Source: Propionivibrio sp.
GTDB taxonomy: Bacteria > Pseudomonadota > Gammaproteobacteria > Burkholderiales > Rhodocyclaceae
Reading direction: 5' to 3'
Assembly: GCA_016705685.1 (NCBI GenBank)
Contig: JADJLB010000002.1
Location: 62,001-126,000, forward strand
DNA length: 64,000 nucleotides
The position numbers were made by a program, and so were the translations under genes. Positions within the stretch are counted from its first letter, which is position 1. Every line of letters starts with the position of its first letter. Below are positions 1-64,000 of this stretch, in pieces. Under the pieces are notes generated by a model. It was not told the DNA's origin and did no database searches. It was given only the letters and a program-made list of their open reading frames with translations.

Positions 1-1
1 G

Positions 2-811
2 GAACACGTGCGCGGCAAGGATGTTTTCATCCTGCAATCGACGTGTGCGCCGGCCAACGAAAACCTGATGGAATTGCTGGTGATGGTCGATGCGCTCAAA
101 CGCGCCTCCGCTACGCGTATCACTGCCGCCATTCCTTACTTTGGCTATTCCCGTCAGGATCGACGGGTGCGCTCGGCACGCGTGCCGATAGCCGCCAAGC
201 TGGTGGCCGATCTGCTGACCGCCGCCGGTGTTCATCGCGTATTGACCATGGATTTGCACGCCGAACAGATCCAGGGGTTTTTCAACATCCCGGTGGATAA
301 CATTTATTCGCTGCCGATCATGCTGGCCGATGTGTGGAAGAAGGATTTCGATGGCCTGATGGTTGTGTCGCCGGACGTCGGCGGCGTTGTTCGTGCCCGG
401 GCACTGGCCAAGCGCCTTGAGTGCGATTTGGCCATTATCGACAAGCGGCGTCCGAAGGCCAATGTTTCTGAAGTCATGAACATCATCGGCGAAGTGGAAG
501 GCCGCACCTGCGTCATCATGGACGATATGGTCGACACCGCCGGGACGCTGTGCAAGGCCGCCAGCGCGCTCAAGAACAAGGGCGCCAAGCTGGTGCTGGC
601 CTATTGCGTGCATCCGATTCTTTCCGGGTCGGCCGTCAGCCGTATCAACGATTCGGCCATCGACGAGCTGGTCGTGACCGATACCATTCCCTTGAGCGTT
701 GAGGCGCAGAAGTCACCACGAATACGTCAGTTGTCAGTCGCCGACGTGCTGGCCGAAACGATACGCCGCATCAGCAACGAGGATTCGGTCTCTTCGCTTT
801 TTATCGAGTAG
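2..811 (+). CDS. prs: Ribose-phosphate pyrophosphokinase, 5' end cut by window edge
   Basis: Makes PRPP from ribose 5-phosphate and ATP in the cytosol, for nucleotide, histidine and NAD synthesis. The frame is open from base 2, and the first visible residues align with about residue 49 of a typical 315-aa Prs, so roughly 48 N-terminal residues lie outside the window. The GTG at base 8 is internal and is not the start. Visible signatures are the RQDRR flexible-loop region, [11 protein letters not shown], the KRRP segment, and the PRPP-binding loop [13 protein letters not shown]. The C-terminus ([14 protein letters not shown]) matches bacterial class I enzymes. rplY follows after 54 bases; the prs-rplY-pth-ychF order is common in beta- and gammaproteobacteria. 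Identification is secure. Confidence 0.97.
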
Positions 812-865
812 TCTTATCAACCCCTGCCTGGTCGCGGGCAGGATCAGTTTTAACCAGGAGCTAAA

Positions 866-1480
866 ATGAAATTTGAACTAACTGTGCAGAAGCGCACGTT
901 GCAGGGGTCCGGAGCGAGCCGCCGCCTGCGTCATGCCAACAAGGTGCCGGGTATCGTTTACGGTGGCACAGCCGCGCCGACCTTGATCGAACTCGAACAC
1001 AACGATCTTCTTCTGTCCTTGCGTAAAGAGGCGTTTCATTCGTCCGTACTGACGATGAATATCGACGGCAAGGTCGAATCCGTGCTCTTGCGTGATTCGC
1101 AGATGCATCCTTATAAGCCATTGGTACTGCACGTCGATTTTCTGCGGGTTGACGCCAGCCATGCCATCCATCAAAAAGTGCCATTGCACTTCATCAACGC
1201 CGATCACGCGCCAGGCGTCAAGATCAGTGGCGGCAATGTTTCTCCTGCCATGAACGAAATCGACGTCAGCTGTCTGCCACAGGATCTCCCGCCATTTATC
1301 GAAGTCGACCTCAAAGAACTCGAAGCCGGCCATTCAATCCATCTGTCGCAGATTGTCTTCCCGAAGGGCGTCAAACCGATGGCACATGGTAGCGACGACC
1401 CGGTCGTGGTTTCGATCTCGGTCAAGAAGGTTGATCTCCCTGAAGCAAGCGAAGGTGAAGAAACGCCGCCTGCCGCCTGA
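866..1480 (+). CDS. rplY: Large ribosomal subunit protein bL25 (CTC/TL5 long form)
   Basis: Binds 5S rRNA in the 50S subunit. The 204-aa length marks the two-domain CTC/TL5 form rather than the short L25 of E. coli (94 aa). Residues about 1-95 form the 5S-binding L25 domain ([11 protein letters not shown] and VPGIVYGG near the N-terminus). Residues about 96-185 form the TL5-type beta domain ([15 protein letters not shown]). The acidic tail rich in Glu, Pro and Ala is usual for this group. The start ATG has an AGGAG-type ribosome binding site (aaccaggagctaaa). It lies in the usual place between prs and pth. Confidence 0.96.
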
Positions 1481-1500
1481 TGACCTGCAGCTGAACGAGA

Positions 1501-1535
1501 GGCCGCCGGTGGGGATTTTGACTCCCCCGGCGGTC
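1501..1535 (+). terminator. GC-rich hairpin after rplY
   Basis: Left arm GGCCGCCGGTGGGGA pairs with right arm TCCCCCGGCGGTC around a short TTTTGAC loop, with one mismatch in the stem. It starts about 20 bases after the rplY stop. Only GTTTC follows it rather than a long T run, so it may attenuate or stabilise the mRNA instead of fully terminating. Confidence 0.5.
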
Positions 1536-1633
1536 GTTTCATTGAACGTAACCGACGCCAACACCGATTGTCATGACGCAGGCGGTGTGGAAAACGCAAA
1601 GCGTTGCCTGAACCCTTTGGGTTATAACTTGCC

Positions 1634-2209
1634 ATGATCCCACCTCGTTTGATCGTTGGCCTCGGCAATCCGGGTGACGAGTATTCGGATAACCGTCACA
1701 ACCTGGGTTTCTGGTTTATCGAACGTCTGGCGCGTGACCTCAAGGCTTCTCTCCTGCCGCAGGGAAAGTTTCTTGGTGTCGTCGGTCGGATGGGTGAAAT
1801 GTTCTTGCTGCAACCCATGACGTTCATGAACCAGTCCGGGCGGGCCGTGGCTGCATTGGCACGGTTCTTCAAGATTCAACCCGAAGAAATACTTGTCATT
1901 CACGACGAACTTGACTTGCAACCGGGCAGCATCCGGATCAAACAGGGCGGCGGCAATGGCGGCCACAATGGGCTGAAAGACATTCAAGCGCACCTCAATA
2001 CACCGGATTTCTGGAGGCTGCGCGTCGGTATCGGGCATCCGGGGGAGCGCAACGCGGTGGTCAACTACGTCCTGAACGCACCACAGCGCGAAGAGCGGGA
2101 AGAGATCGACCATGCACTAAATCGCTGCTTGCTGGCTTGGCCGAAACTGTGTTCCGGCGATTATGCTGCTGCGCAACGCCTACTGCATCCCAAGAGTACT
2201 TCTTCGTGA
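1634..2209 (+). CDS. pth: Peptidyl-tRNA hydrolase
   Basis: Cleaves the ester bond of peptidyl-tRNA released from stalled ribosomes, recycling tRNA in the cytosol. The 191-aa length is standard for Pth. Family signatures are visible in order: the N-terminal [21 protein letters not shown] with Asn and the catalytic His in the RHN motif, [12 protein letters not shown], the conserved HDELD stretch, and [13 protein letters not shown] in the second half. It follows rplY by about 150 bases and precedes ychF, its usual neighbour. Identification is secure. Confidence 0.97.
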
Positions 2210-2275
2210 TGCCTGGGCATCACTCAGGGCGCACCCCATAGCCACTTAACGTACGTCAATCACAGGGAATTCAAC

Positions 2276-3367
2276 ATGAGCCTCAAATGCGGCATTGTCG
2301 GCATGCCCAATGTCGGCAAATCCACGCTTTTCAATGCGTTGACCAAAGCAGGCGTGGCGGCGGAAAACTATCCTTTCTGCACCATCGATCCATCCGTCGG
2401 TGTGGTCGAAGTGCCCGACCCGCGCCTTGAACAACTGGCCGCGATCGTCAAGCCGCAACGCGTGGTTCCTGCAGTGACCGAGTTCGTCGATATCGCCGGC
2501 CTGGTGGCCGGCGCGTCCAAAGGCGAAGGGCTGGGCAACAAGTTCCTGGCCAATATCCGCGAAACCGATGCCGTTCTCCATGTTGTCCGCTGCTTTGCTG
2601 ACGACAATGTGATTCACGTTTCGGGAAACGTCGATCCCCTGCGCGATATCGAGATTATCGATACCGAGCTGGCGCTGGCGGATATGGCCACTGTCGAAAA
2701 AGCGCTGTTGCGCTATCGCCGACCGGCGAGCGCCGGTGACAAGGAAGCCAAGATTCTGGTGGCCGTGCTTGACAGATGCTTTGCCCAGCTTGACCAGGGT
2801 AGGCCCATTCGCGCACTCGATCTGTCAAAGGAAGAGTGGGCCAATCTCAAACCGTTCTGCCTGATTACCGCAAAACCGGTGCTTTACGCGGCGAACGTTT
2901 CCGAAAAAGGTTTTGAAAATAACCCGCAGCTTGATGCGGTGCGCGCACATGCCGCCGCCGAGAAGGCCGAGGTTGTTGCCGTGTGCGCTTCGATCGAAGC
3001 CGAGATCGCCGATCTGGACGATGAGGAGAAACAGCTTTTTCTCGCCGATCTGGGTCTCGAAGAGCCCGGACTCAACCGGTTGGTACATGCCGGCTACCAT
3101 CTACTTGGCCTGCAGACCTACTTTACGGCCGGAGTCAAAGAGGTGCGAGCGTGGACGATCCACAAGGGCGATACCGCACCACAAGCCGCCGGAGTCATAC
3201 ATACCGACTTCGAGCGCGGTTTCATTCGCGCGCAAACGATCGCTTATGAAGACTTCATTTCCTGTGGGGGCGAGCATGGGGCCAAGGAGGCGGGCAAGAT
3301 GCGCGCCGAAGGCAAGGAGTACGTCGTAAAGGACGGGGATGTCCTAAATTTTCTGTTTAACGTCTGA
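2276..3367 (+). CDS. ychF: Redox-regulated ATPase YchF (Obg-family)
   Basis: Cytosolic, ribosome-associated Obg-family P-loop NTPase; family members prefer ATP to GTP. At 363 aa it is full length. The G1 loop GMPNVGKST stands at the N-terminus, followed by [20 protein letters not shown] (switch II/G3) and a helical coiled-coil insertion. The C-terminal TGS domain includes the [13 protein letters not shown] stretch and ends with [12 protein letters not shown], the usual YchF ending. It pairs with pth upstream. A perfect hairpin 17 bases after the stop closes the operon. Confidence 0.97.
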
Positions 3368-3383
3368 ACAAACAAGGGGCAGA

Positions 3384-3416
3384 ATGACAAACGGGGCCTT
3401 TGGCCCCGTTTGTCAT
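3384..3416. terminator. Perfect palindromic terminator between ychF and nirS
   Basis: A perfect 15-bp stem (ATGACAAACGGGGCC and its complement) encloses a TTT loop. Because the arms end in ACAAA/TTTGT and the structure is symmetrical, it can serve both converging units, ychF (plus) and nirS (minus). The gap between those two stop codons is only about 66 bases. Confidence 0.8.
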
Positions 3417-3433
3417 TGGCATGGTGCTACAGC

Positions 3434-5221
<1,788 letters not shown>

Positions 5222-5267
5222 TTAAGTCTTGCCGCCCTCCATTGTGCACTAATGGCCTGTTTACGTT

Positions 5268-5281
5268 TTGATAAATATCAA
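5268..5281 (-). promoter_or_regulatory. FNR/Dnr-type box upstream of nirS
   Basis: TTGAT-AAAT-ATCAA is an exact match to the FNR/CRP-superfamily anaerobox (TTGAT-N4-ATCAA). Its centre lies about 95 bases upstream of the nirS start codon. With class II spacing (-41.5) it would place the transcription start near 5233 on the minus strand. FNR-like activators of denitrification (Dnr, NNR) use this site in betaproteobacteria. The site is symmetric and gluQ starts 127 bases to its right, but a housekeeping synthetase is a less likely target. Confidence 0.85.
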
Positions 5282-5407
5282 ATCCGATTTCGTTTTGAAC
5301 AAGACCTTTCGCCACACTTCAGCCGTTCTGCTTTTTGCCATGGAGTCTGCCACAACGGCGCATTCGAAATTCCTGGCCGCGCCTGTTATCACGGCATTGG
5401 AGGGGCG

Positions 5408-6343
5408 ATGAGCCATTTTGCGCTCACCGGCGCCAGCCCGTCAAACGGCTATCGCGGACGATTTGCCCCATCGCCAACCGGGCCTCTGCACTTTGGCTCG
5501 CTGGTTGCCGCAGTGGGCAGTTACCTCGACGCGCGCGCCAACGGTGGTGAGTGGCTGGTGCGCATCGAAGACGTTGACGAACCGCGTACCGTTCCCGGTG
5601 CTGCCTCAGGGATTCTGCGCACGCTTGAAGATTTCGGCTTCGAATGGGATGGCGAGGTGGTCGTCCAGAGCCGCCGCCTCGATCTGTACCATACCGCCCT
5701 CGTTGCTTTGCAACTCAATGGCGAGGTCTATCCCTGCGCCTGCACGCGCAGCGAGATTGCCGCCGCAACGGGGAAGAGATCGGTCGATGGCGGGCTACTC
5801 TATCCCGGGTCTTGCCGGGCCGGTCTGGGCGAGGGAAAAGCAGCGCGTGCCTGGCGTATGCGCGTTCCCGACCAGGAATTCATTCTGGATGACCGTATCC
5901 AGCATCAAACCCGGCAGAACCTGGAGCGCGAGGTCGGGGATTTTGTTCTGCTGCGCGCCGATGGACAATATGCCTATCAACTGGCGGTCGTCGTCGATGA
6001 TGCCGAGCAGAGGGTGAATGCCATCGTGCGCGGCGTTGACTTGCTCGATTCGACGGTGCGTCAGATGTGGTTGCAACAACGTCTGGGTTTGCCGACACCG
6101 AGTTACGCCCACCTTCCGGTAGTGGTCAATGCCGCCGGCGAAAAACTTTCCAAGCAGACGCAGGCCACCGCCGTTGAGCCGAGCGCAGACAACGCTTTGC
6201 TGATGTCCGCCATGCGCTTTTTGGGGCAATCGGTCCCGAGTGAAATGTATGGTGTTTCCCGTGCCGATTTCTGGCGCTGGGCGATTTCCGTGTGGTCGAT
6301 TGCCCGCGTTCCGGCCGTTCAGGGGATTTGCCCTGCTCGCTAG
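5408..6343 (+). CDS. gluQ: Glutamyl-Q tRNA(Asp) synthetase
   Basis: A truncated GluRS paralogue that attaches glutamate to the queuosine base of tRNA(Asp). It has 311 aa and no anticodon-binding domain, which separates it from GltX (about 470 aa). The HIGH-like segment is FAPSPTGPLHFGSL, zinc ligands are likely in YPCACTRSE and YPGSC, and the KMSKS-like loop is GEKLSKQT. The frame stays open far upstream, but the ATG at 5408 has a GGAGGGG ribosome binding site and begins just before the conserved RGRFAPSPTG motif, so this start is chosen. Confidence 0.94.
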   Translation: MSHFALTGASPSNGYRGRFAPSPTGPLHFGSLVAAVGSYLDARANGGEWLVRIEDVDEPRTVPGAASGILRTLEDFGFEWDGEVVVQSRRLDLYHTALVALQLNGEVYPCACTRSEIAAATGKRSVDGGLLYPGSCRAGLGEGKAARAWRMRVPDQEFILDDRIQHQTRQNLEREVGDFVLLRADGQYAYQLAVVVDDAEQRVNAIVRGVDLLDSTVRQMWLQQRLGLPTPSYAHLPVVVNAAGEKLSKQTQATAVEPSADNALLMSAMRFLGQSVPSEMYGVSRADFWRWAISVWSIARVPAVQGICPAR

Positions 6344-6349
6344 CGCGCT

Positions 6350-7174
6350 TCAGGCCGTATCGAATGCAGGCTGGGTTGTCGTATGACCGACCGGGCTACC
6401 GGCGTCGTGCCACAAATGCGCCGAAAGCGCGGCGTGGTCCGAGATTCTTGACCATGGCGTACCGGAATGCATTTGGGCGTGCCTGACCGAGAATCCGCGC
6501 ACGTAGATGCGGTCGAGCCGGAAGACGGGCAGTTTGGCCGGATAGCTTCGCCCGGGCGATCCGAAGCTGCCGCCTGCGCCACCGAAAACTTCGTTGAGGC
6601 CTAGTCGCTTGGACAGCAAGTCGTCGGCCTCATTCCGCCAGTCGTTGAAGTCGCCGGCGATGATCAGTGGCGCATCGGGGTCAGCGATATCTGCCAGATA
6701 TTCGGCCAGCGCAGCCATCTGGCGGCGCCGTGAGTAAGCAAAAAGCGAGAGGTGGACACAAACACAGTGAACTGCTTTCAGCAGCCCCGGCACTTTGATT
6801 GCACAATGCAACAGGCCGCGCCGCTCGAAGCGCAGATGGGTGACATCCTGATTGTGCGAATGCTCTATCGGGAATCGGGAAAGAATGGCATTGCCATGGT
6901 GACCATGGTCGTAGATCACGTTGCTGCCATAGGCCGTGGCCTGCCAGACATCCTGCGCGAGAAAATCGTGTTGCGCGCTGGCTGGCCAATTGCCGATGTT
7001 ACGGGCGTGTCTGCTGTGCAGCCCCTGGACTTCCTGCAGAAAAACGATGTCCGATCCGATCGTCCGCAGTTGTTCTCGCAGTTCGTGCACCATCATGTGC
7101 TGATTGAACTGCGAAAAGCCTTTGTGAATGTTGTAGGTAACGACGTGAAGCAGCGGGTTCTTCATGGCCCTCAC
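6350..7174 (-). CDS. Endonuclease/exonuclease/phosphatase family protein (YbhP-like)
   Basis: A 274-aa metal-dependent phosphodiesterase of the EEP fold. The conserved metal and catalytic motifs appear in order: TYNIHKG near the N-terminus, QEVQGLHS with the metal-binding Glu, GDFNDW, and the terminal SDHAAL. No signal peptide is evident. It overlaps the upstream nadA by four bases (ATGA) and is probably co-translated. In enterobacteria the relative YbhP neighbours a cardiolipin synthase, but no such gene is here, so the substrate (phospholipid, nucleic acid or phosphosugar) cannot be named. An internal ATG at 7165 is an alternative start. Confidence 0.85.
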   Translation of the reverse strand: MRAMKNPLLHVVTYNIHKGFSQFNQHMMVHELREQLRTIGSDIVFLQEVQGLHSRHARNIGNWPASAQHDFLAQDVWQATAYGSNVIYDHGHHGNAILSRFPIEHSHNQDVTHLRFERRGLLHCAIKVPGLLKAVHCVCVHLSLFAYSRRRQMAALAEYLADIADPDAPLIIAGDFNDWRNEADDLLSKRLGLNEVFGGAGGSFGSPGRSYPAKLPVFRLDRIYVRGFSVRHAQMHSGTPWSRISDHAALSAHLWHDAGSPVGHTTTQPAFDTA

Positions 7175-8268
7175 GATGCCGCGAGCATCCTCTCCAGCGC
7201 CAGTCTGGCGAGGTCGACTTCGTGTTCCGGCACTTTGATCTGGTTAACGATATGGCCTTCTGCCAGATTTTCCAACGTCCAGGCCAGATGTTGCGGGTCG
7301 ATGCGCTGCATCGTCGAGCACATGCAGACGGTTGGTGCCATGAACTGGACGATTTTTCCTTCGGGCCGCATTTCATCGGCAAGCCGATTGACCAGGTTCA
7401 ATTCGGTTCCCACCAACCAGCGCGTATGGGGCGGCGCGTCCTTGATCGTCTTGACGATATGCTCGGTCGAGCCGACAAAGTCCGCTTGCCGGCAAACCTC
7501 GAAACTGCATTCCGGGTGCGCGATGACCTGACCTTCAGGATACTGGTTGCGGAACTTCAGGATATGGGCCGGCTGGAACATCTGGTGTACCGAGCAGTGC
7601 CCCTTCCAGAGCAGCAGTTTGGCTTTATGGATCTCGTCAATGGTGAGGCCGCCCATTTCGAGGTCGGGGTCCCACACCATCATTTCGTCGAGCGGAATAC
7701 CCATCTTGAAACCGGTCCAGCGTCCGAGATGCTGATCGGGGAAGAACAGAATTTTTTCACGCTGTTTGAATGCCCACTGGGCAATCGTTCCGGCGTTCGA
7801 CGAGGTGCATACGATGCCGCCATGCGCGCCGCAAAAGGCCTTCAAATCGGCCGCGGAATTGATGTATGTCACTGGCGTAATGACATCATCGGCACGGAGT
7901 GCTTCATTCAACTCGCGCCAGCAACGTTCGACTTTTGCCAGATTGGCCATGTCGGCCATTGAGCAGCCGGCCGCCAGGTCGGGCAGGATGGCCTTCTGAT
8001 GTGGCTTGGACATGATGTCGGCTACCTCGGCCATGAAATGCACGCCACAGAAAACAATATATTCGGCGTCGGTTTGCGAGGCCAGCCGCGAGAGTTTGAG
8101 CGAATCACCGGTCAGGTCGGCGTATTGATAAACGTCGGCGCGTTGATAGTGGTGACAGAGCAGGACGGCCTGCTTGCCGAGCTTAGCGCGTGCGGCGCGT
8201 ATGCGTTCGTGACAGGCCTTGTCCTGCAGTTCATTGAATCGGTCAAAGGCGATGCTGGCGATGTTCAT
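7171..8268 (-). CDS. nadA: Quinolinate synthase NadA
   Basis: Condenses iminoaspartate with dihydroxyacetone phosphate to quinolinate, a step of de novo NAD synthesis. The enzyme uses a [4Fe-4S] cluster. The 365-aa protein has the expected Cys-containing motifs: FCGVHFMAE, CGAHGGIVCTSSNAG, AHPECSFEV and APTVCMCSTM, which together supply the three cluster cysteines. The HHYQRADVYQ segment near the N-terminus fits the substrate pocket. The partner nadB is not in the window. Confidence 0.95.
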   Translation of the reverse strand: MNIASIAFDRFNELQDKACHERIRAARAKLGKQAVLLCHHYQRADVYQYADLTGDSLKLSRLASQTDAEYIVFCGVHFMAEVADIMSKPHQKAILPDLAAGCSMADMANLAKVERCWRELNEALRADDVITPVTYINSAADLKAFCGAHGGIVCTSSNAGTIAQWAFKQREKILFFPDQHLGRWTGFKMGIPLDEMMVWDPDLEMGGLTIDEIHKAKLLLWKGHCSVHQMFQPAHILKFRNQYPEGQVIAHPECSFEVCRQADFVGSTEHIVKTIKDAPPHTRWLVGTELNLVNRLADEMRPEGKIVQFMAPTVCMCSTMQRIDPQHLAWTLENLAEGHIVNQIKVPEHEVDLARLALERMLAAS

Positions 8269-8383
8269 TGGCGGATCTCAAATCGGTTAAGGTTAAGCAA
8301 GCAGACTGTTGCAGAAGGAATTGGTTGCGGAAAAAGCATTGTGAAGCACAACCGACCCCAGCGATCGCTTAGTTTGCCTCGTT

Positions 8384-8833
8384 TCAGCTGGTCCAGGGAA
8401 GACCGCCATGGCGCCAGCCGCCGGTATGGCCGCGCTGTCCCTTGATGTCCTTGTCGCCCTCGAAGCCCTCAAGCACGTTGTAGCATTCCGCATAGCCGGA
8501 CCGGCTGGCCAGACTGGCGGCGTTGTGCGATCTGACGCCGCTGCGGCAGATGAACATGACAAGTGCCTCCGGATCGACCTGCTGCTTCAGTTGAGCCAGA
8601 AAATGGCTGTTGGGCTGATTGGTCGGATAGTGCATCCACTCGATTTCCACTGCGCCGGGAATGCGGCCGACCCAGTCCCACTCGGCATGTGTTCGAACAT
8701 CGACGAGTTTGGCGCCAGGCGCCAACTGCCAGAGTTCCCACGCTTCCCTTGGCGTCAATGCGCCGGCATAAGTGAGTCCAAGTTCATGTACGCGCGCCTG
8801 CGCAAGATTCAGCAGCTCGGTCAATTTTCCCAT
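8384..8833 (-). CDS. Rhodanese-like domain protein
   Basis: A single-domain rhodanese of 149 aa, probably cytosolic. The active-site loop is CRSGVRS, preceded by a hydrophobic strand (ALVMFI), so the sulfur-accepting cysteine is present. The N-terminal segment LTPREAWELWQLAPGAKLVDVRT is the usual first strand-helix of the domain. The final residues (GGWRHGGLPW) resemble small rhodaneses of the betaproteobacterial type. It is separated from nadA by about 115 bases and faces away from glnA. The sulfur donor and acceptor cannot be deduced. Confidence 0.88.
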   Translation of the reverse strand: MGKLTELLNLAQARVHELGLTYAGALTPREAWELWQLAPGAKLVDVRTHAEWDWVGRIPGAVEIEWMHYPTNQPNSHFLAQLKQQVDPEALVMFICRSGVRSHNAASLASRSGYAECYNVLEGFEGDKDIKGQRGHTGGWRHGGLPWTS

Positions 8834-8949
8834 GACTGTGTTATCTCGATCCGGATAAGTGGTGCAAAGTATAAATCACTTGATCCGCCGATGCGCTGCC
8901 TTGAACCCTGGCCAGGATGCCCGGATTTGGTGCGTGGATTGCTCAAAAC

Positions 8950-8964
8950 GCACACTGTTAGTGC
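8950..8964. promoter_or_regulatory. NtrC-type enhancer site upstream of glnA
   Basis: GCAC-ACTGTTA-GTGC fits the GCAC-N7-GTGC dyad of NtrC (GlnG) binding sites. It lies about 80 bases upstream of the sigma-54 -24 element, a normal enhancer distance. NtrC is encoded about 3.4 kb downstream. Confidence 0.7.
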
Positions 8965-9027
8965 AATGAAGACCAGCCACTCATTCGCATGGCCTTATGG
9001 CACAATGGCTGTTTCGCAGAACATGAA

Positions 9028-9044
9028 TTGGCATGGTTTCTGCT
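9028..9044 (+). promoter_or_regulatory. Sigma-54 promoter of glnA
   Basis: TTGGCAT-GGTTT-CTGCT has the invariant GG (9030-9031) and GC (9042-9043) exactly ten bases apart, as required for a -24/-12 promoter. Transcription would start near 9055, about 55 bases before the glnA start codon. Together with the NtrC-type dyad upstream this implies induction of glnA under nitrogen limitation. Confidence 0.8.
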
Positions 9045-9109
9045 ATTCCCCCATGTACTTTTTCTAATTGTCGCCGGTGTATCCGGTACCCGTTGAGGAG
9101 ACATTGCAA

Positions 9110-10522
9110 ATGGCAAGCCCGCAAGACGTAATCAAGATGGTTAAAGAAAACGACGTCAAGTTCGTCGACTTCCGTTTTACTGATACCCGTGGCAAGGAGC
9201 AACACGTTTCTGTGCCGGTAGGGGCGTTTGACGAAGACAAGTTCTCCGACGGTCACGCCTTTGACGGCTCCTCGATTGCCGGCTGGAAGGGTATCCAGGC
9301 TTCGGACATGTTGCTCATGCCGGATCCCAGTACGGCCAATATCGATCCGTTCATGGATGAAACGACGCTCATTTTGTCGTGCGATGTGGTCGAGCCGGAT
9401 ACCGGCAAAGGTTACGACCGCGACCCCCGTTCCATTGCCAAGCGCGGTGAAGCCTATCTCAGGTCTACGGGTCTTGGCGATGTCGCCTACTTTGGTCCCG
9501 AGCCCGAATTTTTCATTTTCGATTCGGTCACTTGGCACGAAGACATGTCGGGTTGCTCTGTCAAAATTAATTCGGAAGAAGCCGCCTGGTCGTCCGGTTT
9601 TCAAACGGAAGCCGGCAATATCGGTCACCGGCCCAAGGTCAAGGGAGGCTATTTCCCGGTGCCTCCGGTCGATTCGCTGCAGGATATCCGCTCGGCCATG
9701 TGCCTGGCCATGGAAGAGATGGGAGTCGAGGTCGAGGTCCACCACCATGAGGTCGCTACGGCTGGTCAGTGCGAAATCGGAACCAAGTTCAGCTCGCTGG
9801 TCAAACGCGCCGACTGGACCCAAATCCTGAAGTACGTGGTACATAACGTTGCGCATCAATACGGCAAGACGGCCACCTTCATGCCCAAACCCATCGTCGG
9901 CGACAACGGTTCCGGCATGCACGTGCACCAGTCGATCTGGAAGGACGGAAAGAACATGTTCGCCGGCAATGGCTACGCTGGTCTCTCCGAAATGGCCCTG
10001 TTTTATATTGGCGGCATCATCAAGCATGCCAAGGCGCTGAACGCCATCACCAATCCGGGCACCAATTCGTACAAGCGCCTGGTGCCTGGTTTTGAGGCTC
10101 CAATCAATCTGGCCTATTCCGCCCGCAACCGTTCCGCCTCGATACGCATCCCGCACGTCGCCAACGACAAGGCCCGCCGCATCGAAGTTCGCTTCCCGGA
10201 CCCGATCGCCAATCCTTATCTGGCCTTTACCGCCATGATGATGGCCGGTATCGATGGAATTCAAAACAAGATTCACCCCGGCGATCCGATGGACAAGAAC
10301 CTCTACGATCTGCCTCCGGAAGAAAGCGCCAAGATACCGCATCCCTGCGCGTCGCTTGATGAAGCGCTCGATGCACTGGAAAAGGATCACGAATTTCTGA
10401 CCCGCGGCGGTGTGTTCAGCGAAGAAATGATCGCGGCCTACATTGAGCTGAAGATGGAGGAAGTGACGCGCTTCCGCATGACAACGCACCCGATCGAGTT
10501 CGACATGTACTACAGCTGTTGA
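9110..10522 (+). CDS. glnA: Glutamine synthetase type I
   Basis: Makes glutamine from glutamate, ammonia and ATP; type I enzymes form a cytosolic dodecamer. The protein has 470 aa from the ATG at 9110, which has a GAGGAG ribosome binding site. An upstream in-frame TTG at 9068 is rejected because it overlaps the promoter and adds a non-conserved leader. The N-terminal [15 protein letters not shown], the DGSSIAGW latch, EPEFFIFD, the HHHEV metal site, [10 protein letters not shown] and the adenylylation site NLYDLPPEE (Tyr near residue 399) are all present. The adenylylation Tyr points to GlnE-type control. A strong terminator follows about 20 bases after the stop, so glnL/glnG need read-through or their own promoter. 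Confidence 0.98.
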
Positions 10523-10543
10523 TACGGAATCGGCAGAAAGGTG

Positions 10544-10573
10544 AAAAAGGACGGGCTTGCCCGTCCTTTTTTT
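10544..10573 (+). terminator. Rho-independent terminator of glnA
   Basis: The stem AAAAAGGACGGGC pairs with GCCCGTCCTTTTT around a TT turn, and the T run continues to seven residues. It begins 22 bases after the glnA stop codon. Confidence 0.88.
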
Positions 10574-10681
10574 ATCACCGTTGACGTGTGTGTTGCGTTT
10601 GTAATTCAGTGGGTCATCCCATACACTGGTGCCAGTCAATGAGTACCCGATGCAGACGGTCTAAATCGATATAGGATTGCG

Positions 10682-11173
10682 ATGAACTATCTACGGCTTT
10701 CTATCCCGCTAACATTTCTTCTCCTGAACGCACCGGCGCTGCGGGCCGATGTCATGTACCAGTGCATCGATGAAAGTGGGCACAAGTCGTTTTCGAACAT
10801 TCGGTCGGCCGGCAAGGGGGCCCGGTGTACCGCAATGGATCTCGGGCCCGCTGCGGGACCGGCCGCCAGGGGAGCCGCGAGAACGCCGACGCCAGCGACT
10901 TTCCCCAAGGTGGAAGAAGATACGCAGAAGTCACGCGACATGGATCGCCGACGTATTCTCGAAGGCGAGCTGGCTGCCGAACAGAAGAATCTTGAACAGG
11001 CCAAGAAGGATCTTGCCGAGCAGGAGGCAGTGATCCTGCCCAATGAACGGATGCAGGGCGGCGCAATCAGTGGTGGCAAGGTTGCGGAGCGAGTGCAGCC
11101 GTTCAAGGACAAAGTGGCACTGCACGAGCGGAATATCGAGGCCATCCAGAAAGAAATTTCAAAGCTGCGCTGA
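10682..11173 (+). CDS. Secreted DUF4124 protein with C-terminal coiled coil
   Basis: A 163-aa protein of unknown function. A Sec signal peptide (about residues 1-22, ending LRAD) precedes a short DUF4124-like region (VMYQCIDESGHKSFSNI). A Pro/Ala-rich linker leads to a highly charged helix (about residues 85-160) rich in Glu, Lys and Gln that should form a coiled coil. It is probably periplasmic. It lies between glnA and glnL, a position where betaproteobacteria often carry such a gene, but no link to nitrogen control can be shown from sequence. Another DUF4124 protein is at 38733-39437. Confidence 0.75.
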   Translation: MNYLRLSIPLTFLLLNAPALRADVMYQCIDESGHKSFSNIRSAGKGARCTAMDLGPAAGPAARGAARTPTPATFPKVEEDTQKSRDMDRRRILEGELAAEQKNLEQAKKDLAEQEAVILPNERMQGGAISGGKVAERVQPFKDKVALHERNIEAIQKEISKLR

Positions 11174-11207
11174 CCGAACATGCTGTGCAACAGGATGGTT
11201 CCCGCAC

Positions 11208-12284
11208 ATGTCTGAATCAGAGCACGGACTGTTTAGCGCGCTCGATCTCCTCTCGTCGTCGGTCATCCTGCTCGACGCCAATTCCACAATTCTCTACATG
11301 AATTCCGCCGCAGAAAACCTGCTGGCGATCAGTTGCAAAGCGGTTTCCGGGAGTCGTTTCGATCGGGTGGTGGAATGCCCGGGCGCACTCCAGGAAGCAC
11401 TCGACAATGCGTTCAGAAGTGACTGGAGCTTTACCGGGCAGAGCATCAAACTGCAGCGCAGCGATGGCGTCGTCTTGCACTTGAACTGCACGGTCAATCC
11501 AGCCGACGCGATGGGCGCACGCTTGCTCGTCGAATTCTGGCCGATCGACCAACAGCTACGGGCGACGCGTGAAGAGCGCCTGCTCGAACAGCAACTGGCC
11601 AGTCGCGAGTTGATCCGCAACCTGGCGCATGAAATCAAGAACCCGCTGGGTGGCATTCGCGGTGCGGCGCAGTTGCTCGAACATGAACTCAATAATCCGG
11701 GCTTGCGCGAGTACACGCAGGTCATCATCAAGGAGGCGGATCGCCTGCAGGATCTGATGAAGCGCCTGCTATCACCGCATCGACCGATGCAGCCCGGGCC
11801 AGTGAATATTCACGAGATACTCGAACGGGTACGCAGCCTGCTGTCCGCAGAATTTCCGCAGACCCTGACCGTACAGCGCGATTACGACACCAGTCTGCCC
11901 GAACTGATCGGCGATCGCGAACAATTGATCCAGGCCGTACTCAACATCGCGCGCAATGCGGCACAGGCCATCAAAGGCCAGCCCGGCAACGTACCTGCAT
12001 CCGGAGAAATAACGTTGCGGACGCGCGTCGCCCGGCAGGTTACCCTGGCCAAGAAACGCTACCGACTGGCGCTTCAGTTGCAGGTCATCGACAATGGCCC
12101 TGGCATACCCGAGGATATCCGCGAGCGGATGTTCTACCCGCTGGTGTCAGGGCGCCAGGGCGGCAGTGGTCTCGGCTTGACCCTGGCGCAAAGCTTTATC
12201 CAGCAACACCAGGGAACGATCGATTGCGAGAGTCGGCCGGGATGGACCTGCTTTACGATCCGGATGCCCTTGATTACGGAGTGA
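11208..12284 (+). CDS. glnL: Nitrogen regulation sensor kinase NtrB
   Basis: Cytosolic histidine kinase/phosphatase that controls GlnG in response to PII. It has 358 aa: a PAS sensor domain (about 8-115), the phospho-acceptor helix with LAHEIKNPLGG (His141), then the HATPase with the N box LNIARNAAQAI, the G1 box VIDNGPGIP and the G2 box GGSGLGL. No membrane segments are seen, as expected for NtrB. The frame is open upstream to 11043, but that would overlap the DUF4124 gene; the ATG at 11208 gives the conventional length. glnG follows after about 60 bases. Confidence 0.95.
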   Translation: MSESEHGLFSALDLLSSSVILLDANSTILYMNSAAENLLAISCKAVSGSRFDRVVECPGALQEALDNAFRSDWSFTGQSIKLQRSDGVVLHLNCTVNPADAMGARLLVEFWPIDQQLRATREERLLEQQLASRELIRNLAHEIKNPLGGIRGAAQLLEHELNNPGLREYTQVIIKEADRLQDLMKRLLSPHRPMQPGPVNIHEILERVRSLLSAEFPQTLTVQRDYDTSLPELIGDREQLIQAVLNIARNAAQAIKGQPGNVPASGEITLRTRVARQVTLAKKRYRLALQLQVIDNGPGIPEDIRERMFYPLVSGRQGGSGLGLTLAQSFIQQHQGTIDCESRPGWTCFTIRMPLITE

Positions 12285-12347
12285 TGGCCATGATGGCAAG
12301 CTATTTGCTAAAGCCTAGTCACACTACTCACGATGTCAGGAAACACA

Positions 12348-13772
12348 ATGAAACCTGTCTGGATCGTCGATGACGACAAATCAATCCGCTGGGTGCTTGA
12401 AAAGACCCTCGCGCGCGAACAGGTGCCGTTCAAGAGCTTTTCATCGGCCAGCGAAGCGCTTTCGCAGCTCGATTTAGGCGTCGAGCCTCCGCAAGTCTTG
12501 CTGTCGGATATACGTATGCCGGGCGAATCGGGGCTGGACCTGCTCAAACAGGTCAAGGAGCGCTACCCATCGCTGCCCGTCATCATCATGACTGCCTATT
12601 CCGATCTCGACAGCGCGGTCGCGGCGTTTCAGGGCGGAGCATTCGAATATCTGCCCAAACCCTTTGATGTCGATCAAGCACTGGAGCTGATTCGGCGCGC
12701 CATTGACGAAAGCTCGCACCAGGTTGGTGCGTCTGCCGAAGTGGGGCTCGTTCCGGAAATCCTTGGTCAAGCGCCGGCCATGCAGGAAGTCTTTCGCGCC
12801 ATTGGACGCCTGAGTCAATCGAACGCAACGGTCATGATCACCGGCGAATCCGGGTCGGGCAAGGAGCTGGTCGCGCGTGCCGTGCATCGGCATAGCCTGC
12901 GATCCGATAAACCGTTCATCGCCATCAATACGGCCGCCATCCCCAGGGATTTGCTCGAATCCGAACTCTTCGGGCACGAGCGAGGCGCGTTCACCGGCGC
13001 TGCCGTGCAGCGACGCGGGCGTTTCGAGCAGGCCGAAGGCGGCACGCTGTTTCTCGACGAGATCGGGGATATGCCTTCCGAATTGCAAACACGCTTGCTG
13101 CGCGTGCTTTCCGATGGCAACTACTACCGTGTCGGCGGTCATTCCCCGATCAAGGCCAACGTCCGCATCATCGCCGCGACGCATCAGAACCTTGAAAATC
13201 GGGTCAAGGAAGGCCTCTTTCGCGAGGATTTGTTTCATCGCCTGAATGTGATCCGGGTGCGTCTGCCGAGCCTGCGCGAACGGCGTGAGGATATCCCGAT
13301 TCTGGCGCGGCATTTCATGCACAAGAGTGCACAGGATCTGGGTGTCGAGGCCAAGCGTTTTTCCGACGCCGCGCTCAGGCATCTCGCTTCGCTCGATTTG
13401 CCGGGCAATGTCCGTCAGTTGGAAAATATCTGTCATTGGCTCACCGTCATGGCGCCGGGCCAGCAGGTGGATCTTGCCGATCTGCCGGTGGAATTGCGCG
13501 ACAGTGCGCCGCAATCTGCCGTGGCCGACTGGGAGAGCGTGCTGGCGATCGAAGTCGATCGTTTGCTGGCGGGTCAGGACGGCAAGGTTCACGACAGGCT
13601 GACCGACAGTTTTGAACGCGTGCTCATTACCCGCGCCCTGGCCTATACCGGAGGCCGGCGGATCGAAGCGGCGCAGGCTCTGGGCATCGGTCGCAACACC
13701 ATCACGCGCAAGATCCAGGATTTGGGCCTGGCCGACGGCCGCAAACACGATGCGCCGCGTCAGCCCGGATAA
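12348..13772 (+). CDS. glnG: Nitrogen regulation response regulator NtrC
   Basis: Sigma-54 activator phosphorylated by GlnL; it binds enhancers such as the one before glnA. From the ATG at 12348 (AGGAAACACA ribosome site) it has 474 aa. The receiver domain has acidic residues in WIVDDD and phospho-acceptor Asp54 (LLSDIRMPGESG). The AAA+ domain has Walker A GESGSGKEL, the sigma-54-contacting GAFTGA loop, the LFLDEIGDMP Walker B and conserved arginines. The C-terminal Fis-type helix-turn-helix is in ARRIEAAQALGIGRNT-like sequence (GGRRIEAAQALGIGRNTI). An ATG at 12333 is a weaker alternative start. Confidence 0.96.
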   Translation: MKPVWIVDDDKSIRWVLEKTLAREQVPFKSFSSASEALSQLDLGVEPPQVLLSDIRMPGESGLDLLKQVKERYPSLPVIIMTAYSDLDSAVAAFQGGAFEYLPKPFDVDQALELIRRAIDESSHQVGASAEVGLVPEILGQAPAMQEVFRAIGRLSQSNATVMITGESGSGKELVARAVHRHSLRSDKPFIAINTAAIPRDLLESELFGHERGAFTGAAVQRRGRFEQAEGGTLFLDEIGDMPSELQTRLLRVLSDGNYYRVGGHSPIKANVRIIAATHQNLENRVKEGLFREDLFHRLNVIRVRLPSLRERREDIPILARHFMHKSAQDLGVEAKRFSDAALRHLASLDLPGNVRQLENICHWLTVMAPGQQVDLADLPVELRDSAPQSAVADWESVLAIEVDRLLAGQDGKVHDRLTDSFERVLITRALAYTGGRRIEAAQALGIGRNTITRKIQDLGLADGRKHDAPRQPG

Positions 13773-13792
13773 TCCATCGGACGCACCCGTTA

Positions 13793-14644
13793 TTGACGAT
13801 AATAGCGGCATTCAATTCCGATGCCATTGCCGTGCATGACCCATCGCCGAAACCGCTGATCGACCCGGTGCGCCTGCAAGCCCTGCTTGGCGAGGCGCGA
13901 GGGAGATTCGATATCGATTCCCTCCCTGAATGCGCATCGACCAGCACCGTGCTGCTCGGCCGTGCCGCTCAGGGTGCGCCGGGCGGCAGCGTCATCGTGA
14001 CGGACCGGCAGACTGCCGGACGCGGTAGCCGGGGGCGCTGTTGGCTGGCCTCGCCGGAAGCTAGCCTGACCTTCTCCGTTCTCTGGCGTTTCAACAACGG
14101 TGTCGGCCGGCTGGCCGGCCTGTCGCTGGCCGTGGGCGTGGCCGTGGTGCATGCCCTGGAAGCCTTCGGCGCGAAAGGTGTTCAGCTCAAATGGCCGAAC
14201 GACATCCTGTATGACAATGCCAAGCTGGGAGGCATACTTGTCGAATTGCAGAGCGAAGCGCATTCCGCGCTGGCCGTGGTCGGTATCGGCCTCAATCTGA
14301 GCATGCCCGAGACGATCGGCGATGGCGCAGGCTTCGCGCTTCCGCCGACCGCTGTGGACCGTATTCTCACGCCAGTGCCGGAAAGGCACGCCTTGTTCGC
14401 GCAAATACTGATCGAACTGGCCTCCAAATTCGACCGTTTTTCGAATGGCGGCTTTGCCGAATTGCGCGATCAGTGGCAGGCACGACACGCCTGGCAAGGT
14501 CGCTCCGTACGCTTGTTGCGCGACGGACTTCTTGAAAAGGAAGGTATCTGCCGGGGTGCCGATGCGGACGGCGCCTTGCTCGTGCAGACGGCGTCCGGTG
14601 TTGAGCGCTGTTTGTCGGGCGATTTGTCCTTGCGTGTCCAATGA
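13793..14644 (+). CDS. birA: Biotin--[acetyl-CoA-carboxylase] ligase
   Basis: Activates biotin with ATP and transfers it to the BCCP subunit of acetyl-CoA carboxylase. The catalytic loop is TAGRGSRGR, and KWPNDILYDNAKLGGILVE supplies the biotin/ATP pocket. The C-terminal cap domain is present. There is no N-terminal DNA-binding helix-turn-helix, so this is a group I ligase that does not repress bio genes. The start is uncertain: TTG at 13793 or GTG at 13832 both fit. It overlaps coaX by four bases (ATGA). The birA-coaX pair is common in betaproteobacteria. Confidence 0.93.
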   Translation: MTIIAAFNSDAIAVHDPSPKPLIDPVRLQALLGEARGRFDIDSLPECASTSTVLLGRAAQGAPGGSVIVTDRQTAGRGSRGRCWLASPEASLTFSVLWRFNNGVGRLAGLSLAVGVAVVHALEAFGAKGVQLKWPNDILYDNAKLGGILVELQSEAHSALAVVGIGLNLSMPETIGDGAGFALPPTAVDRILTPVPERHALFAQILIELASKFDRFSNGGFAELRDQWQARHAWQGRSVRLLRDGLLEKEGICRGADADGALLVQTASGVERCLSGDLSLRVQ

Positions 14645-15372
14645 AACGCATCGCCATCGACGCCGGCAATACGCGCATCAAGTGGGGCGTGCATGACGGC
14701 GCGGCCTGGGTCGCCTCGGGCGCGCTGCCGACCGGAGACGCGGCACGCTTGCGGGAGGTTGCTGCCGGGTGGCCGCACGAGGCATGCGTCGTCGCCTGCA
14801 ACGTGGCTGGCCTGGCGGTCGAAAGTGCCATCGGCAGCGCGTTGGAAGAACGCTTTCCTGCGCCCTTATGGCTGCGCTCCAGCGCCGGGGTTTGCGGCGT
14901 GCGCAATGCGTATGAACAACCCGAAAGCCTGGGGGCCGACCGCTGGGCGGCGCTGATTGGTGCGCAGGGGCTGGCGTCCGCCGACTGCCTTGTCGTCTGC
15001 GCGGGGACGGCGACCACAGTCGACTGGCTTGATGCAGGCGGAACGTTTCGTGGCGGCTTGATCCTGCCGGGAATCGATCTGATGCGTGCCTCGCTGGCGC
15101 GCGATACGGCGCAACTGCCGCTGGCCGAAGGCCACTTCAGCGCCGCGCCGCGAAATACCATGGACGCCATCGTCAGCGGTTGTCTGCACGCCCAGATCGG
15201 CGCCATCGAGCGGATGTTTGCCGGACTGCCGCCCCATCCGCAGGCGATCTGCCTGCTGACCGGAGGCGCTGCACCACGAATAGCACCGCACTTGCTTATC
15301 CCGTTTAAATTGACAGAGAATCTGATTCTTGACGGACTGCTGCGTTTCGCTGTCGCGCATCCGCCTTGCTGA
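14641..15372 (+). CDS. coaX: Type III pantothenate kinase
   Basis: Phosphorylates pantothenate, the first step of coenzyme A synthesis. It has 243 aa with an ASKHA fold: phosphate-binding IDAGNTRIKWG at the N-terminus, GADRWAAL in the middle, and CAGTATTVDWLD with the catalytic Asp region, then GLILPGIDLM. Type III enzymes are not inhibited by CoA. It is translationally coupled to birA through an ATGA overlap. Identification is secure. Confidence 0.95.
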   Translation: MKRIAIDAGNTRIKWGVHDGAAWVASGALPTGDAARLREVAAGWPHEACVVACNVAGLAVESAIGSALEERFPAPLWLRSSAGVCGVRNAYEQPESLGADRWAALIGAQGLASADCLVVCAGTATTVDWLDAGGTFRGGLILPGIDLMRASLARDTAQLPLAEGHFSAAPRNTMDAIVSGCLHAQIGAIERMFAGLPPHPQAICLLTGGAAPRIAPHLLIPFKLTENLILDGLLRFAVAHPPC

Positions 15373-15425
15373 AGTCCCTGTCGGTCCGGTCCGGTGACGT
15401 ATCATCTGCGTAATGGAGGTTTCCG

Positions 15426-15830
15426 ATGTTGCCCAAAATGTTGGCCATGCTGCCTGCTTTTCTTGCCTATTTCGCCGTAGCCATTGCCCTGATCGCCGTA
15501 TTTTTTCTGGTCTATGTCAATGTCACGCCGTATGACGAAATCGCGCTGATCCGGCAAGGCAACACGGCGGCGGCTGTGGGGCTTTCCGGCGCCCTTTTCG
15601 GCTTCGCCATTCCCGTGGCCAATGTCATCGCCCACAGCGACACGCTGGCCGACCTCGCGGCCTGGGGCGCCATTGCCGGCGTGATCCAGATATTGGCTTA
15701 TCTGGTGGCGCGCTTTACGCTGCCGCATCTGAACGAGGACATTCCCGCCGGCAAAGTGGCACCGGCGATCTTCCTGGCCGCGCTTTCATTGACCGTCGGG
15801 CTGACCAACGCCGCCTGCATGACTTACTGA
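15426..15830 (+). CDS. DUF350 family inner-membrane protein
   Basis: A 134-aa protein with four hydrophobic segments (about 10-30, 50-70, 75-95 and 110-130), matching the DUF350/UPF0719 family (YjfL-like), whose function is unknown. A polar stretch (YVNVTPYDEIALIRQGNTAAA) follows the first helix; the Asn/Asp/Glu pattern there is a family hallmark. It opens a plus-strand run with an SPFH protein, a zinc-ribbon/DUF4178 protein, a small peptide and a membrane aminopropyltransferase. The ribosome site is GGAGG (taatggaggtttccg). Related proteins often sit with polyamine or envelope-stress genes. Confidence 0.85.
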   Translation: MLPKMLAMLPAFLAYFAVAIALIAVFFLVYVNVTPYDEIALIRQGNTAAAVGLSGALFGFAIPVANVIAHSDTLADLAAWGAIAGVIQILAYLVARFTLPHLNEDIPAGKVAPAIFLAALSLTVGLTNAACMTY

Positions 15831-15859
15831 CCCTTCAACCTTCCTTTTCGGAGATTGTC

Positions 15860-16909
15860 ATGGCACTCATGGATTTCATCAAGAAGCAGTTTATCGACGT
15901 CATCCACTGGACGGAGGAGGGTGACGGCATTCTGGCCTACCGCTACCCCATGCAGGACTTCGAAATCCAGAATGGCGCCCAGCTTACGGTGCGTGATTCG
16001 CAAATGGCGGTGTTCGTCAATGAAGGGCAGGTTGCCGACGTTTTTGGCCCGGGCCTGTACAAGCTGACGACGCAGACGCTGCCGGTGCTGACCAATCTGA
16101 AAAACTGGGACAAGCTGTTCGCTTCGCCATTCAAGTCCGATATCTATTTCTTCTCGACGCGCCTGCAACTCGACCGCAAGTGGGGAACGCCCAACCCGAT
16201 CACCATCCGCGACAAGGATTTCGGCATGGTGCGCATGCGGGCCTTCGGCATCTATTCGTACAAGCTCGCCGATCCGGGCAAACTCTACAAGGAAGTTTCC
16301 GGAACTCGCGAGCAGTACAGCGTCGACGATCTGGACGGTCAGTTGCGCAATCTGGTGATCGGCACCATGACCGATCTGTTCGGCGAGTCGGGTGTCCCTT
16401 TCATCGACATGGCGGCCAACCAGGTCGAATTCAGCGCCACGCTGAAAGCCAAGCTGGAGCCGGTCTTCGACCGCTATGGCCTGGCGCTCGACAGCTTTGT
16501 CGTGCAGAACGTCTCGCTGCCGGAAGAATTGCAGAAGATTCTCGACACCAAGATCAGCATGAACATGATCGGCGACATGGGGCGTTTTACCCAGTATCAG
16601 GTGGCCAACAGCATTCCGCTGGCGGCTCAGAACGAAGGCGGAATGGCCGGCATGGGCGCCGGTCTCGGTGCCGGCCTGAGTATCGGGCAGGGCATGGCAC
16701 AGGCCATGACGCAAGCCATGCAGCCTGGAGCCGCACAACCGGTAGCCACCACCCCATCCACCGCACAGGCCGCATCAGTCGGTGCTGTAGTCAGTGCCGA
16801 CGAGGTGGTCGCCACACTGGAGAAACTGCATGGGCTGGTTGCCAAGGGCATACTCTCGCAAGCCGAATTCGACACCAAGAAAGCCGAGTTGCTCGGCAAG
16901 CTGGGTTGA
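15860..16909 (+). CDS. SPFH-domain protein with C-terminal SHOCT-like helix (YdjI-like)
   Basis: A 349-aa member of the SPFH/Band 7 superfamily, of the branch often labelled virion core protein. The N-terminal about 60 residues lead into the SPFH domain (about 25-240), with a helical end (EFSATLKAKLEPVFDRYGL). A Gly/Ala/Met-rich flexible stretch (about 255-300) and a SHOCT-like terminal helix (LVAKGILSQAEFDTKKAELL) follow. No transmembrane helix is obvious, so it probably associates with the membrane through partners. The gene is 29 bases after the DUF350 gene and very likely in the same operon. Confidence 0.87.
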   Translation: MALMDFIKKQFIDVIHWTEEGDGILAYRYPMQDFEIQNGAQLTVRDSQMAVFVNEGQVADVFGPGLYKLTTQTLPVLTNLKNWDKLFASPFKSDIYFFSTRLQLDRKWGTPNPITIRDKDFGMVRMRAFGIYSYKLADPGKLYKEVSGTREQYSVDDLDGQLRNLVIGTMTDLFGESGVPFIDMAANQVEFSATLKAKLEPVFDRYGLALDSFVVQNVSLPEELQKILDTKISMNMIGDMGRFTQYQVANSIPLAAQNEGGMAGMGAGLGAGLSIGQGMAQAMTQAMQPGAAQPVATTPSTAQAASVGAVVSADEVVATLEKLHGLVAKGILSQAEFDTKKAELLGKLG

Positions 16910-16931
16910 TCTTGCACGTGAACCGCTTATG

Positions 16932-17027
16932 ACGCGGAGTTCACAGAGAAGCAGAGATCACCGAGGAACATGAGAGTTATTCATGTCTGATGTCTCCGTG
17001 TTCTCCATGTCTCTGTGGCCTCTGTGT
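16932..17027. repeat. Imperfect inverted repeat built on CACAGAG / CTCTGTG
   Basis: The left arm (16932-16967) contains CGGAGTTCACAGAGA and CAGAGATCACCGAGG. The right arm (about 16992-17027) is its imperfect complement (CTCCGTG, GTCTCTGTGGCC, TCTGTGT). The roughly 24-base centre is AT-rich. It fills most of the 168-base gap between the SPFH and DUF4178 genes. It could be a REP/MITE-like element or a large mRNA hairpin tuning expression within the operon. Confidence 0.6.
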
Positions 17028-17077
17028 TGAAAGCGTTCAAAAACCATGAATCTCCACTCTGAGCTTTCCGGTTCAAC

Positions 17078-19009
17078 GTGAAAACCGCCAGTTGCCCTTC
17101 CTGTGGCGCGCCGGTCAGCTTCCAGTCGGCGGCCTCGGTCTATGCGGTGTGCGCGTTCTGTCGCAGCACCCTGTTACGCGACGGCGAGGATCTGAAGAAT
17201 CTGGGCCGCATGGCCGAGCTGATGGACGACCCGACGCTGATCCAGATCGGCAGCGAAGGAACATTCCGCGGCAAGCACTTCGGCGTCATCGGACGCATCC
17301 AGCTCAAGCACGCGTCCGGCCTGTGGAACGAGTGGCACATCCTCTTCGACGATGCGCGCAGCGCGTGGCTCTCCGAGGCCGGCGGGGAATTTGTGCTCAG
17401 TTCGCAAACGCCGGTCGATGAAACACTGCCGGCCTTCGATGCGCTGCAGCCGGAAATGCCGGTCAGCATCGGCGGACGCAGTTTCACCGTCACCGATCTC
17501 GAAACGGCGCGCTGCATCGCCGGGCAGGGCGAACTGCCGTTCAAGGTCGAAGCGGGCTACGACGTCAACACCGCCGACTTGCGCGGCAACGACCGCTTTG
17601 TCACCATCGACTACAGCGAGGCGCCGCCGCTGGTTTTTGTCGGTTACCCGGCGACGTTCGACGAACTCAAGCTGGTCAATCTCAAGGACACCGCTACGGC
17701 GGGGGCTGCGCAGGCCGCCACGGTCAAGGCCAGGGCATTCAACTGCCCGCATTGCGCCGCACCACTGACGGTGCACTCCGGCGCCATCGAAAGCATCGCT
17801 TGCGAGAGTTGCGGATCGATCATCGGCATCGATAACGAGAACGTGCAGTTGCTGTCGCGCGCCGCGCAGTCGATGCGTTTCCAACCCTGGTTGCCGCTGG
17901 GTAGCAAAGGCAAGCTGCAGGGCATCGACTGGGAGGCTATCGGCTTCCTGCGGCGCAGCACGCGCTCCGACGGCATAGACTACACCTGGTCTGAATACCT
18001 GCTGTTCAACGCCGAACAGGGTTTCGCCTGGCTGACCGAATACCAGGGGCACTGGAACTTTGCGCGCACCTTGTCCAACCCACCGATGGTTGGACGCGGC
18101 CAGGCCTCATTCTTGTTCAAGGGTTCGGATTTCAAACTGTTCAGTTCCGGCAAGGCGGAAGTGACCTACGTGGTCGGCGAATTCCACTGGCGCGTCGCCG
18201 TCGGCGAATCCTGTCTCGTCGAAGACTACGTCAGCCCACCGTTGATGCTCTCGCGCGAAGTGAGCGACAAGGAGGTTAGTTGGTCGCAGGGCGAGTATCT
18301 GGAGCCGGAGGCCCTGTGCGCGGCGTTCAAGATCACCAAGTCGCCGTTGGCCCGCACCGGTGTCTATGCCAATCAGCCCAACCCGCTGGCCGAACGCCAT
18401 CGCGGCGTATGTCGGTTGTTCTGGAAGCTGGCGCTGGCGGCGACGCTGGTGCAACTGGCGTTCGTATTCATCTTCGCCTCGCGTCTCGTGCTCAAGCAGT
18501 CGCTGGTCCTCTCGCCGTACGATGCTGAAGCGACGCTGACCACCCAGGAGTTCGCCCTGAAAAGTCGGGCGCGTGCGCTGCGCGTACGGCACAACACCGA
18601 CATCGACAACAACTGGGTGGACATCACTTCGACGCTGGTCGAGAAGCAAACCGGCGAGGCGTATCAAGGCGCGCAGGAAGTCAGCTACTATCGTGGCGTC
18701 GATAGCGGCGAAAGCTGGTCCGAGGGCAACAAGGACGATGACATCGTCTTCAAAGATATTCCGCCGGGAACCTATTACCTGACCATCGAGTATGAACTCG
18801 GCAAGGACAGGCGCAACGCGGTGTCCGATACCGTCGAAGTGGTGCGCAATCCGGTGGTCTGGTCGAACTATGTGCTGGCGATGATTTTCCTGGCGTTGTT
18901 CCCGCTCTTCTCGCGCTGGCGGCGCAATGCGTTCGAGTCGCAGCGCTGGAGCGAGAGCGACTTCGGTAACGAAGGCGGGAGCGCGGGCGGCGATTCGGAC
19001 GACGATTAG
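17078..19009 (+). CDS. Double zinc-ribbon, DUF4178 membrane protein
   Basis: A 643-aa protein with an internal duplication. Each half has a CxxC...CxxC zinc ribbon (C6/C9/C25/C28 and C223/C226/C242/C245) followed by a DUF4178 beta domain (about 55-195 and 270-415). A transmembrane helix (about 449-468), an extracytoplasmic beta-rich region and a second helix (about 603-620) follow. The tail is rich in Ser, Gly and Asp, ending in three aspartates. The start is a GTG beginning KTASCPSCG. Its function is unknown. DUF4178 proteins recur beside SPFH, DUF350 and polyamine genes, which suggests a sensor or adaptor at the membrane. Confidence 0.83.
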   Translation: MKTASCPSCGAPVSFQSAASVYAVCAFCRSTLLRDGEDLKNLGRMAELMDDPTLIQIGSEGTFRGKHFGVIGRIQLKHASGLWNEWHILFDDARSAWLSEAGGEFVLSSQTPVDETLPAFDALQPEMPVSIGGRSFTVTDLETARCIAGQGELPFKVEAGYDVNTADLRGNDRFVTIDYSEAPPLVFVGYPATFDELKLVNLKDTATAGAAQAATVKARAFNCPHCAAPLTVHSGAIESIACESCGSIIGIDNENVQLLSRAAQSMRFQPWLPLGSKGKLQGIDWEAIGFLRRSTRSDGIDYTWSEYLLFNAEQGFAWLTEYQGHWNFARTLSNPPMVGRGQASFLFKGSDFKLFSSGKAEVTYVVGEFHWRVAVGESCLVEDYVSPPLMLSREVSDKEVSWSQGEYLEPEALCAAFKITKSPLARTGVYANQPNPLAERHRGVCRLFWKLALAATLVQLAFVFIFASRLVLKQSLVLSPYDAEATLTTQEFALKSRARALRVRHNTDIDNNWVDITSTLVEKQTGEAYQGAQEVSYYRGVDSGESWSEGNKDDDIVFKDIPPGTYYLTIEYELGKDRRNAVSDTVEVVRNPVVWSNYVLAMIFLALFPLFSRWRRNAFESQRWSESDFGNEGGSAGGDSDDD

Positions 19010-19017
19010 GACGACTG

Positions 19018-19164
19018 ATGATCAAGACCAATTTCGTTATCGGGCTGCTGGCGCTGGCGTTCTTCGCCAACGCACAGTTTCAGGGATGGAGTCTCTTCGA
19101 TCGTTTTGCCAGCACCCAGACCTCGCGCCTGTCGGGCAGCGGGAGCAGGCTGTATCACAAGTAA
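19018..19164 (+). CDS. Small 48-aa membrane or secreted peptide in the polyamine operon
   Basis: The ATG at 19018 opens a 48-residue frame starting MIKTNFVIGLLALAFFANAQ. It has an N-terminal hydrophobic segment of about 15 residues and a polar, Ser- and Arg-rich end (RLSGSGSRLYHK). It starts 9 bases after the DUF4178 stop, and its TAA overlaps the next ATG as TAATG. This tight coupling on both sides supports a real gene. The hydrophobic part could be a signal peptide (ANA-Q cleavage) or a membrane anchor. No family is recognised. Confidence 0.7.
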   Translation: MIKTNFVIGLLALAFFANAQFQGWSLFDRFASTQTSRLSGSGSRLYHK

Positions 19165-20663
19165 TGAATCAAGCCCTGCTGTTCTCGGTTTTCATCGTCG
19201 CGTCCTGTGGTCTGGCTTACGAGCTGATCGCCGGCGCGCTGTCGAGCTATCTGCTCGGCGACTCGGTGACGCAATTCTCGACGGTGATCGGGACCTATCT
19301 GTTCGCGATGGGGATCGGGTCGTGGTTGTCGCGCTTTGTCGAGCGCAACCTGATCGCGCGCTTCGTTCAGGTCGAGCTGATGGTCGGCGTGCTCGGCGGA
19401 TTTTCCGCGGCCGCGCTGTTCTTCATCTTCGTCTGGTTCACCACGCCCTTTCTCCTGGCGCTTTACCTCGCGGTGTTCGGCATCGGCGTGCTGGTCGGGC
19501 TGGAAATCCCGCTGATCATGCGCATCCTCAGGCGCGAGCTGAGTTTCAAGGATCTCGTCTCGCAGGTGCTCACCTTCGACTACCTCGGCGCGCTGGTCGT
19601 CTCGATCCTCTTCCCGCTGCTGCTGGTGCCGCATCTCGGACTGGTGCGCAGCGGGCTGCTGTTCGGCCTGCTCAACGTGCTCGTGGCGCTATGGGCGCTG
19701 TGGCTGTTCCGCGACCAACTGCGCAACGCCGTCTGGCTGAAAACCCAGGCGTTTGTTTCGCTGGCTCTGCTGAGTGTCAGCTTTGCCCTGGCCGGGCAAT
19801 TTACCTCGCTGGCCGAGGCCCATCTCTATGCCGATGAGATTGTGCACAGCGAGACCTCGCCGTATCAGCGCATCGTCATTACCCGCTGGAAAGACGATCT
19901 GCGCCTGTACCTGAACAACAACCTGCAATTCAGTTCACGCGACGAATACCGCTACCACGAGGCACTGGTCCATCCGGGGCTGGCGACGCTGCCCGGCGCA
20001 CGGCGAGTGCTGGTGCTCGGCGGCGGCGACGGGCTGGCCGTGCGCGAGATTCTCAAATACCCGCAGATCGAGAAAGTCACGCTGGTCGATCTCGACCCGG
20101 CAATGACGAAGTTGTTCTCGACGGCAGCGGCGTTGCGCAAACTCAACGAAGGCGCACTGAGTTCGCCCAAGGTCAAAGTAATCAACGCCGACGCGCTGAA
20201 ATGGCTTGAAGAAAACGACGATCAGTTCGATTTCGTCGTCGTCGATTTTCCCGACCCGTCGAATTTCGCCATCGGCAAGCTCTACACCTCGGCGTTCTTC
20301 CGCCTGCTGGAAAAGCACCTGTCGGCGGGCGCGCTGGCCGTCATTCAATCGACATCGCCGCTCTATGCCCGGCAATCGTTCTGGTGCGTCGTCACGACAC
20401 TGGAAAGCGTCGGCCTCAATGTCACGCCGTACCACGCGCTGGTGCCGTCCTTCGGCGAATGGGGTTTCGTTCTTGCCGGTCGTCGCGCTTACACGCCACC
20501 CGCGGCTTACTCCGTCACCACGCACTTTCTGACGCCCGAGATCACGCCAGGGCTGTTCCAGTTTCCTCGGGACATGGCGCGCGTCGACGCCGAAGTGAAC
20601 CGGCTCAACAATCAGGTACTGGTGCGCTACTTCGAAAGCGAGTGGCGGCAGGTGATCCGGTGA
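19164..20663 (+). CDS. Membrane-bound spermidine synthase-like aminopropyltransferase
   Basis: A 499-aa two-part protein. About residues 1-215 hold some seven transmembrane helices with a conserved-looking start (SCGLAYELIAGALSSYLLGDS). About residues 225-499 form a SpeE-like Rossmann domain, with VLVLGGGDGLAVREILKY for nucleoside binding, LVDLDPAMT, and DFPDPSN at the active site. It should transfer aminopropyl from decarboxylated AdoMet to an amine at the membrane; the acceptor is unknown. The ATG overlaps the small upstream gene. The AdoMet decarboxylase that would supply its substrate is at 28692, beyond inserted material. Confidence 0.88.
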   Translation: MNQALLFSVFIVASCGLAYELIAGALSSYLLGDSVTQFSTVIGTYLFAMGIGSWLSRFVERNLIARFVQVELMVGVLGGFSAAALFFIFVWFTTPFLLALYLAVFGIGVLVGLEIPLIMRILRRELSFKDLVSQVLTFDYLGALVVSILFPLLLVPHLGLVRSGLLFGLLNVLVALWALWLFRDQLRNAVWLKTQAFVSLALLSVSFALAGQFTSLAEAHLYADEIVHSETSPYQRIVITRWKDDLRLYLNNNLQFSSRDEYRYHEALVHPGLATLPGARRVLVLGGGDGLAVREILKYPQIEKVTLVDLDPAMTKLFSTAAALRKLNEGALSSPKVKVINADALKWLEENDDQFDFVVVDFPDPSNFAIGKLYTSAFFRLLEKHLSAGALAVIQSTSPLYARQSFWCVVTTLESVGLNVTPYHALVPSFGEWGFVLAGRRAYTPPAAYSVTTHFLTPEITPGLFQFPRDMARVDAEVNRLNNQVLVRYFESEWRQVIR

Positions 20664-21577
20664 AGATTCGAGAAGGACAATGTCTCAGTTCGGCCAGCAG
20701 TCCTTTGCCAGCATCTTCACACAGAAGCGGTCGGGTCGAGATCCTGCGTCAAGGCGGCATCTGCCTGTTCGGTGAGCAGCGCACTTGAGCGATGGGGGCG
20801 ACCAGTATCCTGAGGCGCGGGCGGGTGAAGGGGGAAGTTTCCGAGTGGTCGCTGGTGATGGGCACAGGATAAAGGCGACGACAACCAGCGGTGGCGCGGG
20901 GAAAACAACTCGACCTTAAATTGGGGGCGCCCGCGGCGCGGGCGGGGGGGGTAAGAGCAAAATAGGGTTCCGAGTAAATGAATCGCAGATCTATAACAAG
21001 TCGCCTGAACTGCAAGAAAGATTGCTTCATTCATACATGGACTTGAACAACAGTTCTCGCATTAAAGTACCGGGGGGCTTCCAGAACCTTGAATAAGCAC
21101 TTCTGCCTGTCATCTGCGGTTCGATCAAAGAGTGTACGTCCAGGGTGAAGTCGTTGTACACCCGGACCCAGACGATGACCCGATTCAGGTTCGCGCAAAA
21201 CGACTCGGGTTGGGAGCTTCTCGGAAGATGATCGTCGATGAGGAACCTTCGGAGGGCCACTGACGAAGGAATCACAGGTCGGCTAGCCCGCTGGCGTCCA
21301 AGCAAATTGAATCATCCTCGCTGTCGATGGCGTTGTGTAATTAGGCGGGGGGTGCGGCCATCCACATAATGCGGGATACATGAACGTCTGCTTTTCATTA
21401 CTTGCAACTTCGGCTTAGGGCACAACAGCGACGGCCCGTTTGATTCGCAAAGAGAAAGTCTTCGATGGAAATCGCTGCCTGGGCCTGTTCTTTAGTTAAA
21501 GAAAACGTCTTTCCCTTAACCTGGACGGTTTGTAAGTTAACCATGAGGATCGAAATGCCATACTGGCCACGGCAAGG
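20664..21577. other. Gene-poor scar between aminopropyltransferase and PIN toxin
   Basis: About 900 bases with no convincing full gene. Two tiny frames are noted. One is 20680-20775 (plus, 31 aa, starting MSQFGQQSFASIFTQKRSGR, with an AAGGA site 2 bases before the start, too close to be ideal). The other is 21398-21544 (minus, 48 aa, starting MVNLQTVQVKGKTFSLTKEQ). A long G run occurs near 20941, and a CCACATAATGCGGG stretch near 21362 resembles ends left by tyrosine recombinases or transposons. Minus frames at 20749-21030 and 21027-21305 have no recognisable domain. The simplest reading is decayed mobile DNA. Confidence 0.5.
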
Positions 21578-22000
21578 CTACAGCGCCCAAGGATTCAAGA
21601 CTTGCGGGTAGCGCTCGAAATCCTGCACGTTGCGGGTGACCACGGTGAGGCCGTGGCACTGGGCAGTCGCCATGATCAGGCCGTCCATGACCGGCAGCGC
21701 CTGCCTCGCCAGTTCGGCGCTTGCGGCCAACTGCGCCCACACATGCAGGGCGGCGGTATCGAGCGGCAGGATGCGCCCGGCAAATCGTTGCTCGACCTTG
21801 CCCAGCCAGGCGGTGAGTTTCTGGCTGCGGCGCGGTTCGCTGGCGCTCAGTTTGAGGATGCCTTTCTCGATCTCGCCCAGGCTGATGACGCTGATGAACA
21901 AACTGGCTTCGTCCTGCTCATCAAGCCAGGCGATCACGTTTGGCGCAGGAGTTTTTTTGGCGTATTCGGAAAGGGCGCAGGTGTCAAGCAGCCAGCTCAT
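21578..22000 (-). CDS. PIN-domain toxin (VapC/FitB-like)
   Basis: A 140-aa PIN-fold ribonuclease toxin. The acidic active-site residues are visible: Asp in LLDTCALSEY near the N-terminus, Glu in SLGEIEKGI, and Asp in the PVMDGLIMATA segment, with the final Asp near TRNVQDFERY. The length and the final motif fit the FitB-like branch. Its ATG overlaps the antitoxin stop by four bases (21997-22000). Catalytic residues look intact, so the toxin is probably functional. Confidence 0.9.
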   Translation of the reverse strand: MSWLLDTCALSEYAKKTPAPNVIAWLDEQDEASLFISVISLGEIEKGILKLSASEPRRSQKLTAWLGKVEQRFAGRILPLDTAALHVWAQLAASAELARQALPVMDGLIMATAQCHGLTVVTRNVQDFERYPQVLNPWAL

Positions 22001-22248
22001 AGCTCGATGCCACGTCCGCTATCGCGGTTGCGGGAAATATCCAGGTCTTCCGCGGCAAGGTCGGGGCGCAGCAGCGCACTGGAGAGCTTGCCGCGGCGGC
22101 GCGTGAGTCGAGCATATTCTTCCGCCGAGACAACCACTGCTGTCGGCTTGCCATGGACGGTGACCGTTTGCGCGTCGCCACTCGCGGCCCGTTTTATGAG
22201 GGCGCTGAAATTACTCTTCGCTTGTTGCAGTTGCCATTCGCCATGCAT
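21997..22248 (-). CDS. Phd/YefM-family antitoxin
   Basis: An 83-aa antitoxin from the ATG at 22248, which has a GGAG ribosome site seven bases upstream; a TTG at 22260 would add four residues. The N-terminal domain (WQLQQAKSNFSALIKRAASG and VTVHGKPTAVVVSAEEYARL) is typical of Phd/YefM DNA-binding antitoxins. The short C-terminus (ISRNRDSGRGIEL) would wrap the toxin. A perfect dyad lies 15 bases upstream of the start and is a likely autoregulation operator. The 5' half of this gene recurs as a broken copy at 26733-26842. Confidence 0.88.
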   Translation of the reverse strand: MHGEWQLQQAKSNFSALIKRAASGDAQTVTVHGKPTAVVVSAEEYARLTRRRGKLSSALLRPDLAAEDLDISRNRDSGRGIEL

Positions 22249-22419
22249 GGTATGCTCCAACGATTCTGGTCAGAATGGTCTGAATTTAACATGGCGATCT
22301 CCGATTCGCCAAGTTCGAGCGCGTTGCATCCATCATTTCGAGCGAGAGCGGAAATTTCGAAGGGGTTTGACGCGATGACCGCTGAAGTTTTTGGCGGCTG
22401 TTGACCGATGCGTCGGCGG
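22131..22419 (+). repeat. Direct repeat copy 1 (antitoxin 5' end to flavoprotein start)
   Basis: This segment is about 80% identical by eye to 26725-27012, in the same orientation, and about 85% over the antitoxin-coding part. It spans the first half of the antitoxin gene, its operator, a TGGCGA-N8-TCGCCA dyad (22292-22311) and the stretch CTGAAGTTTTTG...GTTGACCGATGCGTCG. In copy 2 that stretch ends exactly at the ATG of the flavin oxidoreductase gene. The four-gene radical SAM operon lies exactly between the two copies. Confidence 0.85.
22263..22276. promoter_or_regulatory. Candidate antitoxin operator
   Basis: ATTCTG-GT-CAGAAT is a perfect dyad 15 bases upstream of the antitoxin start. Phd-type antitoxins bind such palindromes to repress their own operon. 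The matching position in the second repeat copy (26858-26869) is also a perfect dyad, with paired changes. Confidence 0.6.
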
Positions 22420-22439
22420 TTCGATGAACGAACCGGGCA

Positions 22440-23282
22440 TCAAACGGTGACGATGCGGCGGTTTTGCGGTACCGAACATGGGCAGACGGCATAGGGGCAA
22501 ATGATGGGCGCCGCCAGCAGGCGCAGGCTGCCGTCGAAGATATTGCCGAGGCGCCCATTTCCGAACCGCTTGCCGGGATAGCAGGTGTGGGCATCGCCTT
22601 TCGGCGTGATGATGAAATAACGGCTGCCGGCATGACAGGGGCGTCCGGTCAGCGAAATGCCGCGGTTCATTTCACCGGGCCGGGCCAGGTCGCCGAAATG
22701 CCGGGCCAGGCGCCAGCGATCGACCCATCCGTAGCGGGCGGGTTGGCCATCGATGCGCATCAGTTGCGGATAGAACTTGAGCCCGGCCGCTTCGAATCGC
22801 CGGCGGGATGCGGCCGCTTCGCCAACCCGCCCGGGCCGCACGACCGAGTTGACGACGAAGCTGGTGCGCGGCAGATCGCGCAAGCGATCGTGCACCGCGC
22901 GGGCCCTTTCGAGAAAGACCGGCTCGGCGATTTCCTCCAGATGCAGCGAACACGAAAACGTGCGCAGCGCATCGCCGGCAGCCAGGATGAACCGCTCGAT
23001 GACGGCCAGCGGCGTCGACAGGTTGGTCAGCACCGAAACGGTATGGCCCGCCGCGGTCAGGCGTGCCGCTACGTCCGGCAGGCGCTTGAGCAGGAAGGGC
23101 TCGCCACCGGACAGCTTGACCTCCCATGTCCCCGGCAAGGCAGCGAGGCAGGCGAGCCCGGCATCCAATTGTTTGTCGGAGGGACCGCCCACGCCATCGG
23201 CATGTTTCTGCACGCAATACGAACAGCGGTAGTTGCAGCCGCCGACGATGTTCCAGTTGATGACCTGACGTTCGGTGGCCAT
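22440..23282 (-). CDS. Radical SAM protein with SPASM-like Cys-rich C-terminus
   Basis: A 280-aa radical SAM enzyme. The cluster motif is CNYRCSYC (Cys16, Cys20, Cys23), followed by KLSGGEPFL for AdoMet binding. Further cysteines occur near GRPCHAGS, AHTCYPGKR and ICPYAVCPC, an arrangement resembling SPASM/twitch auxiliary-cluster domains. It is the last gene of a four-gene minus-strand operon, one base after the stop of the second radical SAM gene. The substrate is unknown. SPASM enzymes often act on peptides, but no precursor-peptide gene is seen here. Confidence 0.85.
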   Translation of the reverse strand: MATERQVINWNIVGGCNYRCSYCVQKHADGVGGPSDKQLDAGLACLAALPGTWEVKLSGGEPFLLKRLPDVAARLTAAGHTVSVLTNLSTPLAVIERFILAAGDALRTFSCSLHLEEIAEPVFLERARAVHDRLRDLPRTSFVVNSVVRPGRVGEAAASRRRFEAAGLKFYPQLMRIDGQPARYGWVDRWRLARHFGDLARPGEMNRGISLTGRPCHAGSRYFIITPKGDAHTCYPGKRFGNGRLGNIFDGSLRLLAAPIICPYAVCPCSVPQNRRIVTV

Positions 23283-23283
23283 G

Positions 23284-24336
23284 TCAGCAATCCGCCGCCC
23301 GGGATTGCGCGTCGAGCGCCGTCAGCGCTTGCGCCGCCGCAAAATTCATGTCGTGCTTGCCGCATCGGGCGCAGCCGGGAAAGCTCCGTCCGGCGCGCAG
23401 GCGCTCGCGCAGGGCGCGGTACGGCGGCGATTGCCAGATCGTGGCGAAATCGCTTTCGTCGATATGGCCAGCTTCGATATGTTCGCAACAAAAGAACACA
23501 CGGCCGTCGACGAAGACGCGGCTGTAGAGGTAGCCGGCAAAGCACGGAATGGCCTTGCCCGGCCCGGCCCCCGCAAGCTGGCTGGCAAAGGCATCGAGGT
23601 TATGGCGCACCGCGAGTTCGCCGGCGCGCTTCATTGCCTCGGGAATGCCCTCGGTGAGCAGGGCAGCGCGGCTTGCGGCGTCGAGCGCATAGCTTTCGGT
23701 TCCTGGCGGCTGATCGCCCAGCTTGAAAGAGCAGCGAGCTCCGTGGGCGGCAGCCAACTCGACCATGGCGACGAGTTCGCCGGCATTGACGGCATTGATC
23801 ACCAGCACGAAATTGACCGCCGTGATGCCACGCAGGCGGTTGACTCCGGCGAGCAGGCGGGCAAAGGTCGCCGGCGGCTGATTGGGATGGTAGGCCACGT
23901 AGGTGTCGGCACTGGCGGCAGCGAGATTCAGCAGAATCTGGTCCGGCGCGAGCACGGCAAGGCGGTCGAAATCGATCAGTGTGCCGTTACTGATCAGCGT
24001 CAGGTGCAGACCGCGCGCCTTGACGTGGCCGATGAAATCCCAAATCGCCGGATGCGTGAAAGGCTCGCCGCCACCACTGAGGATGATGCGCTCGGTGCCC
24101 GTCGCTGCAACCTCGTCGACGATGCGGACAAAACGCAGCGGGTCGAGGCGCTGGCGTTTCCATTCGGCGGATTTGGGCGTCGCAAGCGTCGGCGCGTAAT
24201 TCCAGCACGTAATGCAGTCCAGGTTGCAGACGTTGGTGATGTCGATATGCACCGCTTCCGGCCCGAGCCGCGGATTGCCTTCTCGCCAGCCCTGCAAACG
24301 CTCGCGCAGGGATGCACTCGCCGGTGCCCGAGCCAT
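23284..24336 (-). CDS. Radical SAM/SPASM protein
   Basis: From the ATG at 24336 the protein has 350 aa. The frame runs open to 24492, but that would overlap the glycosyltransferase. The cluster motif is CNLDCITC (Cys37, Cys41, Cys44), and ILSGGGEPFTHP is the AdoMet GGE motif. The C-terminal region has cysteines in AIPCFAGY, FFCCEHIE and GCARCGKHD, a good match to SPASM auxiliary-cluster ligation. The start overlaps the glycosyltransferase stop as TAATG, so the two are translationally coupled. A two-enzyme relay with the downstream radical SAM protein is plausible, but the substrate is unknown. Confidence 0.87.
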   Translation of the reverse strand: MARAPASASLRERLQGWREGNPRLGPEAVHIDITNVCNLDCITCWNYAPTLATPKSAEWKRQRLDPLRFVRIVDEVAATGTERIILSGGGEPFTHPAIWDFIGHVKARGLHLTLISNGTLIDFDRLAVLAPDQILLNLAAASADTYVAYHPNQPPATFARLLAGVNRLRGITAVNFVLVINAVNAGELVAMVELAAAHGARCSFKLGDQPPGTESYALDAASRAALLTEGIPEAMKRAGELAVRHNLDAFASQLAGAGPGKAIPCFAGYLYSRVFVDGRVFFCCEHIEAGHIDESDFATIWQSPPYRALRERLRAGRSFPGCARCGKHDMNFAAAQALTALDAQSRAADC

Positions 24337-25421
24337 TACGCCAGCATATCGACGATGGCGCGCGCGGCGGCACCGGCACCATTGCGGCTGACGCATCGCG
24401 CCGCGTTGGCCGCCAGCATGCGTCGGGTATCGGTATCGGCGAGGCGGTCGAGCGCCTTGCCCAGACTCGCTTCGGTCAGTGGCGTGCAACACAGGCAGGC
24501 CCCCGCGTCGGCGAGTTCGCGTGCCCGCCGCTCCTGGTCGTCGAGAACGCGTCCAAACGGTACGAGGACAGTGGGAATTCCGGCAAACATCAGCTCATGG
24601 ACGCTGTTGTAGCCGGCCGCACTGACCGCACCATCGAAAGCAGGCATGACATCGAGCATCGGATAACGGCCGTCGATGACGTGGGTGCCGGCAATGGCGT
24701 CAAGGCTCCGGGTCAGCGGACCGGCGCCGATGGCCAGCTCAAATTCCGGACGCTTGCGTACGGCGCGAACGGTCAGGTCGAGCGCGCGCTCGGCGTCGGG
24801 GTCGCCGCCGCCACCGAAGCTGGCGTAAAGCAGCCGGGCGTCCGCAGGCAGGCCCAAGACGCGGCGTGCCGCGTCGCGGGCGAGCAACTCCTCCCGTTCG
24901 CGGATCAGGATTGGTCCGACCGCACGGGCCTTGTCCGGCTCGGGCAAACTGCCGACCCGAGCGACATCGTCGTGCGGAATCAGCAGCAGGTCGTACAGCG
25001 GCAATGCCGCCTGCATCAGATCACCGAGAAAGCTGTCCAGACGCTGCTCGCGGAAGACGAACACATTCTTCTGCCGCCAGCGCAACACCGGCAGCAGCTC
25101 GTCGACCGTGCCGGCGGGATAGGTATCGGCTACCAGCACATCCGGGTCAAAAGCGCCGATCGCGTTCCACGTGACCGTCTGCACCAGCTTGAGCCAGGCG
25201 CGCTTGCCGAGGCCGGTCGCCTCGCGGACCGTCTTGGACGGCAATTTGATCGCGGCAAAGCCTTCACGGTAAATGACGTTGTCGGCTTCTGATGATGTCA
25301 GAAAGAGCACTTCGGCGGTCGGCTCGAGCCGACGCACCTGGCGCGCAATGGCGATAAGGCGCGTGACGTGGCCCAGCCCGAGCCCGTTGACGGCGTAGAA
25401 GAGGAGGCGCGGCCCGGCCAC
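24336..25421 (-). CDS. MurG-like (GT28/GT-B) glycosyltransferase
   Basis: A 361-aa GT-B fold glycosyltransferase. The N-terminal loop GLGLGHVTR parallels the GGTGGHV loop of MurG. The C-terminal donor-binding half has SFGGGGDPD and AAGYNSVHELMFAGIPTVLVP followed by DDQ, the usual nucleotide-sugar signature of family 28-like enzymes. No membrane helix is seen, so it should be cytosolic or peripheral. It is coupled by one-base overlaps to the TPR gene upstream and the radical SAM gene downstream. True MurG is excluded by the lack of a dcw setting and by divergence. The acceptor is unknown. Confidence 0.85.
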   Translation of the reverse strand: MAGPRLLFYAVNGLGLGHVTRLIAIARQVRRLEPTAEVLFLTSSEADNVIYREGFAAIKLPSKTVREATGLGKRAWLKLVQTVTWNAIGAFDPDVLVADTYPAGTVDELLPVLRWRQKNVFVFREQRLDSFLGDLMQAALPLYDLLLIPHDDVARVGSLPEPDKARAVGPILIREREELLARDAARRVLGLPADARLLYASFGGGGDPDAERALDLTVRAVRKRPEFELAIGAGPLTRSLDAIAGTHVIDGRYPMLDVMPAFDGAVSAAGYNSVHELMFAGIPTVLVPFGRVLDDQERRARELADAGACLCCTPLTEASLGKALDRLADTDTRRMLAANAARCVSRNGAGAAARAIVDMLA

Positions 25422-26659
25422 TACGAATGATCCCGGAAAATCGAATCAGAACGTTCGTTACGGGCGTGGCGGGCGGCGGCACTGGCAGCCTGCTGTGCCA
25501 ACCCGGTTTCGCGCGCCGCATCGAGATCGAGCAGGCTGACGACCGCCGCCGTGCCTGCCGCCGCCAGCGCACCGCCCGCGGCGAGACGGGCAATCGGCGC
25601 AATGCCCTGGGCCGGACGGAAGTCCCAGGATGGCACTTGTCGCGTGCTCGGGCGATGCCGCTCGGCATAAGGATCGAAATTGCCGTCCTCGCTCCAGTGC
25701 TGGAACCCCGCGCCCTCGCCACGGCCACGCAGCTCGGGCGCGATGCCGCGCGCAGCCTGCTCGGCACAGGGCGGGCAGGCAAGCACCTCGCTGGTACGGC
25801 CGCCGACGGTCAGCGGCAGACGCCGTCGAAACTCGGCATTTGCCAGCGGCCGGGCGCAGAACCAGCAACCGACGCGCTCGCCCTGCCCTTCGAGGGCGTG
25901 CGGACCAAACCCCGCGAGCGCACGCTGGCGGGCGCCCGCAGCCAGTGCTTCGGCCTCGTCGAGGCGTGCCGCCAGGCGGCTTGCCGACATGCCGTCAGCG
26001 CCGGGCACAGCGAGCGAACGCGCAACGGCGAGTTCCAAGTCGGTGGCACATTCGAGTTCGCGCCGCAAGTCGGCATCTTCGCCAAAACGCATCGCATGCT
26101 CGATCGGCACCAGACGCTCGCGCAAGGCGTCGAGCCGCGCGGAAAAGGCGCGCAGCAGTTGCGGGTCGATCTTCAGAGCCGCCTTGGACGCGTGCGCCGC
26201 GACCCGCTGCCGCCTGCGCCGCCGAACGATCAGCACGCCCGCAATGATCGCCAATACGATGCCGCCAAAAGCATAGAAGAACACGCGGGCATCGTCGTGC
26301 CCGGAACGCCCGCGCTCGCTGCCGGCGTCATCTTCCATGTGCGCGAGCTTCTGAGCGATTTCAGCCTTCTTGTATTCCGGATCGAGTGCGGCAACCCGCC
26401 GGAACGCCGCCTCGGCCCCGGCGTATTGGCCCAGTTGCCGTCGCGCCAGTCCCAAATTGTAATGCCAGCGCGGATTCTCGGGTTCCAGCTTCGAGACTTC
26501 GCTGAACCGTCGCGAGGCCGTCGTGTAATCGCCGGCGTCGTAGGCGCGTTTGCCGTCTTCATAGATGGAAAGTGCCTGCGGCGAGGGCTCGGCTGCACCC
26601 ACCGGCGAAACGGCCCAGATCAACAGGCAGGCACAGGCAAGCAGGACTCGTCTAATCAT
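25421..26659 (-). CDS. TPR membrane protein with cytoplasmic zinc ribbon
   Basis: A 412-aa protein that starts the radical SAM operon. Signal peptide at about 1-22 (ending VGAAE); TPR repeats at about 28-108 (YEDGKRAYDAGDYTTASRRF and YNLGLARRQLGQYAGAEAAF); a transmembrane helix at about 126-145 followed by an Arg cluster; then a cytosolic region. That region has a CxxC pair (C265/C268) and a second pair (C295/C298), probably a zinc ribbon. A hydrophobic Ala/Gly stretch (about 354-377) may be a second membrane segment. It would place TPRs outside and the zinc ribbon inside, suggesting a scaffold for the other three products. The function is unknown. Confidence 0.8.
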   Translation of the reverse strand: MIRRVLLACACLLIWAVSPVGAAEPSPQALSIYEDGKRAYDAGDYTTASRRFSEVSKLEPENPRWHYNLGLARRQLGQYAGAEAAFRRVAALDPEYKKAEIAQKLAHMEDDAGSERGRSGHDDARVFFYAFGGIVLAIIAGVLIVRRRRRQRVAAHASKAALKIDPQLLRAFSARLDALRERLVPIEHAMRFGEDADLRRELECATDLELAVARSLAVPGADGMSASRLAARLDEAEALAAGARQRALAGFGPHALEGQGERVGCWFCARPLANAEFRRRLPLTVGGRTSEVLACPPCAEQAARGIAPELRGRGEGAGFQHWSEDGNFDPYAERHRPSTRQVPSWDFRPAQGIAPIARLAAGGALAAAGTAAVVSLLDLDAARETGLAQQAASAAARHARNERSDSIFRDHS

Positions 26660-26732
26660 GATGATGAAAGGATAGGAATTTCAATGGTGTTTTCCGAGAG
26701 TATCCGGGGGTATTGAATCTCGGTCAATCACC

Positions 26733-26842
26733 GCGGTCGGCTCGCCACGGACGGTGACCGATTGCGCGTCGCCGCTCGCACCCCGTTATACGAGGGTGCT
26801 GAAACTACCGTTCGCTTGTTGCACTTGCCGTTCACCATGCAT
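26733..26842 (-). pseudogene. Antitoxin remnant (Phd/YefM 5' half, internal stop)
   Basis: Read on the minus strand from 26842 it gives MHGERQVQQANGSFSTLV, then a stop, then RGASGDAQSVTVRG. This parallels MHGEWQLQQAKSNFSALIKR...VTVHG of the intact antitoxin. A Lys AAA codon has become TAA, and the copy ends before the C-terminal half. No toxin follows. It is a dead duplicate of, or an independent relative of, the antitoxin at 21997-22248. Confidence 0.85.
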
Positions 26843-26857
26843 GATATGGTCCGAAAG

Positions 26858-26869
26858 TTCCGGCCGGAA
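26858..26869. promoter_or_regulatory. Palindrome in repeat copy 2
   Basis: TTCCGGCCGGAA is a perfect 12-bp dyad at the position of the antitoxin operator in copy 1. Several bases differ between the copies, but the symmetry is kept. Confidence 0.45.
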
Positions 26870-27001
26870 TCGTCATGATCCTGAATGGCGATTTCCGAGT
26901 CGCCAAGTTCGCTCGAACTGCATCTATCATGTCGGGCAAGAGAGGGAATCCGGAAGGGATTTGAAGCGATGACGGCTGAAGTTTTTGACCCATGTTGACC
27001 G

Positions 27002-28680
27002 ATGCGTCGCCGTGACTTTCTCGCCTCGCTGGCGGCTGCGGGTCTGGCTTCCGGGGTGGCCAATCTGGGCGGCTGCAGCGGATCGGCGAAACCGCCCAGG
27101 CCACCGCTACCGCCGGGGGAACTGCTCGGCGCGTCGCTGGAACTCGGGCATCGGCTGCGCGAGCCGAAGCTTCCGCCGCCGGCCGAGACAAGGCGCGTTC
27201 AGGTCGCCATTGTCGGCGCCGGGATCGGCGGTTTGTCGGCCGGCTGGAAGCTGGCCAAAGCGGGTTTCAAGGATTTTCTCTTGGTCGAGCTGGAGGGCGA
27301 AGCCGGAGGAAATTCGCGCGCCGGTCACAACGCAGTTAGCGCCTACCCACTCGCTGCGCATTACCTGCCGTTACCGACGCGGGAAGCGACCGCCGTGCGG
27401 GAACTCTTGCTGAACTCGGCGTTCTGTACGGCGACCCGCGCGCCGCCCGGCCGCGTTATGACGAACGCTATCTTTGCGCGACACCGCAGGAACGGCTGTA
27501 TCGCAACGGCTGGTGGCAGGATGGCGTCCTGCCGCAGCTCGGCGTCAGCGCTGCGGAGCAGGATCAGTACCGGCGCTTTTTCGCCCTGATGGACGGCTTC
27601 AAGCAACGGCACGATGGTGGCGCTACGCCGCGCCGCGCTTTTGCCCTGCCCATGGCGCTCTCCAGCCCGGCGCCCGACCTGTTGGCGCTCGACAGGATCA
27701 GCATGCGCGACTGGCTACTGGAGCAGGGGCTCGATTCGCCGCAACTGCACTGGTACGTCGACTACGTCTGTCGTGACGATTACGGCACGAGCCTGGACGA
27801 GGTCTCGGCCTGGGCCGGCATCCACTACTTTGCCTGCCGCAACGGCGAAGCGCAGGACGCCGCGAGCGATACCGTGCTCACCACGCCGGGCGGCAACAAT
27901 TGGCTGGCGGGAGGACTGGCGCAGAGCATCCGCGACCATGCCGGCGATCGGCTGCTGACCGGCGCGCTGGTTTTCCGCGTCGCCGACGAGTCTGGGAAAA
28001 AGCGCGGGCGAATGCAGGTCGATTTGTGGCTACCGGCGGAACAACGCACGCTGCGGCTGGAAGCCGAGCAATTGATTTGGGCGGCGCCGCTGTTTCTCGT
28101 TTCCCATGTCTTTGTCGGAAACGACGCGTTGAAGGCGGCCGCCCGGCGCTTTACCCACGCACCCTGGCTGGTTGCCAACCTGACACTTTCGCGTTTCCCC
28201 GAGCAACGCGCCGGGGTGCCGATAGCTTGGGACAATGTGCTCCACGATAGCCCCGGCCTGGGCTACGTGGTGGCCACACACCAGCAGATGCGCATGCGGC
28301 CGGGCGCCACCGTATTCACCTATTACCGGGCATTGAACCGCATGACGCCGCAGGAAGGCCGCACGGCTCTGCTGGAGACTTCGCGCGAAGCCTGGGCCGA
28401 GCAGATTCTGGACGAACTGGAGCGGCCGCACCCCGAGATCCGGCAGCTGACGACGCGTCTCGATGTGTTCCGCAACGGTCACGCCATGGTGCGGCCGCTA
28501 CCGGGGCTGATCTGGGGAAAGGAACGCCAGCTTTTTGCCGCCGACGGTGCGCGCCTGCGCTTTGCCCATGCCGACGTGAGCGGATTCTCGCTGTTCGAGG
28601 AAGCGCAGTATCGTGGCGTACTGGCCGCAGAGCGCACGCTGCACCGCCTGGGCAAGAATTTCCAGACTTCGTTAAGCTGA
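27002..28680 (+). pseudogene. TAT-exported FAD-dependent amine-oxidase-like protein, frameshifted
   Basis: Two frames form one protein of about 560 aa. The first part starts MRRRDFLASLAAAG, a twin-arginine signal with a lipobox-like LGGC, followed by the FAD-binding AIVGAGIGGLSAGWKLAKAGF and the GGNSRAGHN loop. Homology leaves this frame after VRELLL at about 27411 and resumes in frame +1 as ELGVLYGDPRAARPRY. It then continues to the end with TTPGGNNWLAGGL and a C-terminal FAD-contacting region (HADVSGFSLFEEAQYRG). One missing base at about 27411 explains it. It is 11 bases before speH, so a polyamine or related amine substrate is likely. It may be an assembly error rather than a dead gene. 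Confidence 0.8.
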
Positions 28681-28691
28681 GCACACCTGAT

Positions 28692-29069
28692 ATGAACGGA
28701 CTGCACCTCATCGCCGAACTCCACGACTGCAAATGCGCGCCGCACCTGTTGCGCAGCGTCGACGCCCTGCGCGAACTTTGCCTAGCGATCTGTTCGGCGC
28801 CGGGCCTGACGCCCGTCGGGCAGGTCTTTCATCAGTTCGGCAGCAACACGGAACCGGCCGGCGCGACTGGCGCTGTAATTCTTGCCGAGTCCCATCTCGC
28901 CGTGCATACCTGGCCCGAAATGAACGCCGTTACGCTCGATCTCTATGTCTGCAATTTCAGTCAGGACAACAGCATTGCCGCGCGTTCGGCCTGTGCGCGG
29001 CTGGTCGCCGCTTTCGTTCCGGGCCGTGTTGAGCAGCGGGAGATCGTGCGTGGGTCCTGCTCGAATTAG
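28692..29069 (+). CDS. speH: S-adenosylmethionine decarboxylase proenzyme (class I, SpeH-like)
   Basis: Pyruvoyl enzyme that makes decarboxylated AdoMet, the aminopropyl donor for spermidine-type synthesis. It has 125 aa, the usual length of the bacterial class IB form. The self-cleavage site is AESHLAVHTWPE: Glu66-Ser67 is cut and Ser67 becomes the pyruvoyl group. His72 and Cys87 (LYVCNF) fit the conserved processing and proton-donor residues. It follows the flavin oxidoreductase by 11 bases. The matching aminopropyltransferase is 8 kb upstream, so the pathway genes appear split by an insertion. Confidence 0.93.
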   Translation: MNGLHLIAELHDCKCAPHLLRSVDALRELCLAICSAPGLTPVGQVFHQFGSNTEPAGATGAVILAESHLAVHTWPEMNAVTLDLYVCNFSQDNSIAARSACARLVAAFVPGRVEQREIVRGSCSN

Positions 29070-29219
29070 CGCCTATTTAGCGCCTATTCGGCTTCCGATT
29101 ATTCCGTGGCGAACCGATGGAGACGCTTGATTTCACTGCTATAGTTCGTGCTGACGCCCGTTGCAAATTGCTTCACCAATCGCGTAACCCTGGATGCCTA
29201 ATCTACTGGAGCCGCCGTC

Positions 29220-29606
29220 ATGATCGACCATACTGGAGTCACCGTCAGCAATTTCCAGAAGAGCAAACTGTTCTATACGAAAGCGCTGGCACCGCTGGGG
29301 TACGCGTTGCTGATGGAGGTATCCGCTGCACAGACAGGGCGTGGTGATGCGGCGGGCTTCGGCGTGCCTCCCAAGCCGGATTTCTGGATTGGAAGTGGTA
29401 CGCCCAACGTTCCGCCGATCCATGTGGCGTTTCGCGTTTCAAGCTGCGAACTGGTCGATGCGTTCCATGCGGCTGCGCTTGCCGCCGGGGGTCGCGATAA
29501 TGGCCCTCCGGGCTTGCGCCCTCACTATCATCCAAACTACTACGGCGCCTTCGTGCTTGATCCGGATGGCCACAATATCGAAGCCGTCTGCCATGTCCCC
29601 GAGTAG
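29220..29606 (+). CDS. VOC (glyoxalase/bleomycin-resistance) family protein
   Basis: A 128-aa single VOC-fold protein. Metal-ligand positions can be seen: His in MIDHTGVTV, His in VPPIHVAFRV and Glu in DGHNIEAVCH. The FVLDPDGHNIEAV ending is the usual VOC signature. It belongs to the group often annotated as lyase or dioxygenase-like; the substrate is unknown. The start ATG follows GGAGCCGCCGTC. It is a lone gene with a 150-base upstream gap containing a short direct repeat of AGCGCCTATT. Confidence 0.85.
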   Translation: MIDHTGVTVSNFQKSKLFYTKALAPLGYALLMEVSAAQTGRGDAAGFGVPPKPDFWIGSGTPNVPPIHVAFRVSSCELVDAFHAAALAAGGRDNGPPGLRPHYHPNYYGAFVLDPDGHNIEAVCHVPE

Positions 29607-29691
29607 ACCCGCGCGCCCCGCAAGCCCGATCACACCGCAGACGGCCGGCTTCCGGCCTGGGCTTTGAGTCAACACGCGAGAAAGCACGGGC

Positions 29692-30336
29692 ATGTTTACC
29701 ATCTACGGGCTAAGTGGTCCCATCTTTCAAGGCACGCTTGAAGAACTCGGCCGGATGCCGCCGGTTGTGGCGCGCGGGCCGGTCACGCCGGCGCGGCGCA
29801 TCGGCGATCAGGTGGAAACCGGTCTTGCTCCGGAAGCTGGAATGCGGGTGGCAGGTGGCGTCGGCGAGTCGGCCGTCGATGCCTATCGGGCGATGATGCC
29901 GCAGGAGCTTGAGCGTGGCCCGATTTACCACGCCCAGCAAATCATGCAGCGAAAGCTGATTATCGTGAATTCCAGAGACGACGTGACGCACGCCTGGCGC
30001 ACCCTGGTCGACCACAAGATCCATCAGGCGCCGGTTCTCGACGACGGCTATCATCTGGTCGGCATCGTCAGCGAGCGGAATTTGCTGACTGCGCTCAATG
30101 TTGCCGATGGGCGGGTACGCGACGTGCTGGCCAGGCGTGTCAGCGACGTGATGACGACGCCGGTAGTGGCCGCCACGGTATTGACCGATGTCCGGCGCAT
30201 TGCACGGGTGATGCTTGAGCGCGACGTTGATGGCGTACCTATTGTCAATGACAGCGGCGAGCTGATCGGTTTCGTCTCGCGCGGCGACGTTCTGCGTGCG
30301 GTGGTAACCGACCCGCCACTCAGTGTCTGGCGCTAA
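29692..30336 (+). CDS. CBS-pair domain protein
   Basis: A 214-aa protein. The N-terminal about 75 residues (FTIYGLSGPIFQGTLEEL) have no domain I recognise. They are followed by two CBS motifs: QIMQRKLIIVNSRDDVTHAW with HQAPVLDDGYHLVGIVSERNLL, then SDVMTTPVVAAT with DGVPIVNDSGELIGFVSRGDVL. CBS pairs bind adenine nucleotides and act as energy sensors. The partner is unknown. The next gene (ArsC-like) starts 16 bases later and may be co-transcribed. Confidence 0.85.
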   Translation: MFTIYGLSGPIFQGTLEELGRMPPVVARGPVTPARRIGDQVETGLAPEAGMRVAGGVGESAVDAYRAMMPQELERGPIYHAQQIMQRKLIIVNSRDDVTHAWRTLVDHKIHQAPVLDDGYHLVGIVSERNLLTALNVADGRVRDVLARRVSDVMTTPVVAATVLTDVRRIARVMLERDVDGVPIVNDSGELIGFVSRGDVLRAVVTDPPLSVWR

Positions 30337-30352
30337 CACTTAAGGAATACCG

Positions 30353-30727
30353 ATGACCGCAATGACCGAAAACACCCTCGTGATCTACCACAACGCCCGC
30401 TGCTCAAAAAGCCGCTCGGCCTGCGAGCTGATTGCTGCACGCGGCCTGAATGCCAAAATCATCGATTACCTCGCACACCCGCCCGGCAAGGCGGAACTGC
30501 GTAGCCTGCTGAACAAGCTCGGCATGCGTCCCGCGGAACTTGTTCGCCGCGGTGAGGAGGTGTTCAAGACGCACTTCGCCGGAAAAACCCTGAGCGACGA
30601 TGAGTGGCTCGATGCGCTCGTCGCCCATCCGATTCTCATCGAACGGCCGATTGTCGTGCGCGGGGACAAGGCAGTGATCGGACGCCCGACTGAGAAGGTG
30701 CAGGAGCTTCTGGACGCCGACGACTGA
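30353..30727 (+). CDS. ArsC-family reductase (YfgD-like)
   Basis: A 124-aa thioredoxin-fold protein of the glutaredoxin-dependent arsenate reductase family. The active-site loop is HNARCSKSR, with the catalytic Cys. Further family motifs are DYLAHPP, RRGEEVFK, and LIERPIVVRGDKAVIGRPTE with the conserved Arg. It differs from plasmid ArsC (CGTSRN), and such chromosomal YfgD-like proteins may reduce arsenate or have another thiol role. No other ars genes are nearby. The ATG at 30353 has an AAGGA site 8 bases upstream. Confidence 0.87.
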   Translation: MTAMTENTLVIYHNARCSKSRSACELIAARGLNAKIIDYLAHPPGKAELRSLLNKLGMRPAELVRRGEEVFKTHFAGKTLSDDEWLDALVAHPILIERPIVVRGDKAVIGRPTEKVQELLDADD

Positions 30728-30736
30728 GACGAAGCG

Positions 30737-31552
30737 ATGTCCGCAATACGACAACTATCGAGATTGCTGTGTGCAGTCGTGCTTTTGGCACTGATGCTCG
30801 CCGGCAATTCCTTGCACGCGCAGGAAGACCGCGTTGGCGAGGTGCGGCGTGTCGCCACGCGCGACGGCGTGACGGTGCCGGTCTACGCCATCTGGCGCAG
30901 CGACGCCGTGGCCACGGTGGTTCTTTTCTCGGGTGGCGCAGGCGGGTACGGAAAGATCGGCGACGATGGCTGGCCGGCCGGAGGCAACTTCCTGATCCGT
31001 ACGGGCAAGCGCTGGGCCAGTCACCCCTTCAATGTCGTCATGGTCGGCCGCGCGACGGACGGGATTGATCTCGCCAACGGTGCCGTGCGGATCGGCGAGA
31101 AGCACGCCGCCGACAACGTGGCGATTTTCAGCGCCATCAAGCAACAAAGTCCGTTGCCGATCTGGGTTGTCGGCACCAGCATGGGAACAATTTCCGCGGC
31201 GGCAGCGGCGATTCAGGACAACGAGAAGCTCATCGCCGGCGTGGTGCTGACATCCTCAATCGTCGCTTACAAGATCGCCGGGGCAGTTCCCCGGCAGGAC
31301 CTGGAAAAAATCCGCGTTCCGACGCTGGTGTTTCACCACGAAGACGATGCCTGCTGGGCTTGCCGGCCGTACGAAGTGAAGAATGTCATTAGCCAACTTA
31401 AGAACGCGCCGATCAAGAAGCTGCTCCTGGTCAGCGGTGGATCGGGGGCGACCGGCGATCCGTGCGAGCCCTTGCACTACCACGGCTACGCCGGTATGCA
31501 GAATGAGGCGGTAGATTTGATCGCGGCGTGGATAATTAAGCCAGTTGAGTAG
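30737..31552 (+). CDS. Exported alpha/beta-hydrolase-like protein
   Basis: A 271-aa protein with a Sec signal peptide (about 1-28, ending LHAQE). The nucleophile elbow is VGTSMGTIS, with Ser as the likely nucleophile. A later VFHHEDDACWACRPYE stretch may carry the acid, and a C-terminal HYHGYAGMQ the His. The CWAC pair may bind metal or form a disulfide. It is probably periplasmic. The substrate is not known. It starts 9 bases after the ArsC-like gene. Confidence 0.75.
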   Translation: MSAIRQLSRLLCAVVLLALMLAGNSLHAQEDRVGEVRRVATRDGVTVPVYAIWRSDAVATVVLFSGGAGGYGKIGDDGWPAGGNFLIRTGKRWASHPFNVVMVGRATDGIDLANGAVRIGEKHAADNVAIFSAIKQQSPLPIWVVGTSMGTISAAAAAIQDNEKLIAGVVLTSSIVAYKIAGAVPRQDLEKIRVPTLVFHHEDDACWACRPYEVKNVISQLKNAPIKKLLLVSGGSGATGDPCEPLHYHGYAGMQNEAVDLIAAWIIKPVE

Positions 31553-31603
31553 CCGACGAAATGCCTAAGGCATGTGATGGAGACCCGTTGCCGGATTCTC
31601 CAT

Positions 31604-31933
31604 TCAATCGACGATAAACAGCTTGGCACCGTGTGCCGTACTTGAGCGGTGCGGCTCCGCGTTGTCAGCCACCTGATAGCTCATGCCGGGCTTGAGCGTA
31701 AATACACGTCCGTCTTCGAGTTCGGTGTGCAGCTCGCCCTCGATGCAGAACAGGATCTGGCCCTTGACGCACCAGTGATCGGCGAGATAACCCGGCGTGT
31801 ACTCCACCAGCCGAACCCGGATATCACTAAAATACTGTGTGCGCCACAAGGCCAGGCCGGATTCCCCCTGGTGCTTGGTTTGCGGAATCAGTGACCAGTC
31901 GGTGGTGCCAAAATTGAAGTCTGACATTTGCAT
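31604..31933 (-). CDS. DHCW-motif cupin protein
   Basis: A 109-aa single-domain cupin. DHWCVKGQ carries the metal-binding His region, ILFCIEGELHTELEDG is the first cupin motif, and LKPGMSYQVADNAEPHRSST is the second. The related DHCW-cupin family is of unknown function. The frame extends to 32065, but the ATG at 31933 has an AAAGGA site and fits the family length. It is transcribed away from the SDR gene; the 60-base gap must hold both promoters. Confidence 0.8.
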   Translation of the reverse strand: MQMSDFNFGTTDWSLIPQTKHQGESGLALWRTQYFSDIRVRLVEYTPGYLADHWCVKGQILFCIEGELHTELEDGRVFTLKPGMSYQVADNAEPHRSSTAHGAKLFIVD

Positions 31934-31993
31934 AACACGTCCTTTGCGATGGCATGTCGTGAGCATGAGAAATGTAGTTGAAAGGCAGTTCCA

Positions 31994-32695
31994 ATGAATG
32001 GTCCAACATATCAGGTACTCGTCACCGGCGCCAATCGCGGTCTTGGTCTGGAGTTTGTCAGTCAATACGCCAGCGCCGGCTGCCAGGTCATCGCCTGTTG
32101 CCGCGATCCCCTCAAAGCCACGAAGCTTAGTGCTCTGGTGGCGTCGAGTGCAGGAAAGATATCAATGCATGCCCTTGACGTCTCCGATTTCAGCCAGATC
32201 GAGCGGCTGGCATCAGAACTGCAAGGCCAGGCCATCGATGTGCTCATCAACAACGCGGGGATCTATCCACGGGGTTCTTTTGGCTCGATCGATTATGCCG
32301 AATGGCACAAGGCGTTCTTGATCAACAGCATGGCTCCAATGAAAATAGTCGAGTGTTTTGTCGATCATGTCGCCGCGAGTCGGCTGCGCAAGATTGTGAC
32401 GCTGTCAAGCAAGATGGGCAGTATCGCCGACAACGACGGCGGCGGCAGCGCCCTCTACCGAACCAGCAAATCCGCCGTAAATATGGTGATGAAGAATCTT
32501 GCCATTGAGCTGAAGTCTCGTGGTTTTGCGGTCGCTACGCTTCATCCGGGTTGGGTCAAAACCGATATGGGCGGTGCCAATGCGCTGATCTCCGTGCAGC
32601 AAAGCGTCGCTGGCATGCGAACCGTGATCGAACAATTATCCACCGACAACACCGGCCGCTTCATCGCGTTCGACGGCCAGGAGATCCCGTGGTAA
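31994..32695 (+). CDS. Short-chain dehydrogenase/reductase (C-factor-like)
   Basis: A 233-aa classical SDR. The cofactor loop is TGANRGLGLE, NNAGIY follows, and the catalytic Ser-Tyr-Lys are in LSSKMGS and YRTSKSAVN. The general outline resembles CsgA/C-factor type SDRs, which use NAD(P)(H). The substrate is unknown. The gene is divergent from the cupin gene. Confidence 0.87.
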   Translation: MNGPTYQVLVTGANRGLGLEFVSQYASAGCQVIACCRDPLKATKLSALVASSAGKISMHALDVSDFSQIERLASELQGQAIDVLINNAGIYPRGSFGSIDYAEWHKAFLINSMAPMKIVECFVDHVAASRLRKIVTLSSKMGSIADNDGGGSALYRTSKSAVNMVMKNLAIELKSRGFAVATLHPGWVKTDMGGANALISVQQSVAGMRTVIEQLSTDNTGRFIAFDGQEIPW

Positions 32696-32784
32696 AGCCA
32701 TGGCGGCAAGCGTTGACCCGCTGAAATCCTGGCGGGTGATTGAGATCGACAATGCCCGATGAAGAACCGAATCGATAGCCTCGC

Positions 32785-33411
32785 CTACAGCTTTCGAGCA
32801 ATCATCAGAAACACCGGGAAGCGCGTTTGTTTTTCGCCTTTTGTAATCTCGAAGACCGTCGTGAAGTTGACCGAGCTAAATCCTGCCCGGAGAACTTTGC
32901 TTTCCAGTGCGTTCCGGTCAAAACCCTGGTGCCCGGTGAAGCCGGGGCCGTGAAAAGATCCGTCCTCGCTATCCAGATCGGCGATGCACAGGTAGCCCGG
33001 ACTGACGAGCAGGGAGAAAAGATCGCGCAATATCTTGTCGGTGTCGTCAATGTGGTGAAACGTCATGAGCGAGTAAATCAGGTTGTAATGGTCCGAGGGC
33101 AGGGGGTCGCTGACCAGGTCAAGCTGAGCGGCGCGCATGTTGGCGATGCCAAAGGCATCGATCTTGTCCTGCAATACCGCCAGCATGCCGGAAGAACTGT
33201 CGGCCAATGTGATGTGTTTGAGCTGCGGTTGCAGGGCAAAGCTGAGCAGGCCGGTTCCGCACCCGTATTCGAGCGCGGTCATGTGACCGGCCAGCGGAAC
33301 CTGCGTGCGAATCCCATCGGCAACGGCCTGCGCCCGCGCTGTTTTCATGGGATCGTCGTCCCAGGTCTTGGCCCGGGCATCAAAGTAAGTCGTTGAGTGT
33401 TCGCTGGTCAT
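32785..33411 (-). CDS. Class I SAM-dependent methyltransferase
   Basis: A 208-aa Rossmann-fold methyltransferase. Motif I is ALEYGCGTGLLSFAL; motif II follows near ITLADSSSGML, and an NLIYSLMTFHHID stretch sits at motif IV. No membrane segment is seen. The substrate cannot be deduced and neighbours give no clue. It converges with the SDR gene and is separated from pbpC by a 209-base gap without visible features. Confidence 0.85.
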   Translation of the reverse strand: MTSEHSTTYFDARAKTWDDDPMKTARAQAVADGIRTQVPLAGHMTALEYGCGTGLLSFALQPQLKHITLADSSSGMLAVLQDKIDAFGIANMRAAQLDLVSDPLPSDHYNLIYSLMTFHHIDDTDKILRDLFSLLVSPGYLCIADLDSEDGSFHGPGFTGHQGFDRNALESKVLRAGFSSVNFTTVFEITKGEKQTRFPVFLMIARKL

Positions 33412-33620
33412 GGAGAATCCTGAGAGGGAGCCGGCCTCGGGGGCGGCAGGCCTGGAGTCATTCTACAGTGGCTGGGCCACGAAAAAACGTCGTTTGTGTT
33501 CGGCTGGCAAGTGCGGCGAGAATCCAGATTCGGTTAACTCAGGAAGTCATGTGATGGTGGAATGGAACGGTTCTTGACCCGGCTCAATCGATTCAACCGG
33601 CCATCGGGTCGGCCAGGATC

Positions 33621-35900
33621 ATGATCCTCAAGGCAAATCGAACGGCCTGGTTTCTGCCCCTGTGTCTGGCAACGTTTTGCCTGCCGACGTCGGCCGCGCC
33701 GTCCTTCTCCGAGGTGCGTTCGGCTTACGTTGAATCCGATGCGCTGTTGCTCGCCCGCGATGGCCGGCCATTGCAGAGCAAGCGAATCGACATGACGCAG
33801 CGGCGTTTGCCGTGGACGCGGATCGAGGACGTTTCGCCGGCCCTGCTGCGCGCCTTGCTGGCCTCGGAGGATCGAAAGTTCTACGAACACGCCGGGGTCG
33901 ATTGGAGCGCTGTTGCCGCCAGTGCCTGGCGCAATTTGTGGAATACCCGGACACGGGGCGCCAGCACCTTGTCGATGCAGCTCGTCGGCCTGCTTGACCA
34001 ACTTGACGACAATGGCGATCACCGTCACGGCCGGCGCAACCTCCCGCAAAAGCTGTCGCAGGCGGCCGGTGCGCTGTGGCTTGAGCAGCGCTGGAAGAAG
34101 GACGACATCCTGGAGGCCTATCTCAATCTCGCCGGTTTTCGGGGTGATCTGGTCGGCGTCGCGGCGATGAGCCGCGGGCTGTTCGGCAAGTGGCCGGACG
34201 GTCTGGATGAGCGGGAGTCGGCTCTGGCGGCGGCTTTGCTGCGAGCCCCCGGCGCATCGCCGCAAACCGTTGCGCTGCGGGCTTGCGGCGTGCTGCACAC
34301 GATGGCGCAGATGAAGCAGGGCGCGGTCGCCGATTGCGATGGGCTGGAGGGGTTGGCGCGTCTGGCGCTCTCCGGAGGCTTGCGCGATCACTCCGCTGGT
34401 GCCGGTTGGCTGGGCGCCGAACAATCGCCGGGTTTGGCGCCGCATCTGGCGCAGAAGCTTCTCACACGTCCGGGAGAGCGGCTGAGAAGCATGCTGGATG
34501 CCGATCTTCAGCAATTTGCCATTGCCGCGCTGCAACGTCAGTTGCGGGGCATCGCCAAGCAGAATGCGGAAGATGGCGCGGTGCTGGTGCTCGATAACGC
34601 TACGGGCGAAGTGCTGGCCTGGGTTGGCTCCAGCGGTGCTTTGTCCGATGCGCCCGAGGTTGACGGCGTGACTGCGTTGCGGCAGGCAGGCTCGACGCTC
34701 AAGCCTTTTCTTTATGCGCTGGCTTTCGAGCGACGCTTCCTGACGGCCGCCTCCCTGTTGGACGATTCGCCGCTTGCGCTGACGACGAGCAACGGCCTTT
34801 ACGTTCCGCAAAATTATGAGCCGCAGTATCGCGGCTGGGTGAGTGCGCGGATGGCGCTGGGGGGGTCGCTCAACGTGCCGGCGGTACGTACGCTGGTCCG
34901 TATCGGGCCGGAGGATTTCCGCGATCGCCTTTATGCCTTCGGCTTCCAGAGCCTGACCGAAAATGGCGATCATTACGGCTTCAGCCTGGCGCTGGGTTCG
35001 GCCGATGTTTCGCTGCTGATGCTGGCCAATGGGTATCGCACCCTGGCGAACGGGGGAATGTGGTCGCCCTTGCGCGTGACCCAGGGCAAATCGCTGCAAC
35101 CTTGCATCGATGGCGGGTGCAGCGGCGTCTTTGCCAAGGCGTCGGATCTTCCGGAAGGTTCAAAGCCAGCGGCGCGGCGCGTGGCGACTGCGGCATCGGT
35201 TTTCATCGTCACCGACATTCTTGCCGACCGCGCGGCGCGGGTCGGCACCTTCGGGCTTGAATCATGGCTCGCCACGCCGTACTGGAGCGCGGTGAAAACG
35301 GGAACCAGCAAGGACATGCGCGACAACTGGTGCATCGGATTCTCGTCGCGCTATACGGTGGCAGTTTGGGTCGGCAACGCCGCCGGCGAGGCGATGCATG
35401 ACGTATCGGGGATTTCTGGCGCGGCACCGGTGTGGCGCGAAGTAATGGACTACTTGCATCGGGGCGGCAGCCATCCGACCAGTGTGGCCAAGCCGCCGCC
35501 GGCGGGCGTAGCGCCCCAGTCGATCCGTTTTGAACCCGCCGGCAAAATCGACGAAGCACCGCGCCACGAGTGGTTCATCGCCGGCACCGGGATGAATGTC
35601 GTCCGCCTGGCCGAAAGCAAAGCCCTGGCGCACATCGCCTATCCGGGGCAGGGGACGATCATCGCCCTCGATGCGGACATGCCTCCCGAACGCCAGCGCA
35701 TCGCGCTGCAACTTTCCGGTTCGCCGGACCCTGGCTGGCAGTGGCGGATCGACGGCCAGCCAGCGGGCAAGGCGTCAAGCGACGTGCTGTGGCGACCTTC
35801 TCCCGGGCGTCATGAACTGGGTCTTCTCGATGGGCAAGGCCGCGAACTGGAAACCGTTCGCTTTGAGGTCAGGGCGCTCAAGGGCAAGCGGGCGAAATAA
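33621..35900 (+). CDS. pbpC: Penicillin-binding protein 1C
   Basis: Bifunctional class A PBP for peptidoglycan synthesis in the periplasm, 759 aa. A hydrophobic N-terminal signal/anchor (about 8-26) precedes the GT51 transglycosylase with the catalytic Glu in SEDRKFYEHAGVDW and STLSMQL. The transpeptidase domain has SxxK in GSTLKPFLY, SLN in GGSLNVPA and KTGTS. The C-terminal BiPBP_C-type beta domain (about 655-759) identifies the 1C type. The alpha-2-macroglobulin gene that often accompanies pbpC is not adjacent. Confidence 0.94.
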   Translation: MILKANRTAWFLPLCLATFCLPTSAAPSFSEVRSAYVESDALLLARDGRPLQSKRIDMTQRRLPWTRIEDVSPALLRALLASEDRKFYEHAGVDWSAVAASAWRNLWNTRTRGASTLSMQLVGLLDQLDDNGDHRHGRRNLPQKLSQAAGALWLEQRWKKDDILEAYLNLAGFRGDLVGVAAMSRGLFGKWPDGLDERESALAAALLRAPGASPQTVALRACGVLHTMAQMKQGAVADCDGLEGLARLALSGGLRDHSAGAGWLGAEQSPGLAPHLAQKLLTRPGERLRSMLDADLQQFAIAALQRQLRGIAKQNAEDGAVLVLDNATGEVLAWVGSSGALSDAPEVDGVTALRQAGSTLKPFLYALAFERRFLTAASLLDDSPLALTTSNGLYVPQNYEPQYRGWVSARMALGGSLNVPAVRTLVRIGPEDFRDRLYAFGFQSLTENGDHYGFSLALGSADVSLLMLANGYRTLANGGMWSPLRVTQGKSLQPCIDGGCSGVFAKASDLPEGSKPAARRVATAASVFIVTDILADRAARVGTFGLESWLATPYWSAVKTGTSKDMRDNWCIGFSSRYTVAVWVGNAAGEAMHDVSGISGAAPVWREVMDYLHRGGSHPTSVAKPPPAGVAPQSIRFEPAGKIDEAPRHEWFIAGTGMNVVRLAESKALAHIAYPGQGTIIALDADMPPERQRIALQLSGSPDPGWQWRIDGQPAGKASSDVLWRPSPGRHELGLLDGQGRELETVRFEVRALKGKRAK

Positions 35901-35914
35901 CCGGAAAGTCTTTC

Positions 35915-36652
35915 TCAGGAGAGCCGGTCAAACGGTTGTGCAACGCCGGCGAACAAGTTCTCGATCAACTGGCGCTCCCGGTGTTCTATGCAATCGAGGA
36001 ACTCGCTGGCATCGCCCATCGAGCGAAATGTCGTAAAGCCGCTTTCGAGAAATGTTTGCAAGTCAGCCAGGCCGGCAAGCTGAGCCGGGCGGCGCATCAG
36101 TTTCAGCGCGGTCGTCACCAGAGGCTTCCTGGCCAGCCTTTCCAGCGCATCGCCTGTATTGCGGATCAGGGCGATCTGACGAAGACGGTCCGGGCGGCGG
36201 CCGACGTTCTGAAAGGCGGCGCTGTAGGCGTCGTCATCGATGTTGTCGATCGCGCCGGCGCGATCGAGTTCGGCGACCATCGCCGCGTCGAGCTTCTCAG
36301 TGAGTGCATCGATTTCAACGGCCAGAGCGATGGTCTGCAGGGCGGAGAGCGGGAGCAGGTTGAGTAGTAGCGGCAGGATCCTTTCGATTTCACCATCGCG
36401 ACTGCTGAAATCTTTCGGACCATAAAGGTCGGTGAGAATGAAATGCGCGGGCTGGGCATAGCGCGCGCTGGTCAGCAGATCGGCATAACAGCGGGCCAGG
36501 CGGGCGGCTTGCCATTCGCGTAGCAGCAAGCGCTTGCGGGCAGCGGCGGGCGTCTTGTTGGCGCGTTGCCGGAGCATCCAGGCCGCGTGCAAATGACGGC
36601 GCAAGAATTCGCCGCATTTGAGCTTTTCCGCAGTGAGTTCGGAATCATCCAT
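35915..36652 (-). CDS. Helical protein resembling the FFLEELY-motif family
   Basis: A 245-aa largely helical cytosolic protein with no signal peptide or membrane segment. The stretch HFILTDLYGPKDFSSRD resembles the FFLEELYGPRD motif of an uncharacterised proteobacterial family, with the expected motif slightly changed. Leu-rich helices follow (ILPLLLNLLPLSALQTIALA). It converges with pbpC, 14 bases apart. No function can be assigned. Confidence 0.6.
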   Translation of the reverse strand: MDDSELTAEKLKCGEFLRRHLHAAWMLRQRANKTPAAARKRLLLREWQAARLARCYADLLTSARYAQPAHFILTDLYGPKDFSSRDGEIERILPLLLNLLPLSALQTIALAVEIDALTEKLDAAMVAELDRAGAIDNIDDDAYSAAFQNVGRRPDRLRQIALIRNTGDALERLARKPLVTTALKLMRRPAQLAGLADLQTFLESGFTTFRSMGDASEFLDCIEHRERQLIENLFAGVAQPFDRLS

Positions 36653-36696
36653 GGTGGTTGCTTATGCCCGGCTGACACGATCTATCAGCCGATGGA

Positions 36697-36983
36697 GTTC
36701 CCCCGGCTCTGCCGGGGAGGCGGTGAAGCTTGACATTTTCGGGGTTGTCCATCGTAGAAACTTCCAATCGTGAGCCGCCAAGCACATGAAAGAAAGAGAC
36801 CCGATGGACAAGTCTGAAAGTTTGAGCCACACGGCGTGGGACTGCAAATATCACGTGGTTTGCATCCCGAAGCGTCGGCGCAGGACATTGTGCGGAGAGT
36901 TACGCAAGCATCTCGGAGGCGTATTCTGCAAGCTGGCTGCCCGGAAAGAGAGCGAGACAGTTGAAGGGGGTCTGATGCCCGAT
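36697..36983 (+). mobile_element. IS200/IS605-type remnant with truncated transposase
   Basis: A left-end hairpin (CCCCGGC-TCT-GCCGGGG, 36701-36717) and a leader precede a TnpA-like frame. From 36804 it reads MDKSESLSHTAWDCKYHVVC, IPKRRRRTL, GELRKHLGG and ESETVEGGLMPD, the N-terminal half of an IS200 Y1 transposase. Homology stops exactly before the HVHM metal-binding motif, at about 36983, so the element lacks its catalytic half and right end. It was truncated at the point where the tumA-like gene ends. It cannot move by itself. Confidence 0.85.
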
Positions 36984-37330
36984 CAGGCCATGATCCGGAA
37001 TTCGGTTGCCATGGCGACCGGGCGAACATGATTTTTCTCGCGCTTCATCTCGACGAAGCCGTAGTTGGACATCGTCTTCAGGGTGCGCGACAAATTGCTC
37101 GTCTTACGCCCTGTCAGTTCCGCCAACGAGGAGATGGATTGCGGTTTGGCTTCTTGAATGACTTTCAACAGTCCACGATTTTCATCACTCAACACCTCGG
37201 CCAGAGAACGCATCGAAGTGAACCAAATCTTGGGATCCGAAGGCTTGGGTTTGTACTCGCCGCGAGCAATGGACAACACCCGCGCGCGAATGCTCTCTTG
37301 CGGCATGATGCCGATCACGATTGCTTTCAT
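36983..37330 (-). CDS. HTH antitoxin of a TumE/TumA-like pair
   Basis: A 115-aa DNA-binding protein with a winged helix-turn-helix (SISSLAELTGRKTSNLSRTLKTMSNYGF). It follows the toxin gene with a four-base ATGA overlap, the order typical of toxin-first TA operons. The winged-helix family is consistent with TumA-like antitoxins (often annotated as HVO_A0114-type or MarR-like regulators). Its stop codon abuts the IS200 remnant. Confidence 0.8.
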   Translation of the reverse strand: MKAIVIGIMPQESIRARVLSIARGEYKPKPSDPKIWFTSMRSLAEVLSDENRGLLKVIQEAKPQSISSLAELTGRKTSNLSRTLKTMSNYGFVEMKREKNHVRPVAMATEFRIMA

Positions 37331-37707
37331 GGCTGTCTAATCTCCTGTAACACGCGGTCAACTTCCGCAAAGAAATCAACCAACAATTGTTGGGCGTCTT
37401 GAAACTCGTAGGGCACACCCTTGTCGCTGACATGTCTGTGCTTGTGGTCGTATGCCAATCGCTGGCCCGCATACTTGAACTTCTTGGGTGGCTTCAGCGC
37501 ATGGGCGTTGTCATAACCAAGAACGCGTTTTCCATAGGGCTCATGCAGGGTCAGTGAATAACGAATTCCGTGCGGAACGCCATCGGACACCTCTACGCGC
37601 CAAGCCTCGAACTTGATCCAGTAGCCGCCACCTTGGTCGAGGATCTGGTCGTGCAAGTCGATGAGAGTGGCGATTCCATGGTCTTCACGCATGAGGTAAT
37701 ATATCAT
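37327..37707 (-). CDS. TumE/DUF6516-family toxin
   Basis: A 126-aa protein. The central segment IKFEAWRVEVSDGVPHGIRYSLTLHEPYGKRVLGYDNAH, then an H-K-H-rich stretch (AYDHKHRH) and the acidic end DFFAEVDRVLQEI, fit the DUF6516/TumE toxin family as I recall it. It precedes the HTH antitoxin. Its biochemical activity is not established from sequence. The TA call rests on gene pairing plus family resemblance. Confidence 0.72.
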   Translation of the reverse strand: MIYYLMREDHGIATLIDLHDQILDQGGGYWIKFEAWRVEVSDGVPHGIRYSLTLHEPYGKRVLGYDNAHALKPPKKFKYAGQRLAYDHKHRHVSDKGVPYEFQDAQQLLVDFFAEVDRVLQEIRQP

Positions 37708-37809
37708 CTGTTGATAATATCTGCCAGTGCATCAACACTGCTTCGGCGGATTGAGTCGGCGCTTCATTTGCCAAGCCCTTGCCACATTTTCCGGGAATCC
37801 TGTCCTGCC

Positions 37810-38715
37810 ATGCTCGCCACCCTTCTTCGCCGTTTTATTGCGTTCGAGCTGACCGTTTATCTGGCCCTTGCCCTGTACGTCCTGGAGACGCCGGTTTTGA
37901 CGGCGATGCTGTTCGCGCTGGCCGGCGTGCTGGGATTGCGGCTGTGGATCGTCGGCCTGACCTTCGTATTCGCCTGGCGCCATCGTTCGCCTGCGCCAAG
38001 GCTCGGACGATTTCAGGCCATCGGCATGTTTCTCGGTGAATTTGCCGCATTTATCCTCAACTTTGTTGCTCTTTCACCGTTTGAGCGCTGGTGGATGGGC
38101 GATGATCGCCTGCCGCCGAACGGCAAACGTCCGCCGGTGTTGCTGATTCATGGCTACGGCTGTTCCCGGGCGGCTTGGTGGTGGCAGCGCCGAGGCCTTG
38201 AGCAGGCTGGCTGGACGGTGGCAACGATCAGCCTGGAGCCGATCTACACCGATATCGAAAATTATGTCGATGCCGTTGCACGGCGTGTTGACGACGTCCT
38301 CGCCGCGACCGGGGCGCCACAGATGATTGTGGTCGGGCATAGCATGGGTGGGCTGGTGGCGCGTGCTTATCTGCGCAAACACGGTGTGGCGAAAACGATC
38401 CGGCTGATCACGCTGGGGACGCCGCATCTGGGCAGCGAACTGGCCAGGGTCGGGATCGGCGAGAATGCCCGCCAGATGACGCCTGGCAACGCGTGGTTAG
38501 CGGCGCTTGCCAGTGAAGAACCCAGCGTCGACACGGTCAACATATTCAGTTCGCATGACAACTTCGTGACGCCGACGTCGAACCTGTTATTGCCGCGGGC
38601 GCGACAACAGCCGATTGACGGGCTGGGGCATTTGTCGATGCTGTATTCACCACGCGTGGCGCTGTTTCTGCGGGAAGGTTTGGAAGCGCAGGAAACTGGC
38701 AGTAGACTAAAGTGA
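37810..38715 (+). CDS. Membrane-anchored lipase-like alpha/beta hydrolase
   Basis: A 301-aa protein. The N-terminal about 95 residues have three hydrophobic helices (ALALYVLETPVLTAMLFALAG and following). The hydrolase domain starts with PVLLIHGYGCSRAAWWWQ (oxyanion region), and the nucleophile elbow is VVGHSMGGLVARAYL. The catalytic Asp/His lie near SSHDNFVTP and DGLGHLSML. Such sequences are usually annotated as lipase or esterase. The frame is open upstream to 37570, but the ATG at 37810 begins the first hydrophobic helix; the upstream part overlaps the toxin gene. Confidence 0.83.
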   Translation: MLATLLRRFIAFELTVYLALALYVLETPVLTAMLFALAGVLGLRLWIVGLTFVFAWRHRSPAPRLGRFQAIGMFLGEFAAFILNFVALSPFERWWMGDDRLPPNGKRPPVLLIHGYGCSRAAWWWQRRGLEQAGWTVATISLEPIYTDIENYVDAVARRVDDVLAATGAPQMIVVGHSMGGLVARAYLRKHGVAKTIRLITLGTPHLGSELARVGIGENARQMTPGNAWLAALASEEPSVDTVNIFSSHDNFVTPTSNLLLPRARQQPIDGLGHLSMLYSPRVALFLREGLEAQETGSRLK

Positions 38716-38732
38716 GTACGTAATTCCAGGAG

Positions 38733-39437
38733 ATGAACATGAAAGCATGCTTGGTTTCATCTGTTCTGTTTTCGATTGTCATGGCTCACACAACGACGGC
38801 CGTAGGGCAGGGCGTGTATGTGACCCCGGGGGATCAAGGCCCGGTTTTTTCCGACAAGCCGCAACGTGGGGCCAAGGAAGTGACCTTGCCGCCGTTGACT
38901 ATCGTTGCGCCGCCCAAGAAGACCAAAGCGTCCAAGGAAGCCAAGAGCGCCGCTCCTGAGGCAAGCGCACCGGCACCGGACAGCCCGAAGCCGGATGCGG
39001 CGGTGGTCGGGTATCGCTTGTTCAGTGTGGTTTCCCCTGAAAACAATGGCAGCGTGGTGGCCAATACGGCCGTCTTTGAGGTGCGCGTGGCCGTCGATCC
39101 GTCATTGCAATTGGGGGCGGGGCACGCCTTTGTCGTCAGCATCAATGGCCGACCCGTCGGGCAGCGGTACACGGCTACCGAGTTCATGATACCTCCGGAG
39201 TTCTGGGGGGATACGTTGCCACCGGCCAATCAGAGCATGCTGCTTGAAGCGAGTATCGTCGATGGTGTCGGCCAAGTGCTGAAGACCGCCCCGCCGGTGT
39301 GGTTTTTCATGCGCCATGCCTCGCTCACGAACCGCCCCAAACGGCCTGTACACGTACCTGTGGCCCCTCTACCCGAGCCCAAGGCGCGACCTGCCCTGGA
39401 ACCGGCGAAGAAAATAAACGAGATACGGCGGGACTAA
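38733..39437 (+). CDS. Exported DUF4124-like protein
   Basis: A 234-aa secreted protein. A signal peptide (about 1-28) is followed by a DUF4124-like start (VYVTPGDQGPVFSDKPQRGA), then a Lys/Ala/Pro-rich linker (TKASKEAKSAAPEASAPAP). A beta-sandwich-like domain (about 88-200, LFSVVSPENNGSVVANTAVFEVR) could be a carbohydrate- or protein-binding Ig-like fold. The C-terminus is Pro-rich. It follows the lipase-like gene after 17 bases and has a CAGGAG site, so it is probably co-transcribed. Its function is unknown. Confidence 0.75.
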   Translation: MNMKACLVSSVLFSIVMAHTTTAVGQGVYVTPGDQGPVFSDKPQRGAKEVTLPPLTIVAPPKKTKASKEAKSAAPEASAPAPDSPKPDAAVVGYRLFSVVSPENNGSVVANTAVFEVRVAVDPSLQLGAGHAFVVSINGRPVGQRYTATEFMIPPEFWGDTLPPANQSMLLEASIVDGVGQVLKTAPPVWFFMRHASLTNRPKRPVHVPVAPLPEPKARPALEPAKKINEIRRD

Positions 39438-39454
39438 GGGTATTCCGCTGGCGG

Positions 39455-40015
39455 CTAGGAAAATCCTGGCAGCCAGGGCGTGTGCTGCTGCTGATGAAGG
39501 GGCTCCAGCGTTCCCTGAAACAGCGCTTCGATCACCGGCGGCTCACGCCAGCGTTCGTTCATGAAACTCAGGCCGATCTCCTCGACCAGCGCACCTCGCC
39601 AGTAGTGACTGGCGACTTCGTGCAGCGTCGTCAGGTTCAGGCTGTGCGGCAGGCGCAAGTAATCCAGCCAGCTCGAATCGTGAAACGAGACGATATAGGG
39701 CCCCGTGCTGACGGCGCGGGCAAGGTATTTTCCAAAGACATGGCCTGGGTGTTTGGCGCGGAAATTTTCAGCGTCAACGCGGGTGGCAAAGAACAGCAGC
39801 GCGTGCAGGCGACTGGGAAAATTGCTGAACAGGCGTTGCCGATAGTATTCGAGATGGTACTCGGCAAAATAATTCTGCACCGTGGTGAATTGGTCTTCCG
39901 GCAGGGTGGTGCCGAACGGGCTGCCGGTGAGCACATCCCAGCCGGGCAGTTCCTCATCGGGATTGAGCCAGGCGAATAGCTCAAGTCTCGCGGTATCTTT
40001 GATCAGGTGGTCCAT
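39455..40015 (-). CDS. Conserved-looking hypothetical protein
   Basis: A 186-aa soluble protein, without signal peptide or transmembrane helix. It is rich in aromatic residues and His (NYFAEYHLEYYRQRLF, HEVASHYWRGALVEE) and has no motif I recognise. Codon use and GC content match neighbours. It is 61 bases downstream of feoB on the same strand but need not share a function. It converges with the DUF4124 gene. Confidence 0.6.
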   Translation of the reverse strand: MDHLIKDTARLELFAWLNPDEELPGWDVLTGSPFGTTLPEDQFTTVQNYFAEYHLEYYRQRLFSNFPSRLHALLFFATRVDAENFRAKHPGHVFGKYLARAVSTGPYIVSFHDSSWLDYLRLPHSLNLTTLHEVASHYWRGALVEEIGLSFMNERWREPPVIEALFQGTLEPLHQQQHTPWLPGFS

Positions 40016-40076
40016 GGTGCCTTCAAGATTTCCTTTACGTCATTTTCACGCCACATCGCGATTTGTCCAAGCGGGG

Positions 40077-42143
40077 TTAGACGAAGAAGCTCGCCGATCC
40101 GAGCAGCAGGCGGACCGTGCCGGCCATCAGCAGCGCGCATCCGAGCGAGATCGTCACGGAGTACCAGGCCTCTTTACGTCCCAGGGTTTTCAGCATCACG
40201 GCAAAGGTCGACAGGCAGGGTACATAGAAAGTCAGGAAGACCAGAAAGGTGAATATCTGGACATGATCGAGCAAGGGCATGATGTCCAGCGTGCCGAGCG
40301 CCTGATAGATCATTAACAGCGATAACTCCTTGCGCAGAACGCCGAACAGGATGGGCACGCCGAGTACGACTGGCAGGCCAAGCCACCAGGACGTGATCGG
40401 GATGAGTGCGGCGTTGATCAGCGCATCCGCGCCAAAGTGACTGAGCAGCGCCAGAACGATACTGCCGACAACCAGCAGCGGCGTGACGATGGTGACGATA
40501 TCTTCGGTCCGTTCCCAGGTTTTTCGCCAGACATTGCTCCAGACCGGCAGCGCAAAGGGGGGGATTTCCTGAATCATTCCCGGCGCGCTGTCCGCATAGC
40601 GGCGTGCCAGCAGCTTGCCGAGAGCGGCAATGACGAAGAGGGTCAGCATGAAGATCGCGAACACGCCGAGGCCGCCCAGATACTTGCCGCCGATGGCCAG
40701 GATGATCGCCGAACGCGCCGAGCACGGAACGAAGGTAATCAGAATCGCCGACACCACGCGTTCGCGCCGTGATCCCGTCGTGGCGGCCGCTGATATCGCC
40801 GGCACATTGCAGCCCAGCCCGATCAGAAAGGGTACGGCAACACCGCCGTGCAGTCCGATGTGGTGGAAGCCGCGGTCGACGACAAACGCCACACGATGCA
40901 TGACGCCGGATTCTTCCAGTGCGACCAGCAGAAGAACCAGTGGCAGCATGTAGGGGACGACGATGCCGATCAGGCCGACAAATCCTTCGGCGACAGCGCG
41001 GCCGACGACGCCGGCGGTCGATTCGGGTTGCCACTGTTGCACCCAGTTCGCCAGTCGTGCCGAGGTCCATGCGTCGAGCAGCGTGCTCATTTCGAAAACG
41101 ATCAGCAGAACGAGAGCGAAAACCAGCAGGCTGCCGACCAGTCCCCAGCGGGGATGCAGGAATAGTTCGTCGAGCCAGCGTCGCCAGCCCTGGCCGGAGT
41201 CGACGCCGCGCGGGCTGGTGACTGCTTCGAACAGTACGGCGGCCTGATGGTGGCGGTCGGCGTGCACTTCTTCGGAGAGCGCACGCGGCAGCATGCGTTC
41301 CGCCGCCGTCCGGGCCTCCCCTATTTCGGGCAACAAGGCAGGGAAATGTGTACTCAGTGCGCGCAGGAAATAATCGTCGTTCTCGGCAAGTTGCGAAAGC
41401 AGGAGTGCGCGCGGCACCTGGAATACCTCTTCGATTTCAGGGCGCGCGATAACCGCCTTGAGTGCTTGCAGGCTTTCGGCAATGTGCCGCGTCGGCGGCT
41501 GCGGCAAAGGGCATATCTTTTCCCGCGTGACGTCAAGAACCGCTTCAAACAGTTTCAGAATGCCTTTGCCCATGTGCGCAATCGTCGGGATGACGGGTGC
41601 TCCCAGCCGTTGGCTGAGCGCCTGGACATTGATGTACAGCCCCTTCTTCCGCGCTTCGTCGACGCGGTTCAGCGCGATGACCAGGGGGCGTCCGAACAAG
41701 CTCAATTCCAGACTGAGTTCGAGATCCTTTTCAAGCGCCGTGGCGTCGACCACCTGGACCAGGACATCCGGTGCGGGGAAATCGGCGTTTTGATGGGCTG
41801 CTTCGTGCGGCGCCACGAGCGGCCAATGGTTTCCCCAGAGCAGGTACATGAGTACGACCTGATCGTGGGCGCTCAAGTGATGCAGGGAGTCGATGGAGGG
41901 CAGATCCACCAGCGCGATCTGGTCGAGTCCGACGTCAACCACGCATTCCTGGTAAGCGCCACCGACGCCGGCCAGGTGCTCGTGGCGAACTACCGGGCTG
42001 GAAGCGGCATCGAAAATGGTGCTCTTGCCAACGCCATAGCGGCCGATCAGCGCGACACGGGGCCGTTTGTCGCCACGCAGGAGCGGGCCGCGAAGCGGAA
42101 TCGCCGTAACGGATGGAGAAGATGGCGCGACGGACTGTGTCAT
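40077..42143 (-). CDS. feoB: FeoB-like ferrous iron transporter with divergent G domain
   Basis: A 688-aa inner-membrane protein. The N-terminal GTPase domain has G1 as GRYGVGKST (residues 34-42; FeoB normally has GNPNxGKT), G3 as DLPSIDSL (normally DxPG) and G4 as NRVD (normally NKxD). The helical spacer then leads to the transporter core, with the FeoB hallmark Cys motifs GLGCNVPA and FVPCSARSA. Ten or so transmembrane helices follow to the C-terminus. No FeoA gene is adjacent. The start at 42143 is an ATG; a longer frame reaches 42557 but would overlap tonB upstream sequence and lacks family similarity. Metal specificity is inferred. Confidence 0.85.
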   Translation of the reverse strand: MTQSVAPSSPSVTAIPLRGPLLRGDKRPRVALIGRYGVGKSTIFDAASSPVVRHEHLAGVGGAYQECVVDVGLDQIALVDLPSIDSLHHLSAHDQVVLMYLLWGNHWPLVAPHEAAHQNADFPAPDVLVQVVDATALEKDLELSLELSLFGRPLVIALNRVDEARKKGLYINVQALSQRLGAPVIPTIAHMGKGILKLFEAVLDVTREKICPLPQPPTRHIAESLQALKAVIARPEIEEVFQVPRALLLSQLAENDDYFLRALSTHFPALLPEIGEARTAAERMLPRALSEEVHADRHHQAAVLFEAVTSPRGVDSGQGWRRWLDELFLHPRWGLVGSLLVFALVLLIVFEMSTLLDAWTSARLANWVQQWQPESTAGVVGRAVAEGFVGLIGIVVPYMLPLVLLLVALEESGVMHRVAFVVDRGFHHIGLHGGVAVPFLIGLGCNVPAISAAATTGSRRERVVSAILITFVPCSARSAIILAIGGKYLGGLGVFAIFMLTLFVIAALGKLLARRYADSAPGMIQEIPPFALPVWSNVWRKTWERTEDIVTIVTPLLVVGSIVLALLSHFGADALINAALIPITSWWLGLPVVLGVPILFGVLRKELSLLMIYQALGTLDIMPLLDHVQIFTFLVFLTFYVPCLSTFAVMLKTLGRKEAWYSVTISLGCALLMAGTVRLLLGSASFFV

Positions 42144-42364
42144 CGATGAGCTTGAAAACTGCATTCTAAACGACCTGGACACGTGCTGCTCGCTAAGCGG
42201 TGACGACAGGCGCCCGGGGAGGACATTCTGGCCCGGTCGCGAGACCGGTGCGGAAACGGCGAGCGCGGCAAGATGGTAGACTTGGACCATTGCCAGGGGC
42301 GAGCGACAACAGCTGTTTTGTGACGCTTTTCCGGACCCGACACTTGATCCTTTCCGTGCACTCG

Positions 42365-43075
42365 ATGATTCCTTCCCCGCCCCGCACACTGCTGCAAGCC
42401 TTGATCGTCTCCCTGCTGGTTCATGCCGCGCTGTTATTGAGCATGTACAGCCCGTATCCGTTGCCGTGGGCCAGCCGGTTTTCGACGCTCGACGTGGTGT
42501 TGATCCATGATGATCGAGGGGAAAGGTCGTTACCGGACGGCACGCCGGAAACGACACCGCCTCGGACCGTCGCGCCGCCCAAGCCCGTCATTCGTCAGCG
42601 CACGAGCAAACAGGGGGTGCCTGCCGAGACGCTGGCTATCCAGCGAGCCGAGCCGCATACCGTGTCCATATCGCCACCGCTTGGAAACGATTCGTTACCG
42701 TCGCCTGACCGGAACGTTGAAGGGGGCGGCGGCGCGGCGCCTGCCACCGCCGCCTCGCGTGCGGGCGTTAATGCGGATGACATGAGGCAATACCGACTTT
42801 CGCTGGCCACGTCGGCTCGGCGATTCAAGCGCTATCCTGCTCTGGCCAGGGAGCGGGGCTGGGAAGGCGCGACCGAGGTTGCGCTCAGGGTCAGCGCGCT
42901 GCTGCCGGCGCCGGACGTGGAGTTGGTCAGCTCAAGCGGTCGCAGCGTCCTCGACGAACAGGCATTGGAGATGATCCGACAGGCAGCGCGAATCACCCTG
43001 CTTCCCGAAGGTCTGAAGGGGCGCGATTTCCGGATAGTGTTGCCGGTCAAATTCAGTATCGACGGCGATCAATAA
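42365..43075 (+). CDS. tonB: TonB-like energy transducer
   Basis: A 236-aa periplasm-spanning protein. A single N-terminal transmembrane helix (about 10-25) is followed by a Pro/Thr-rich linker (about 55-140) and a C-terminal TonB domain (about 142-236: FKRYPALARERGWEGATEVALRV and DEQALEMIRQAARITLLPEGLKG). It should couple the proton motive force via ExbBD to outer-membrane receptors. exbB/exbD are not adjacent. It is divergent from feoB, consistent with iron uptake, but no Fur box was found in the 220-base gap. The final seven bases overlap the convergent Nudix gene. Confidence 0.87.
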   Translation: MIPSPPRTLLQALIVSLLVHAALLLSMYSPYPLPWASRFSTLDVVLIHDDRGERSLPDGTPETTPPRTVAPPKPVIRQRTSKQGVPAETLAIQRAEPHTVSISPPLGNDSLPSPDRNVEGGGGAAPATAASRAGVNADDMRQYRLSLATSARRFKRYPALARERGWEGATEVALRVSALLPAPDVELVSSSGRSVLDEQALEMIRQAARITLLPEGLKGRDFRIVLPVKFSIDGDQ

Positions 43076-43611
43076 CCGGTCGGTGGCGTTAGATCCATTT
43101 CGTGAAATTCGAACCTGCCCGCGCTGCGGTCGGCAAAATAGAACTTGAGACATGCGGCAACACTTCTAAAGGCGAGTTGGTCCCAGGGCATTTCATTTTC
43201 CGAAACCAGCACCGTCTCAAGGCTTTCCGCGCCTGCCGCAAAATCGGTGTCGACCAGACGTCCACGGTAGAACAGATGAACCTGGTTGATGTAGGGCACA
43301 TTGACCAGCGAGAACGGTGCGTCGATTTCAATACGGGCGCACGCTTCCTCAAACGTTTCGCGCAGCGCGGCCTGCGATGTCGATTCGCCGTTTTCCATGA
43401 ATCCGGCGGGAAGGGTCCACAGACCGTAGCGCGGTTCAATGGCGCGGCGGCAGAGCAGGATGTCGCCTTGCCATTCCGCAACGCAGCCAATCACCAGCTT
43501 CGGGTTCAAATAATGAATTGCGCCGCAGTGCGGGCAGACATGGCGGGGGAGCGTGTCACCGTCCGGAATGCGCAGTACAACCGTTGCGCCGCACTGGTTG
43601 CAGTAGTTCAT
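43069..43611 (-). CDS. Nudix hydrolase with N-terminal zinc ribbon (NudC-like)
   Basis: A 180-aa enzyme. The zinc ribbon has NYCNQCG and HVCPHCGAIHY; the Nudix box is GFMENGESTSQAALRETFEEAC, in which Ala replaces the usual Gly of the EExG ending. Thus REx2EE is intact and catalysis is likely, on NADH-type or similar diphosphates. It is shorter than E. coli NudC (257 aa) and so may have another substrate. It converges with tonB. Confidence 0.85.
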   Translation of the reverse strand: MNYCNQCGATVVLRIPDGDTLPRHVCPHCGAIHYLNPKLVIGCVAEWQGDILLCRRAIEPRYGLWTLPAGFMENGESTSQAALRETFEEACARIEIDAPFSLVNVPYINQVHLFYRGRLVDTDFAAGAESLETVLVSENEMPWDQLAFRSVAACLKFYFADRSAGRFEFHEMDLTPPTGY

Positions 43612-43808
43612 GACGGAACGCCAGTATCCATTCGAGGGATTTTATACGATATGGCATCGATGCAGTACGAACCGCGAGAGAACGCTACACTCGGGATAAT
43701 ATTGGTGCCAGTTTTATTTCTTATGCCGTTTCATCCCGCTACAATATGCCGCAACGAGCGGCTTTCATGCGCGGACACCGATGTGGCGTGGCATGACAGG
43801 GAGGATAA

Positions 43809-44666
43809 ATGTTTCTAATCGTCGGCTACATCATCATTCTGGCTTCGGCACTGGGCACCTATTCGGTTCACGGCAGCCTGGCGGCCTTGTGGGTTCCACT
43901 CGAATACATCGCCATCGTTGGCCTGACCGTCGGCGGGTTTGTGGCCGGAAACGACATCAAGATCATCAAAGCGACGGTCGGTGCGCTGCCCGGAATTTTC
44001 AAAGGGTCGAAATTCACCAAGGCGCTCTATGTCGATCTGCTGGCCATGTTGTTCGAAGTCCTGGCCAAGGTCCGCAAGGAGGGCCTGATGTCGATCGAGA
44101 ACGACGTCGAAAATCCGCACGATAGCCCGATCTTCGGCAAGTACCCCGTTCTGGCGAAGGATCATCATGTAATGGAATTCATCACCGATTATCTGCGCAT
44201 GATGGTCGGCGGCAACCTGAACGCCATTGAAATTGAAAACCTGATGGATGTCGAAATCGAAACACATCACCACGAGGTTGAAGTCCCTGGGCATATCATG
44301 GCCAAGATAGCCGACGCGACGCCAGCCTTCGGTATCGTTGTTGCGGTGATGGGTGTGGTCAACGTCATGGGTTCGGTCGGCGAGCCGCCCGCCGTGCTGG
44401 GCAAGATGATCGGTGGCGCATTGGTCGGGACTTTTCTAGGTATTCTTATTTCATACGGATTCGTTTCTCCGATTGCCACACTGCTTGAGCAGAAGGCACA
44501 GGAAGGCTCGAAGATTTATCAGGTGATCAAGGTGGTGCTGCTGGCCTCGATGTCAGGCTATGCGCCCCAGGTCGCCGTCGAGTTCGGACGGAAGGTCTTG
44601 TTTTCGAAGGACCGGCCGACATTCGGTGAGCTTGAAGAAGAACTCAAGGCGCGCAAGGGCAAGTAG
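43809..44666 (+). CDS. motA: Flagellar motor stator protein MotA
   Basis: Inner-membrane stator subunit that with MotB forms an ion channel powering the flagellar motor. It has 285 aa, with four transmembrane regions: two N-terminal (about 1-20 and 30-50) and two late (about 170-195 and 200-225). Between them is the large cytosolic loop with conserved charged residues. The GIVVAVMGVVNVMG and ALVGTFLGILISYGFVSPIA segments are the TM3/TM4 stretches. The ATG has a GGGAGG site. motB follows 29 bases later. A second pair, motCD, is at 59023-60554. Confidence 0.96.
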   Translation: MFLIVGYIIILASALGTYSVHGSLAALWVPLEYIAIVGLTVGGFVAGNDIKIIKATVGALPGIFKGSKFTKALYVDLLAMLFEVLAKVRKEGLMSIENDVENPHDSPIFGKYPVLAKDHHVMEFITDYLRMMVGGNLNAIEIENLMDVEIETHHHEVEVPGHIMAKIADATPAFGIVVAVMGVVNVMGSVGEPPAVLGKMIGGALVGTFLGILISYGFVSPIATLLEQKAQEGSKIYQVIKVVLLASMSGYAPQVAVEFGRKVLFSKDRPTFGELEEELKARKGK

Positions 44667-44695
44667 CGGTCCTGTCCGATGAGCGAGGACTCTGA

Positions 44696-45652
44696 ATGAG
44701 CGAAGATGTACGCCCGATAGTCATCAAACGCATCAAAAAGGTGGCGGGCGGCCACCATGGCGGAGCCTGGAAGATCGCCTACGCGGACTTTGTGACGGCG
44801 ATGATGGCGTTCTTTCTGCTCATGTGGTTGCTTGGTTCGACGGCAAATGGCGACCTCAAGGGCATCGCCGATTATTTCACCAACCCGGTCAAGGTCAGTA
44901 TGCAGGGTGGTTCGGGTGCAGGTGACGCAACCAGTATATTGAAGGGCGGCGGCAAGGATCTGACCAGCAGTGCCGGCCAGGTGAAGAATGGCGAGCTGGA
45001 GTCCAAGAAGAAAACACCGAATTTGAAAGAGGCGAAAACGGAACAGCTGCGCAAGGAATTCGAGCAACGGGAAAAAACCACGCTCAATGAACTCAAACAA
45101 AACATCGAGAAGCTTATCGATGGCAATTCGATGCTCAGGCAGTTCAAGAACCAGTTGCTGATCGATGTGACTCCCGAGGGCCTGCGTATCCAGATCATTG
45201 ACGAAAAGAACCGGCCGATGTTCGATACCGGTAGTGACGATCTGAAACCCTACTCCAGGGTGATTCTGCGTGAAATCGGCAATGCCCTGAACGCCGTGCC
45301 CAACAAGGTCAGTTTTTCCGGGCATACCGACGCAGCGGCATTTGGCGGTGGGGGAAAAGGATTTTCCAACTGGGAACTGTCAGCGAATCGTGCCAATGCC
45401 GCGCGCCGTGAAATGATCAACGGGGGAATGGATGCGAACAAGGTATTACGCGTGCTCGGCTTGTCCTCCTCCGTGCTGTTCGATAAGAACGACCCCTTGA
45501 GTTCGGCCAACCGACGCATCAATATCGTCGTCCTGAACAAGCGAACCGAAGAAGCCATTCTGCAGGAGGATGGAAATGCCACGATCGACCTGGATAACGA
45601 TGCCAGTGTCGATGCGCCGACAACGCAGGACAAATCCGAGATCAGGAATTGA
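44696..45652 (+). CDS. motB: Flagellar motor stator protein MotB
   Basis: A 318-aa stator subunit that anchors to peptidoglycan. The N-terminal GGAWKIAYADFVTAMMAFFLLMWLLG includes the transmembrane helix with the proton-carrying Asp (YADF). A plug/linker region with Lys-rich coils follows. The OmpA-like domain (about 170-285) includes the VSFSGHTDAAAF peptidoglycan-binding motif and WELSANRANAARR. The absence of the Na+-type PomB features suggests a proton motor. Confidence 0.96.
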   Translation: MSEDVRPIVIKRIKKVAGGHHGGAWKIAYADFVTAMMAFFLLMWLLGSTANGDLKGIADYFTNPVKVSMQGGSGAGDATSILKGGGKDLTSSAGQVKNGELESKKKTPNLKEAKTEQLRKEFEQREKTTLNELKQNIEKLIDGNSMLRQFKNQLLIDVTPEGLRIQIIDEKNRPMFDTGSDDLKPYSRVILREIGNALNAVPNKVSFSGHTDAAAFGGGGKGFSNWELSANRANAARREMINGGMDANKVLRVLGLSSSVLFDKNDPLSSANRRINIVVLNKRTEEAILQEDGNATIDLDNDASVDAPTTQDKSEIRN

Positions 45653-45730
45653 GTTGCGATTGTTGGGGCAATTACCGGATTTTCCGGACCAAAGTTCGTT
45701 GTGCGTGATGAAGAAGCGAGGATCCGAATC

Positions 45731-46606
45731 GTGATCGAGCAAAAGCCTACTACGAACCTGACCTCAATGCTGCGCGAGCCTGGCGTACGCGAATTCGCAT
45801 TTTCAGCGGCCGATTTCGAACGCGTCAGCAAACTGATTTACGCACACGCCGGTATATCGCTCTCGGTCGCCAAACAGGACATGGTTTATAGCCGCCTGGC
45901 GCGGCGTTTGCGCGAAACCCGCTTGAATTCATTCGCTGAGTATCTGGCGCTGCTTGAGCGTGGAGACAAAATCGAATGGGAAAAATTCGTTAACTCCTTG
46001 ACCACCAATCTCACTTCATTCTTCCGCGAACCGCATCATTTCCCAATCCTTGCCGATCACCTGAAGAAATTGCAGGGTCGCTCGCCCATCAAGATTTGGT
46101 GCTCAGCGGCGTCGACCGGAGAAGAGCCTTACAGCATCGCCATGACCGCAGTCGAAACCTTTGGTGCCTACAGCGTGCCGGTGAGCATCGTGGCTTCCGA
46201 TCTGGATACCAATGTCCTGGCAATCGCGGCTAAAGGCGCTTATCCGTCTGATCGCGTGGATAAATTATCGCCGTCGCGCTTGAGCCGTTTCTTCCTAAAA
46301 GGCTCGGGATTGCAGGCGGGAGTCTATACGGTGCGACCGGAACTGCGTCGCCTGGTCAGCTTTCAAAGACTGAATCTTCTGGAACCGAACTGGTCGCTTC
46401 GCGGACCGTTCGACGTGCTGTTTTGTCGTAATGTCATGATTTACTTTGACAAGCCGACACAATACCGGATCTTGTCGCGGTTTGCTCCCTTGATGAGCCC
46501 CAACGGGCTCCTTTTTGCCGGGCATTCCGAGAGCTTTCTGCATGCGGCCGATCTGTTTCGCTCGCAGGGGAAAACGGTTTATGAGCTTGCCGCCAAACCT
46601 GGCTAG
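45731..46606 (+). CDS. cheR: Chemotaxis protein methyltransferase CheR
   Basis: Methylates glutamates of chemoreceptors for adaptation, using AdoMet. It has 291 aa from the GTG at 45731 (AGGA upstream); the GTG at 45701 has no ribosome site. The N-terminal helical domain ([16 protein letters not shown], about 20-90) is followed by the methyltransferase domain, with AdoMet motif [27 protein letters not shown], and [10 protein letters not shown]. cheB follows one base after the stop. No receptor gene is in the window. Confidence 0.94.
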
Positions 46607-46607
46607 C

Positions 46608-47231
46608 ATGGAAAAGGCCGCAACTTCACAGGCTGCGGTGGCGCGACCAGTCACTGGTAGCAGCAAGATCATTTTTGTCGGAGCCTCAACAGGAGGGACG
46701 GAAGCGGTTAAAAGCTTCTTGCTGGGTATTCCGTCGGATTGCCCGCCGATTCTGATCGTGCAGCACATGCCGGTATCGTTTACTGCGGCATTCGCCGCCC
46801 GACTGGACACCCTGTGTCAGCCGAGGGTCATCGAGTCTCAAGGCGGTGAATTGATCGAATCGGGCACCGTCTATATTGCACCGGGCCATTCTCATCTGCG
46901 AATCAAGCGGTGTGCCTCGGGTTATGTCACCGAGCTGTTCAGTACGCCGCCAGTCAACCGGCATCGCCCCTCGGTCGATGTTTTGTTTGACTCTGCTGCT
47001 GAAGTGGTCGGACGAAACGCCATAGGCGTTATTCTCACAGGCATGGGAAAGGATGGTGCCTGCGGGTTGCTGCGCATGCGCAAGGCCGGGGCGCGTACGT
47101 TCGGGCAGAGCGAGGCAAGCTGCGTTGTCTATGGCATGCCTCGCGAAGCCGCAGTGATTGGTGCTGTCGAAGAAGTCGCCGCGTTGAATGAAATTGCCAG
47201 ACGCGTACTCACGGTTGTTAGCAAGACATGA
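46608..47231 (+). CDS. cheB: CheB methylesterase domain without receiver
   Basis: Removes methyl or amide groups from chemoreceptor glutamates. From the ATG at 46608 it has 207 aa, and all of them belong to the catalytic domain. The triad is visible: Ser in VGASTGG, His in VQHMPV and Asp in [10 protein letters not shown] normal CheB has about 350 aa with an N-terminal CheY-like receiver domain; none precedes this gene, and cheR ends just one base upstream. An alternative ATG at 46581 overlaps cheR and adds only nine residues. Regulation by CheA phosphorylation must therefore be absent or indirect. Confidence 0.93.
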
Positions 47232-47483
47232 CCGTGAATTCGGTGAATCGGGCCGCGCCTATCATCCGGCGAAGTTCAGCCCCGCTATAGCTGGATTCCC
47301 GAAACGCAAGACTTGTTTCCTTGCTGAAATGGTGCTGAAATGAGTTACCCGCTTCAATAAGTTCCAGATTTGACGCGGTATTGCGCCTTTTTATTCTACA
47401 GATGCTTGTGGTGGAATGACACTTGTTCGATTAAGATATGCTTGCAAGGCCGCAGGGTTAATTTCCCAAGAGGGAGTTTAGGC

Positions 47484-48455
47484 ATGTCAGAGCTGTTAAA
47501 AAATATTGATGCGCGCACCAAGCTCGCTGGCACCAACAAGCTGGAGATTCTGCTGTTTTCGCTCGGTACCAATTCGAAAACAGGACGAAGTGAGACTTTC
47601 GGCATCAATGTTTTCAAGGTGCGTGAAGTGATGCGTACTCCCGTGATTACTTCTGCTCCCGAGATGCCATCGTCTGTGGAGGGGATGGTCAGCTTGCGCG
47701 GCGTGCTGGTTCCTGTCGTAGATTTGGCCCGCTACGCCGGCGTGGCCACCGATACACCGCGCTCGATCATGATCGTGACGGAATACGCCGGACATACGCA
47801 GGGGTTCCTCGTTGAGGGAGTGGATACCATTCTGCGTCTCGACTGGAGCCAGATGAGAGTGCCTCCGGAGATGCTGGTGGCCCAGATGGGTGGACTGGTA
47901 ACCGCAGTGACCGAGTTGCCCGATGGCCGTCTGGTGATGATGATGGATGTCGAAAAGGTGTTGTCGGAGACGACAAATTATGACGAGGAAATTGTATTCC
48001 GCAACATCAAACCCTTGAACGATCCAACGTTTACCGTGTTTTTTGCGGATGATTCCGTCGTTGCGCGCAGACAGATCACGCGCACGCTGGAGGCGATGAA
48101 AGTCAAATACGTAGGCGCGATAAATGGCCGCGAAGCCTGGAATGAACTCGAAAAAATGGCTACCTACGCCGAATCTTCCGGGCAGAAGGTTTCCGATCTC
48201 GTCAGTCTGGTGCTGACCGATGTGGAGATGCCGGAGATGGACGGGTACATCCTGACCAAGAAGATTAAGTCCGATCCGCGTTTCGTCGGGGTTCCCGTAA
48301 TCATGCATTCGTCCCTTTCAGGGATGTCCAACCAACAACTCGGCAAGTCAGTCGGTGTGGATGAGTACGTGCCTAAGTTTGAAGCGCAGAAGTTGTCGGA
48401 AACACTGACGCGCCGATTGCTTGGATCAGAACCCGTTGTGCAGTCAAATACCTGA
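47484..48455 (+). CDS. cheV: Chemotaxis protein CheV (paralogue 1)
   Basis: A 323-aa adaptor with a CheW-like domain (about 20-165: LEILLFSLGT, ETFGINVFKVREVM, SLRGVLVPVVDLARY) joined to a receiver domain (about 180-310). The receiver has acidic residues in FFADDS, phospho-acceptor Asp in VLTDVEMPEMDGY, and Lys in YVPKFE. The start is the ATG at 47484 (AGAGGGAG site). The N-terminal LLKNIDARTKL matches that of its tandem partner. The 252 bases before it contain no clear promoter. Confidence 0.94.
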   Translation: MSELLKNIDARTKLAGTNKLEILLFSLGTNSKTGRSETFGINVFKVREVMRTPVITSAPEMPSSVEGMVSLRGVLVPVVDLARYAGVATDTPRSIMIVTEYAGHTQGFLVEGVDTILRLDWSQMRVPPEMLVAQMGGLVTAVTELPDGRLVMMMDVEKVLSETTNYDEEIVFRNIKPLNDPTFTVFFADDSVVARRQITRTLEAMKVKYVGAINGREAWNELEKMATYAESSGQKVSDLVSLVLTDVEMPEMDGYILTKKIKSDPRFVGVPVIMHSSLSGMSNQQLGKSVGVDEYVPKFEAQKLSETLTRRLLGSEPVVQSNT

Positions 48456-48481
48456 AGCGGTGCTCTCGTTGGAGTAAGACG

Positions 48482-49426
48482 ATGACGATGGAACTGGTTG
48501 AAAAGAAGAACCTGCTCGATAGCGTTGATGCGAGAACCCGTTTGGCAGGCTCCAATAAGATGGAGATATTGCTGTTTTCACTGGGGACGCGCGAGACTTT
48601 CGGGATCAATGTATTCAAAGTGCGTGAAGTGGGGCGTACGCCGCATATCACCAAAACGCCCAACATGCCCAAAGGCGTCGAAGGATTGGTTTCCCTGCGT
48701 GGTAACGTTATTCCCGTGCTGTCGCTGGTCAGCTTCCTGGATCATCAGGATGTTCCGGTTGCTCGAGGCCAGACCATGATGGTGGCTGAGTATTCCAAGC
48801 GCACGCTGGGTTTTCTCGTGCATGAGGTTGACCGCATTATCCGCGTGGACTGGGAAAAGGTAAAAGCGCCGGAAAGCATCCTGTCGTCGAATCAGGGACT
48901 CATCACGGCGATTACCGAGCTTGAGAACGGTACGTTGGTGTCGCTTCTTGATGTTGAACAGATACTTGCCAATGCGTTTGGCGAGGCCATCATCGTCGAT
49001 ATTCCTCCGGCAAAGGTTAGCGAAGAGATCAGCGTGTTCTTTGTTGATGATTCGATCGTTGCGCGACGCAAAATTGCGGAAGTTTTCGACAAGCTTGGCG
49101 TCAAGCACAAGAACGCCACGAATGGTGCAGAAGCTTTGAGTCGTTTGCAGGGTCTGGCGGCCCATGCGCAGCAGTCCGGTTCGCCATTGCGGAATGATGT
49201 CCGGCTCATCCTCGTCGACGCGGAAATGCCGGAGATGGATGGCTATGTGCTCACGAAAAATATCAAGAGTGATTCGCGATTCGCCGGTATCCCAGTCGTC
49301 ATGCACTCATCGCTTTCCTCGGAGGCCAACAAGGCCATGGGCCAGGCGGTAGGTGTCGATGCTTATGTGGCAAAATTTGATGCCGAAATTCTGGCGGATA
49401 CATTACGCCCAATGCTTGAACGATAA
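48482..49426 (+). CDS. cheV: Chemotaxis protein CheV (paralogue 2)
   Basis: A 314-aa second CheV. CheW-like domain (LEILLFSLGTRETFGINVFK-like with MEILLFSLGT, SLRGNVIPVLSLVSF), then the receiver with FFVDDS, ILVDAEMPEMDGY and YVAKFD. Strong similarity to paralogue 1 over both domains shows a tandem duplication, though the linker and last helix differ. It is 26 bases downstream. Receivers in both copies keep the phosphorylation Asp, so CheA could phosphorylate either. Confidence 0.94.
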   Translation: MTMELVEKKNLLDSVDARTRLAGSNKMEILLFSLGTRETFGINVFKVREVGRTPHITKTPNMPKGVEGLVSLRGNVIPVLSLVSFLDHQDVPVARGQTMMVAEYSKRTLGFLVHEVDRIIRVDWEKVKAPESILSSNQGLITAITELENGTLVSLLDVEQILANAFGEAIIVDIPPAKVSEEISVFFVDDSIVARRKIAEVFDKLGVKHKNATNGAEALSRLQGLAAHAQQSGSPLRNDVRLILVDAEMPEMDGYVLTKNIKSDSRFAGIPVVMHSSLSSEANKAMGQAVGVDAYVAKFDAEILADTLRPMLER

Positions 49427-49447
49427 GAAGTAATTCAGGAGTAAGGA

Positions 49448-49837
49448 ATGGCTGATCCAAAATTGAGATTTCTGGTAGTCGACGACTTTTCCACGATGCG
49501 ACGCATTGTCAGAAACCTGCTCAAAGAGTTGGGTTTCACCAATGTGGACGAAGCTGAAGACGGTGCGATCGCACTCCAGAAACTTCAAGGAGGCGGATTC
49601 GAATTTGTCGTGACTGACTGGAACATGCCAAATATGGACGGCTTGCAACTCTTGCAGGCCATTCGTTCTGCACCTGATTTGAAGCATCTGCCAGTGATGA
49701 TGATTACTGCCGAGGCCAAGAAGGAAAACATCATTGCCGCCGCTCAGGCCGGTGCCAGTGGCTATATCGTCAAGCCATTTACTGCGGCAACGCTGGCCGA
49801 GAAGCTGCAGAAGATATTCGACAAGATGAGCGCCTAA
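49448..49837 (+). CDS. cheY: Chemotaxis response regulator CheY
   Basis: A 129-aa single receiver domain that binds FliM to switch rotation. Acidic residues [10 protein letters not shown], phospho-acceptor Asp57 ([13 protein letters not shown]), Thr in [11 protein letters not shown] and Lys in [11 protein letters not shown] are all present. The [21 protein letters not shown] start is strongly conserved in proteobacterial CheY. CheZ overlaps in function and is encoded one base downstream. Confidence 0.97.
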
Positions 49838-49838
49838 G

Positions 49839-50732
49839 ATGAGCGACGCGAATTCATCCGGTGATTCCAGCGAACTGGAGGCTTTGTTCGACAGCATCGC
49901 GGGCGGCGTTGTTGGCTCGGCAAGCACTCAAGCGCCTGCCCCGGCGCCTGCTGCGGCAACCAAACCTTCCTTGATGCAGCAGGTGCGCGAAGTCGATAGC
50001 GCTACCGACGACTCCAAAGAATTGCAGGCGCTGTTTGATTCGATCGCCGCGAAGCGACCAGCCCCCTCAGCAGGCGCGGCCGGGAGCGATGACGGCTCGA
50101 CGACGGAATCCGGTGATTGGCCAGTTCAGGGCAAGGTATTCAATCAGGTTGGACAGATGGCCCGACAGTTGCACGACACCCTGGGCAGTCTGGGCTATGA
50201 AAAGCTCATCGAAAAGACAGCGTCGGCACTTCCGGATGCCAAGGACCGGCTGGCGTACATCGCCAATCTTACAGAACAGGCGGCGTGCAAGGTGTTGAAT
50301 GCCACGGACATCGCCAATCCGTTGCTGGAAGAATTGGAAGCGGGCGCAGCCTTGCTCGGCACGAAATGGGATGCGTTGTTTGCCAACAATATGGGCACAG
50401 AGGATTTCAAGCTTCTGGCGGCTGAAACACGCGCTTACCTGAAGAACGCCGTGCCACAGAGAACCGCAGCGACAAAAGAGCAACTGATGGAAATAATGAT
50501 GGCTCAGGACTTTCAGGATCTGACCGGTCAGGTCATCAAGAAAGTCGTTGCCGTTGCGCAGGACCTGGAGGCGCAACTGATGAACGTTCTCGTCGAGACG
50601 ATGCCGGGAGAGAAGCGAACCGAGTCGGTAGAGACGTTGCTTAACGGCCCGGTAATCAATGCCGAAGGGCGCACAGACGTTGTTGGAAGTCAGCAGCAGG
50701 TCGATAGTCTGCTTGACAGCCTAGGTTTCTAG
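49839..50732 (+). CDS. cheZ: CheY phosphatase CheZ
   Basis: Dephosphorylates CheY-P. It has 297 aa, longer than E. coli CheZ (214) because of an N-terminal extension with two repeats of a short motif (SSELEALFDSIAGGV and SKELQALFDSIAAKR, near residues 6-20 and 54-68). The four-helix core carries the catalytic Asp/Gln motif MMAQDFQDLTGQVIKKV. The C-terminal QQVDSLLDSLGF is the CheY-binding peptide. The gene starts right after cheY. Confidence 0.93.
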   Translation: MSDANSSGDSSELEALFDSIAGGVVGSASTQAPAPAPAAATKPSLMQQVREVDSATDDSKELQALFDSIAAKRPAPSAGAAGSDDGSTTESGDWPVQGKVFNQVGQMARQLHDTLGSLGYEKLIEKTASALPDAKDRLAYIANLTEQAACKVLNATDIANPLLEELEAGAALLGTKWDALFANNMGTEDFKLLAAETRAYLKNAVPQRTAATKEQLMEIMMAQDFQDLTGQVIKKVVAVAQDLEAQLMNVLVETMPGEKRTESVETLLNGPVINAEGRTDVVGSQQQVDSLLDSLGF

Positions 50733-50742
50733 GGGGATCGAC

Positions 50743-52689
50743 ATGAGTGATTTTTCCGGAATGGAAGACCTGCTACAGGATTTTTTGCAGGAGGCAGGTG
50801 ACCTTCTTTCGGATGTCGACAATAAACTGGTCGATCTGGAGAAAAGTCCGGATGATCGACGTTTGCTGAACGACATCTTTCGTGGATTTCATACGATCAA
50901 AGGCGGTGCGGGCTTCCTCAACGCCACCGAATTGGTGACGCTTTGCCATTTGACCGAGAACCTTTTTGACCAGTTGCGAAACGCCGAAATGCATCTGACG
51001 CCAGAGTTGATGGATACCATCATGGCGGCGACTCAGGGTGTGCGCAATATGTTCGGCGAGTTGGCTCAGGCCGTGCAACCAAGACCGGCACAGGCCGATG
51101 TGATCGCCGCCTTGCGGGCTGTACTTGACGGGGGCGTGAAAGCCGAGCCGGAAATTCCTGAAGCAACGGTTGTTGTTGAGTCCCCCCAGCCCGCTGAGCC
51201 GGTGCCCGTTGCCAACGTCGGCAAAGAGCCGGATTGGCAGGCGCTGCATGGGGCGTTGACCGGTCAGCCAGTTCCGCCGCAGACGGCCGCCGCTTCTTCT
51301 TCAGTGACTAAGCCCGAGGCCGGGAGTGCGGCTTCTGGACCTGCGGCTTCTTCCGTTCAGATCGCGCCCCACTTCCCCCCTGAGGGGCGACGCGAGTCTG
51401 ACAAGCCCGGCGCGGCAGTCTCGGGAGCAACATCGGGTCGGCGCAGCGAAGAAAAAGCCGTCGCGCGTGAATCGACGATACGCGTCGATACCGCACGTCT
51501 CGATCAGGTGCTCAATCTCTCGGGCGAGATTGGTCTGACCAAGAATCGTTTGACCAGTCTGCGCGCAGATATTCTTGCTGGCCGGAATGATTCGGAAACC
51601 TTGCATGCGCTCGATCAGGCAGTGAGCCAGCTCGACCTGCTCGTCTCCGATCTTCAGAATTCCGTGATGAAGACCCGGATGCAGCCGATCGGACGGTTGT
51701 TCCAAAAATATCCGCGGATTGCTCGCGACCTCGCTCGACAGTTGGGCAAGGAAGTCGAACTGGCACTGATCGGCGAGGAAACCGAGGTCGATAAGACAAT
51801 GATCGAGGACTTGGCCGATCCATTGATACATCTCGTTCGCAACGCCGTCGATCATGGTGTTGAATCGGCGGAGGAGCGTTTGGCCTCCGGTAAACCGGCC
51901 AAGAGCATCGTACGGCTTGAGGCGCGTCAGGAAGGCGACCACATCGTCCTGATCATTGCCGATGACGGTCGCGGGATGAGCCCGGAACGCATTCGTGCCA
52001 AGGCCATTGAAAAGGGAATCATCAAGGAGGAAGAAGCCAATACCCTGGATGACAAGCAGAGCCTCAATCTGATATTTCTTCCCGGTTTCTCAACCATGAC
52101 CCAGGCCTCGGCCGTTTCGGGACGTGGCGTCGGCATGGATGTGGTTAAAACGAATATTCAGAAACTTAACGGTTCGGTTGAAATTCGTTCCGAGCTTGGC
52201 AAAGGTTCGGTATTTGTCATATCTCTGCCGCTGACGCTGGCCATTCTCCCGGTCCTGCTTGTTCTGCTGGGTGAACAGCCCTTTGCCCTGCCCCTGTCGA
52301 TGGTTCGCGAAATACTGCCGATCGAGAAGGAGAAGATGCAGGAGGTGGGTGGTAAGGAAACCCTAGTTGTGCGCGGTGAAATATTGCCGGTCGTCGCTCT
52401 TTCCCGCTTGCTGGGTTGGCCGCAACTGCAAACTCCGGAATACGGCGTGTTGATGCAGACCTCCGAACGTAGCTTCATTCTTTCCGTCGATAGTTTTGCC
52501 GGGCGCGATGACGCCGTAATCAAGTCGCTGGACGATTTCCGGCCACGCGGGGTGGCTGGCGTGACGACGCTGTCAAACGGCCAAATCGTATTGATACTGG
52601 ATATGAAAGAATTGCTGAATGACTTGAATGCTCAAATTGAGCTGGGGTCGGGCGCCCGACCTGCAAAATCCCTCGAACTATCTATTTAA
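50743..52689 (+). CDS. cheA: Chemotaxis histidine kinase CheA
   Basis: Central chemotaxis kinase, 648 aa. P1 (Hpt) holds His50 in FRGFHTIKGGAGFL. The next about 110 residues have no clear CheY-binding P2 domain: a Pro/Ala/Ser-rich linker (about 140-245) is seen instead. The dimerisation helix pair (ARLDQVLNLSGEIGLTKNRL) follows, then the HATPase (HLVRNAVDHGVES, IADDGRGMSPERI, GRGVGMDVVKTNI) and the CheW-like P5. The linker includes an unusual in-frame stretch (51360-51420) with GC-rich palindromic DNA. A strong terminator follows. Confidence 0.95.
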   Translation: MSDFSGMEDLLQDFLQEAGDLLSDVDNKLVDLEKSPDDRRLLNDIFRGFHTIKGGAGFLNATELVTLCHLTENLFDQLRNAEMHLTPELMDTIMAATQGVRNMFGELAQAVQPRPAQADVIAALRAVLDGGVKAEPEIPEATVVVESPQPAEPVPVANVGKEPDWQALHGALTGQPVPPQTAAASSSVTKPEAGSAASGPAASSVQIAPHFPPEGRRESDKPGAAVSGATSGRRSEEKAVARESTIRVDTARLDQVLNLSGEIGLTKNRLTSLRADILAGRNDSETLHALDQAVSQLDLLVSDLQNSVMKTRMQPIGRLFQKYPRIARDLARQLGKEVELALIGEETEVDKTMIEDLADPLIHLVRNAVDHGVESAEERLASGKPAKSIVRLEARQEGDHIVLIIADDGRGMSPERIRAKAIEKGIIKEEEANTLDDKQSLNLIFLPGFSTMTQASAVSGRGVGMDVVKTNIQKLNGSVEIRSELGKGSVFVISLPLTLAILPVLLVLLGEQPFALPLSMVREILPIEKEKMQEVGGKETLVVRGEILPVVALSRLLGWPQLQTPEYGVLMQTSERSFILSVDSFAGRDDAVIKSLDDFRPRGVAGVTTLSNGQIVLILDMKELLNDLNAQIELGSGARPAKSLELSI

Positions 52690-52704
52690 TCTACTTAAAA
52701 CAAC

Positions 52705-52740
52705 AAATTAGAAAGGGAGCTTCGGCTCCCTTTCTAATTT
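52705..52740 (+). terminator. Terminator after cheA with UUCG loop
   Basis: A perfect 16-bp stem (AAATTAGAAAGGGAGC and complement) with a TTCG tetraloop begins 15 bases after the cheA stop. It separates the che operon from flhB. Confidence 0.9.
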
Positions 52741-52864
52741 ACATGGCCAATTCCTAGTGTTGCACAGAAAATACTATTCTAGAATCAATGTAAATAAACA
52801 GTCATACCCCTTTATTTTTTAAAGAATTTTCATATAATGGGTCGAAATCACTTGGAAGCCGCTG

Positions 52865-54004
52865 ATGGCCGAAGAAAGCGATCTCGAAAAAACAGAACCT
52901 GCGTCTTCGAGGCGACTCGAACAGGCGCGCGAGGAGGGGCAAGTTCCCCGCTCACGAGAGATCGGTGCGTTTTTGGTCTTGGTTGTTTCTGCTACGGCAT
53001 TCTGGGTTGTCGGATCGTGGATGGTGCAACGAACGGTGTCCATGGTCAGGCGCGGGCTGACTTTCGAGGAGCCATTGATGCGCGACCCGCAGTACATGGT
53101 CGTGCGCCTCGGGGATCTTTCCCTGGATGCCTTGCTCTCCTTTGCTCCGTTGCTGTTGGCGCTTGTCCTTGCCGCACTGGCTTCTCCCTTTTTCCTGGGC
53201 AACTGGAATTTTTCGCTCAAGGCGCTGAGCCCCGATCTGGAGCGTCTGGATCCGTTCAAAGGTCTGGCCCGGCTTTTTTCCTGGAATGGGTTGGTCGAGC
53301 TCGTCAAGGCGGTTGCCAAGGCTTTGCTGGTCGGCGGTGTCGCCATATGGGTCTTGTGGAGCGAGCGCGACGATATCTTTTCGTTATTCGGGTTGCCCAT
53401 CGATATCGGGTTATCCAGAGCAGGGCACCTGATCAACTACAGTTTCCTGGTGATCGTCCTGGCGATGCTGTTGATCGTGGCGATTGATGTCCCATTCCAG
53501 CTCTGGCACTACTACGACAAGCTGAAAATGAGCAAGGAAGAGGTCAAACAGGAAGGCAAGGAAATGGAAGGCAACCCTGAAATCAAGGGACGCATCCGCC
53601 AATTGCAGCGTGAAGCCGCACGCAAACGCATGATGAGCACGGTACCCACAGCCGATGTCATCGTCACCAACCCGACGCACTACGCCGTCGCCTTGGCTTA
53701 CAAGAGTGGAATGGGCGCGCCAAAAATCCTGGCCAAGGGAATGGGCGAAATTGCTCTGAAAATCCGCGAAATCGGTGCGCAGAATGGTGTGCCCCTGCTT
53801 GAGGCGCCCCCTCTGGCACGCGCGCTTTACCGTCATGCCGAGCTTGACCAGGAAATACCCTCGACCCTTTATGCTGCGGTCGCTGAAGTGCTGGCCTACG
53901 TTTATCAGCTCGCCAGCTGGCGGGAGTCCGGAGGTAACTACCCGATGCCGCCGCGCCAGATCGCGGTGCCCCCTGAATTGGCGCTGGAGGGTGTGAATGG
54001 CTGA
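52865..54004 (+). CDS. flhB: Flagellar export switch protein FlhB
   Basis: Inner-membrane component of the flagellar type III secretion apparatus; it controls the switch from rod/hook to filament export. It has 379 aa with four transmembrane helices (about 30-205) and a cytosolic C-terminal domain containing the autocleavage site in VIVTNPTHYAVAL (N-P-T-H). The start MAEESDLEKTEPAS is typical. The AT-rich 124 bases upstream hold a TATAAT (52833-52838), a possible -10 element without a good -35. The stop overlaps flhA. Confidence 0.96.
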   Translation: MAEESDLEKTEPASSRRLEQAREEGQVPRSREIGAFLVLVVSATAFWVVGSWMVQRTVSMVRRGLTFEEPLMRDPQYMVVRLGDLSLDALLSFAPLLLALVLAALASPFFLGNWNFSLKALSPDLERLDPFKGLARLFSWNGLVELVKAVAKALLVGGVAIWVLWSERDDIFSLFGLPIDIGLSRAGHLINYSFLVIVLAMLLIVAIDVPFQLWHYYDKLKMSKEEVKQEGKEMEGNPEIKGRIRQLQREAARKRMMSTVPTADVIVTNPTHYAVALAYKSGMGAPKILAKGMGEIALKIREIGAQNGVPLLEAPPLARALYRHAELDQEIPSTLYAAVAEVLAYVYQLASWRESGGNYPMPPRQIAVPPELALEGVNG

Positions 54005-56081
54005 TACGACCCTGACGCTGCAGGGAATTCTTGGGCGCGCAAATATTCAGCAGCTGGCGGGGCCGGTGCTCATTCTGGTCATCCTGTCGATGATGGTGCT
54101 GCCTCTGCCGCCATTCGTGCTCGATCTCTTCTTCACCTTCAACATCGCGATCTCCGTGATCGTCATGCTGGTTGCGATCAAGGTGATGAAACCGCTCGAC
54201 TTGTCGGTCTTTCCGACGGTATTGCTGATAACAACGCTGATGCGTTTGTCCCTGAACGTCGCGTCAACGCGTGTCGTGCTACTTGAAGGGCATACCGGCC
54301 CTGGTGCCGCCGGACAAGTGATCGATGCATTCGGACATTTTCTGGTTGGCGGCAATTATGCTGTCGGTATAGTTGTTTTCGCAATTCTGGTGATTATCAA
54401 TTTTGTGGTGATCACCAAGGGTGCCGGACGGGTTGCCGAAGTGGCGGCGCGCTTCACCCTGGATGCGATGCCCGGCAAGCAGATGGCGATCGATGCCGAT
54501 CTCAATGCCGGCCTGATCGGGGAAGATGACGCTCGTAAGCGGCGTGCAACGATAGCCGAGGAGGCTGATTTCTTCGGTTCCATGGATGGTGCCTCCAAAT
54601 TTGTTCGCGGGGATGCTGTCGCCGGTATCCTGATCATGTTTATCAACATTATCGGCGGGTTGTTTGTTGGCGTCCTGCAGCATGATTTGGACATCGGAAC
54701 CGCCGCCAAGACGTATACGTTGTTGACTGTCGGGGACGGGCTGGTGGCGCAAATCCCGGCCTTGATCATTTCAATTGCCGCCGGCATGGTCGTTACGCGT
54801 GTGGGCGATACGCAGGATCTCTCACAGCAGTTTCTTGGGCAGCTTTTCAACAATCCCAGGGTGATTGGATTGACGGCAGCGATTATTGGGCTGCTCGGAC
54901 TGATTCCGGGCATGCCCAATTTCGTCTTCCTGTTGCTGGCCTGCGTTCTTGGTTTTCTGGCCTGGGATATTGACCGGCGCATACGAGAAGCCAAGCCAGT
55001 GGAAGTGGCGGCTGCGCCGATCGTGCCCAGTGAATCCCAGGAAGCGAGCTGGGCTGATGTTTCTCCGCTGGATGTGCTCGGATTGGAAGTGGGCTATCGG
55101 CTCATCCCTTTGGTTGACAAGTCCCAGGATGGTGAGTTGCTCAGGCGCATACGGGGGATTCGCAAAAAGTTTGCGCAGGAAGTCGGATTTCTCGTGTCGC
55201 CGGTGCACATCCGCGACAATCTGGAACTCAAGCCAAATGCCTACCGCATCTTGCTCAAAGGTGTCGAGATTGGTCAGGGGGAAGCGTTCCCTGGCAGCTT
55301 GCTGGCGATCAATCCCGGTCGTGTCGCCGGGCAGTTGCCGGGCACGGAAACCAAGGATCCGGCATTTGGTCTGCCCGCAGTTTGGATCGATGCCGCGTTG
55401 CGCGAACAGGCACAGGCGTATGGCTACACCGTGGTTGACGCCAGCACGGTGACCGCGACCCACCTCAATCATCTGATCCTCTCTCATGCGGCGGAATTGC
55501 TCGGGCGTCAGGAAACGCAGGCGCTTCTCGACCATCTGGCCAAAGAAATGCCCAAGCTCATCGAGGATCTGGTGCCCAAGGTGCTGCCGCTCGGTGTGGT
55601 GCAAAAAGTGTTGCAGAACCTGCTTGAAGAAGACATCCCTATTCGCGACATGCGCTCCATTATCGAGACCCTGGCAGAACAGGCTCCAAGATCGCAGGAA
55701 GCCGAAATACTCACTGCGCAAGTGCGCGTCGCACTGGGGCGCTCGATCGTTCAGCAACTCTACCCGGGCGGCGCTGATATGCAGGTGATGTCGCTCGATC
55801 CGCAGCTTGAGCGCGTGCTGCAGCAAGCCATTGCAGGTGGGGGCGAGAATGCCAGCATTGAGCCGAGTCTTGCCGATACCCTGATACGCGAGACGGCGAC
55901 CGCGGCGCAACGCCAGGAAGAACTCGGCTTGCCCGCCGTATTGCTCGTTTCTGGAAATCTTCGGCTACTTTTGTCTCGTTTCTTGAGGCGAGGCATTTCT
56001 CAATTGAAGGTGCTTGCTCACAGTGAAGTGCCTGAAAGCAAAATCATCAAGGTTACCTCGATCATTGGAGGCAGGGTATGA
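53997..56081 (+). CDS. flhA: Flagellar export gate protein FlhA
   Basis: Largest gate component of the flagellar export apparatus, 694 aa. Eight transmembrane helices (about 15-335) include the conserved FHIPEP-family loop with GAGRVAEVAARFTLDAMPGKQ and EEADFFGSMDGASKFVRGDAVAG. The cytosolic C-terminal domain (about 360-694) binds export chaperones. It overlaps flhB by eight bases and flhF by four. Identification is secure. Confidence 0.97.
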   Translation: MADTTLTLQGILGRANIQQLAGPVLILVILSMMVLPLPPFVLDLFFTFNIAISVIVMLVAIKVMKPLDLSVFPTVLLITTLMRLSLNVASTRVVLLEGHTGPGAAGQVIDAFGHFLVGGNYAVGIVVFAILVIINFVVITKGAGRVAEVAARFTLDAMPGKQMAIDADLNAGLIGEDDARKRRATIAEEADFFGSMDGASKFVRGDAVAGILIMFINIIGGLFVGVLQHDLDIGTAAKTYTLLTVGDGLVAQIPALIISIAAGMVVTRVGDTQDLSQQFLGQLFNNPRVIGLTAAIIGLLGLIPGMPNFVFLLLACVLGFLAWDIDRRIREAKPVEVAAAPIVPSESQEASWADVSPLDVLGLEVGYRLIPLVDKSQDGELLRRIRGIRKKFAQEVGFLVSPVHIRDNLELKPNAYRILLKGVEIGQGEAFPGSLLAINPGRVAGQLPGTETKDPAFGLPAVWIDAALREQAQAYGYTVVDASTVTATHLNHLILSHAAELLGRQETQALLDHLAKEMPKLIEDLVPKVLPLGVVQKVLQNLLEEDIPIRDMRSIIETLAEQAPRSQEAEILTAQVRVALGRSIVQQLYPGGADMQVMSLDPQLERVLQQAIAGGGENASIEPSLADTLIRETATAAQRQEELGLPAVLLVSGNLRLLLSRFLRRGISQLKVLAHSEVPESKIIKVTSIIGGRV

Positions 56082-57397
56082 ACGTCAGGAAATTCATCGC
56101 CGCTACGGCGCGTGACGCATTGCACAAGGTCAAGGAACTCTTGGGCCCGGATGCGATCATCCTCTCCAACCGGGCGATTCCGGGAGGCGTTGAAATCATG
56201 GCCGTCGCCGCCGGGGAAATGGACAAGATCGTGCCGACTCCCGTCAAGGAAATGCCGGTACCGCCCCGGGATTCTACGTTCCAGTTATCGTCGGCGCCTG
56301 GCCATGCGTCCTTCAAGACAAGAGAGGCGCCTCCGCCGCAGGCGCCGCAGTATTTTCCGCCTTTGGCGCCCCGCCCCGCACCGCTAAAATCAGACCGGTC
56401 ATCAAGTCAGACGCAGAGGGTGGACAAGCCTCAGGCTGAAATCGTACCGGCTGAAGTCATGGATGAAATCCGCTCGCTGCGCAAGATGTTCGAGCAACAC
56501 CTGGCCGGCGTTGCTTGGGGGGAAACTGCGCGTACTGAGCCGGTTAAAACCGAAATACTGCGCCAGATGCTTGACGCCGGGTTTTCTCCAAAACTGGCTC
56601 GCGACCTCCTCGCGGCTTTGCCCAACGAGCTCAATGCAGCCAAGGCGCTGACTTGGGTCAAGAACGCCGCCGACCGGGCTTTGCTGACCATCGATGCCGA
56701 TAATGACATCGTAGACCGGGGTGGGGTCTTCGCCCTCGTCGGCCCGACCGGTGTCGGGAAAACGACGACTACTGCCAAGCTTGCCGCCCGCTGCGTATTG
56801 CGCCACGGGGCCAGCAAGGTGGCGCTGGTGACCACCGATGGCTACCGAATAGGCGCGCACGAACAGCTCCGGATCTACGGTCGGATACTGGGCGTCTCGG
56901 TTCATCTTGTAAAAGATGCTGAAGAGTTGAAGCAAACCCTGTTTGATTTGCGCCACAAGCACATGATACTTGTCGATACGATGGGCATGAGCCAGCGCGA
57001 TCGAATGGTTGGTGAGCAGGTGGCGATGTTTGGAAACAGCAATGTCAAACGTTTGCTGCTGTTGCCGGCCACCGGGCGTGGCGACACGCTTGACGATGTA
57101 GTGCGGGCGTATAACGGCCCCGATCTGGCCGGATGCATTCTGAGCAAGGTGGATGAGGCCGCAAGCATTGCTTCGGCGCTTGACGTCATCATCCGTCATG
57201 ACCTGCGATTGCACTATGTCTCGAACGGTCAGCGCGTTCCGGAAGATCTTCATCTGCCCAACCGAGCCTATCTGTTGCACCGTGCCTTCAAGGATGTGCC
57301 GGAAGCCTCCCCGCATCGTCTTGATGGTCTGGAGCCAGGCCTGGTCATGGCGAGTTCGGGTTCGGGTTTGGTCGCCGCCGGTGGTCGTCGTGGCTGA
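56078..57397 (+). CDS. flhF: SRP-type GTPase FlhF
   Basis: Determines flagellar position and number at the pole. It has 439 aa: an N-terminal B domain (VRKFIAATARDALHKVKELLGPDA), a Pro-rich linker, the N domain, then the G domain from about residue 220, with G1 GPTGVGKTTTTAKLAAR, VALVTTDGYRIGAHEQL, DTMG and a TKLDE-like region changed to SKVDEA. The flhA-flhF-flhG-fliA order is conserved in polar flagellates. The stop overlaps flhG. Confidence 0.95.
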   Translation: MNVRKFIAATARDALHKVKELLGPDAIILSNRAIPGGVEIMAVAAGEMDKIVPTPVKEMPVPPRDSTFQLSSAPGHASFKTREAPPPQAPQYFPPLAPRPAPLKSDRSSSQTQRVDKPQAEIVPAEVMDEIRSLRKMFEQHLAGVAWGETARTEPVKTEILRQMLDAGFSPKLARDLLAALPNELNAAKALTWVKNAADRALLTIDADNDIVDRGGVFALVGPTGVGKTTTTAKLAARCVLRHGASKVALVTTDGYRIGAHEQLRIYGRILGVSVHLVKDAEELKQTLFDLRHKHMILVDTMGMSQRDRMVGEQVAMFGNSNVKRLLLLPATGRGDTLDDVVRAYNGPDLAGCILSKVDEAASIASALDVIIRHDLRLHYVSNGQRVPEDLHLPNRAYLLHRAFKDVPEASPHRLDGLEPGLVMASSGSGLVAAGGRRG

Positions 57398-58274
57398 GTT
57401 TCACGGGGACCAGGCGGCGGGGTTGCGACGTCTCTTTGGCCGTGAACAGACGCGTATTGTTACTTTTGCATCCGGAAGCGTAGGCGTCGGAAAGAGCATT
57501 CTGGTTGCCAACCTCGCTGCCTCGTTGGCTCTCCAGGGTAAGGAAGTATTGGTCCTGGACGAGAATACGAGGAAATCGGTCGCATCCTATTTCGGGGCGC
57601 ATGCCCAGTACGATCTTCACCATGTCATCAATAAAGAGAAGGCGCTGGCCGAAGTCCTGTTGAAGGTGGCGCCTGGCGTGCGGATACTTCCGGCCGCACG
57701 AACGGTCGTGAAACTGGGAAAGCTGAATCTGTATCAGCAAAAAACGCTCCTGGAAAGCATCACCGGTATGGAGCGGGCAGCCGACGTCATCCTGGTCGAT
57801 GCCTCGCTTGACCACCCGCTCGGCTTTTCTCCACTGGGGCTGGCCGCACACGAGGCGGTAATCGTCATGTCGGCAACCAGTTCGTCGATTACGGATGCCT
57901 ATGCGTTGATAAAAAAGGTCAGCCTGGGCTATGCGCGCAAGAATTTTCGGATTCTGGTGAACAAGGCCCGCAGCCCGGAAGAAGCCGACTCGATTTATAA
58001 GAACATCACGCAGGTGGCTCGAAGTCGAGGTTTGGCGCATCTGGAGCACGCCGGATTTGTGCCACTGGACGAACAACTGCGACAGTCCGCACGCCTGTCT
58101 CAACCCGTCATCGATCTTTTCCCGAATGCACCCGCCGCAAAGGCCTATCGAAAGATTGCCGGCGATTTGCTCGACTGGCCATTTCGGGGAGAAGAGGACG
58201 GCGGGCTCGAACAGTTTGTGCAGCAGTTGTTGCACTTGAGCAAACAAATTGATCCGATAGCCATTTACGCTTGA
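57390..58274 (+). CDS. flhG: MinD-like FlhG with degenerate P loop
   Basis: Limits flagellar number, working with FlhF. From the GTG at 57390 (GTG 57381 is an alternative) it has 294 aa. The N-terminal DQAAGLRRLF motif, which activates FlhF, is present. The deviant Walker A is SGSVGVGKS instead of SGKGGVGKT, so the signature lysine needed for MinD-type dimers is replaced by Ser. Walker B-like DVILVDASLDHP is kept. It overlaps flhF by eight bases and precedes fliA by 12. Confidence 0.92.
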   Translation: MAEFHGDQAAGLRRLFGREQTRIVTFASGSVGVGKSILVANLAASLALQGKEVLVLDENTRKSVASYFGAHAQYDLHHVINKEKALAEVLLKVAPGVRILPAARTVVKLGKLNLYQQKTLLESITGMERAADVILVDASLDHPLGFSPLGLAAHEAVIVMSATSSSITDAYALIKKVSLGYARKNFRILVNKARSPEEADSIYKNITQVARSRGLAHLEHAGFVPLDEQLRQSARLSQPVIDLFPNAPAAKAYRKIAGDLLDWPFRGEEDGGLEQFVQQLLHLSKQIDPIAIYA

Positions 58275-58286
58275 CGGTTAATACAC

Positions 58287-59030
58287 ATGTATAACGCTGC
58301 GGGGCAGATCAACAAGGATCAGCTGGTACAGCACTTCGCACCCCTCGTAAAGCGCATTGCCTATCATCTGATGGCTCGTCTGCCTTCCAGCGTTCAGGTG
58401 GACGATCTGATCCAGAACGGTATGATGGGTTTGCTCGATGCCATTAACCGTTTCGAGTCAGGGATGGGTGCGCAGTTTGAAACCTATGCCGCTCAACGCA
58501 TACGTGGCGCCATGCTCGATGGATTGCGCGAGAACGACTGGCTTCCGCGCAGTTTGCGCCGGGATTTTCGGCGCATTGAACTCGCCATTGCTCAACTCGA
58601 GCAGGAGTACGGGCGCGCACCGGGCGAGAATGAATTGGCCAGTGCGCTGGACATGACACTTGCCGAATATCAAAAGATGCTACAGGATGCACGGGGGCAT
58701 CAGCTTATTTCTTTCGAGGACATGGTTGATGATGGCGACGAGGATTTCCTTGAAAGGCATTTGTCCGATGATGCAAGTGACCCGTCCAAGATACTCGAGG
58801 ATGAAAACCTGCGTCAGTTGCTTGTGCAAAGCATCGAGCTGCTGCCCGAGCGTGAAAAGCTGATGATGGCCCTCTATTACGAGCAGGATCTCAACTTGCG
58901 CGAGATCGGAGATGTCATGGGTGTGACCGAGTCGCGTGTGTGTCAGTTGCATAGTCAGGCTGTCGCCAGAATACGTGCGCGGATCTTTGGCGAAGCTGGC
59001 CTCATGAAGAAGGCCAAACGGAATGGATAA
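58287..59030 (+). CDS. fliA: Flagellar sigma factor FliA (sigma-28)
   Basis: Directs RNA polymerase to late flagellar and chemotaxis promoters such as the one at 61365. It has 247 aa with regions 2 (VDDLIQNGMMGLLDAINRFE, AQFETYAAQRIRGAMLDGLR), 3 and 4 (LREIGDVMGVTESRVCQLHSQAV). Its anti-sigma partner FlgM is at 61046-61330. The stop overlaps motC by eight bases. Confidence 0.96.
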   Translation: MYNAAGQINKDQLVQHFAPLVKRIAYHLMARLPSSVQVDDLIQNGMMGLLDAINRFESGMGAQFETYAAQRIRGAMLDGLRENDWLPRSLRRDFRRIELAIAQLEQEYGRAPGENELASALDMTLAEYQKMLQDARGHQLISFEDMVDDGDEDFLERHLSDDASDPSKILEDENLRQLLVQSIELLPEREKLMMALYYEQDLNLREIGDVMGVTESRVCQLHSQAVARIRARIFGEAGLMKKAKRNG

Positions 59031-59763
59031 GATCAGCGTTCTCGGCTTGCTGCTGGGTATTGCAGCGATCGTTGGCGGTCAACTGCTGGAGGGAGGTCAT
59101 GTCGCCTCGCTTTCCCAGCCAACAGCGCTGTTGATCGTTCTTGGCGGCACTATGGGCGCGGTCATGCTGCAGAGTCCCTATGCGACCTTCAGGCGGGGGA
59201 TGGGTATGGTTCGCTGGGTGTGGTATCCGCCAACGGTTGATTATCCGCAGTTGATTCAGCAAATTTCCAACTGGAGCCAGGTCTCGCGGCGTGAGGGTTT
59301 GTTGGCGCTTGAAGGCGTGATTAATCAATTGAGCGATGAGTTTTCACGAAAAGGTTTGCAATTGCTGGTTGACGGCGCGGAGCCAGAACGTTTGCGCGAG
59401 GTACTGGAAGTCGACATCGGCACTTTTGAAGTTGAAATGAAGTTGTCGGCCAGGATCTGGGAGGCCGCCGGAGGCTATTCACCGACTATCGGCATTCTGG
59501 GGGCCGTTTTGGGACTGATTCACGTCATGGAGAATCTTTCCGAGCCGTCCAAACTGGGCGCTGGAATTGCAGTTGCATTTGTGGCAACAATCTATGGCGT
59601 GGGTCTGGCCAACCTGGTTTTTCTGCCGATAGCCAACAAGCTGAAAGCACATATCAACCGGCTGGTCGTCCAGCGTGAACTGATTGTCGATGGTTTGGTT
59701 GGAATCGCCAATGGAGACAATCCGAGGATCATCGAAAGCCGACTCAGGGGCTACATCTTCTAG
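59023..59763 (+). CDS. motC: Second stator subunit, MotC (MotA family)
   Basis: A 246-aa MotA/PomA-like stator with four membrane segments (about 5-25, 32-50, 150-170, 180-205). The SPTIGILGAVLGLIHVMENL and FVATIYGVGLANLVFLPIANKL segments are TM3/TM4. It is shorter and only moderately similar to the MotA at 43809, as in genomes that carry both MotAB and MotCD sets. motD begins two bases after its stop. Confidence 0.93.
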   Translation: MDKISVLGLLLGIAAIVGGQLLEGGHVASLSQPTALLIVLGGTMGAVMLQSPYATFRRGMGMVRWVWYPPTVDYPQLIQQISNWSQVSRREGLLALEGVINQLSDEFSRKGLQLLVDGAEPERLREVLEVDIGTFEVEMKLSARIWEAAGGYSPTIGILGAVLGLIHVMENLSEPSKLGAGIAVAFVATIYGVGLANLVFLPIANKLKAHINRLVVQRELIVDGLVGIANGDNPRIIESRLRGYIF

Positions 59764-59765
59764 CC

Positions 59766-60554
59766 ATGGCCCGCCGGAAACGACCCGAGGAACATGACAA
59801 CCACGAGCGCTGGCTGGTGTCGTATGCGGACTTCATTACACTCCTGTTCGCCTTCTTCGTGGTGATGTACGCCCTTTCGACGGTCAACGAGGGGAAATAT
59901 CGTATTTTGAGCGACTCAATGTCCAGCGCCTTCCGCAATGTGCCCATCAACAGTTCGTCGCCGCTGCCGGTCACATTGACACCACCCATTCCGGTGATTC
60001 AGAAACCCAGTGCGGCGAACAGGGCGCAGGAGGCTGTAAAACAAAAACAGCGCGACAAAATGCGCAACGTCGCCAAGGATATCCTGGAAGTTATGGCGCC
60101 GCTGATCGAGCAAGGCAAGGTGCGCGTGATCGAAACCAGCCGTGGCGTGACCATCGAAATCAACGACAGTATACTGTTCGCACCCGGGCAGGCGCTCCTG
60201 CAGCCGGCATTGGTCAAGGCCATGGGTGCCATAGCCGAGGTGCTGGCGCCGACAGATTTCCCGATAACCATCGAAGGGCATACCGACAATGTGCCGATCA
60301 ATACCGCGCAATTCCCGTCCAATTGGGAGCTGTCAGCGGTGCGGGCGACGACCGTTTTGCGTTTGTTCGCGGATTCCGGTGTTGCGTCCGAGCGATTGAC
60401 GGCGATTGGTTATGCCGATACGCGCCCTGTCGAACCCAATCTGCTGGCGGATGGCCGAGCCCGTAACCGCCGGGTAACGATTCTCATCGATTCGGCCGTT
60501 CCCGAGACGGGCAAAGAGGTCGATCTCGAGTCTAAACCGGCGAAGAACCCTTGA
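59766..60554 (+). CDS. motD: Second stator subunit, MotD (MotB family)
   Basis: A 262-aa MotB-like protein. The transmembrane helix with the ion-binding Asp is in WLVSYADFITLLFAFFVVMYAL. The OmpA-like domain has ITIEGHTDNVPI and WELSAVRATTVLRLF, with ADGRARNRRVTILI at the end. The linker is shorter than in MotB. It converges with flgN, one base between the stops. Confidence 0.94.
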   Translation: MARRKRPEEHDNHERWLVSYADFITLLFAFFVVMYALSTVNEGKYRILSDSMSSAFRNVPINSSSPLPVTLTPPIPVIQKPSAANRAQEAVKQKQRDKMRNVAKDILEVMAPLIEQGKVRVIETSRGVTIEINDSILFAPGQALLQPALVKAMGAIAEVLAPTDFPITIEGHTDNVPINTAQFPSNWELSAVRATTVLRLFADSGVASERLTAIGYADTRPVEPNLLADGRARNRRVTILIDSAVPETGKEVDLESKPAKNP

Positions 60555-60555
60555 T

Positions 60556-61035
60556 TTAGACGGCCTCGTCGATGCGATTCTGATTCGAAGTCGTCGACTG
60601 CCCGTCGGGGCCATACAGATTAAGCGTATGGTTGCCGCCTTTCAGGGCTTCCAGCGCCTTGGCGTTGTATTGCATCCTGATCTGAATGAGCTCGCCATTG
60701 AGACGATTCAACTCGCGCGCTTCGCGAGCCAAGGCAAGAACGCTTGACCAAGTGTTGTTCGCCTGATGTTCCTTGGGATGGTTGGCAAACCAGGCGCCGA
60801 TTCCGACGAGGTTGGCGCCCAACCCTTGCGTGGCGAGAAAGGCATTGCGCTCTACCGCAAGGCGATTCAAATTCGCGGCAAGGACCATTTTTTTGTCTGT
60901 ATAGGAAGGCAGATCGTCCGTATTGCCCGTACTCAGGGCACTCTGCTCAAGCTTTAACAAGTCAACGAACTGTTGAACGGCCTCAGCCTCGGACAGCAAA
61001 GTCTGCAGAAATGCCGATTTTGTTCCCGTTGCCAC
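60556..61035 (-). CDS. flgN: Flagellar export chaperone FlgN
   Basis: Cytosolic chaperone for the hook-junction proteins FlgK/FlgL. It is helical, about 159 aa from the GTG at 61035 (a TTG at 61071 would overlap flgM). Heptads such as FLQTLLSEAEAVQQFVDLLKLEQSAL and YTDKKMVLAANLNRLAVERNAFL match the FlgN fold. The C-terminal region carries NLYGPDGQST. It follows flgM as usual. Confidence 0.85.
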   Translation of the reverse strand: MATGTKSAFLQTLLSEAEAVQQFVDLLKLEQSALSTGNTDDLPSYTDKKMVLAANLNRLAVERNAFLATQGLGANLVGIGAWFANHPKEHQANNTWSSVLALAREARELNRLNGELIQIRMQYNAKALEALKGGNHTLNLYGPDGQSTTSNQNRIDEAV

Positions 61036-61045
61036 CGTGGCCAAG

Positions 61046-61330
61046 TCAGGCCTGCCGCTGGCTATCCACAAGCTCCTTGGCGAAGGTGATCAATCGGTCG
61101 GCAATGGTGCCGGCGTTGATCGCAAAGCGGCCCTCCGAGATAGCCTGCTTGATTTCCGCAACCCGGGTAACGTCAAAGGATTGCTGGTCATCCGTGATGC
61201 CCAACTGAGCTGCCAGTGCGCTCAACTTGACTTCATCGTTGGTCTGCGCCGCTGCTCTTTCGGCGGAATGACCGCGCGCTTCTTTGACTTGGGGCGCAAC
61301 GACGGGCTTGGTCGAACTCTCGATCTTCAT
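61046..61330 (-). CDS. flgM: Anti-sigma-28 factor FlgM
   Basis: Binds FliA until the hook is complete, then is exported. It has 94 aa from the ATG at 61330: a disordered, export-competent N-terminal part and the C-terminal sigma-binding helices (DVTRVAEIKQAISEGRFAINAGTIADRLITFAKEL). The frame is open to 61420 but the ATG at 61330 fits the family. The sigma-28 promoter lies 35 bases upstream. Confidence 0.93.
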   Translation of the reverse strand: MKIESSTKPVVAPQVKEARGHSAERAAAQTNDEVKLSALAAQLGITDDQQSFDVTRVAEIKQAISEGRFAINAGTIADRLITFAKELVDSQRQA

Positions 61331-61364
61331 TCTGATGCCTCGAAAAGTTTCCTGTTCAAACTGG

Positions 61365-61391
61365 CTAACGACTGATACCGCCCGAACTTTA
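61365..61391 (-). promoter_or_regulatory. Sigma-28 (FliA) promoter of flgM-flgN
   Basis: On the minus strand TAAAGTTC-N11-GTCGTTAG fits the consensus TAAAGTTT-N11-GCCGATAA, with correct spacing, at 61391-61365. It lies 35 bases upstream of the flgM start, so FliA drives its own antagonist, a known feedback. Confidence 0.85.
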
Positions 61392-61453
61392 GCATTATTT
61401 TCTGCGCGCGTAAGGGTCAAGCGTGTTTCCGATACTCCTGCACGCGCTTCTGT

Positions 61454-62155
61454 TCAATGGGAAACTTCAACAATTCCGCCGGGCCGGGCAATCCCGCTGA
61501 CCGTTTGCCCGGAGGCCGTGCGAACTTGAACAAGCTGGCCCGCAGTGGCGTTGTTCAGCGCCTTGCCTTCACTGCTTACGCTGAATCCGGGGCCGTTCGA
61601 GACGGTTTTTACCGTTTGCCCCTGCTGTACAACCCACGGGTCAATCAGCAGGTCACCACGAAGAGGCTGGCCGGCGGAGAACCCATTCTTTACAACTTTG
61701 CCTATGGCCTGTGTTTTGTCGGTCACGATATTCGCCGGCAGCGTACTCAGGTCACCGTTGCGAACAACAATATCCGCAGTACCCAGTACGTATCCGGCCG
61801 GCATCGTCCGGGCGGAAATGAGGTAGTTGCCCGATACGTTGACCTGCACTGGCACATAGATCGTCCAGGTCGATGGCCCGAGGCAGCGCACACCCACCGT
61901 TGATTTGCCCCAGAGCTTGCCTCCAGCCGGGAGAAAAGGCTCGAAAACTTCACACGGCGACAATTGGGCGCGTTCATCCAGGGAGCCAATGCGGTAGGTG
62001 ACTTTGCCGGGCAGGCCCTTCGTCTGTGTGCGCAAATAGTCATCAAGCGAGTTGTATAGGGGAGTCTGTGCGAACGATTGCGCGGTGGCCATCGGTGGCA
62101 GCCAGACGATTCCACAGAAAATGACCAGAAGGTCTAGGATGAAATGAGTTTTCAT
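61454..62155 (-). CDS. flgA: Flagella basal body P-ring formation protein FlgA
   Basis: Periplasmic chaperone for P-ring assembly, 233 aa from the ATG at 62155. A signal peptide (about 1-25, ending ATAQS) is followed by the SAF-like beta domain. Key family stretches are PVQVNVSGNYLISARTMPAGYVLGTADIVVR and QPLRGDLLIDPWVVQQGQTVKTV, ending in ARPGGIVEV. It is divergent from flgB; the roughly 200-base gap holds the control sites of both. Confidence 0.94.
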   Translation of the reverse strand: MKTHFILDLLVIFCGIVWLPPMATAQSFAQTPLYNSLDDYLRTQTKGLPGKVTYRIGSLDERAQLSPCEVFEPFLPAGGKLWGKSTVGVRCLGPSTWTIYVPVQVNVSGNYLISARTMPAGYVLGTADIVVRNGDLSTLPANIVTDKTQAIGKVVKNGFSAGQPLRGDLLIDPWVVQQGQTVKTVSNGPGFSVSSEGKALNNATAGQLVQVRTASGQTVSGIARPGGIVEVSH

Positions 62156-62228
62156 CCTGCTATTTTGCCTGTACTCGACGGAATGTCGAAGCAATACGTC
62201 TTGGCCGCCGCCTCCCGATAGGATTTCC

Positions 62229-62243
62229 CGGCAATATTTGCCG
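62229..62243. promoter_or_regulatory. Dyad in the flgA-flgB gap
   Basis: CGGCAA-TAT-TTGCCG is a perfect six-base dyad about 75 bases from flgA and 117 bases from flgB. It may be an operator or a hairpin. No -24/-12 promoter with exact spacing was found in this gap. Confidence 0.35.
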
Positions 62244-62359
62244 TTTCTTCCGGCAACTTCCCGCCCTTCTCAGCAGCAACGGTCGATTTCAGGCCTTCGC
62301 GGTCAATGGCCTGATAATTGCTCAACACAAGGGTGTGTCACTGCGAATGGGGAGATCCC

Positions 62360-62761
62360 GTGGTCAACAAATTAGATAATGCCTTGTCCTTTCAGCAGCA
62401 AGCTCTTGGGCTGCGTTCGTTTCGGCAACAAGTACTTGCCGGCAATATTGCCAATGCCGACACGCCTAACTACAAGGCGCGAGACTTCGAGTTTTCCAAG
62501 GTGCTTAAAGCGACGGTTGCCGGGCGCCCTGGCGAAAACCTGCCGCTGGCCGTGACTTCCATGCGGCATATTCAGGCAGGCGCTGCGAACGGCCCGACGC
62601 GATTGATGTACCGCGTTCCTGCGCAAGATAGTGCCGACGGCAACACGGTTGATATGGATGTCGAGCGTGCCCAGTTTTCGGAAAACGCCGTTCAGTATGA
62701 AGCGGGTCTGACGTTCATTACGGGGCAGATCAAAACCTTGATGTCAGCGATACAAAGTTAA
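62360..62761 (+). CDS. flgB: Flagellar basal-body rod protein FlgB
   Basis: Proximal rod subunit, 133 aa from the GTG at 62360 with a GGGGAGA site. The N-terminal helix with [29 protein letters not shown] is the rod/hook family signature. The C-terminal helix ([25 protein letters not shown]) completes the rod coil. It is the first gene of the flgBCDE operon. Confidence 0.95.
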
Positions 62762-62766
62762 AATTT

Positions 62767-63171
62767 ATGAGCGTATTCAACGTTTTCCATATTGCGGGCA
62801 GTGCATTGTCGGCACAGGCGATGCGCCTGAACGCGGTGGCCAGCAACCTCGCCAATGCGGACAGCATTAGCGGGCCGGATGGTCAGCCGTATCGCGCCAA
62901 GCAAGTCGTTTTCGAAGCTGCGCCCATGAACGGCCAAGTCGCACAAGGGGTGCGTGTAAAACAAGTCGTCGAAGACGCCAGTCCTGGGCGTATGGTTTAT
63001 GACCCGCGCAATCCGGCAGCCGACGAGAAGGGCTATGTGACGATGCCGAATGTGAGTGTCGTCGACGAAATGGTCAACATGATTTCGGCCTCGCGCTCGT
63101 ATCAGACCAACGCGGAGGTCATGAATACCGCTAAACAGATGCTGCTCAAGACCTTGACGCTTGGTCAGTAG
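62767..63171 (+). CDS. flgC: Flagellar basal-body rod protein FlgC
   Basis: Rod subunit of 134 aa. N-terminal [21 protein letters not shown] and C-terminal [32 protein letters not shown] are standard for FlgC. It follows flgB after five bases. Confidence 0.96.
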
Positions 63172-63195
63172 TGATGGGATTTCGAGGAGATCAAC

Positions 63196-63873
63196 ATGAC
63201 AACAGTGCAAGCAAGCAATGCCGCCAGCGATCCGTTTGCGGCGATCAATTCGACCGTTAAGAGCGGTGCAACGGGTCCAACCGCCGAAGATCCGCAGGAT
63301 CGCTTCCTCAAACTGTTGGTCACGCAACTGAAAAATCAGGATCCTCTGAATCCTTTGGACAACGCCCAAATGACCAGCCAGCTGGCACAGATGAGTACCG
63401 TTTCGGGTATTGAAAAGCTCAATACAACGCTCGGTTCGCTGGTCGACAGCTTCGGCAACAGCCAGTCCATGCAGGCCGCAGGTTTGATCGGGAAGAGCGT
63501 ACTGACGCCAGGTAGCCAACTGTCCTTGACGGCAGGTGTCGCCTATGGCGGCGTCAATCTGACCGCCGCCGCCGATAAAGTCAAATTGAATATCTTGAAT
63601 TCAGCGGGGCAAGTCGTACAGACGCAGGATCTGGGTGCGCGCGATGCCGGCGTTTTCAATTTTGCCTGGGACGGGATGACTGATGCGGACACCAAAGCGC
63701 CCGACGGCAAATACACCTTTTCCGTTGAAGCGACTCAGGGCGCAAATAAAGTAGCCGCCGAAGCTTTGCAGATTGGCACAGTTTCTGCTCTTGTAAGGAC
63801 GAACAGCGGATTCTTGCTGGATCTCGGGGCTGGCGGAACCGTCGATTTCAAGGGCGTTCAACAGATACTCTAA
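63196..63873 (+). CDS. flgD: Flagellar hook assembly protein FlgD
   Basis: Hook cap protein, 225 aa. The N-terminal FLKLLVTQLKNQDPLNPLDNAQMTSQLAQMSTV is the FlgD signature; the Ig/Tudor-like core follows (NFAWDGMTDADTKAPDGKYTFSVEA). It is exported without a Sec signal by the flagellar apparatus. The start ATG has a GAGGAG site. Confidence 0.96.
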   Translation: MTTVQASNAASDPFAAINSTVKSGATGPTAEDPQDRFLKLLVTQLKNQDPLNPLDNAQMTSQLAQMSTVSGIEKLNTTLGSLVDSFGNSQSMQAAGLIGKSVLTPGSQLSLTAGVAYGGVNLTAAADKVKLNILNSAGQVVQTQDLGARDAGVFNFAWDGMTDADTKAPDGKYTFSVEATQGANKVAAEALQIGTVSALVRTNSGFLLDLGAGGTVDFKGVQQIL

Positions 63874-63888
63874 GGATAGGGGAAACAT

Positions 63889-64000
63889 ATGTCATTCCAA
63901 CAGGCTTTGAGCGGTCTTAACTCATCTTCCAAAGCGCTGGACGTCCTCGGCAACAACATTGCCAATGCCAATACCGTAGGCTTCAAGTCGGCCGAAGTGC
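63889..64000 (+). CDS. flgE: Flagellar hook protein FlgE, 3' end beyond window
   Basis: Only the first 37 residues are visible: MSFQQALSGLNSSSKALDVL followed by GNNIANANTVGFKSAEV, the conserved N-terminal motif of hook proteins. An AGGGGAAAC ribosome site precedes the ATG. The gene continues past the edge. Confidence 0.93.
   Translation, partial: MSFQQALSGLNSSSKALDVLGNNIANANTVGFKSAEV

What the first reader, a model, noticed from the sequence alone, without database searches (positions are those of the whole stretch)
15426..29069. Membrane-linked polyamine operon split by an insertion
DUF350, SPFH, double zinc-ribbon/DUF4178, a 48-aa peptide and a membrane-spanning aminopropyltransferase lie at 15.4-20.7 kb. 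The enzyme that makes the aminopropyl donor (SpeH) and a TAT-exported flavin oxidoreductase lie at 27-29 kb on the same strand. The content suggests one pathway that makes or modifies a polyamine (or attaches aminopropyl to something) at a specialised membrane patch, with an amine-oxidising step outside. Known family facts: SpeE-like enzymes need decarboxylated AdoMet, and SpeH makes it. The rest is inference.
Basis: partly seen in the sequence, partly recalled or inferred. Interest (0 to 1): 0.75.

Follow-up and report, generated by a model that had tools for sequence, protein, structure and literature searches.

The report
Membrane polyamine operon with lysine-tipped peptide
A bacterial gene set that probably attaches a polyamine fragment to something at the cell membrane was cut in two by inserted DNA, and its relatives nearly always carry a small membrane-anchored tail ending in the amino acid lysine, which may be what gets modified.

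Summary
DUF350, SPFH-SHOCT, DUF4178, a 48-aa peptide and a seven-transmembrane aminopropyltransferase (7TM-SpeE) are separated from a TAT flavoprotein (frameshifted) and SpeH by a 6.3 kb insert. Relatives show the unsplit operon: 11 of 120 loci have all seven genes in order, and in 131 family genomes 7TM-SpeE and the flavoprotein co-occur 43 of 43.

The operon type is partly in print (Ravi 2024). What I did not find described is the peptide's end. All 98 DUF4178-bearing loci (of 121) carry an anchored tail whose last residue is lysine, separate or fused to DUF4178. In a phylum-wide sample, 29 of 31 genomes with 7TM-SpeE have such a tail. Charge bias puts the catalytic domain outside. In operons that use a peptide-spermidine ligase instead, the partner tails (DUF1190) mostly end Gly-Gly: 30 of the 30 best hits, but 50 of 62 overall, the rest ending in S or T.

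Best reading: 7TM-SpeE aminopropylates the C-terminal lysine of the tail with SpeH-made donor. No chemistry was shown. Plain spermidine synthesis and a Braun-lipoprotein-like wall anchor are live rivals.

The parts
15426..15830 (+). DUF350 (YjfL-type) membrane protein
   Evidence: PF03994 1.9e-37
15860..16909 (+). SPFH/Band_7_1 protein with C-terminal SHOCT
   Evidence: PF13421 2.1e-79, PF09851 1.9e-7
17078..19009 (+). DUF4178 protein (two DUF4178 stretches, CxxC pairs, two hydrophobic segments near the C-terminus)
   Evidence: PF13785 8.1e-33; CxxC and hydrophobic segments read from sequence
19018..19164 (+). 48-aa membrane-anchored peptide ending ...YHK; its stop codon overlaps the SpeE start by one base
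   Evidence: homologues: last residue K in 85 of 85 non-redundant tails
19164..20663 (+). Seven-transmembrane aminopropyltransferase (7TM-SpeE, PRK03612 type)
   Evidence: NF002956 694 bits; GGGDG and both acids of DFPDP invariant in 43 sequences; charge bias predicts N-in/C-out
20664..27001 (.). Insertion: about 0.9 kb without an obvious gene, then Phd/VapC pair, two radical SAM-SPASM proteins, a glycosyltransferase, a TPR protein (all minus strand)
   Evidence: none of the six proteins in the stretches of 120 relative loci
22131..22418 (.). Copy 1 of a 288-base direct repeat covering the Phd 5' region
26725..27012 (.). Copy 2 of the repeat (about 80% identical), ending 11 bases into the flavoprotein
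27002..28680 (+). TAT-signal FAD oxidoreductase, frame broken near 27.41 kb
28692..29069 (+). SpeH, AdoMet decarboxylase, LAESH and HTWPE motifs kept

Best explanation
A membrane polyamine-tagging operon. SpeH makes decarboxylated AdoMet. 7TM-SpeE, with its catalytic domain on the periplasmic side, transfers the aminopropyl group to the C-terminal lysine of the membrane-anchored tail encoded near it (48-aa peptide here; fused to DUF4178 or lipoprotein elsewhere), giving a spermidine-like tip (lysine C4 amine plus C3 amine). The periplasmic flavoprotein, where present, then oxidises or removes that group. DUF350, SPFH-SHOCT and DUF4178 scaffold the system across the membrane. Shown by computation: gene content, linkage, co-distribution, conserved catalytic motifs, invariant C-terminal lysine, charge-based topology. 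Inferred: the acceptor, the product, how the donor reaches the outer face (perhaps through the 7TM domain, which has 19 invariant polar residues), the scaffold roles and the flavoprotein's role. In this strain the flavoprotein step may be lost.
For: Last residue K in 85 of 85 non-redundant tails, while no position beyond -2 exceeds 52%; all 98 DUF4178-bearing loci of 121 have such a tail, 84 separate and 14 fused to DUF4178. The family was first clustered without any requirement on its end: 67 of 67 ended in K. Where SpeE lies apart from DUF4178 the peptide still follows DUF4178, 8 of 8 genomes fetched. Phylum-wide, 29 of 31 genomes with 7TM-SpeE have a K-ended anchored tail in the fetched stretch: the window genome, 10 of 10 others of its order, 18 of 20 others. 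L153, L203, L154 and L225 tails are lipoproteins by sequence, hence extracytoplasmic. Other operon proteins: 0 of 41 DUF350, 0 of 86 SPFH, 0 of 117 SpeE end in K. Topology: K+R 397 in loops 2/4/6 against 63 in loops 1/3/5, 43 of 43 sequences agree. Donor-binding GGGDG invariant. Parallel: in DUF1190/peptide-spermidine-ligase operons 50 of 62 tails end GG; YjfC and YgiC are annotated peptide--spermidine ligases.
Against: No chemistry was tested. AdoMet decarboxylase is cytoplasmic and no exporter of its product is known to me. Part of the phylum-wide search looked for K-ended ORFs on purpose, so chance hits are possible; the same kind of scan found one in 6 of 20 soluble-SpeE control loci, five of them MnmE (CIGK), which also shows that an invariant terminal lysine need not be modified. 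Some tails end VK or IK (for example L169, L213), so the penultimate residue is not fixed. 2 of 31 genomes lacked a detected tail, and 1 of 6 in a second sample (L206). Many tails are basic, which the positive-inside rule alone would place inside. No flavoprotein lies beside SpeE in L152-L154, L169, L170 and others. The Gly-Gly parallel is not a rule: 12 of 62 DUF1190 tails end GS, SS, GT or AT, and that ligase is a soluble ATP enzyme that would have to act before export.
Confidence: 0.45

Rival explanations
1. 7TM-SpeE is a membrane-bound spermidine (or aminopropyl-diamine) synthase making free polyamine, perhaps released to the periplasm; the lysine-tipped tail is a regulatory or scaffold subunit whose tip sits in the acceptor pocket as a polyamine mimic.
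For: Above the NCBIfam cut-off for polyamine aminopropyltransferase; only aminopropyltransferase and only AdoMet decarboxylase in this genome; 38 of 43 family genomes with 7TM-SpeE lack a soluble SpeE match. Lampropedia cohaerens, of a family with related operons, has spermidine among its major polyamines (PMC5015223, passage; operon not checked there).
Against: Does not explain why the lysine must be the very last residue across peptide, fused and lipoprotein forms. 56 of 131 family genomes have neither enzyme match, so the step is dispensable there. One Massilia strain, of a genus with the operon, had 0.3 umol/g spermidine against 4.8 putrescine (PMC9028926, passages; its genome was not checked).
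Confidence: 0.27
2. The tail is a peptidoglycan anchor like Braun's lipoprotein, whose C-terminal lysine is cross-linked to the cell wall by L,D-transpeptidases (recalled); aminopropylation acts on another target or blocks that link.
For: Membrane anchor plus flexible tail plus terminal lysine is the Braun-lipoprotein plan (recalled); some tails are lipoproteins by sequence.
Against: The tail tracks 7TM-SpeE (29 of 31 genomes); linkage to L,D-transpeptidases was not tested either way.
Confidence: 0.14
3. 7TM-SpeE aminopropylates a lipid or another envelope amine; the tail and SPFH only localise it (close to the suggestion of Ravi et al. 2024 that polyamine level or aminopropylation of other substrates alters the membrane).
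For: Membrane-embedded enzyme; SPFH and DUF350 partners; PspA variants in print (PMC11237479, section 19 and a passage of section 20).
Against: Gives no reason for the invariant terminal lysine.
Confidence: 0.12

Closest known systems
PSP-linked operons with 7TM spermidine-synthase-like protein (Ravi et al. 2024, PMC11237479; section 19 read whole, other passages)
   Same: 7TM-SpeE, DUF350, DUF4178; band-7/SHOCT, AdoMet decarboxylase and polyamine oxidase in their other variants
   Different: No PspA or CesT/Tir gene among the genes scanned here; a terminal lysine is not mentioned ('lysine' 0 times in the main text). Their supplementary tables were not seen
E. coli yjfIJKLMC and ygiBC (DUF1190 plus peptide--spermidine ligase)
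   Same: DUF350 (yjf only), membrane-anchored Gly/Ser-rich tail, enzyme of polyamine attachment next to it
   Different: Tail ends GG in E. coli (GS, SS, GT or AT in 12 of 62 places); enzyme is an ATP-grasp ligase, not an aminopropyltransferase
Fungal NHMT, a 7TM protein with a spermidine-synthase-like domain that methylates the N-terminal histidine of secreted LPMOs (PMC10349129, passages)
   Same: N-terminal 7TM plus C-terminal SpeE-like domain; acts on a protein terminus in the secretory route
   Different: NHMT lost the acid of GxG(D/E)G; here GGGDG is invariant. A sequence relation of the 7TM parts was not tested
Soluble aminopropyltransferases of known structure (7xif, 1uir/3anx, thermospermine synthase 6bq2)
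   Same: Catalytic domain matches within residues 223-474, best E 5.1e-33
   Different: Soluble, no 7TM part; an invariant FGEWG stretch here differs from the soluble enzymes; that it is on the acceptor side is recalled

Membership tests
PRK03612 polyamine aminopropyltransferase (NF002956) | score above curated cut-off over full length | tested here: met
   694.1 against 472 bits, residues 4-502
PRK03612 polyamine aminopropyltransferase (NF002956) | acid in GxG(D/E)G that binds the aminopropyl donor (role as given in PMC10349129) | tested here: met
   G286-G290 with D289 invariant in 43 sequences
PRK03612 polyamine aminopropyltransferase (NF002956) | aminopropyl transfer to a diamine | not testable with these tools
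   needs an assay
Soluble spermidine synthase SpeE (TIGR00417) | score above curated cut-off | tested here: not met
   133.3 against 249.55 bits
AdoMet decarboxylase SpeH (TIGR03330) | cut-off and conserved LAESH with the catalytic serine | tested here: met
   79.9 against 75.65 bits; ESH and HT.PE conserved in 67 sequences
PSP operon group 2 of Ravi et al. 2024 | 7TM-SpeE with DUF350 and DUF4178 | tested here: met
PSP operon group 2 of Ravi et al. 2024 | CesT/Tir-PspA pair in the operon | tested here: not met
   no PspA among the 18 proteins scanned in 13.8-30.3 kb; the rest of the genome was not searched for PspA
Polyamine oxidase (flavin amine oxidase) | Amino_oxidase family score above cut-off | tested here: inconclusive
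   13.7 against 19.8 bits on the N-terminal piece; intact relative best PDB hit N1-acetylpolyamine oxidase 3.6e-4, residues 61-143 only
Fungal NHMT | loss of the acid in GxG(D/E)G | tested here: not met
   acid kept
Braun-lipoprotein-like wall anchor | C-terminal lysine on a membrane-anchored envelope protein | tested here: met
Braun-lipoprotein-like wall anchor | covalent link to peptidoglycan by an L,D-transpeptidase | not tested

The most novel reading that the evidence does not exclude
Bacteria put polyamine tips on membrane-anchored tails by two unrelated chemistries: aminopropylation of a C-terminal lysine by a periplasm-facing 7TM aminopropyltransferase fed with decarboxylated AdoMet carried across the membrane, and amide ligation of spermidine to a C-terminal carboxyl (mostly Gly-Gly, else a small residue) by YjfC/YgiC-type ligases. 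This would be a new class of protein C-terminal modification.
Probability: 0.33. Interest if true: 0.92.

Novelty: new variant of a known kind. Interest (0 to 1): 0.7.

Why it matters
The 7TM aminopropyltransferases are annotated as polyamine enzymes, but I found no report of their true acceptor in the searches made. An invariant C-terminal lysine on the neighbouring anchored tail names a concrete candidate acceptor that one mass-spectrometry experiment can check. If true, it links polyamines to the cell envelope by a covalent mark, and it suggests the YgiB and YjfM tails as candidate substrates for the E. coli peptide-spermidine ligases YgiC and YjfC.

Tried and rejected
Anomalous SpeH acting as ornithine or arginine decarboxylase (PMC10407285, passages): set aside, because that paper ties such enzymes to genomes without SpeE or with two SpeD copies; here one SpeH and one SpeE occur. 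Specificity was not computed.

Insertion as part of the pathway: rejected, its proteins occur in no relative stretch examined.

The upstream-ORF scan was too coarse as a test: 1.5 kb upstream on one strand only, it found a K-ended TM-like ORF in 68 of 113 test loci and 6 of 20 soluble-SpeE control loci. Five of the six control hits are MnmE (named by recall from the CIGK end). I rely. My first adjacency count for the flavoprotein (5 of 116) used the wrong start of the matched part and was redone. DUF4178 without 7TM-SpeE, the discriminating control, was nearly unavailable: 21 of 21 genomes above cut-off are in the 7TM-SpeE list; G269, below cut-off, showed no tail beside a PspA-type operon; G047 has DUF4178 without SpeE in its assembly and no tail was found there.

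The first 30 DUF1190 loci were the 30 best-scoring of 67 places and 21 of them came from two families; the other 37 places include 20 ending GG, 12 ending GS, SS, GT or AT, and five weak or partial matches ending otherwise. I lowered two odds (0.48 to 0.45; 0.38 to 0.33).
Full report
What is there. On the plus strand of the window lie DUF350, SPFH-SHOCT, DUF4178, a 48-aa ORF and a 7TM aminopropyltransferase (15426-20663), then 6.3 kb of other genes, then a TAT-signal flavoprotein and SpeH (27002-29069). The peptide's stop overlaps the SpeE start by one base, which suggests coupled translation. The flavoprotein frame is broken near 27.41 kb, whereas relatives have intact copies. 7TM-SpeE and SpeH are the only matches to their families in this genome. 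The two same-genus genomes in the sample, G052 and G105, show none of 7TM-SpeE, SpeH, DUF4178 or the flavoprotein, so the operon may be prone to loss in this lineage.

The insertion. In the close relative L112 the SpeE stop and flavoprotein start are 4 bases apart. Here the gap holds a Phd/VapC pair, two radical SAM-SPASM proteins, a glycosyltransferase and a TPR protein, all on the minus strand, with a 288-base direct repeat (about 80% identical) whose second copy ends at the flavoprotein start. None of these six proteins was found in the stretches held for 120 relative loci; some of those stretches end soon after SpeE. The closest named relative (L031, Candidatus Propionivibrio aalborgensis, SpeE 94% identical) has other, defence-like genes right after SpeE, so this junction seems to have been hit at least twice.

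Linkage and co-distribution. 80 named loci (the best 80 kept of 587) and 40 unnamed stretches were compared. Some genomes are present twice (for example L032/L111, L035/L117, L054/L131), so counts are not independent. The full order DUF350-SPFH-DUF4178-peptide-SpeE-flavoprotein-SpeH on one strand is found in 11 of 120 (ten genomes, since L035 and L117 are one; unlabelled genes in between were not excluded). The flavoprotein lies directly downstream of SpeE in 87 of 114 with at least 900 bases to the right. Other loci have rearranged or divergent versions. In 131 family genomes: 7TM-SpeE 43, flavoprotein 43, overlap 43; DUF4178 overlap 42 of 43; SpeH overlap 41 of 43, SpeH being also present in 25 genomes without 7TM-SpeE, nearly all with a soluble SpeE match. 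Fisher tests give 4e-14 (SpeH) to 1e-35 (flavoprotein) but ignore phylogeny. Pairwise distances of the operon proteins correlate (Spearman 0.64-0.82), which shared descent alone also gives.

The small peptide. Clustering of unannotated small ORFs with a hydrophobic segment, with no requirement on their ends, put a family from 67 loci on top, 67 of 67 ending in lysine. With HMM hits there are 88 peptides and 85 non-redundant tails: position -1 is K in 85, position -2 is H (64) or G (21), and no other position exceeds 52%. Of 121 loci (window included) 98 hold DUF4178, and all 98 have such a tail. In 14 of them (Variovorax, Ramlibacter and the like) it is fused to the C-terminus of DUF4178 after a hydrophobic segment; four of these were also caught as peptides by the ORF scan, hence 84 separate. 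The script's own 'fused' count of 16 includes two DUF4178 proteins (L094, L143) that end in K without such a tail and have a separate peptide. In eight genomes where SpeE lies elsewhere (G018, G025, G079, G125, G062, G112, G087, G011) the peptide still follows DUF4178 and ends HK.

Wider sample. In 398 genomes of the phylum 31 have 7TM-SpeE at E up to 1e-60. All 31 were examined: the window genome, ten others of its order and twenty others. A hydrophobically or lipid-anchored K-ended tail lies in the fetched stretch in 29, mostly directly upstream of SpeE or at the end of DUF4178, in one case about 10 kb away (L308). Misses are L209 (SpeE at a contig end) and L226 (among the lowest-scoring SpeE copies). 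In some searches small ORFs were listed because they end in K, so this is a directed search; the tails found resemble each other (GRVK or GRIK, GPGSGK, RGLRGGK), which chance hits would not. In a second sample, 6 of 109 genomes of one gamma order have 7TM-SpeE: five have a tail ending SHSRGK directly upstream, and in L206 none is seen in the 1 kb held upstream. L153, L203, L154 and L225 are lipoproteins by sequence; L201, L204 and L205 have the same tail as L153 on a transmembrane anchor. Of 11 plasmid records with 7TM-SpeE four were fetched (Novosphingobium, Tritonibacter, Ensifer, Burkholderia) and all four have a K-ended peptide. Of eight K-ended tail proteins scanned against Pfam none reached a cut-off.

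Controls. Other operon proteins rarely end in K (0 of 41 DUF350, 0 of 86 SPFH, 0 of 117 SpeE, 4% flavoprotein, 2% SpeH; DUF4178 13%, nearly all of it the fused tails). Around 20 soluble SpeE genes 6 had a K-ended TM-like ORF within 1.5 kb upstream, five of them MnmE by its CIGK end. MnmE shows that an invariant terminal lysine can have other reasons.

Topology and catalysis. Over 43 sequences the loops after helices 2, 4 and 6 hold 397 K+R, those after 1, 3 and 5 hold 63 (all in the last), and every sequence agrees. With seven helices (also the count of Ravi et al.) this puts the N-terminus inside and the catalytic domain outside. GGGDG is invariant, as are both acids of DFPDP. 19 polar residues are invariant in the 7TM domain, so it is probably more than an anchor. 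Of 35 non-redundant flavoprotein N-termini 34 contain RRx[FLVM] and 22 a lipobox-like cysteine by a permissive pattern, so that enzyme is probably outside too.

A parallel system. E. coli yjfIJKLMC and ygiBC encode DUF1190 proteins next to enzymes annotated peptide--spermidine ligase. The activity paper (Pederick et al. 2023) was seen only as a citation and is not held; whether it names these tails as substrates I could not check. DUF1190 was found in 62 of 398 genomes at 67 places. The 30 best places all end Gly-Gly, 28 of 30 with a YjfC-like gene in the stretch. So 50 of 62 clear tails end GG, and 44 of 55 with a YjfC-like gene in the stretch. YjfM and YgiB of E. coli end HWGG and SMGG. A ligase acting on a carboxyl end pairs with a small C-terminal residue, an aminopropyltransferase acting on an amine pairs with lysine. 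This match favours the tail as acceptor, but the glycine side is a tendency, not a rule.

What is known. Ravi et al. 2024 (section 19 whole, passages elsewhere) describe 7TM-SpeE with DUF350, DUF4178, a lipoprotein and PspA, and band-7/SHOCT variants with AdoMet decarboxylase and polyamine oxidase. They propose polyamine monitoring or aminopropylation of other substrates. 'Lysine' occurs 0 times in that main text, DUF4178 occurs in one paper of the library, aminopropyltransferase with 'C-terminal lysine' in none. The library lacks most subscription papers and supplements were not open to me, so this is not proof of novelty. Li et al. 2019 on AdoMet decarboxylase linkages is not held.

Verdict. 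The new content is the lysine-tail rule, which makes the acceptor question directly testable, with a weaker Gly-Gly parallel.

Noticed in passing
window 20664-27001: Unique insertion with Phd/VapC, two radical SAM-SPASM proteins, glycosyltransferase and TPR protein, with a 288-base repeat inside and at its right end; no integrase among the six proteins scanned.
   Followed up: partly
L031:1608-5590: In Candidatus Propionivibrio aalborgensis three other genes (looking like an ABC-3C type defence set, name recalled, not searched) follow SpeE at the same junction, so this spot may be an insertion hotspot.
   Followed up: partly
window 27400-27420: Frameshift in the flavoprotein; real decay or sequence error.
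   Followed up: partly
window 16930-17040: The gap between SPFH and DUF4178 holds short imperfect repeats of cacagag/ctctgtg type (read by eye).
   Followed up: no
L247-L276, L317-L353: DUF1190 proteins end in Gly-Gly in 50 of 62 clear cases, the rest in GS, SS, GT or AT; 55 of the 67 places have a YjfC-like gene in the stretch.
   Followed up: yes
L152, L206, L211, L215, L218-L222, L224, L225: A DUF350 or DUF350-like protein lies near 7TM-SpeE also where SPFH and the flavoprotein are missing or unlabelled, suggesting that DUF350, tail and tip enzyme are the core.
   Followed up: partly
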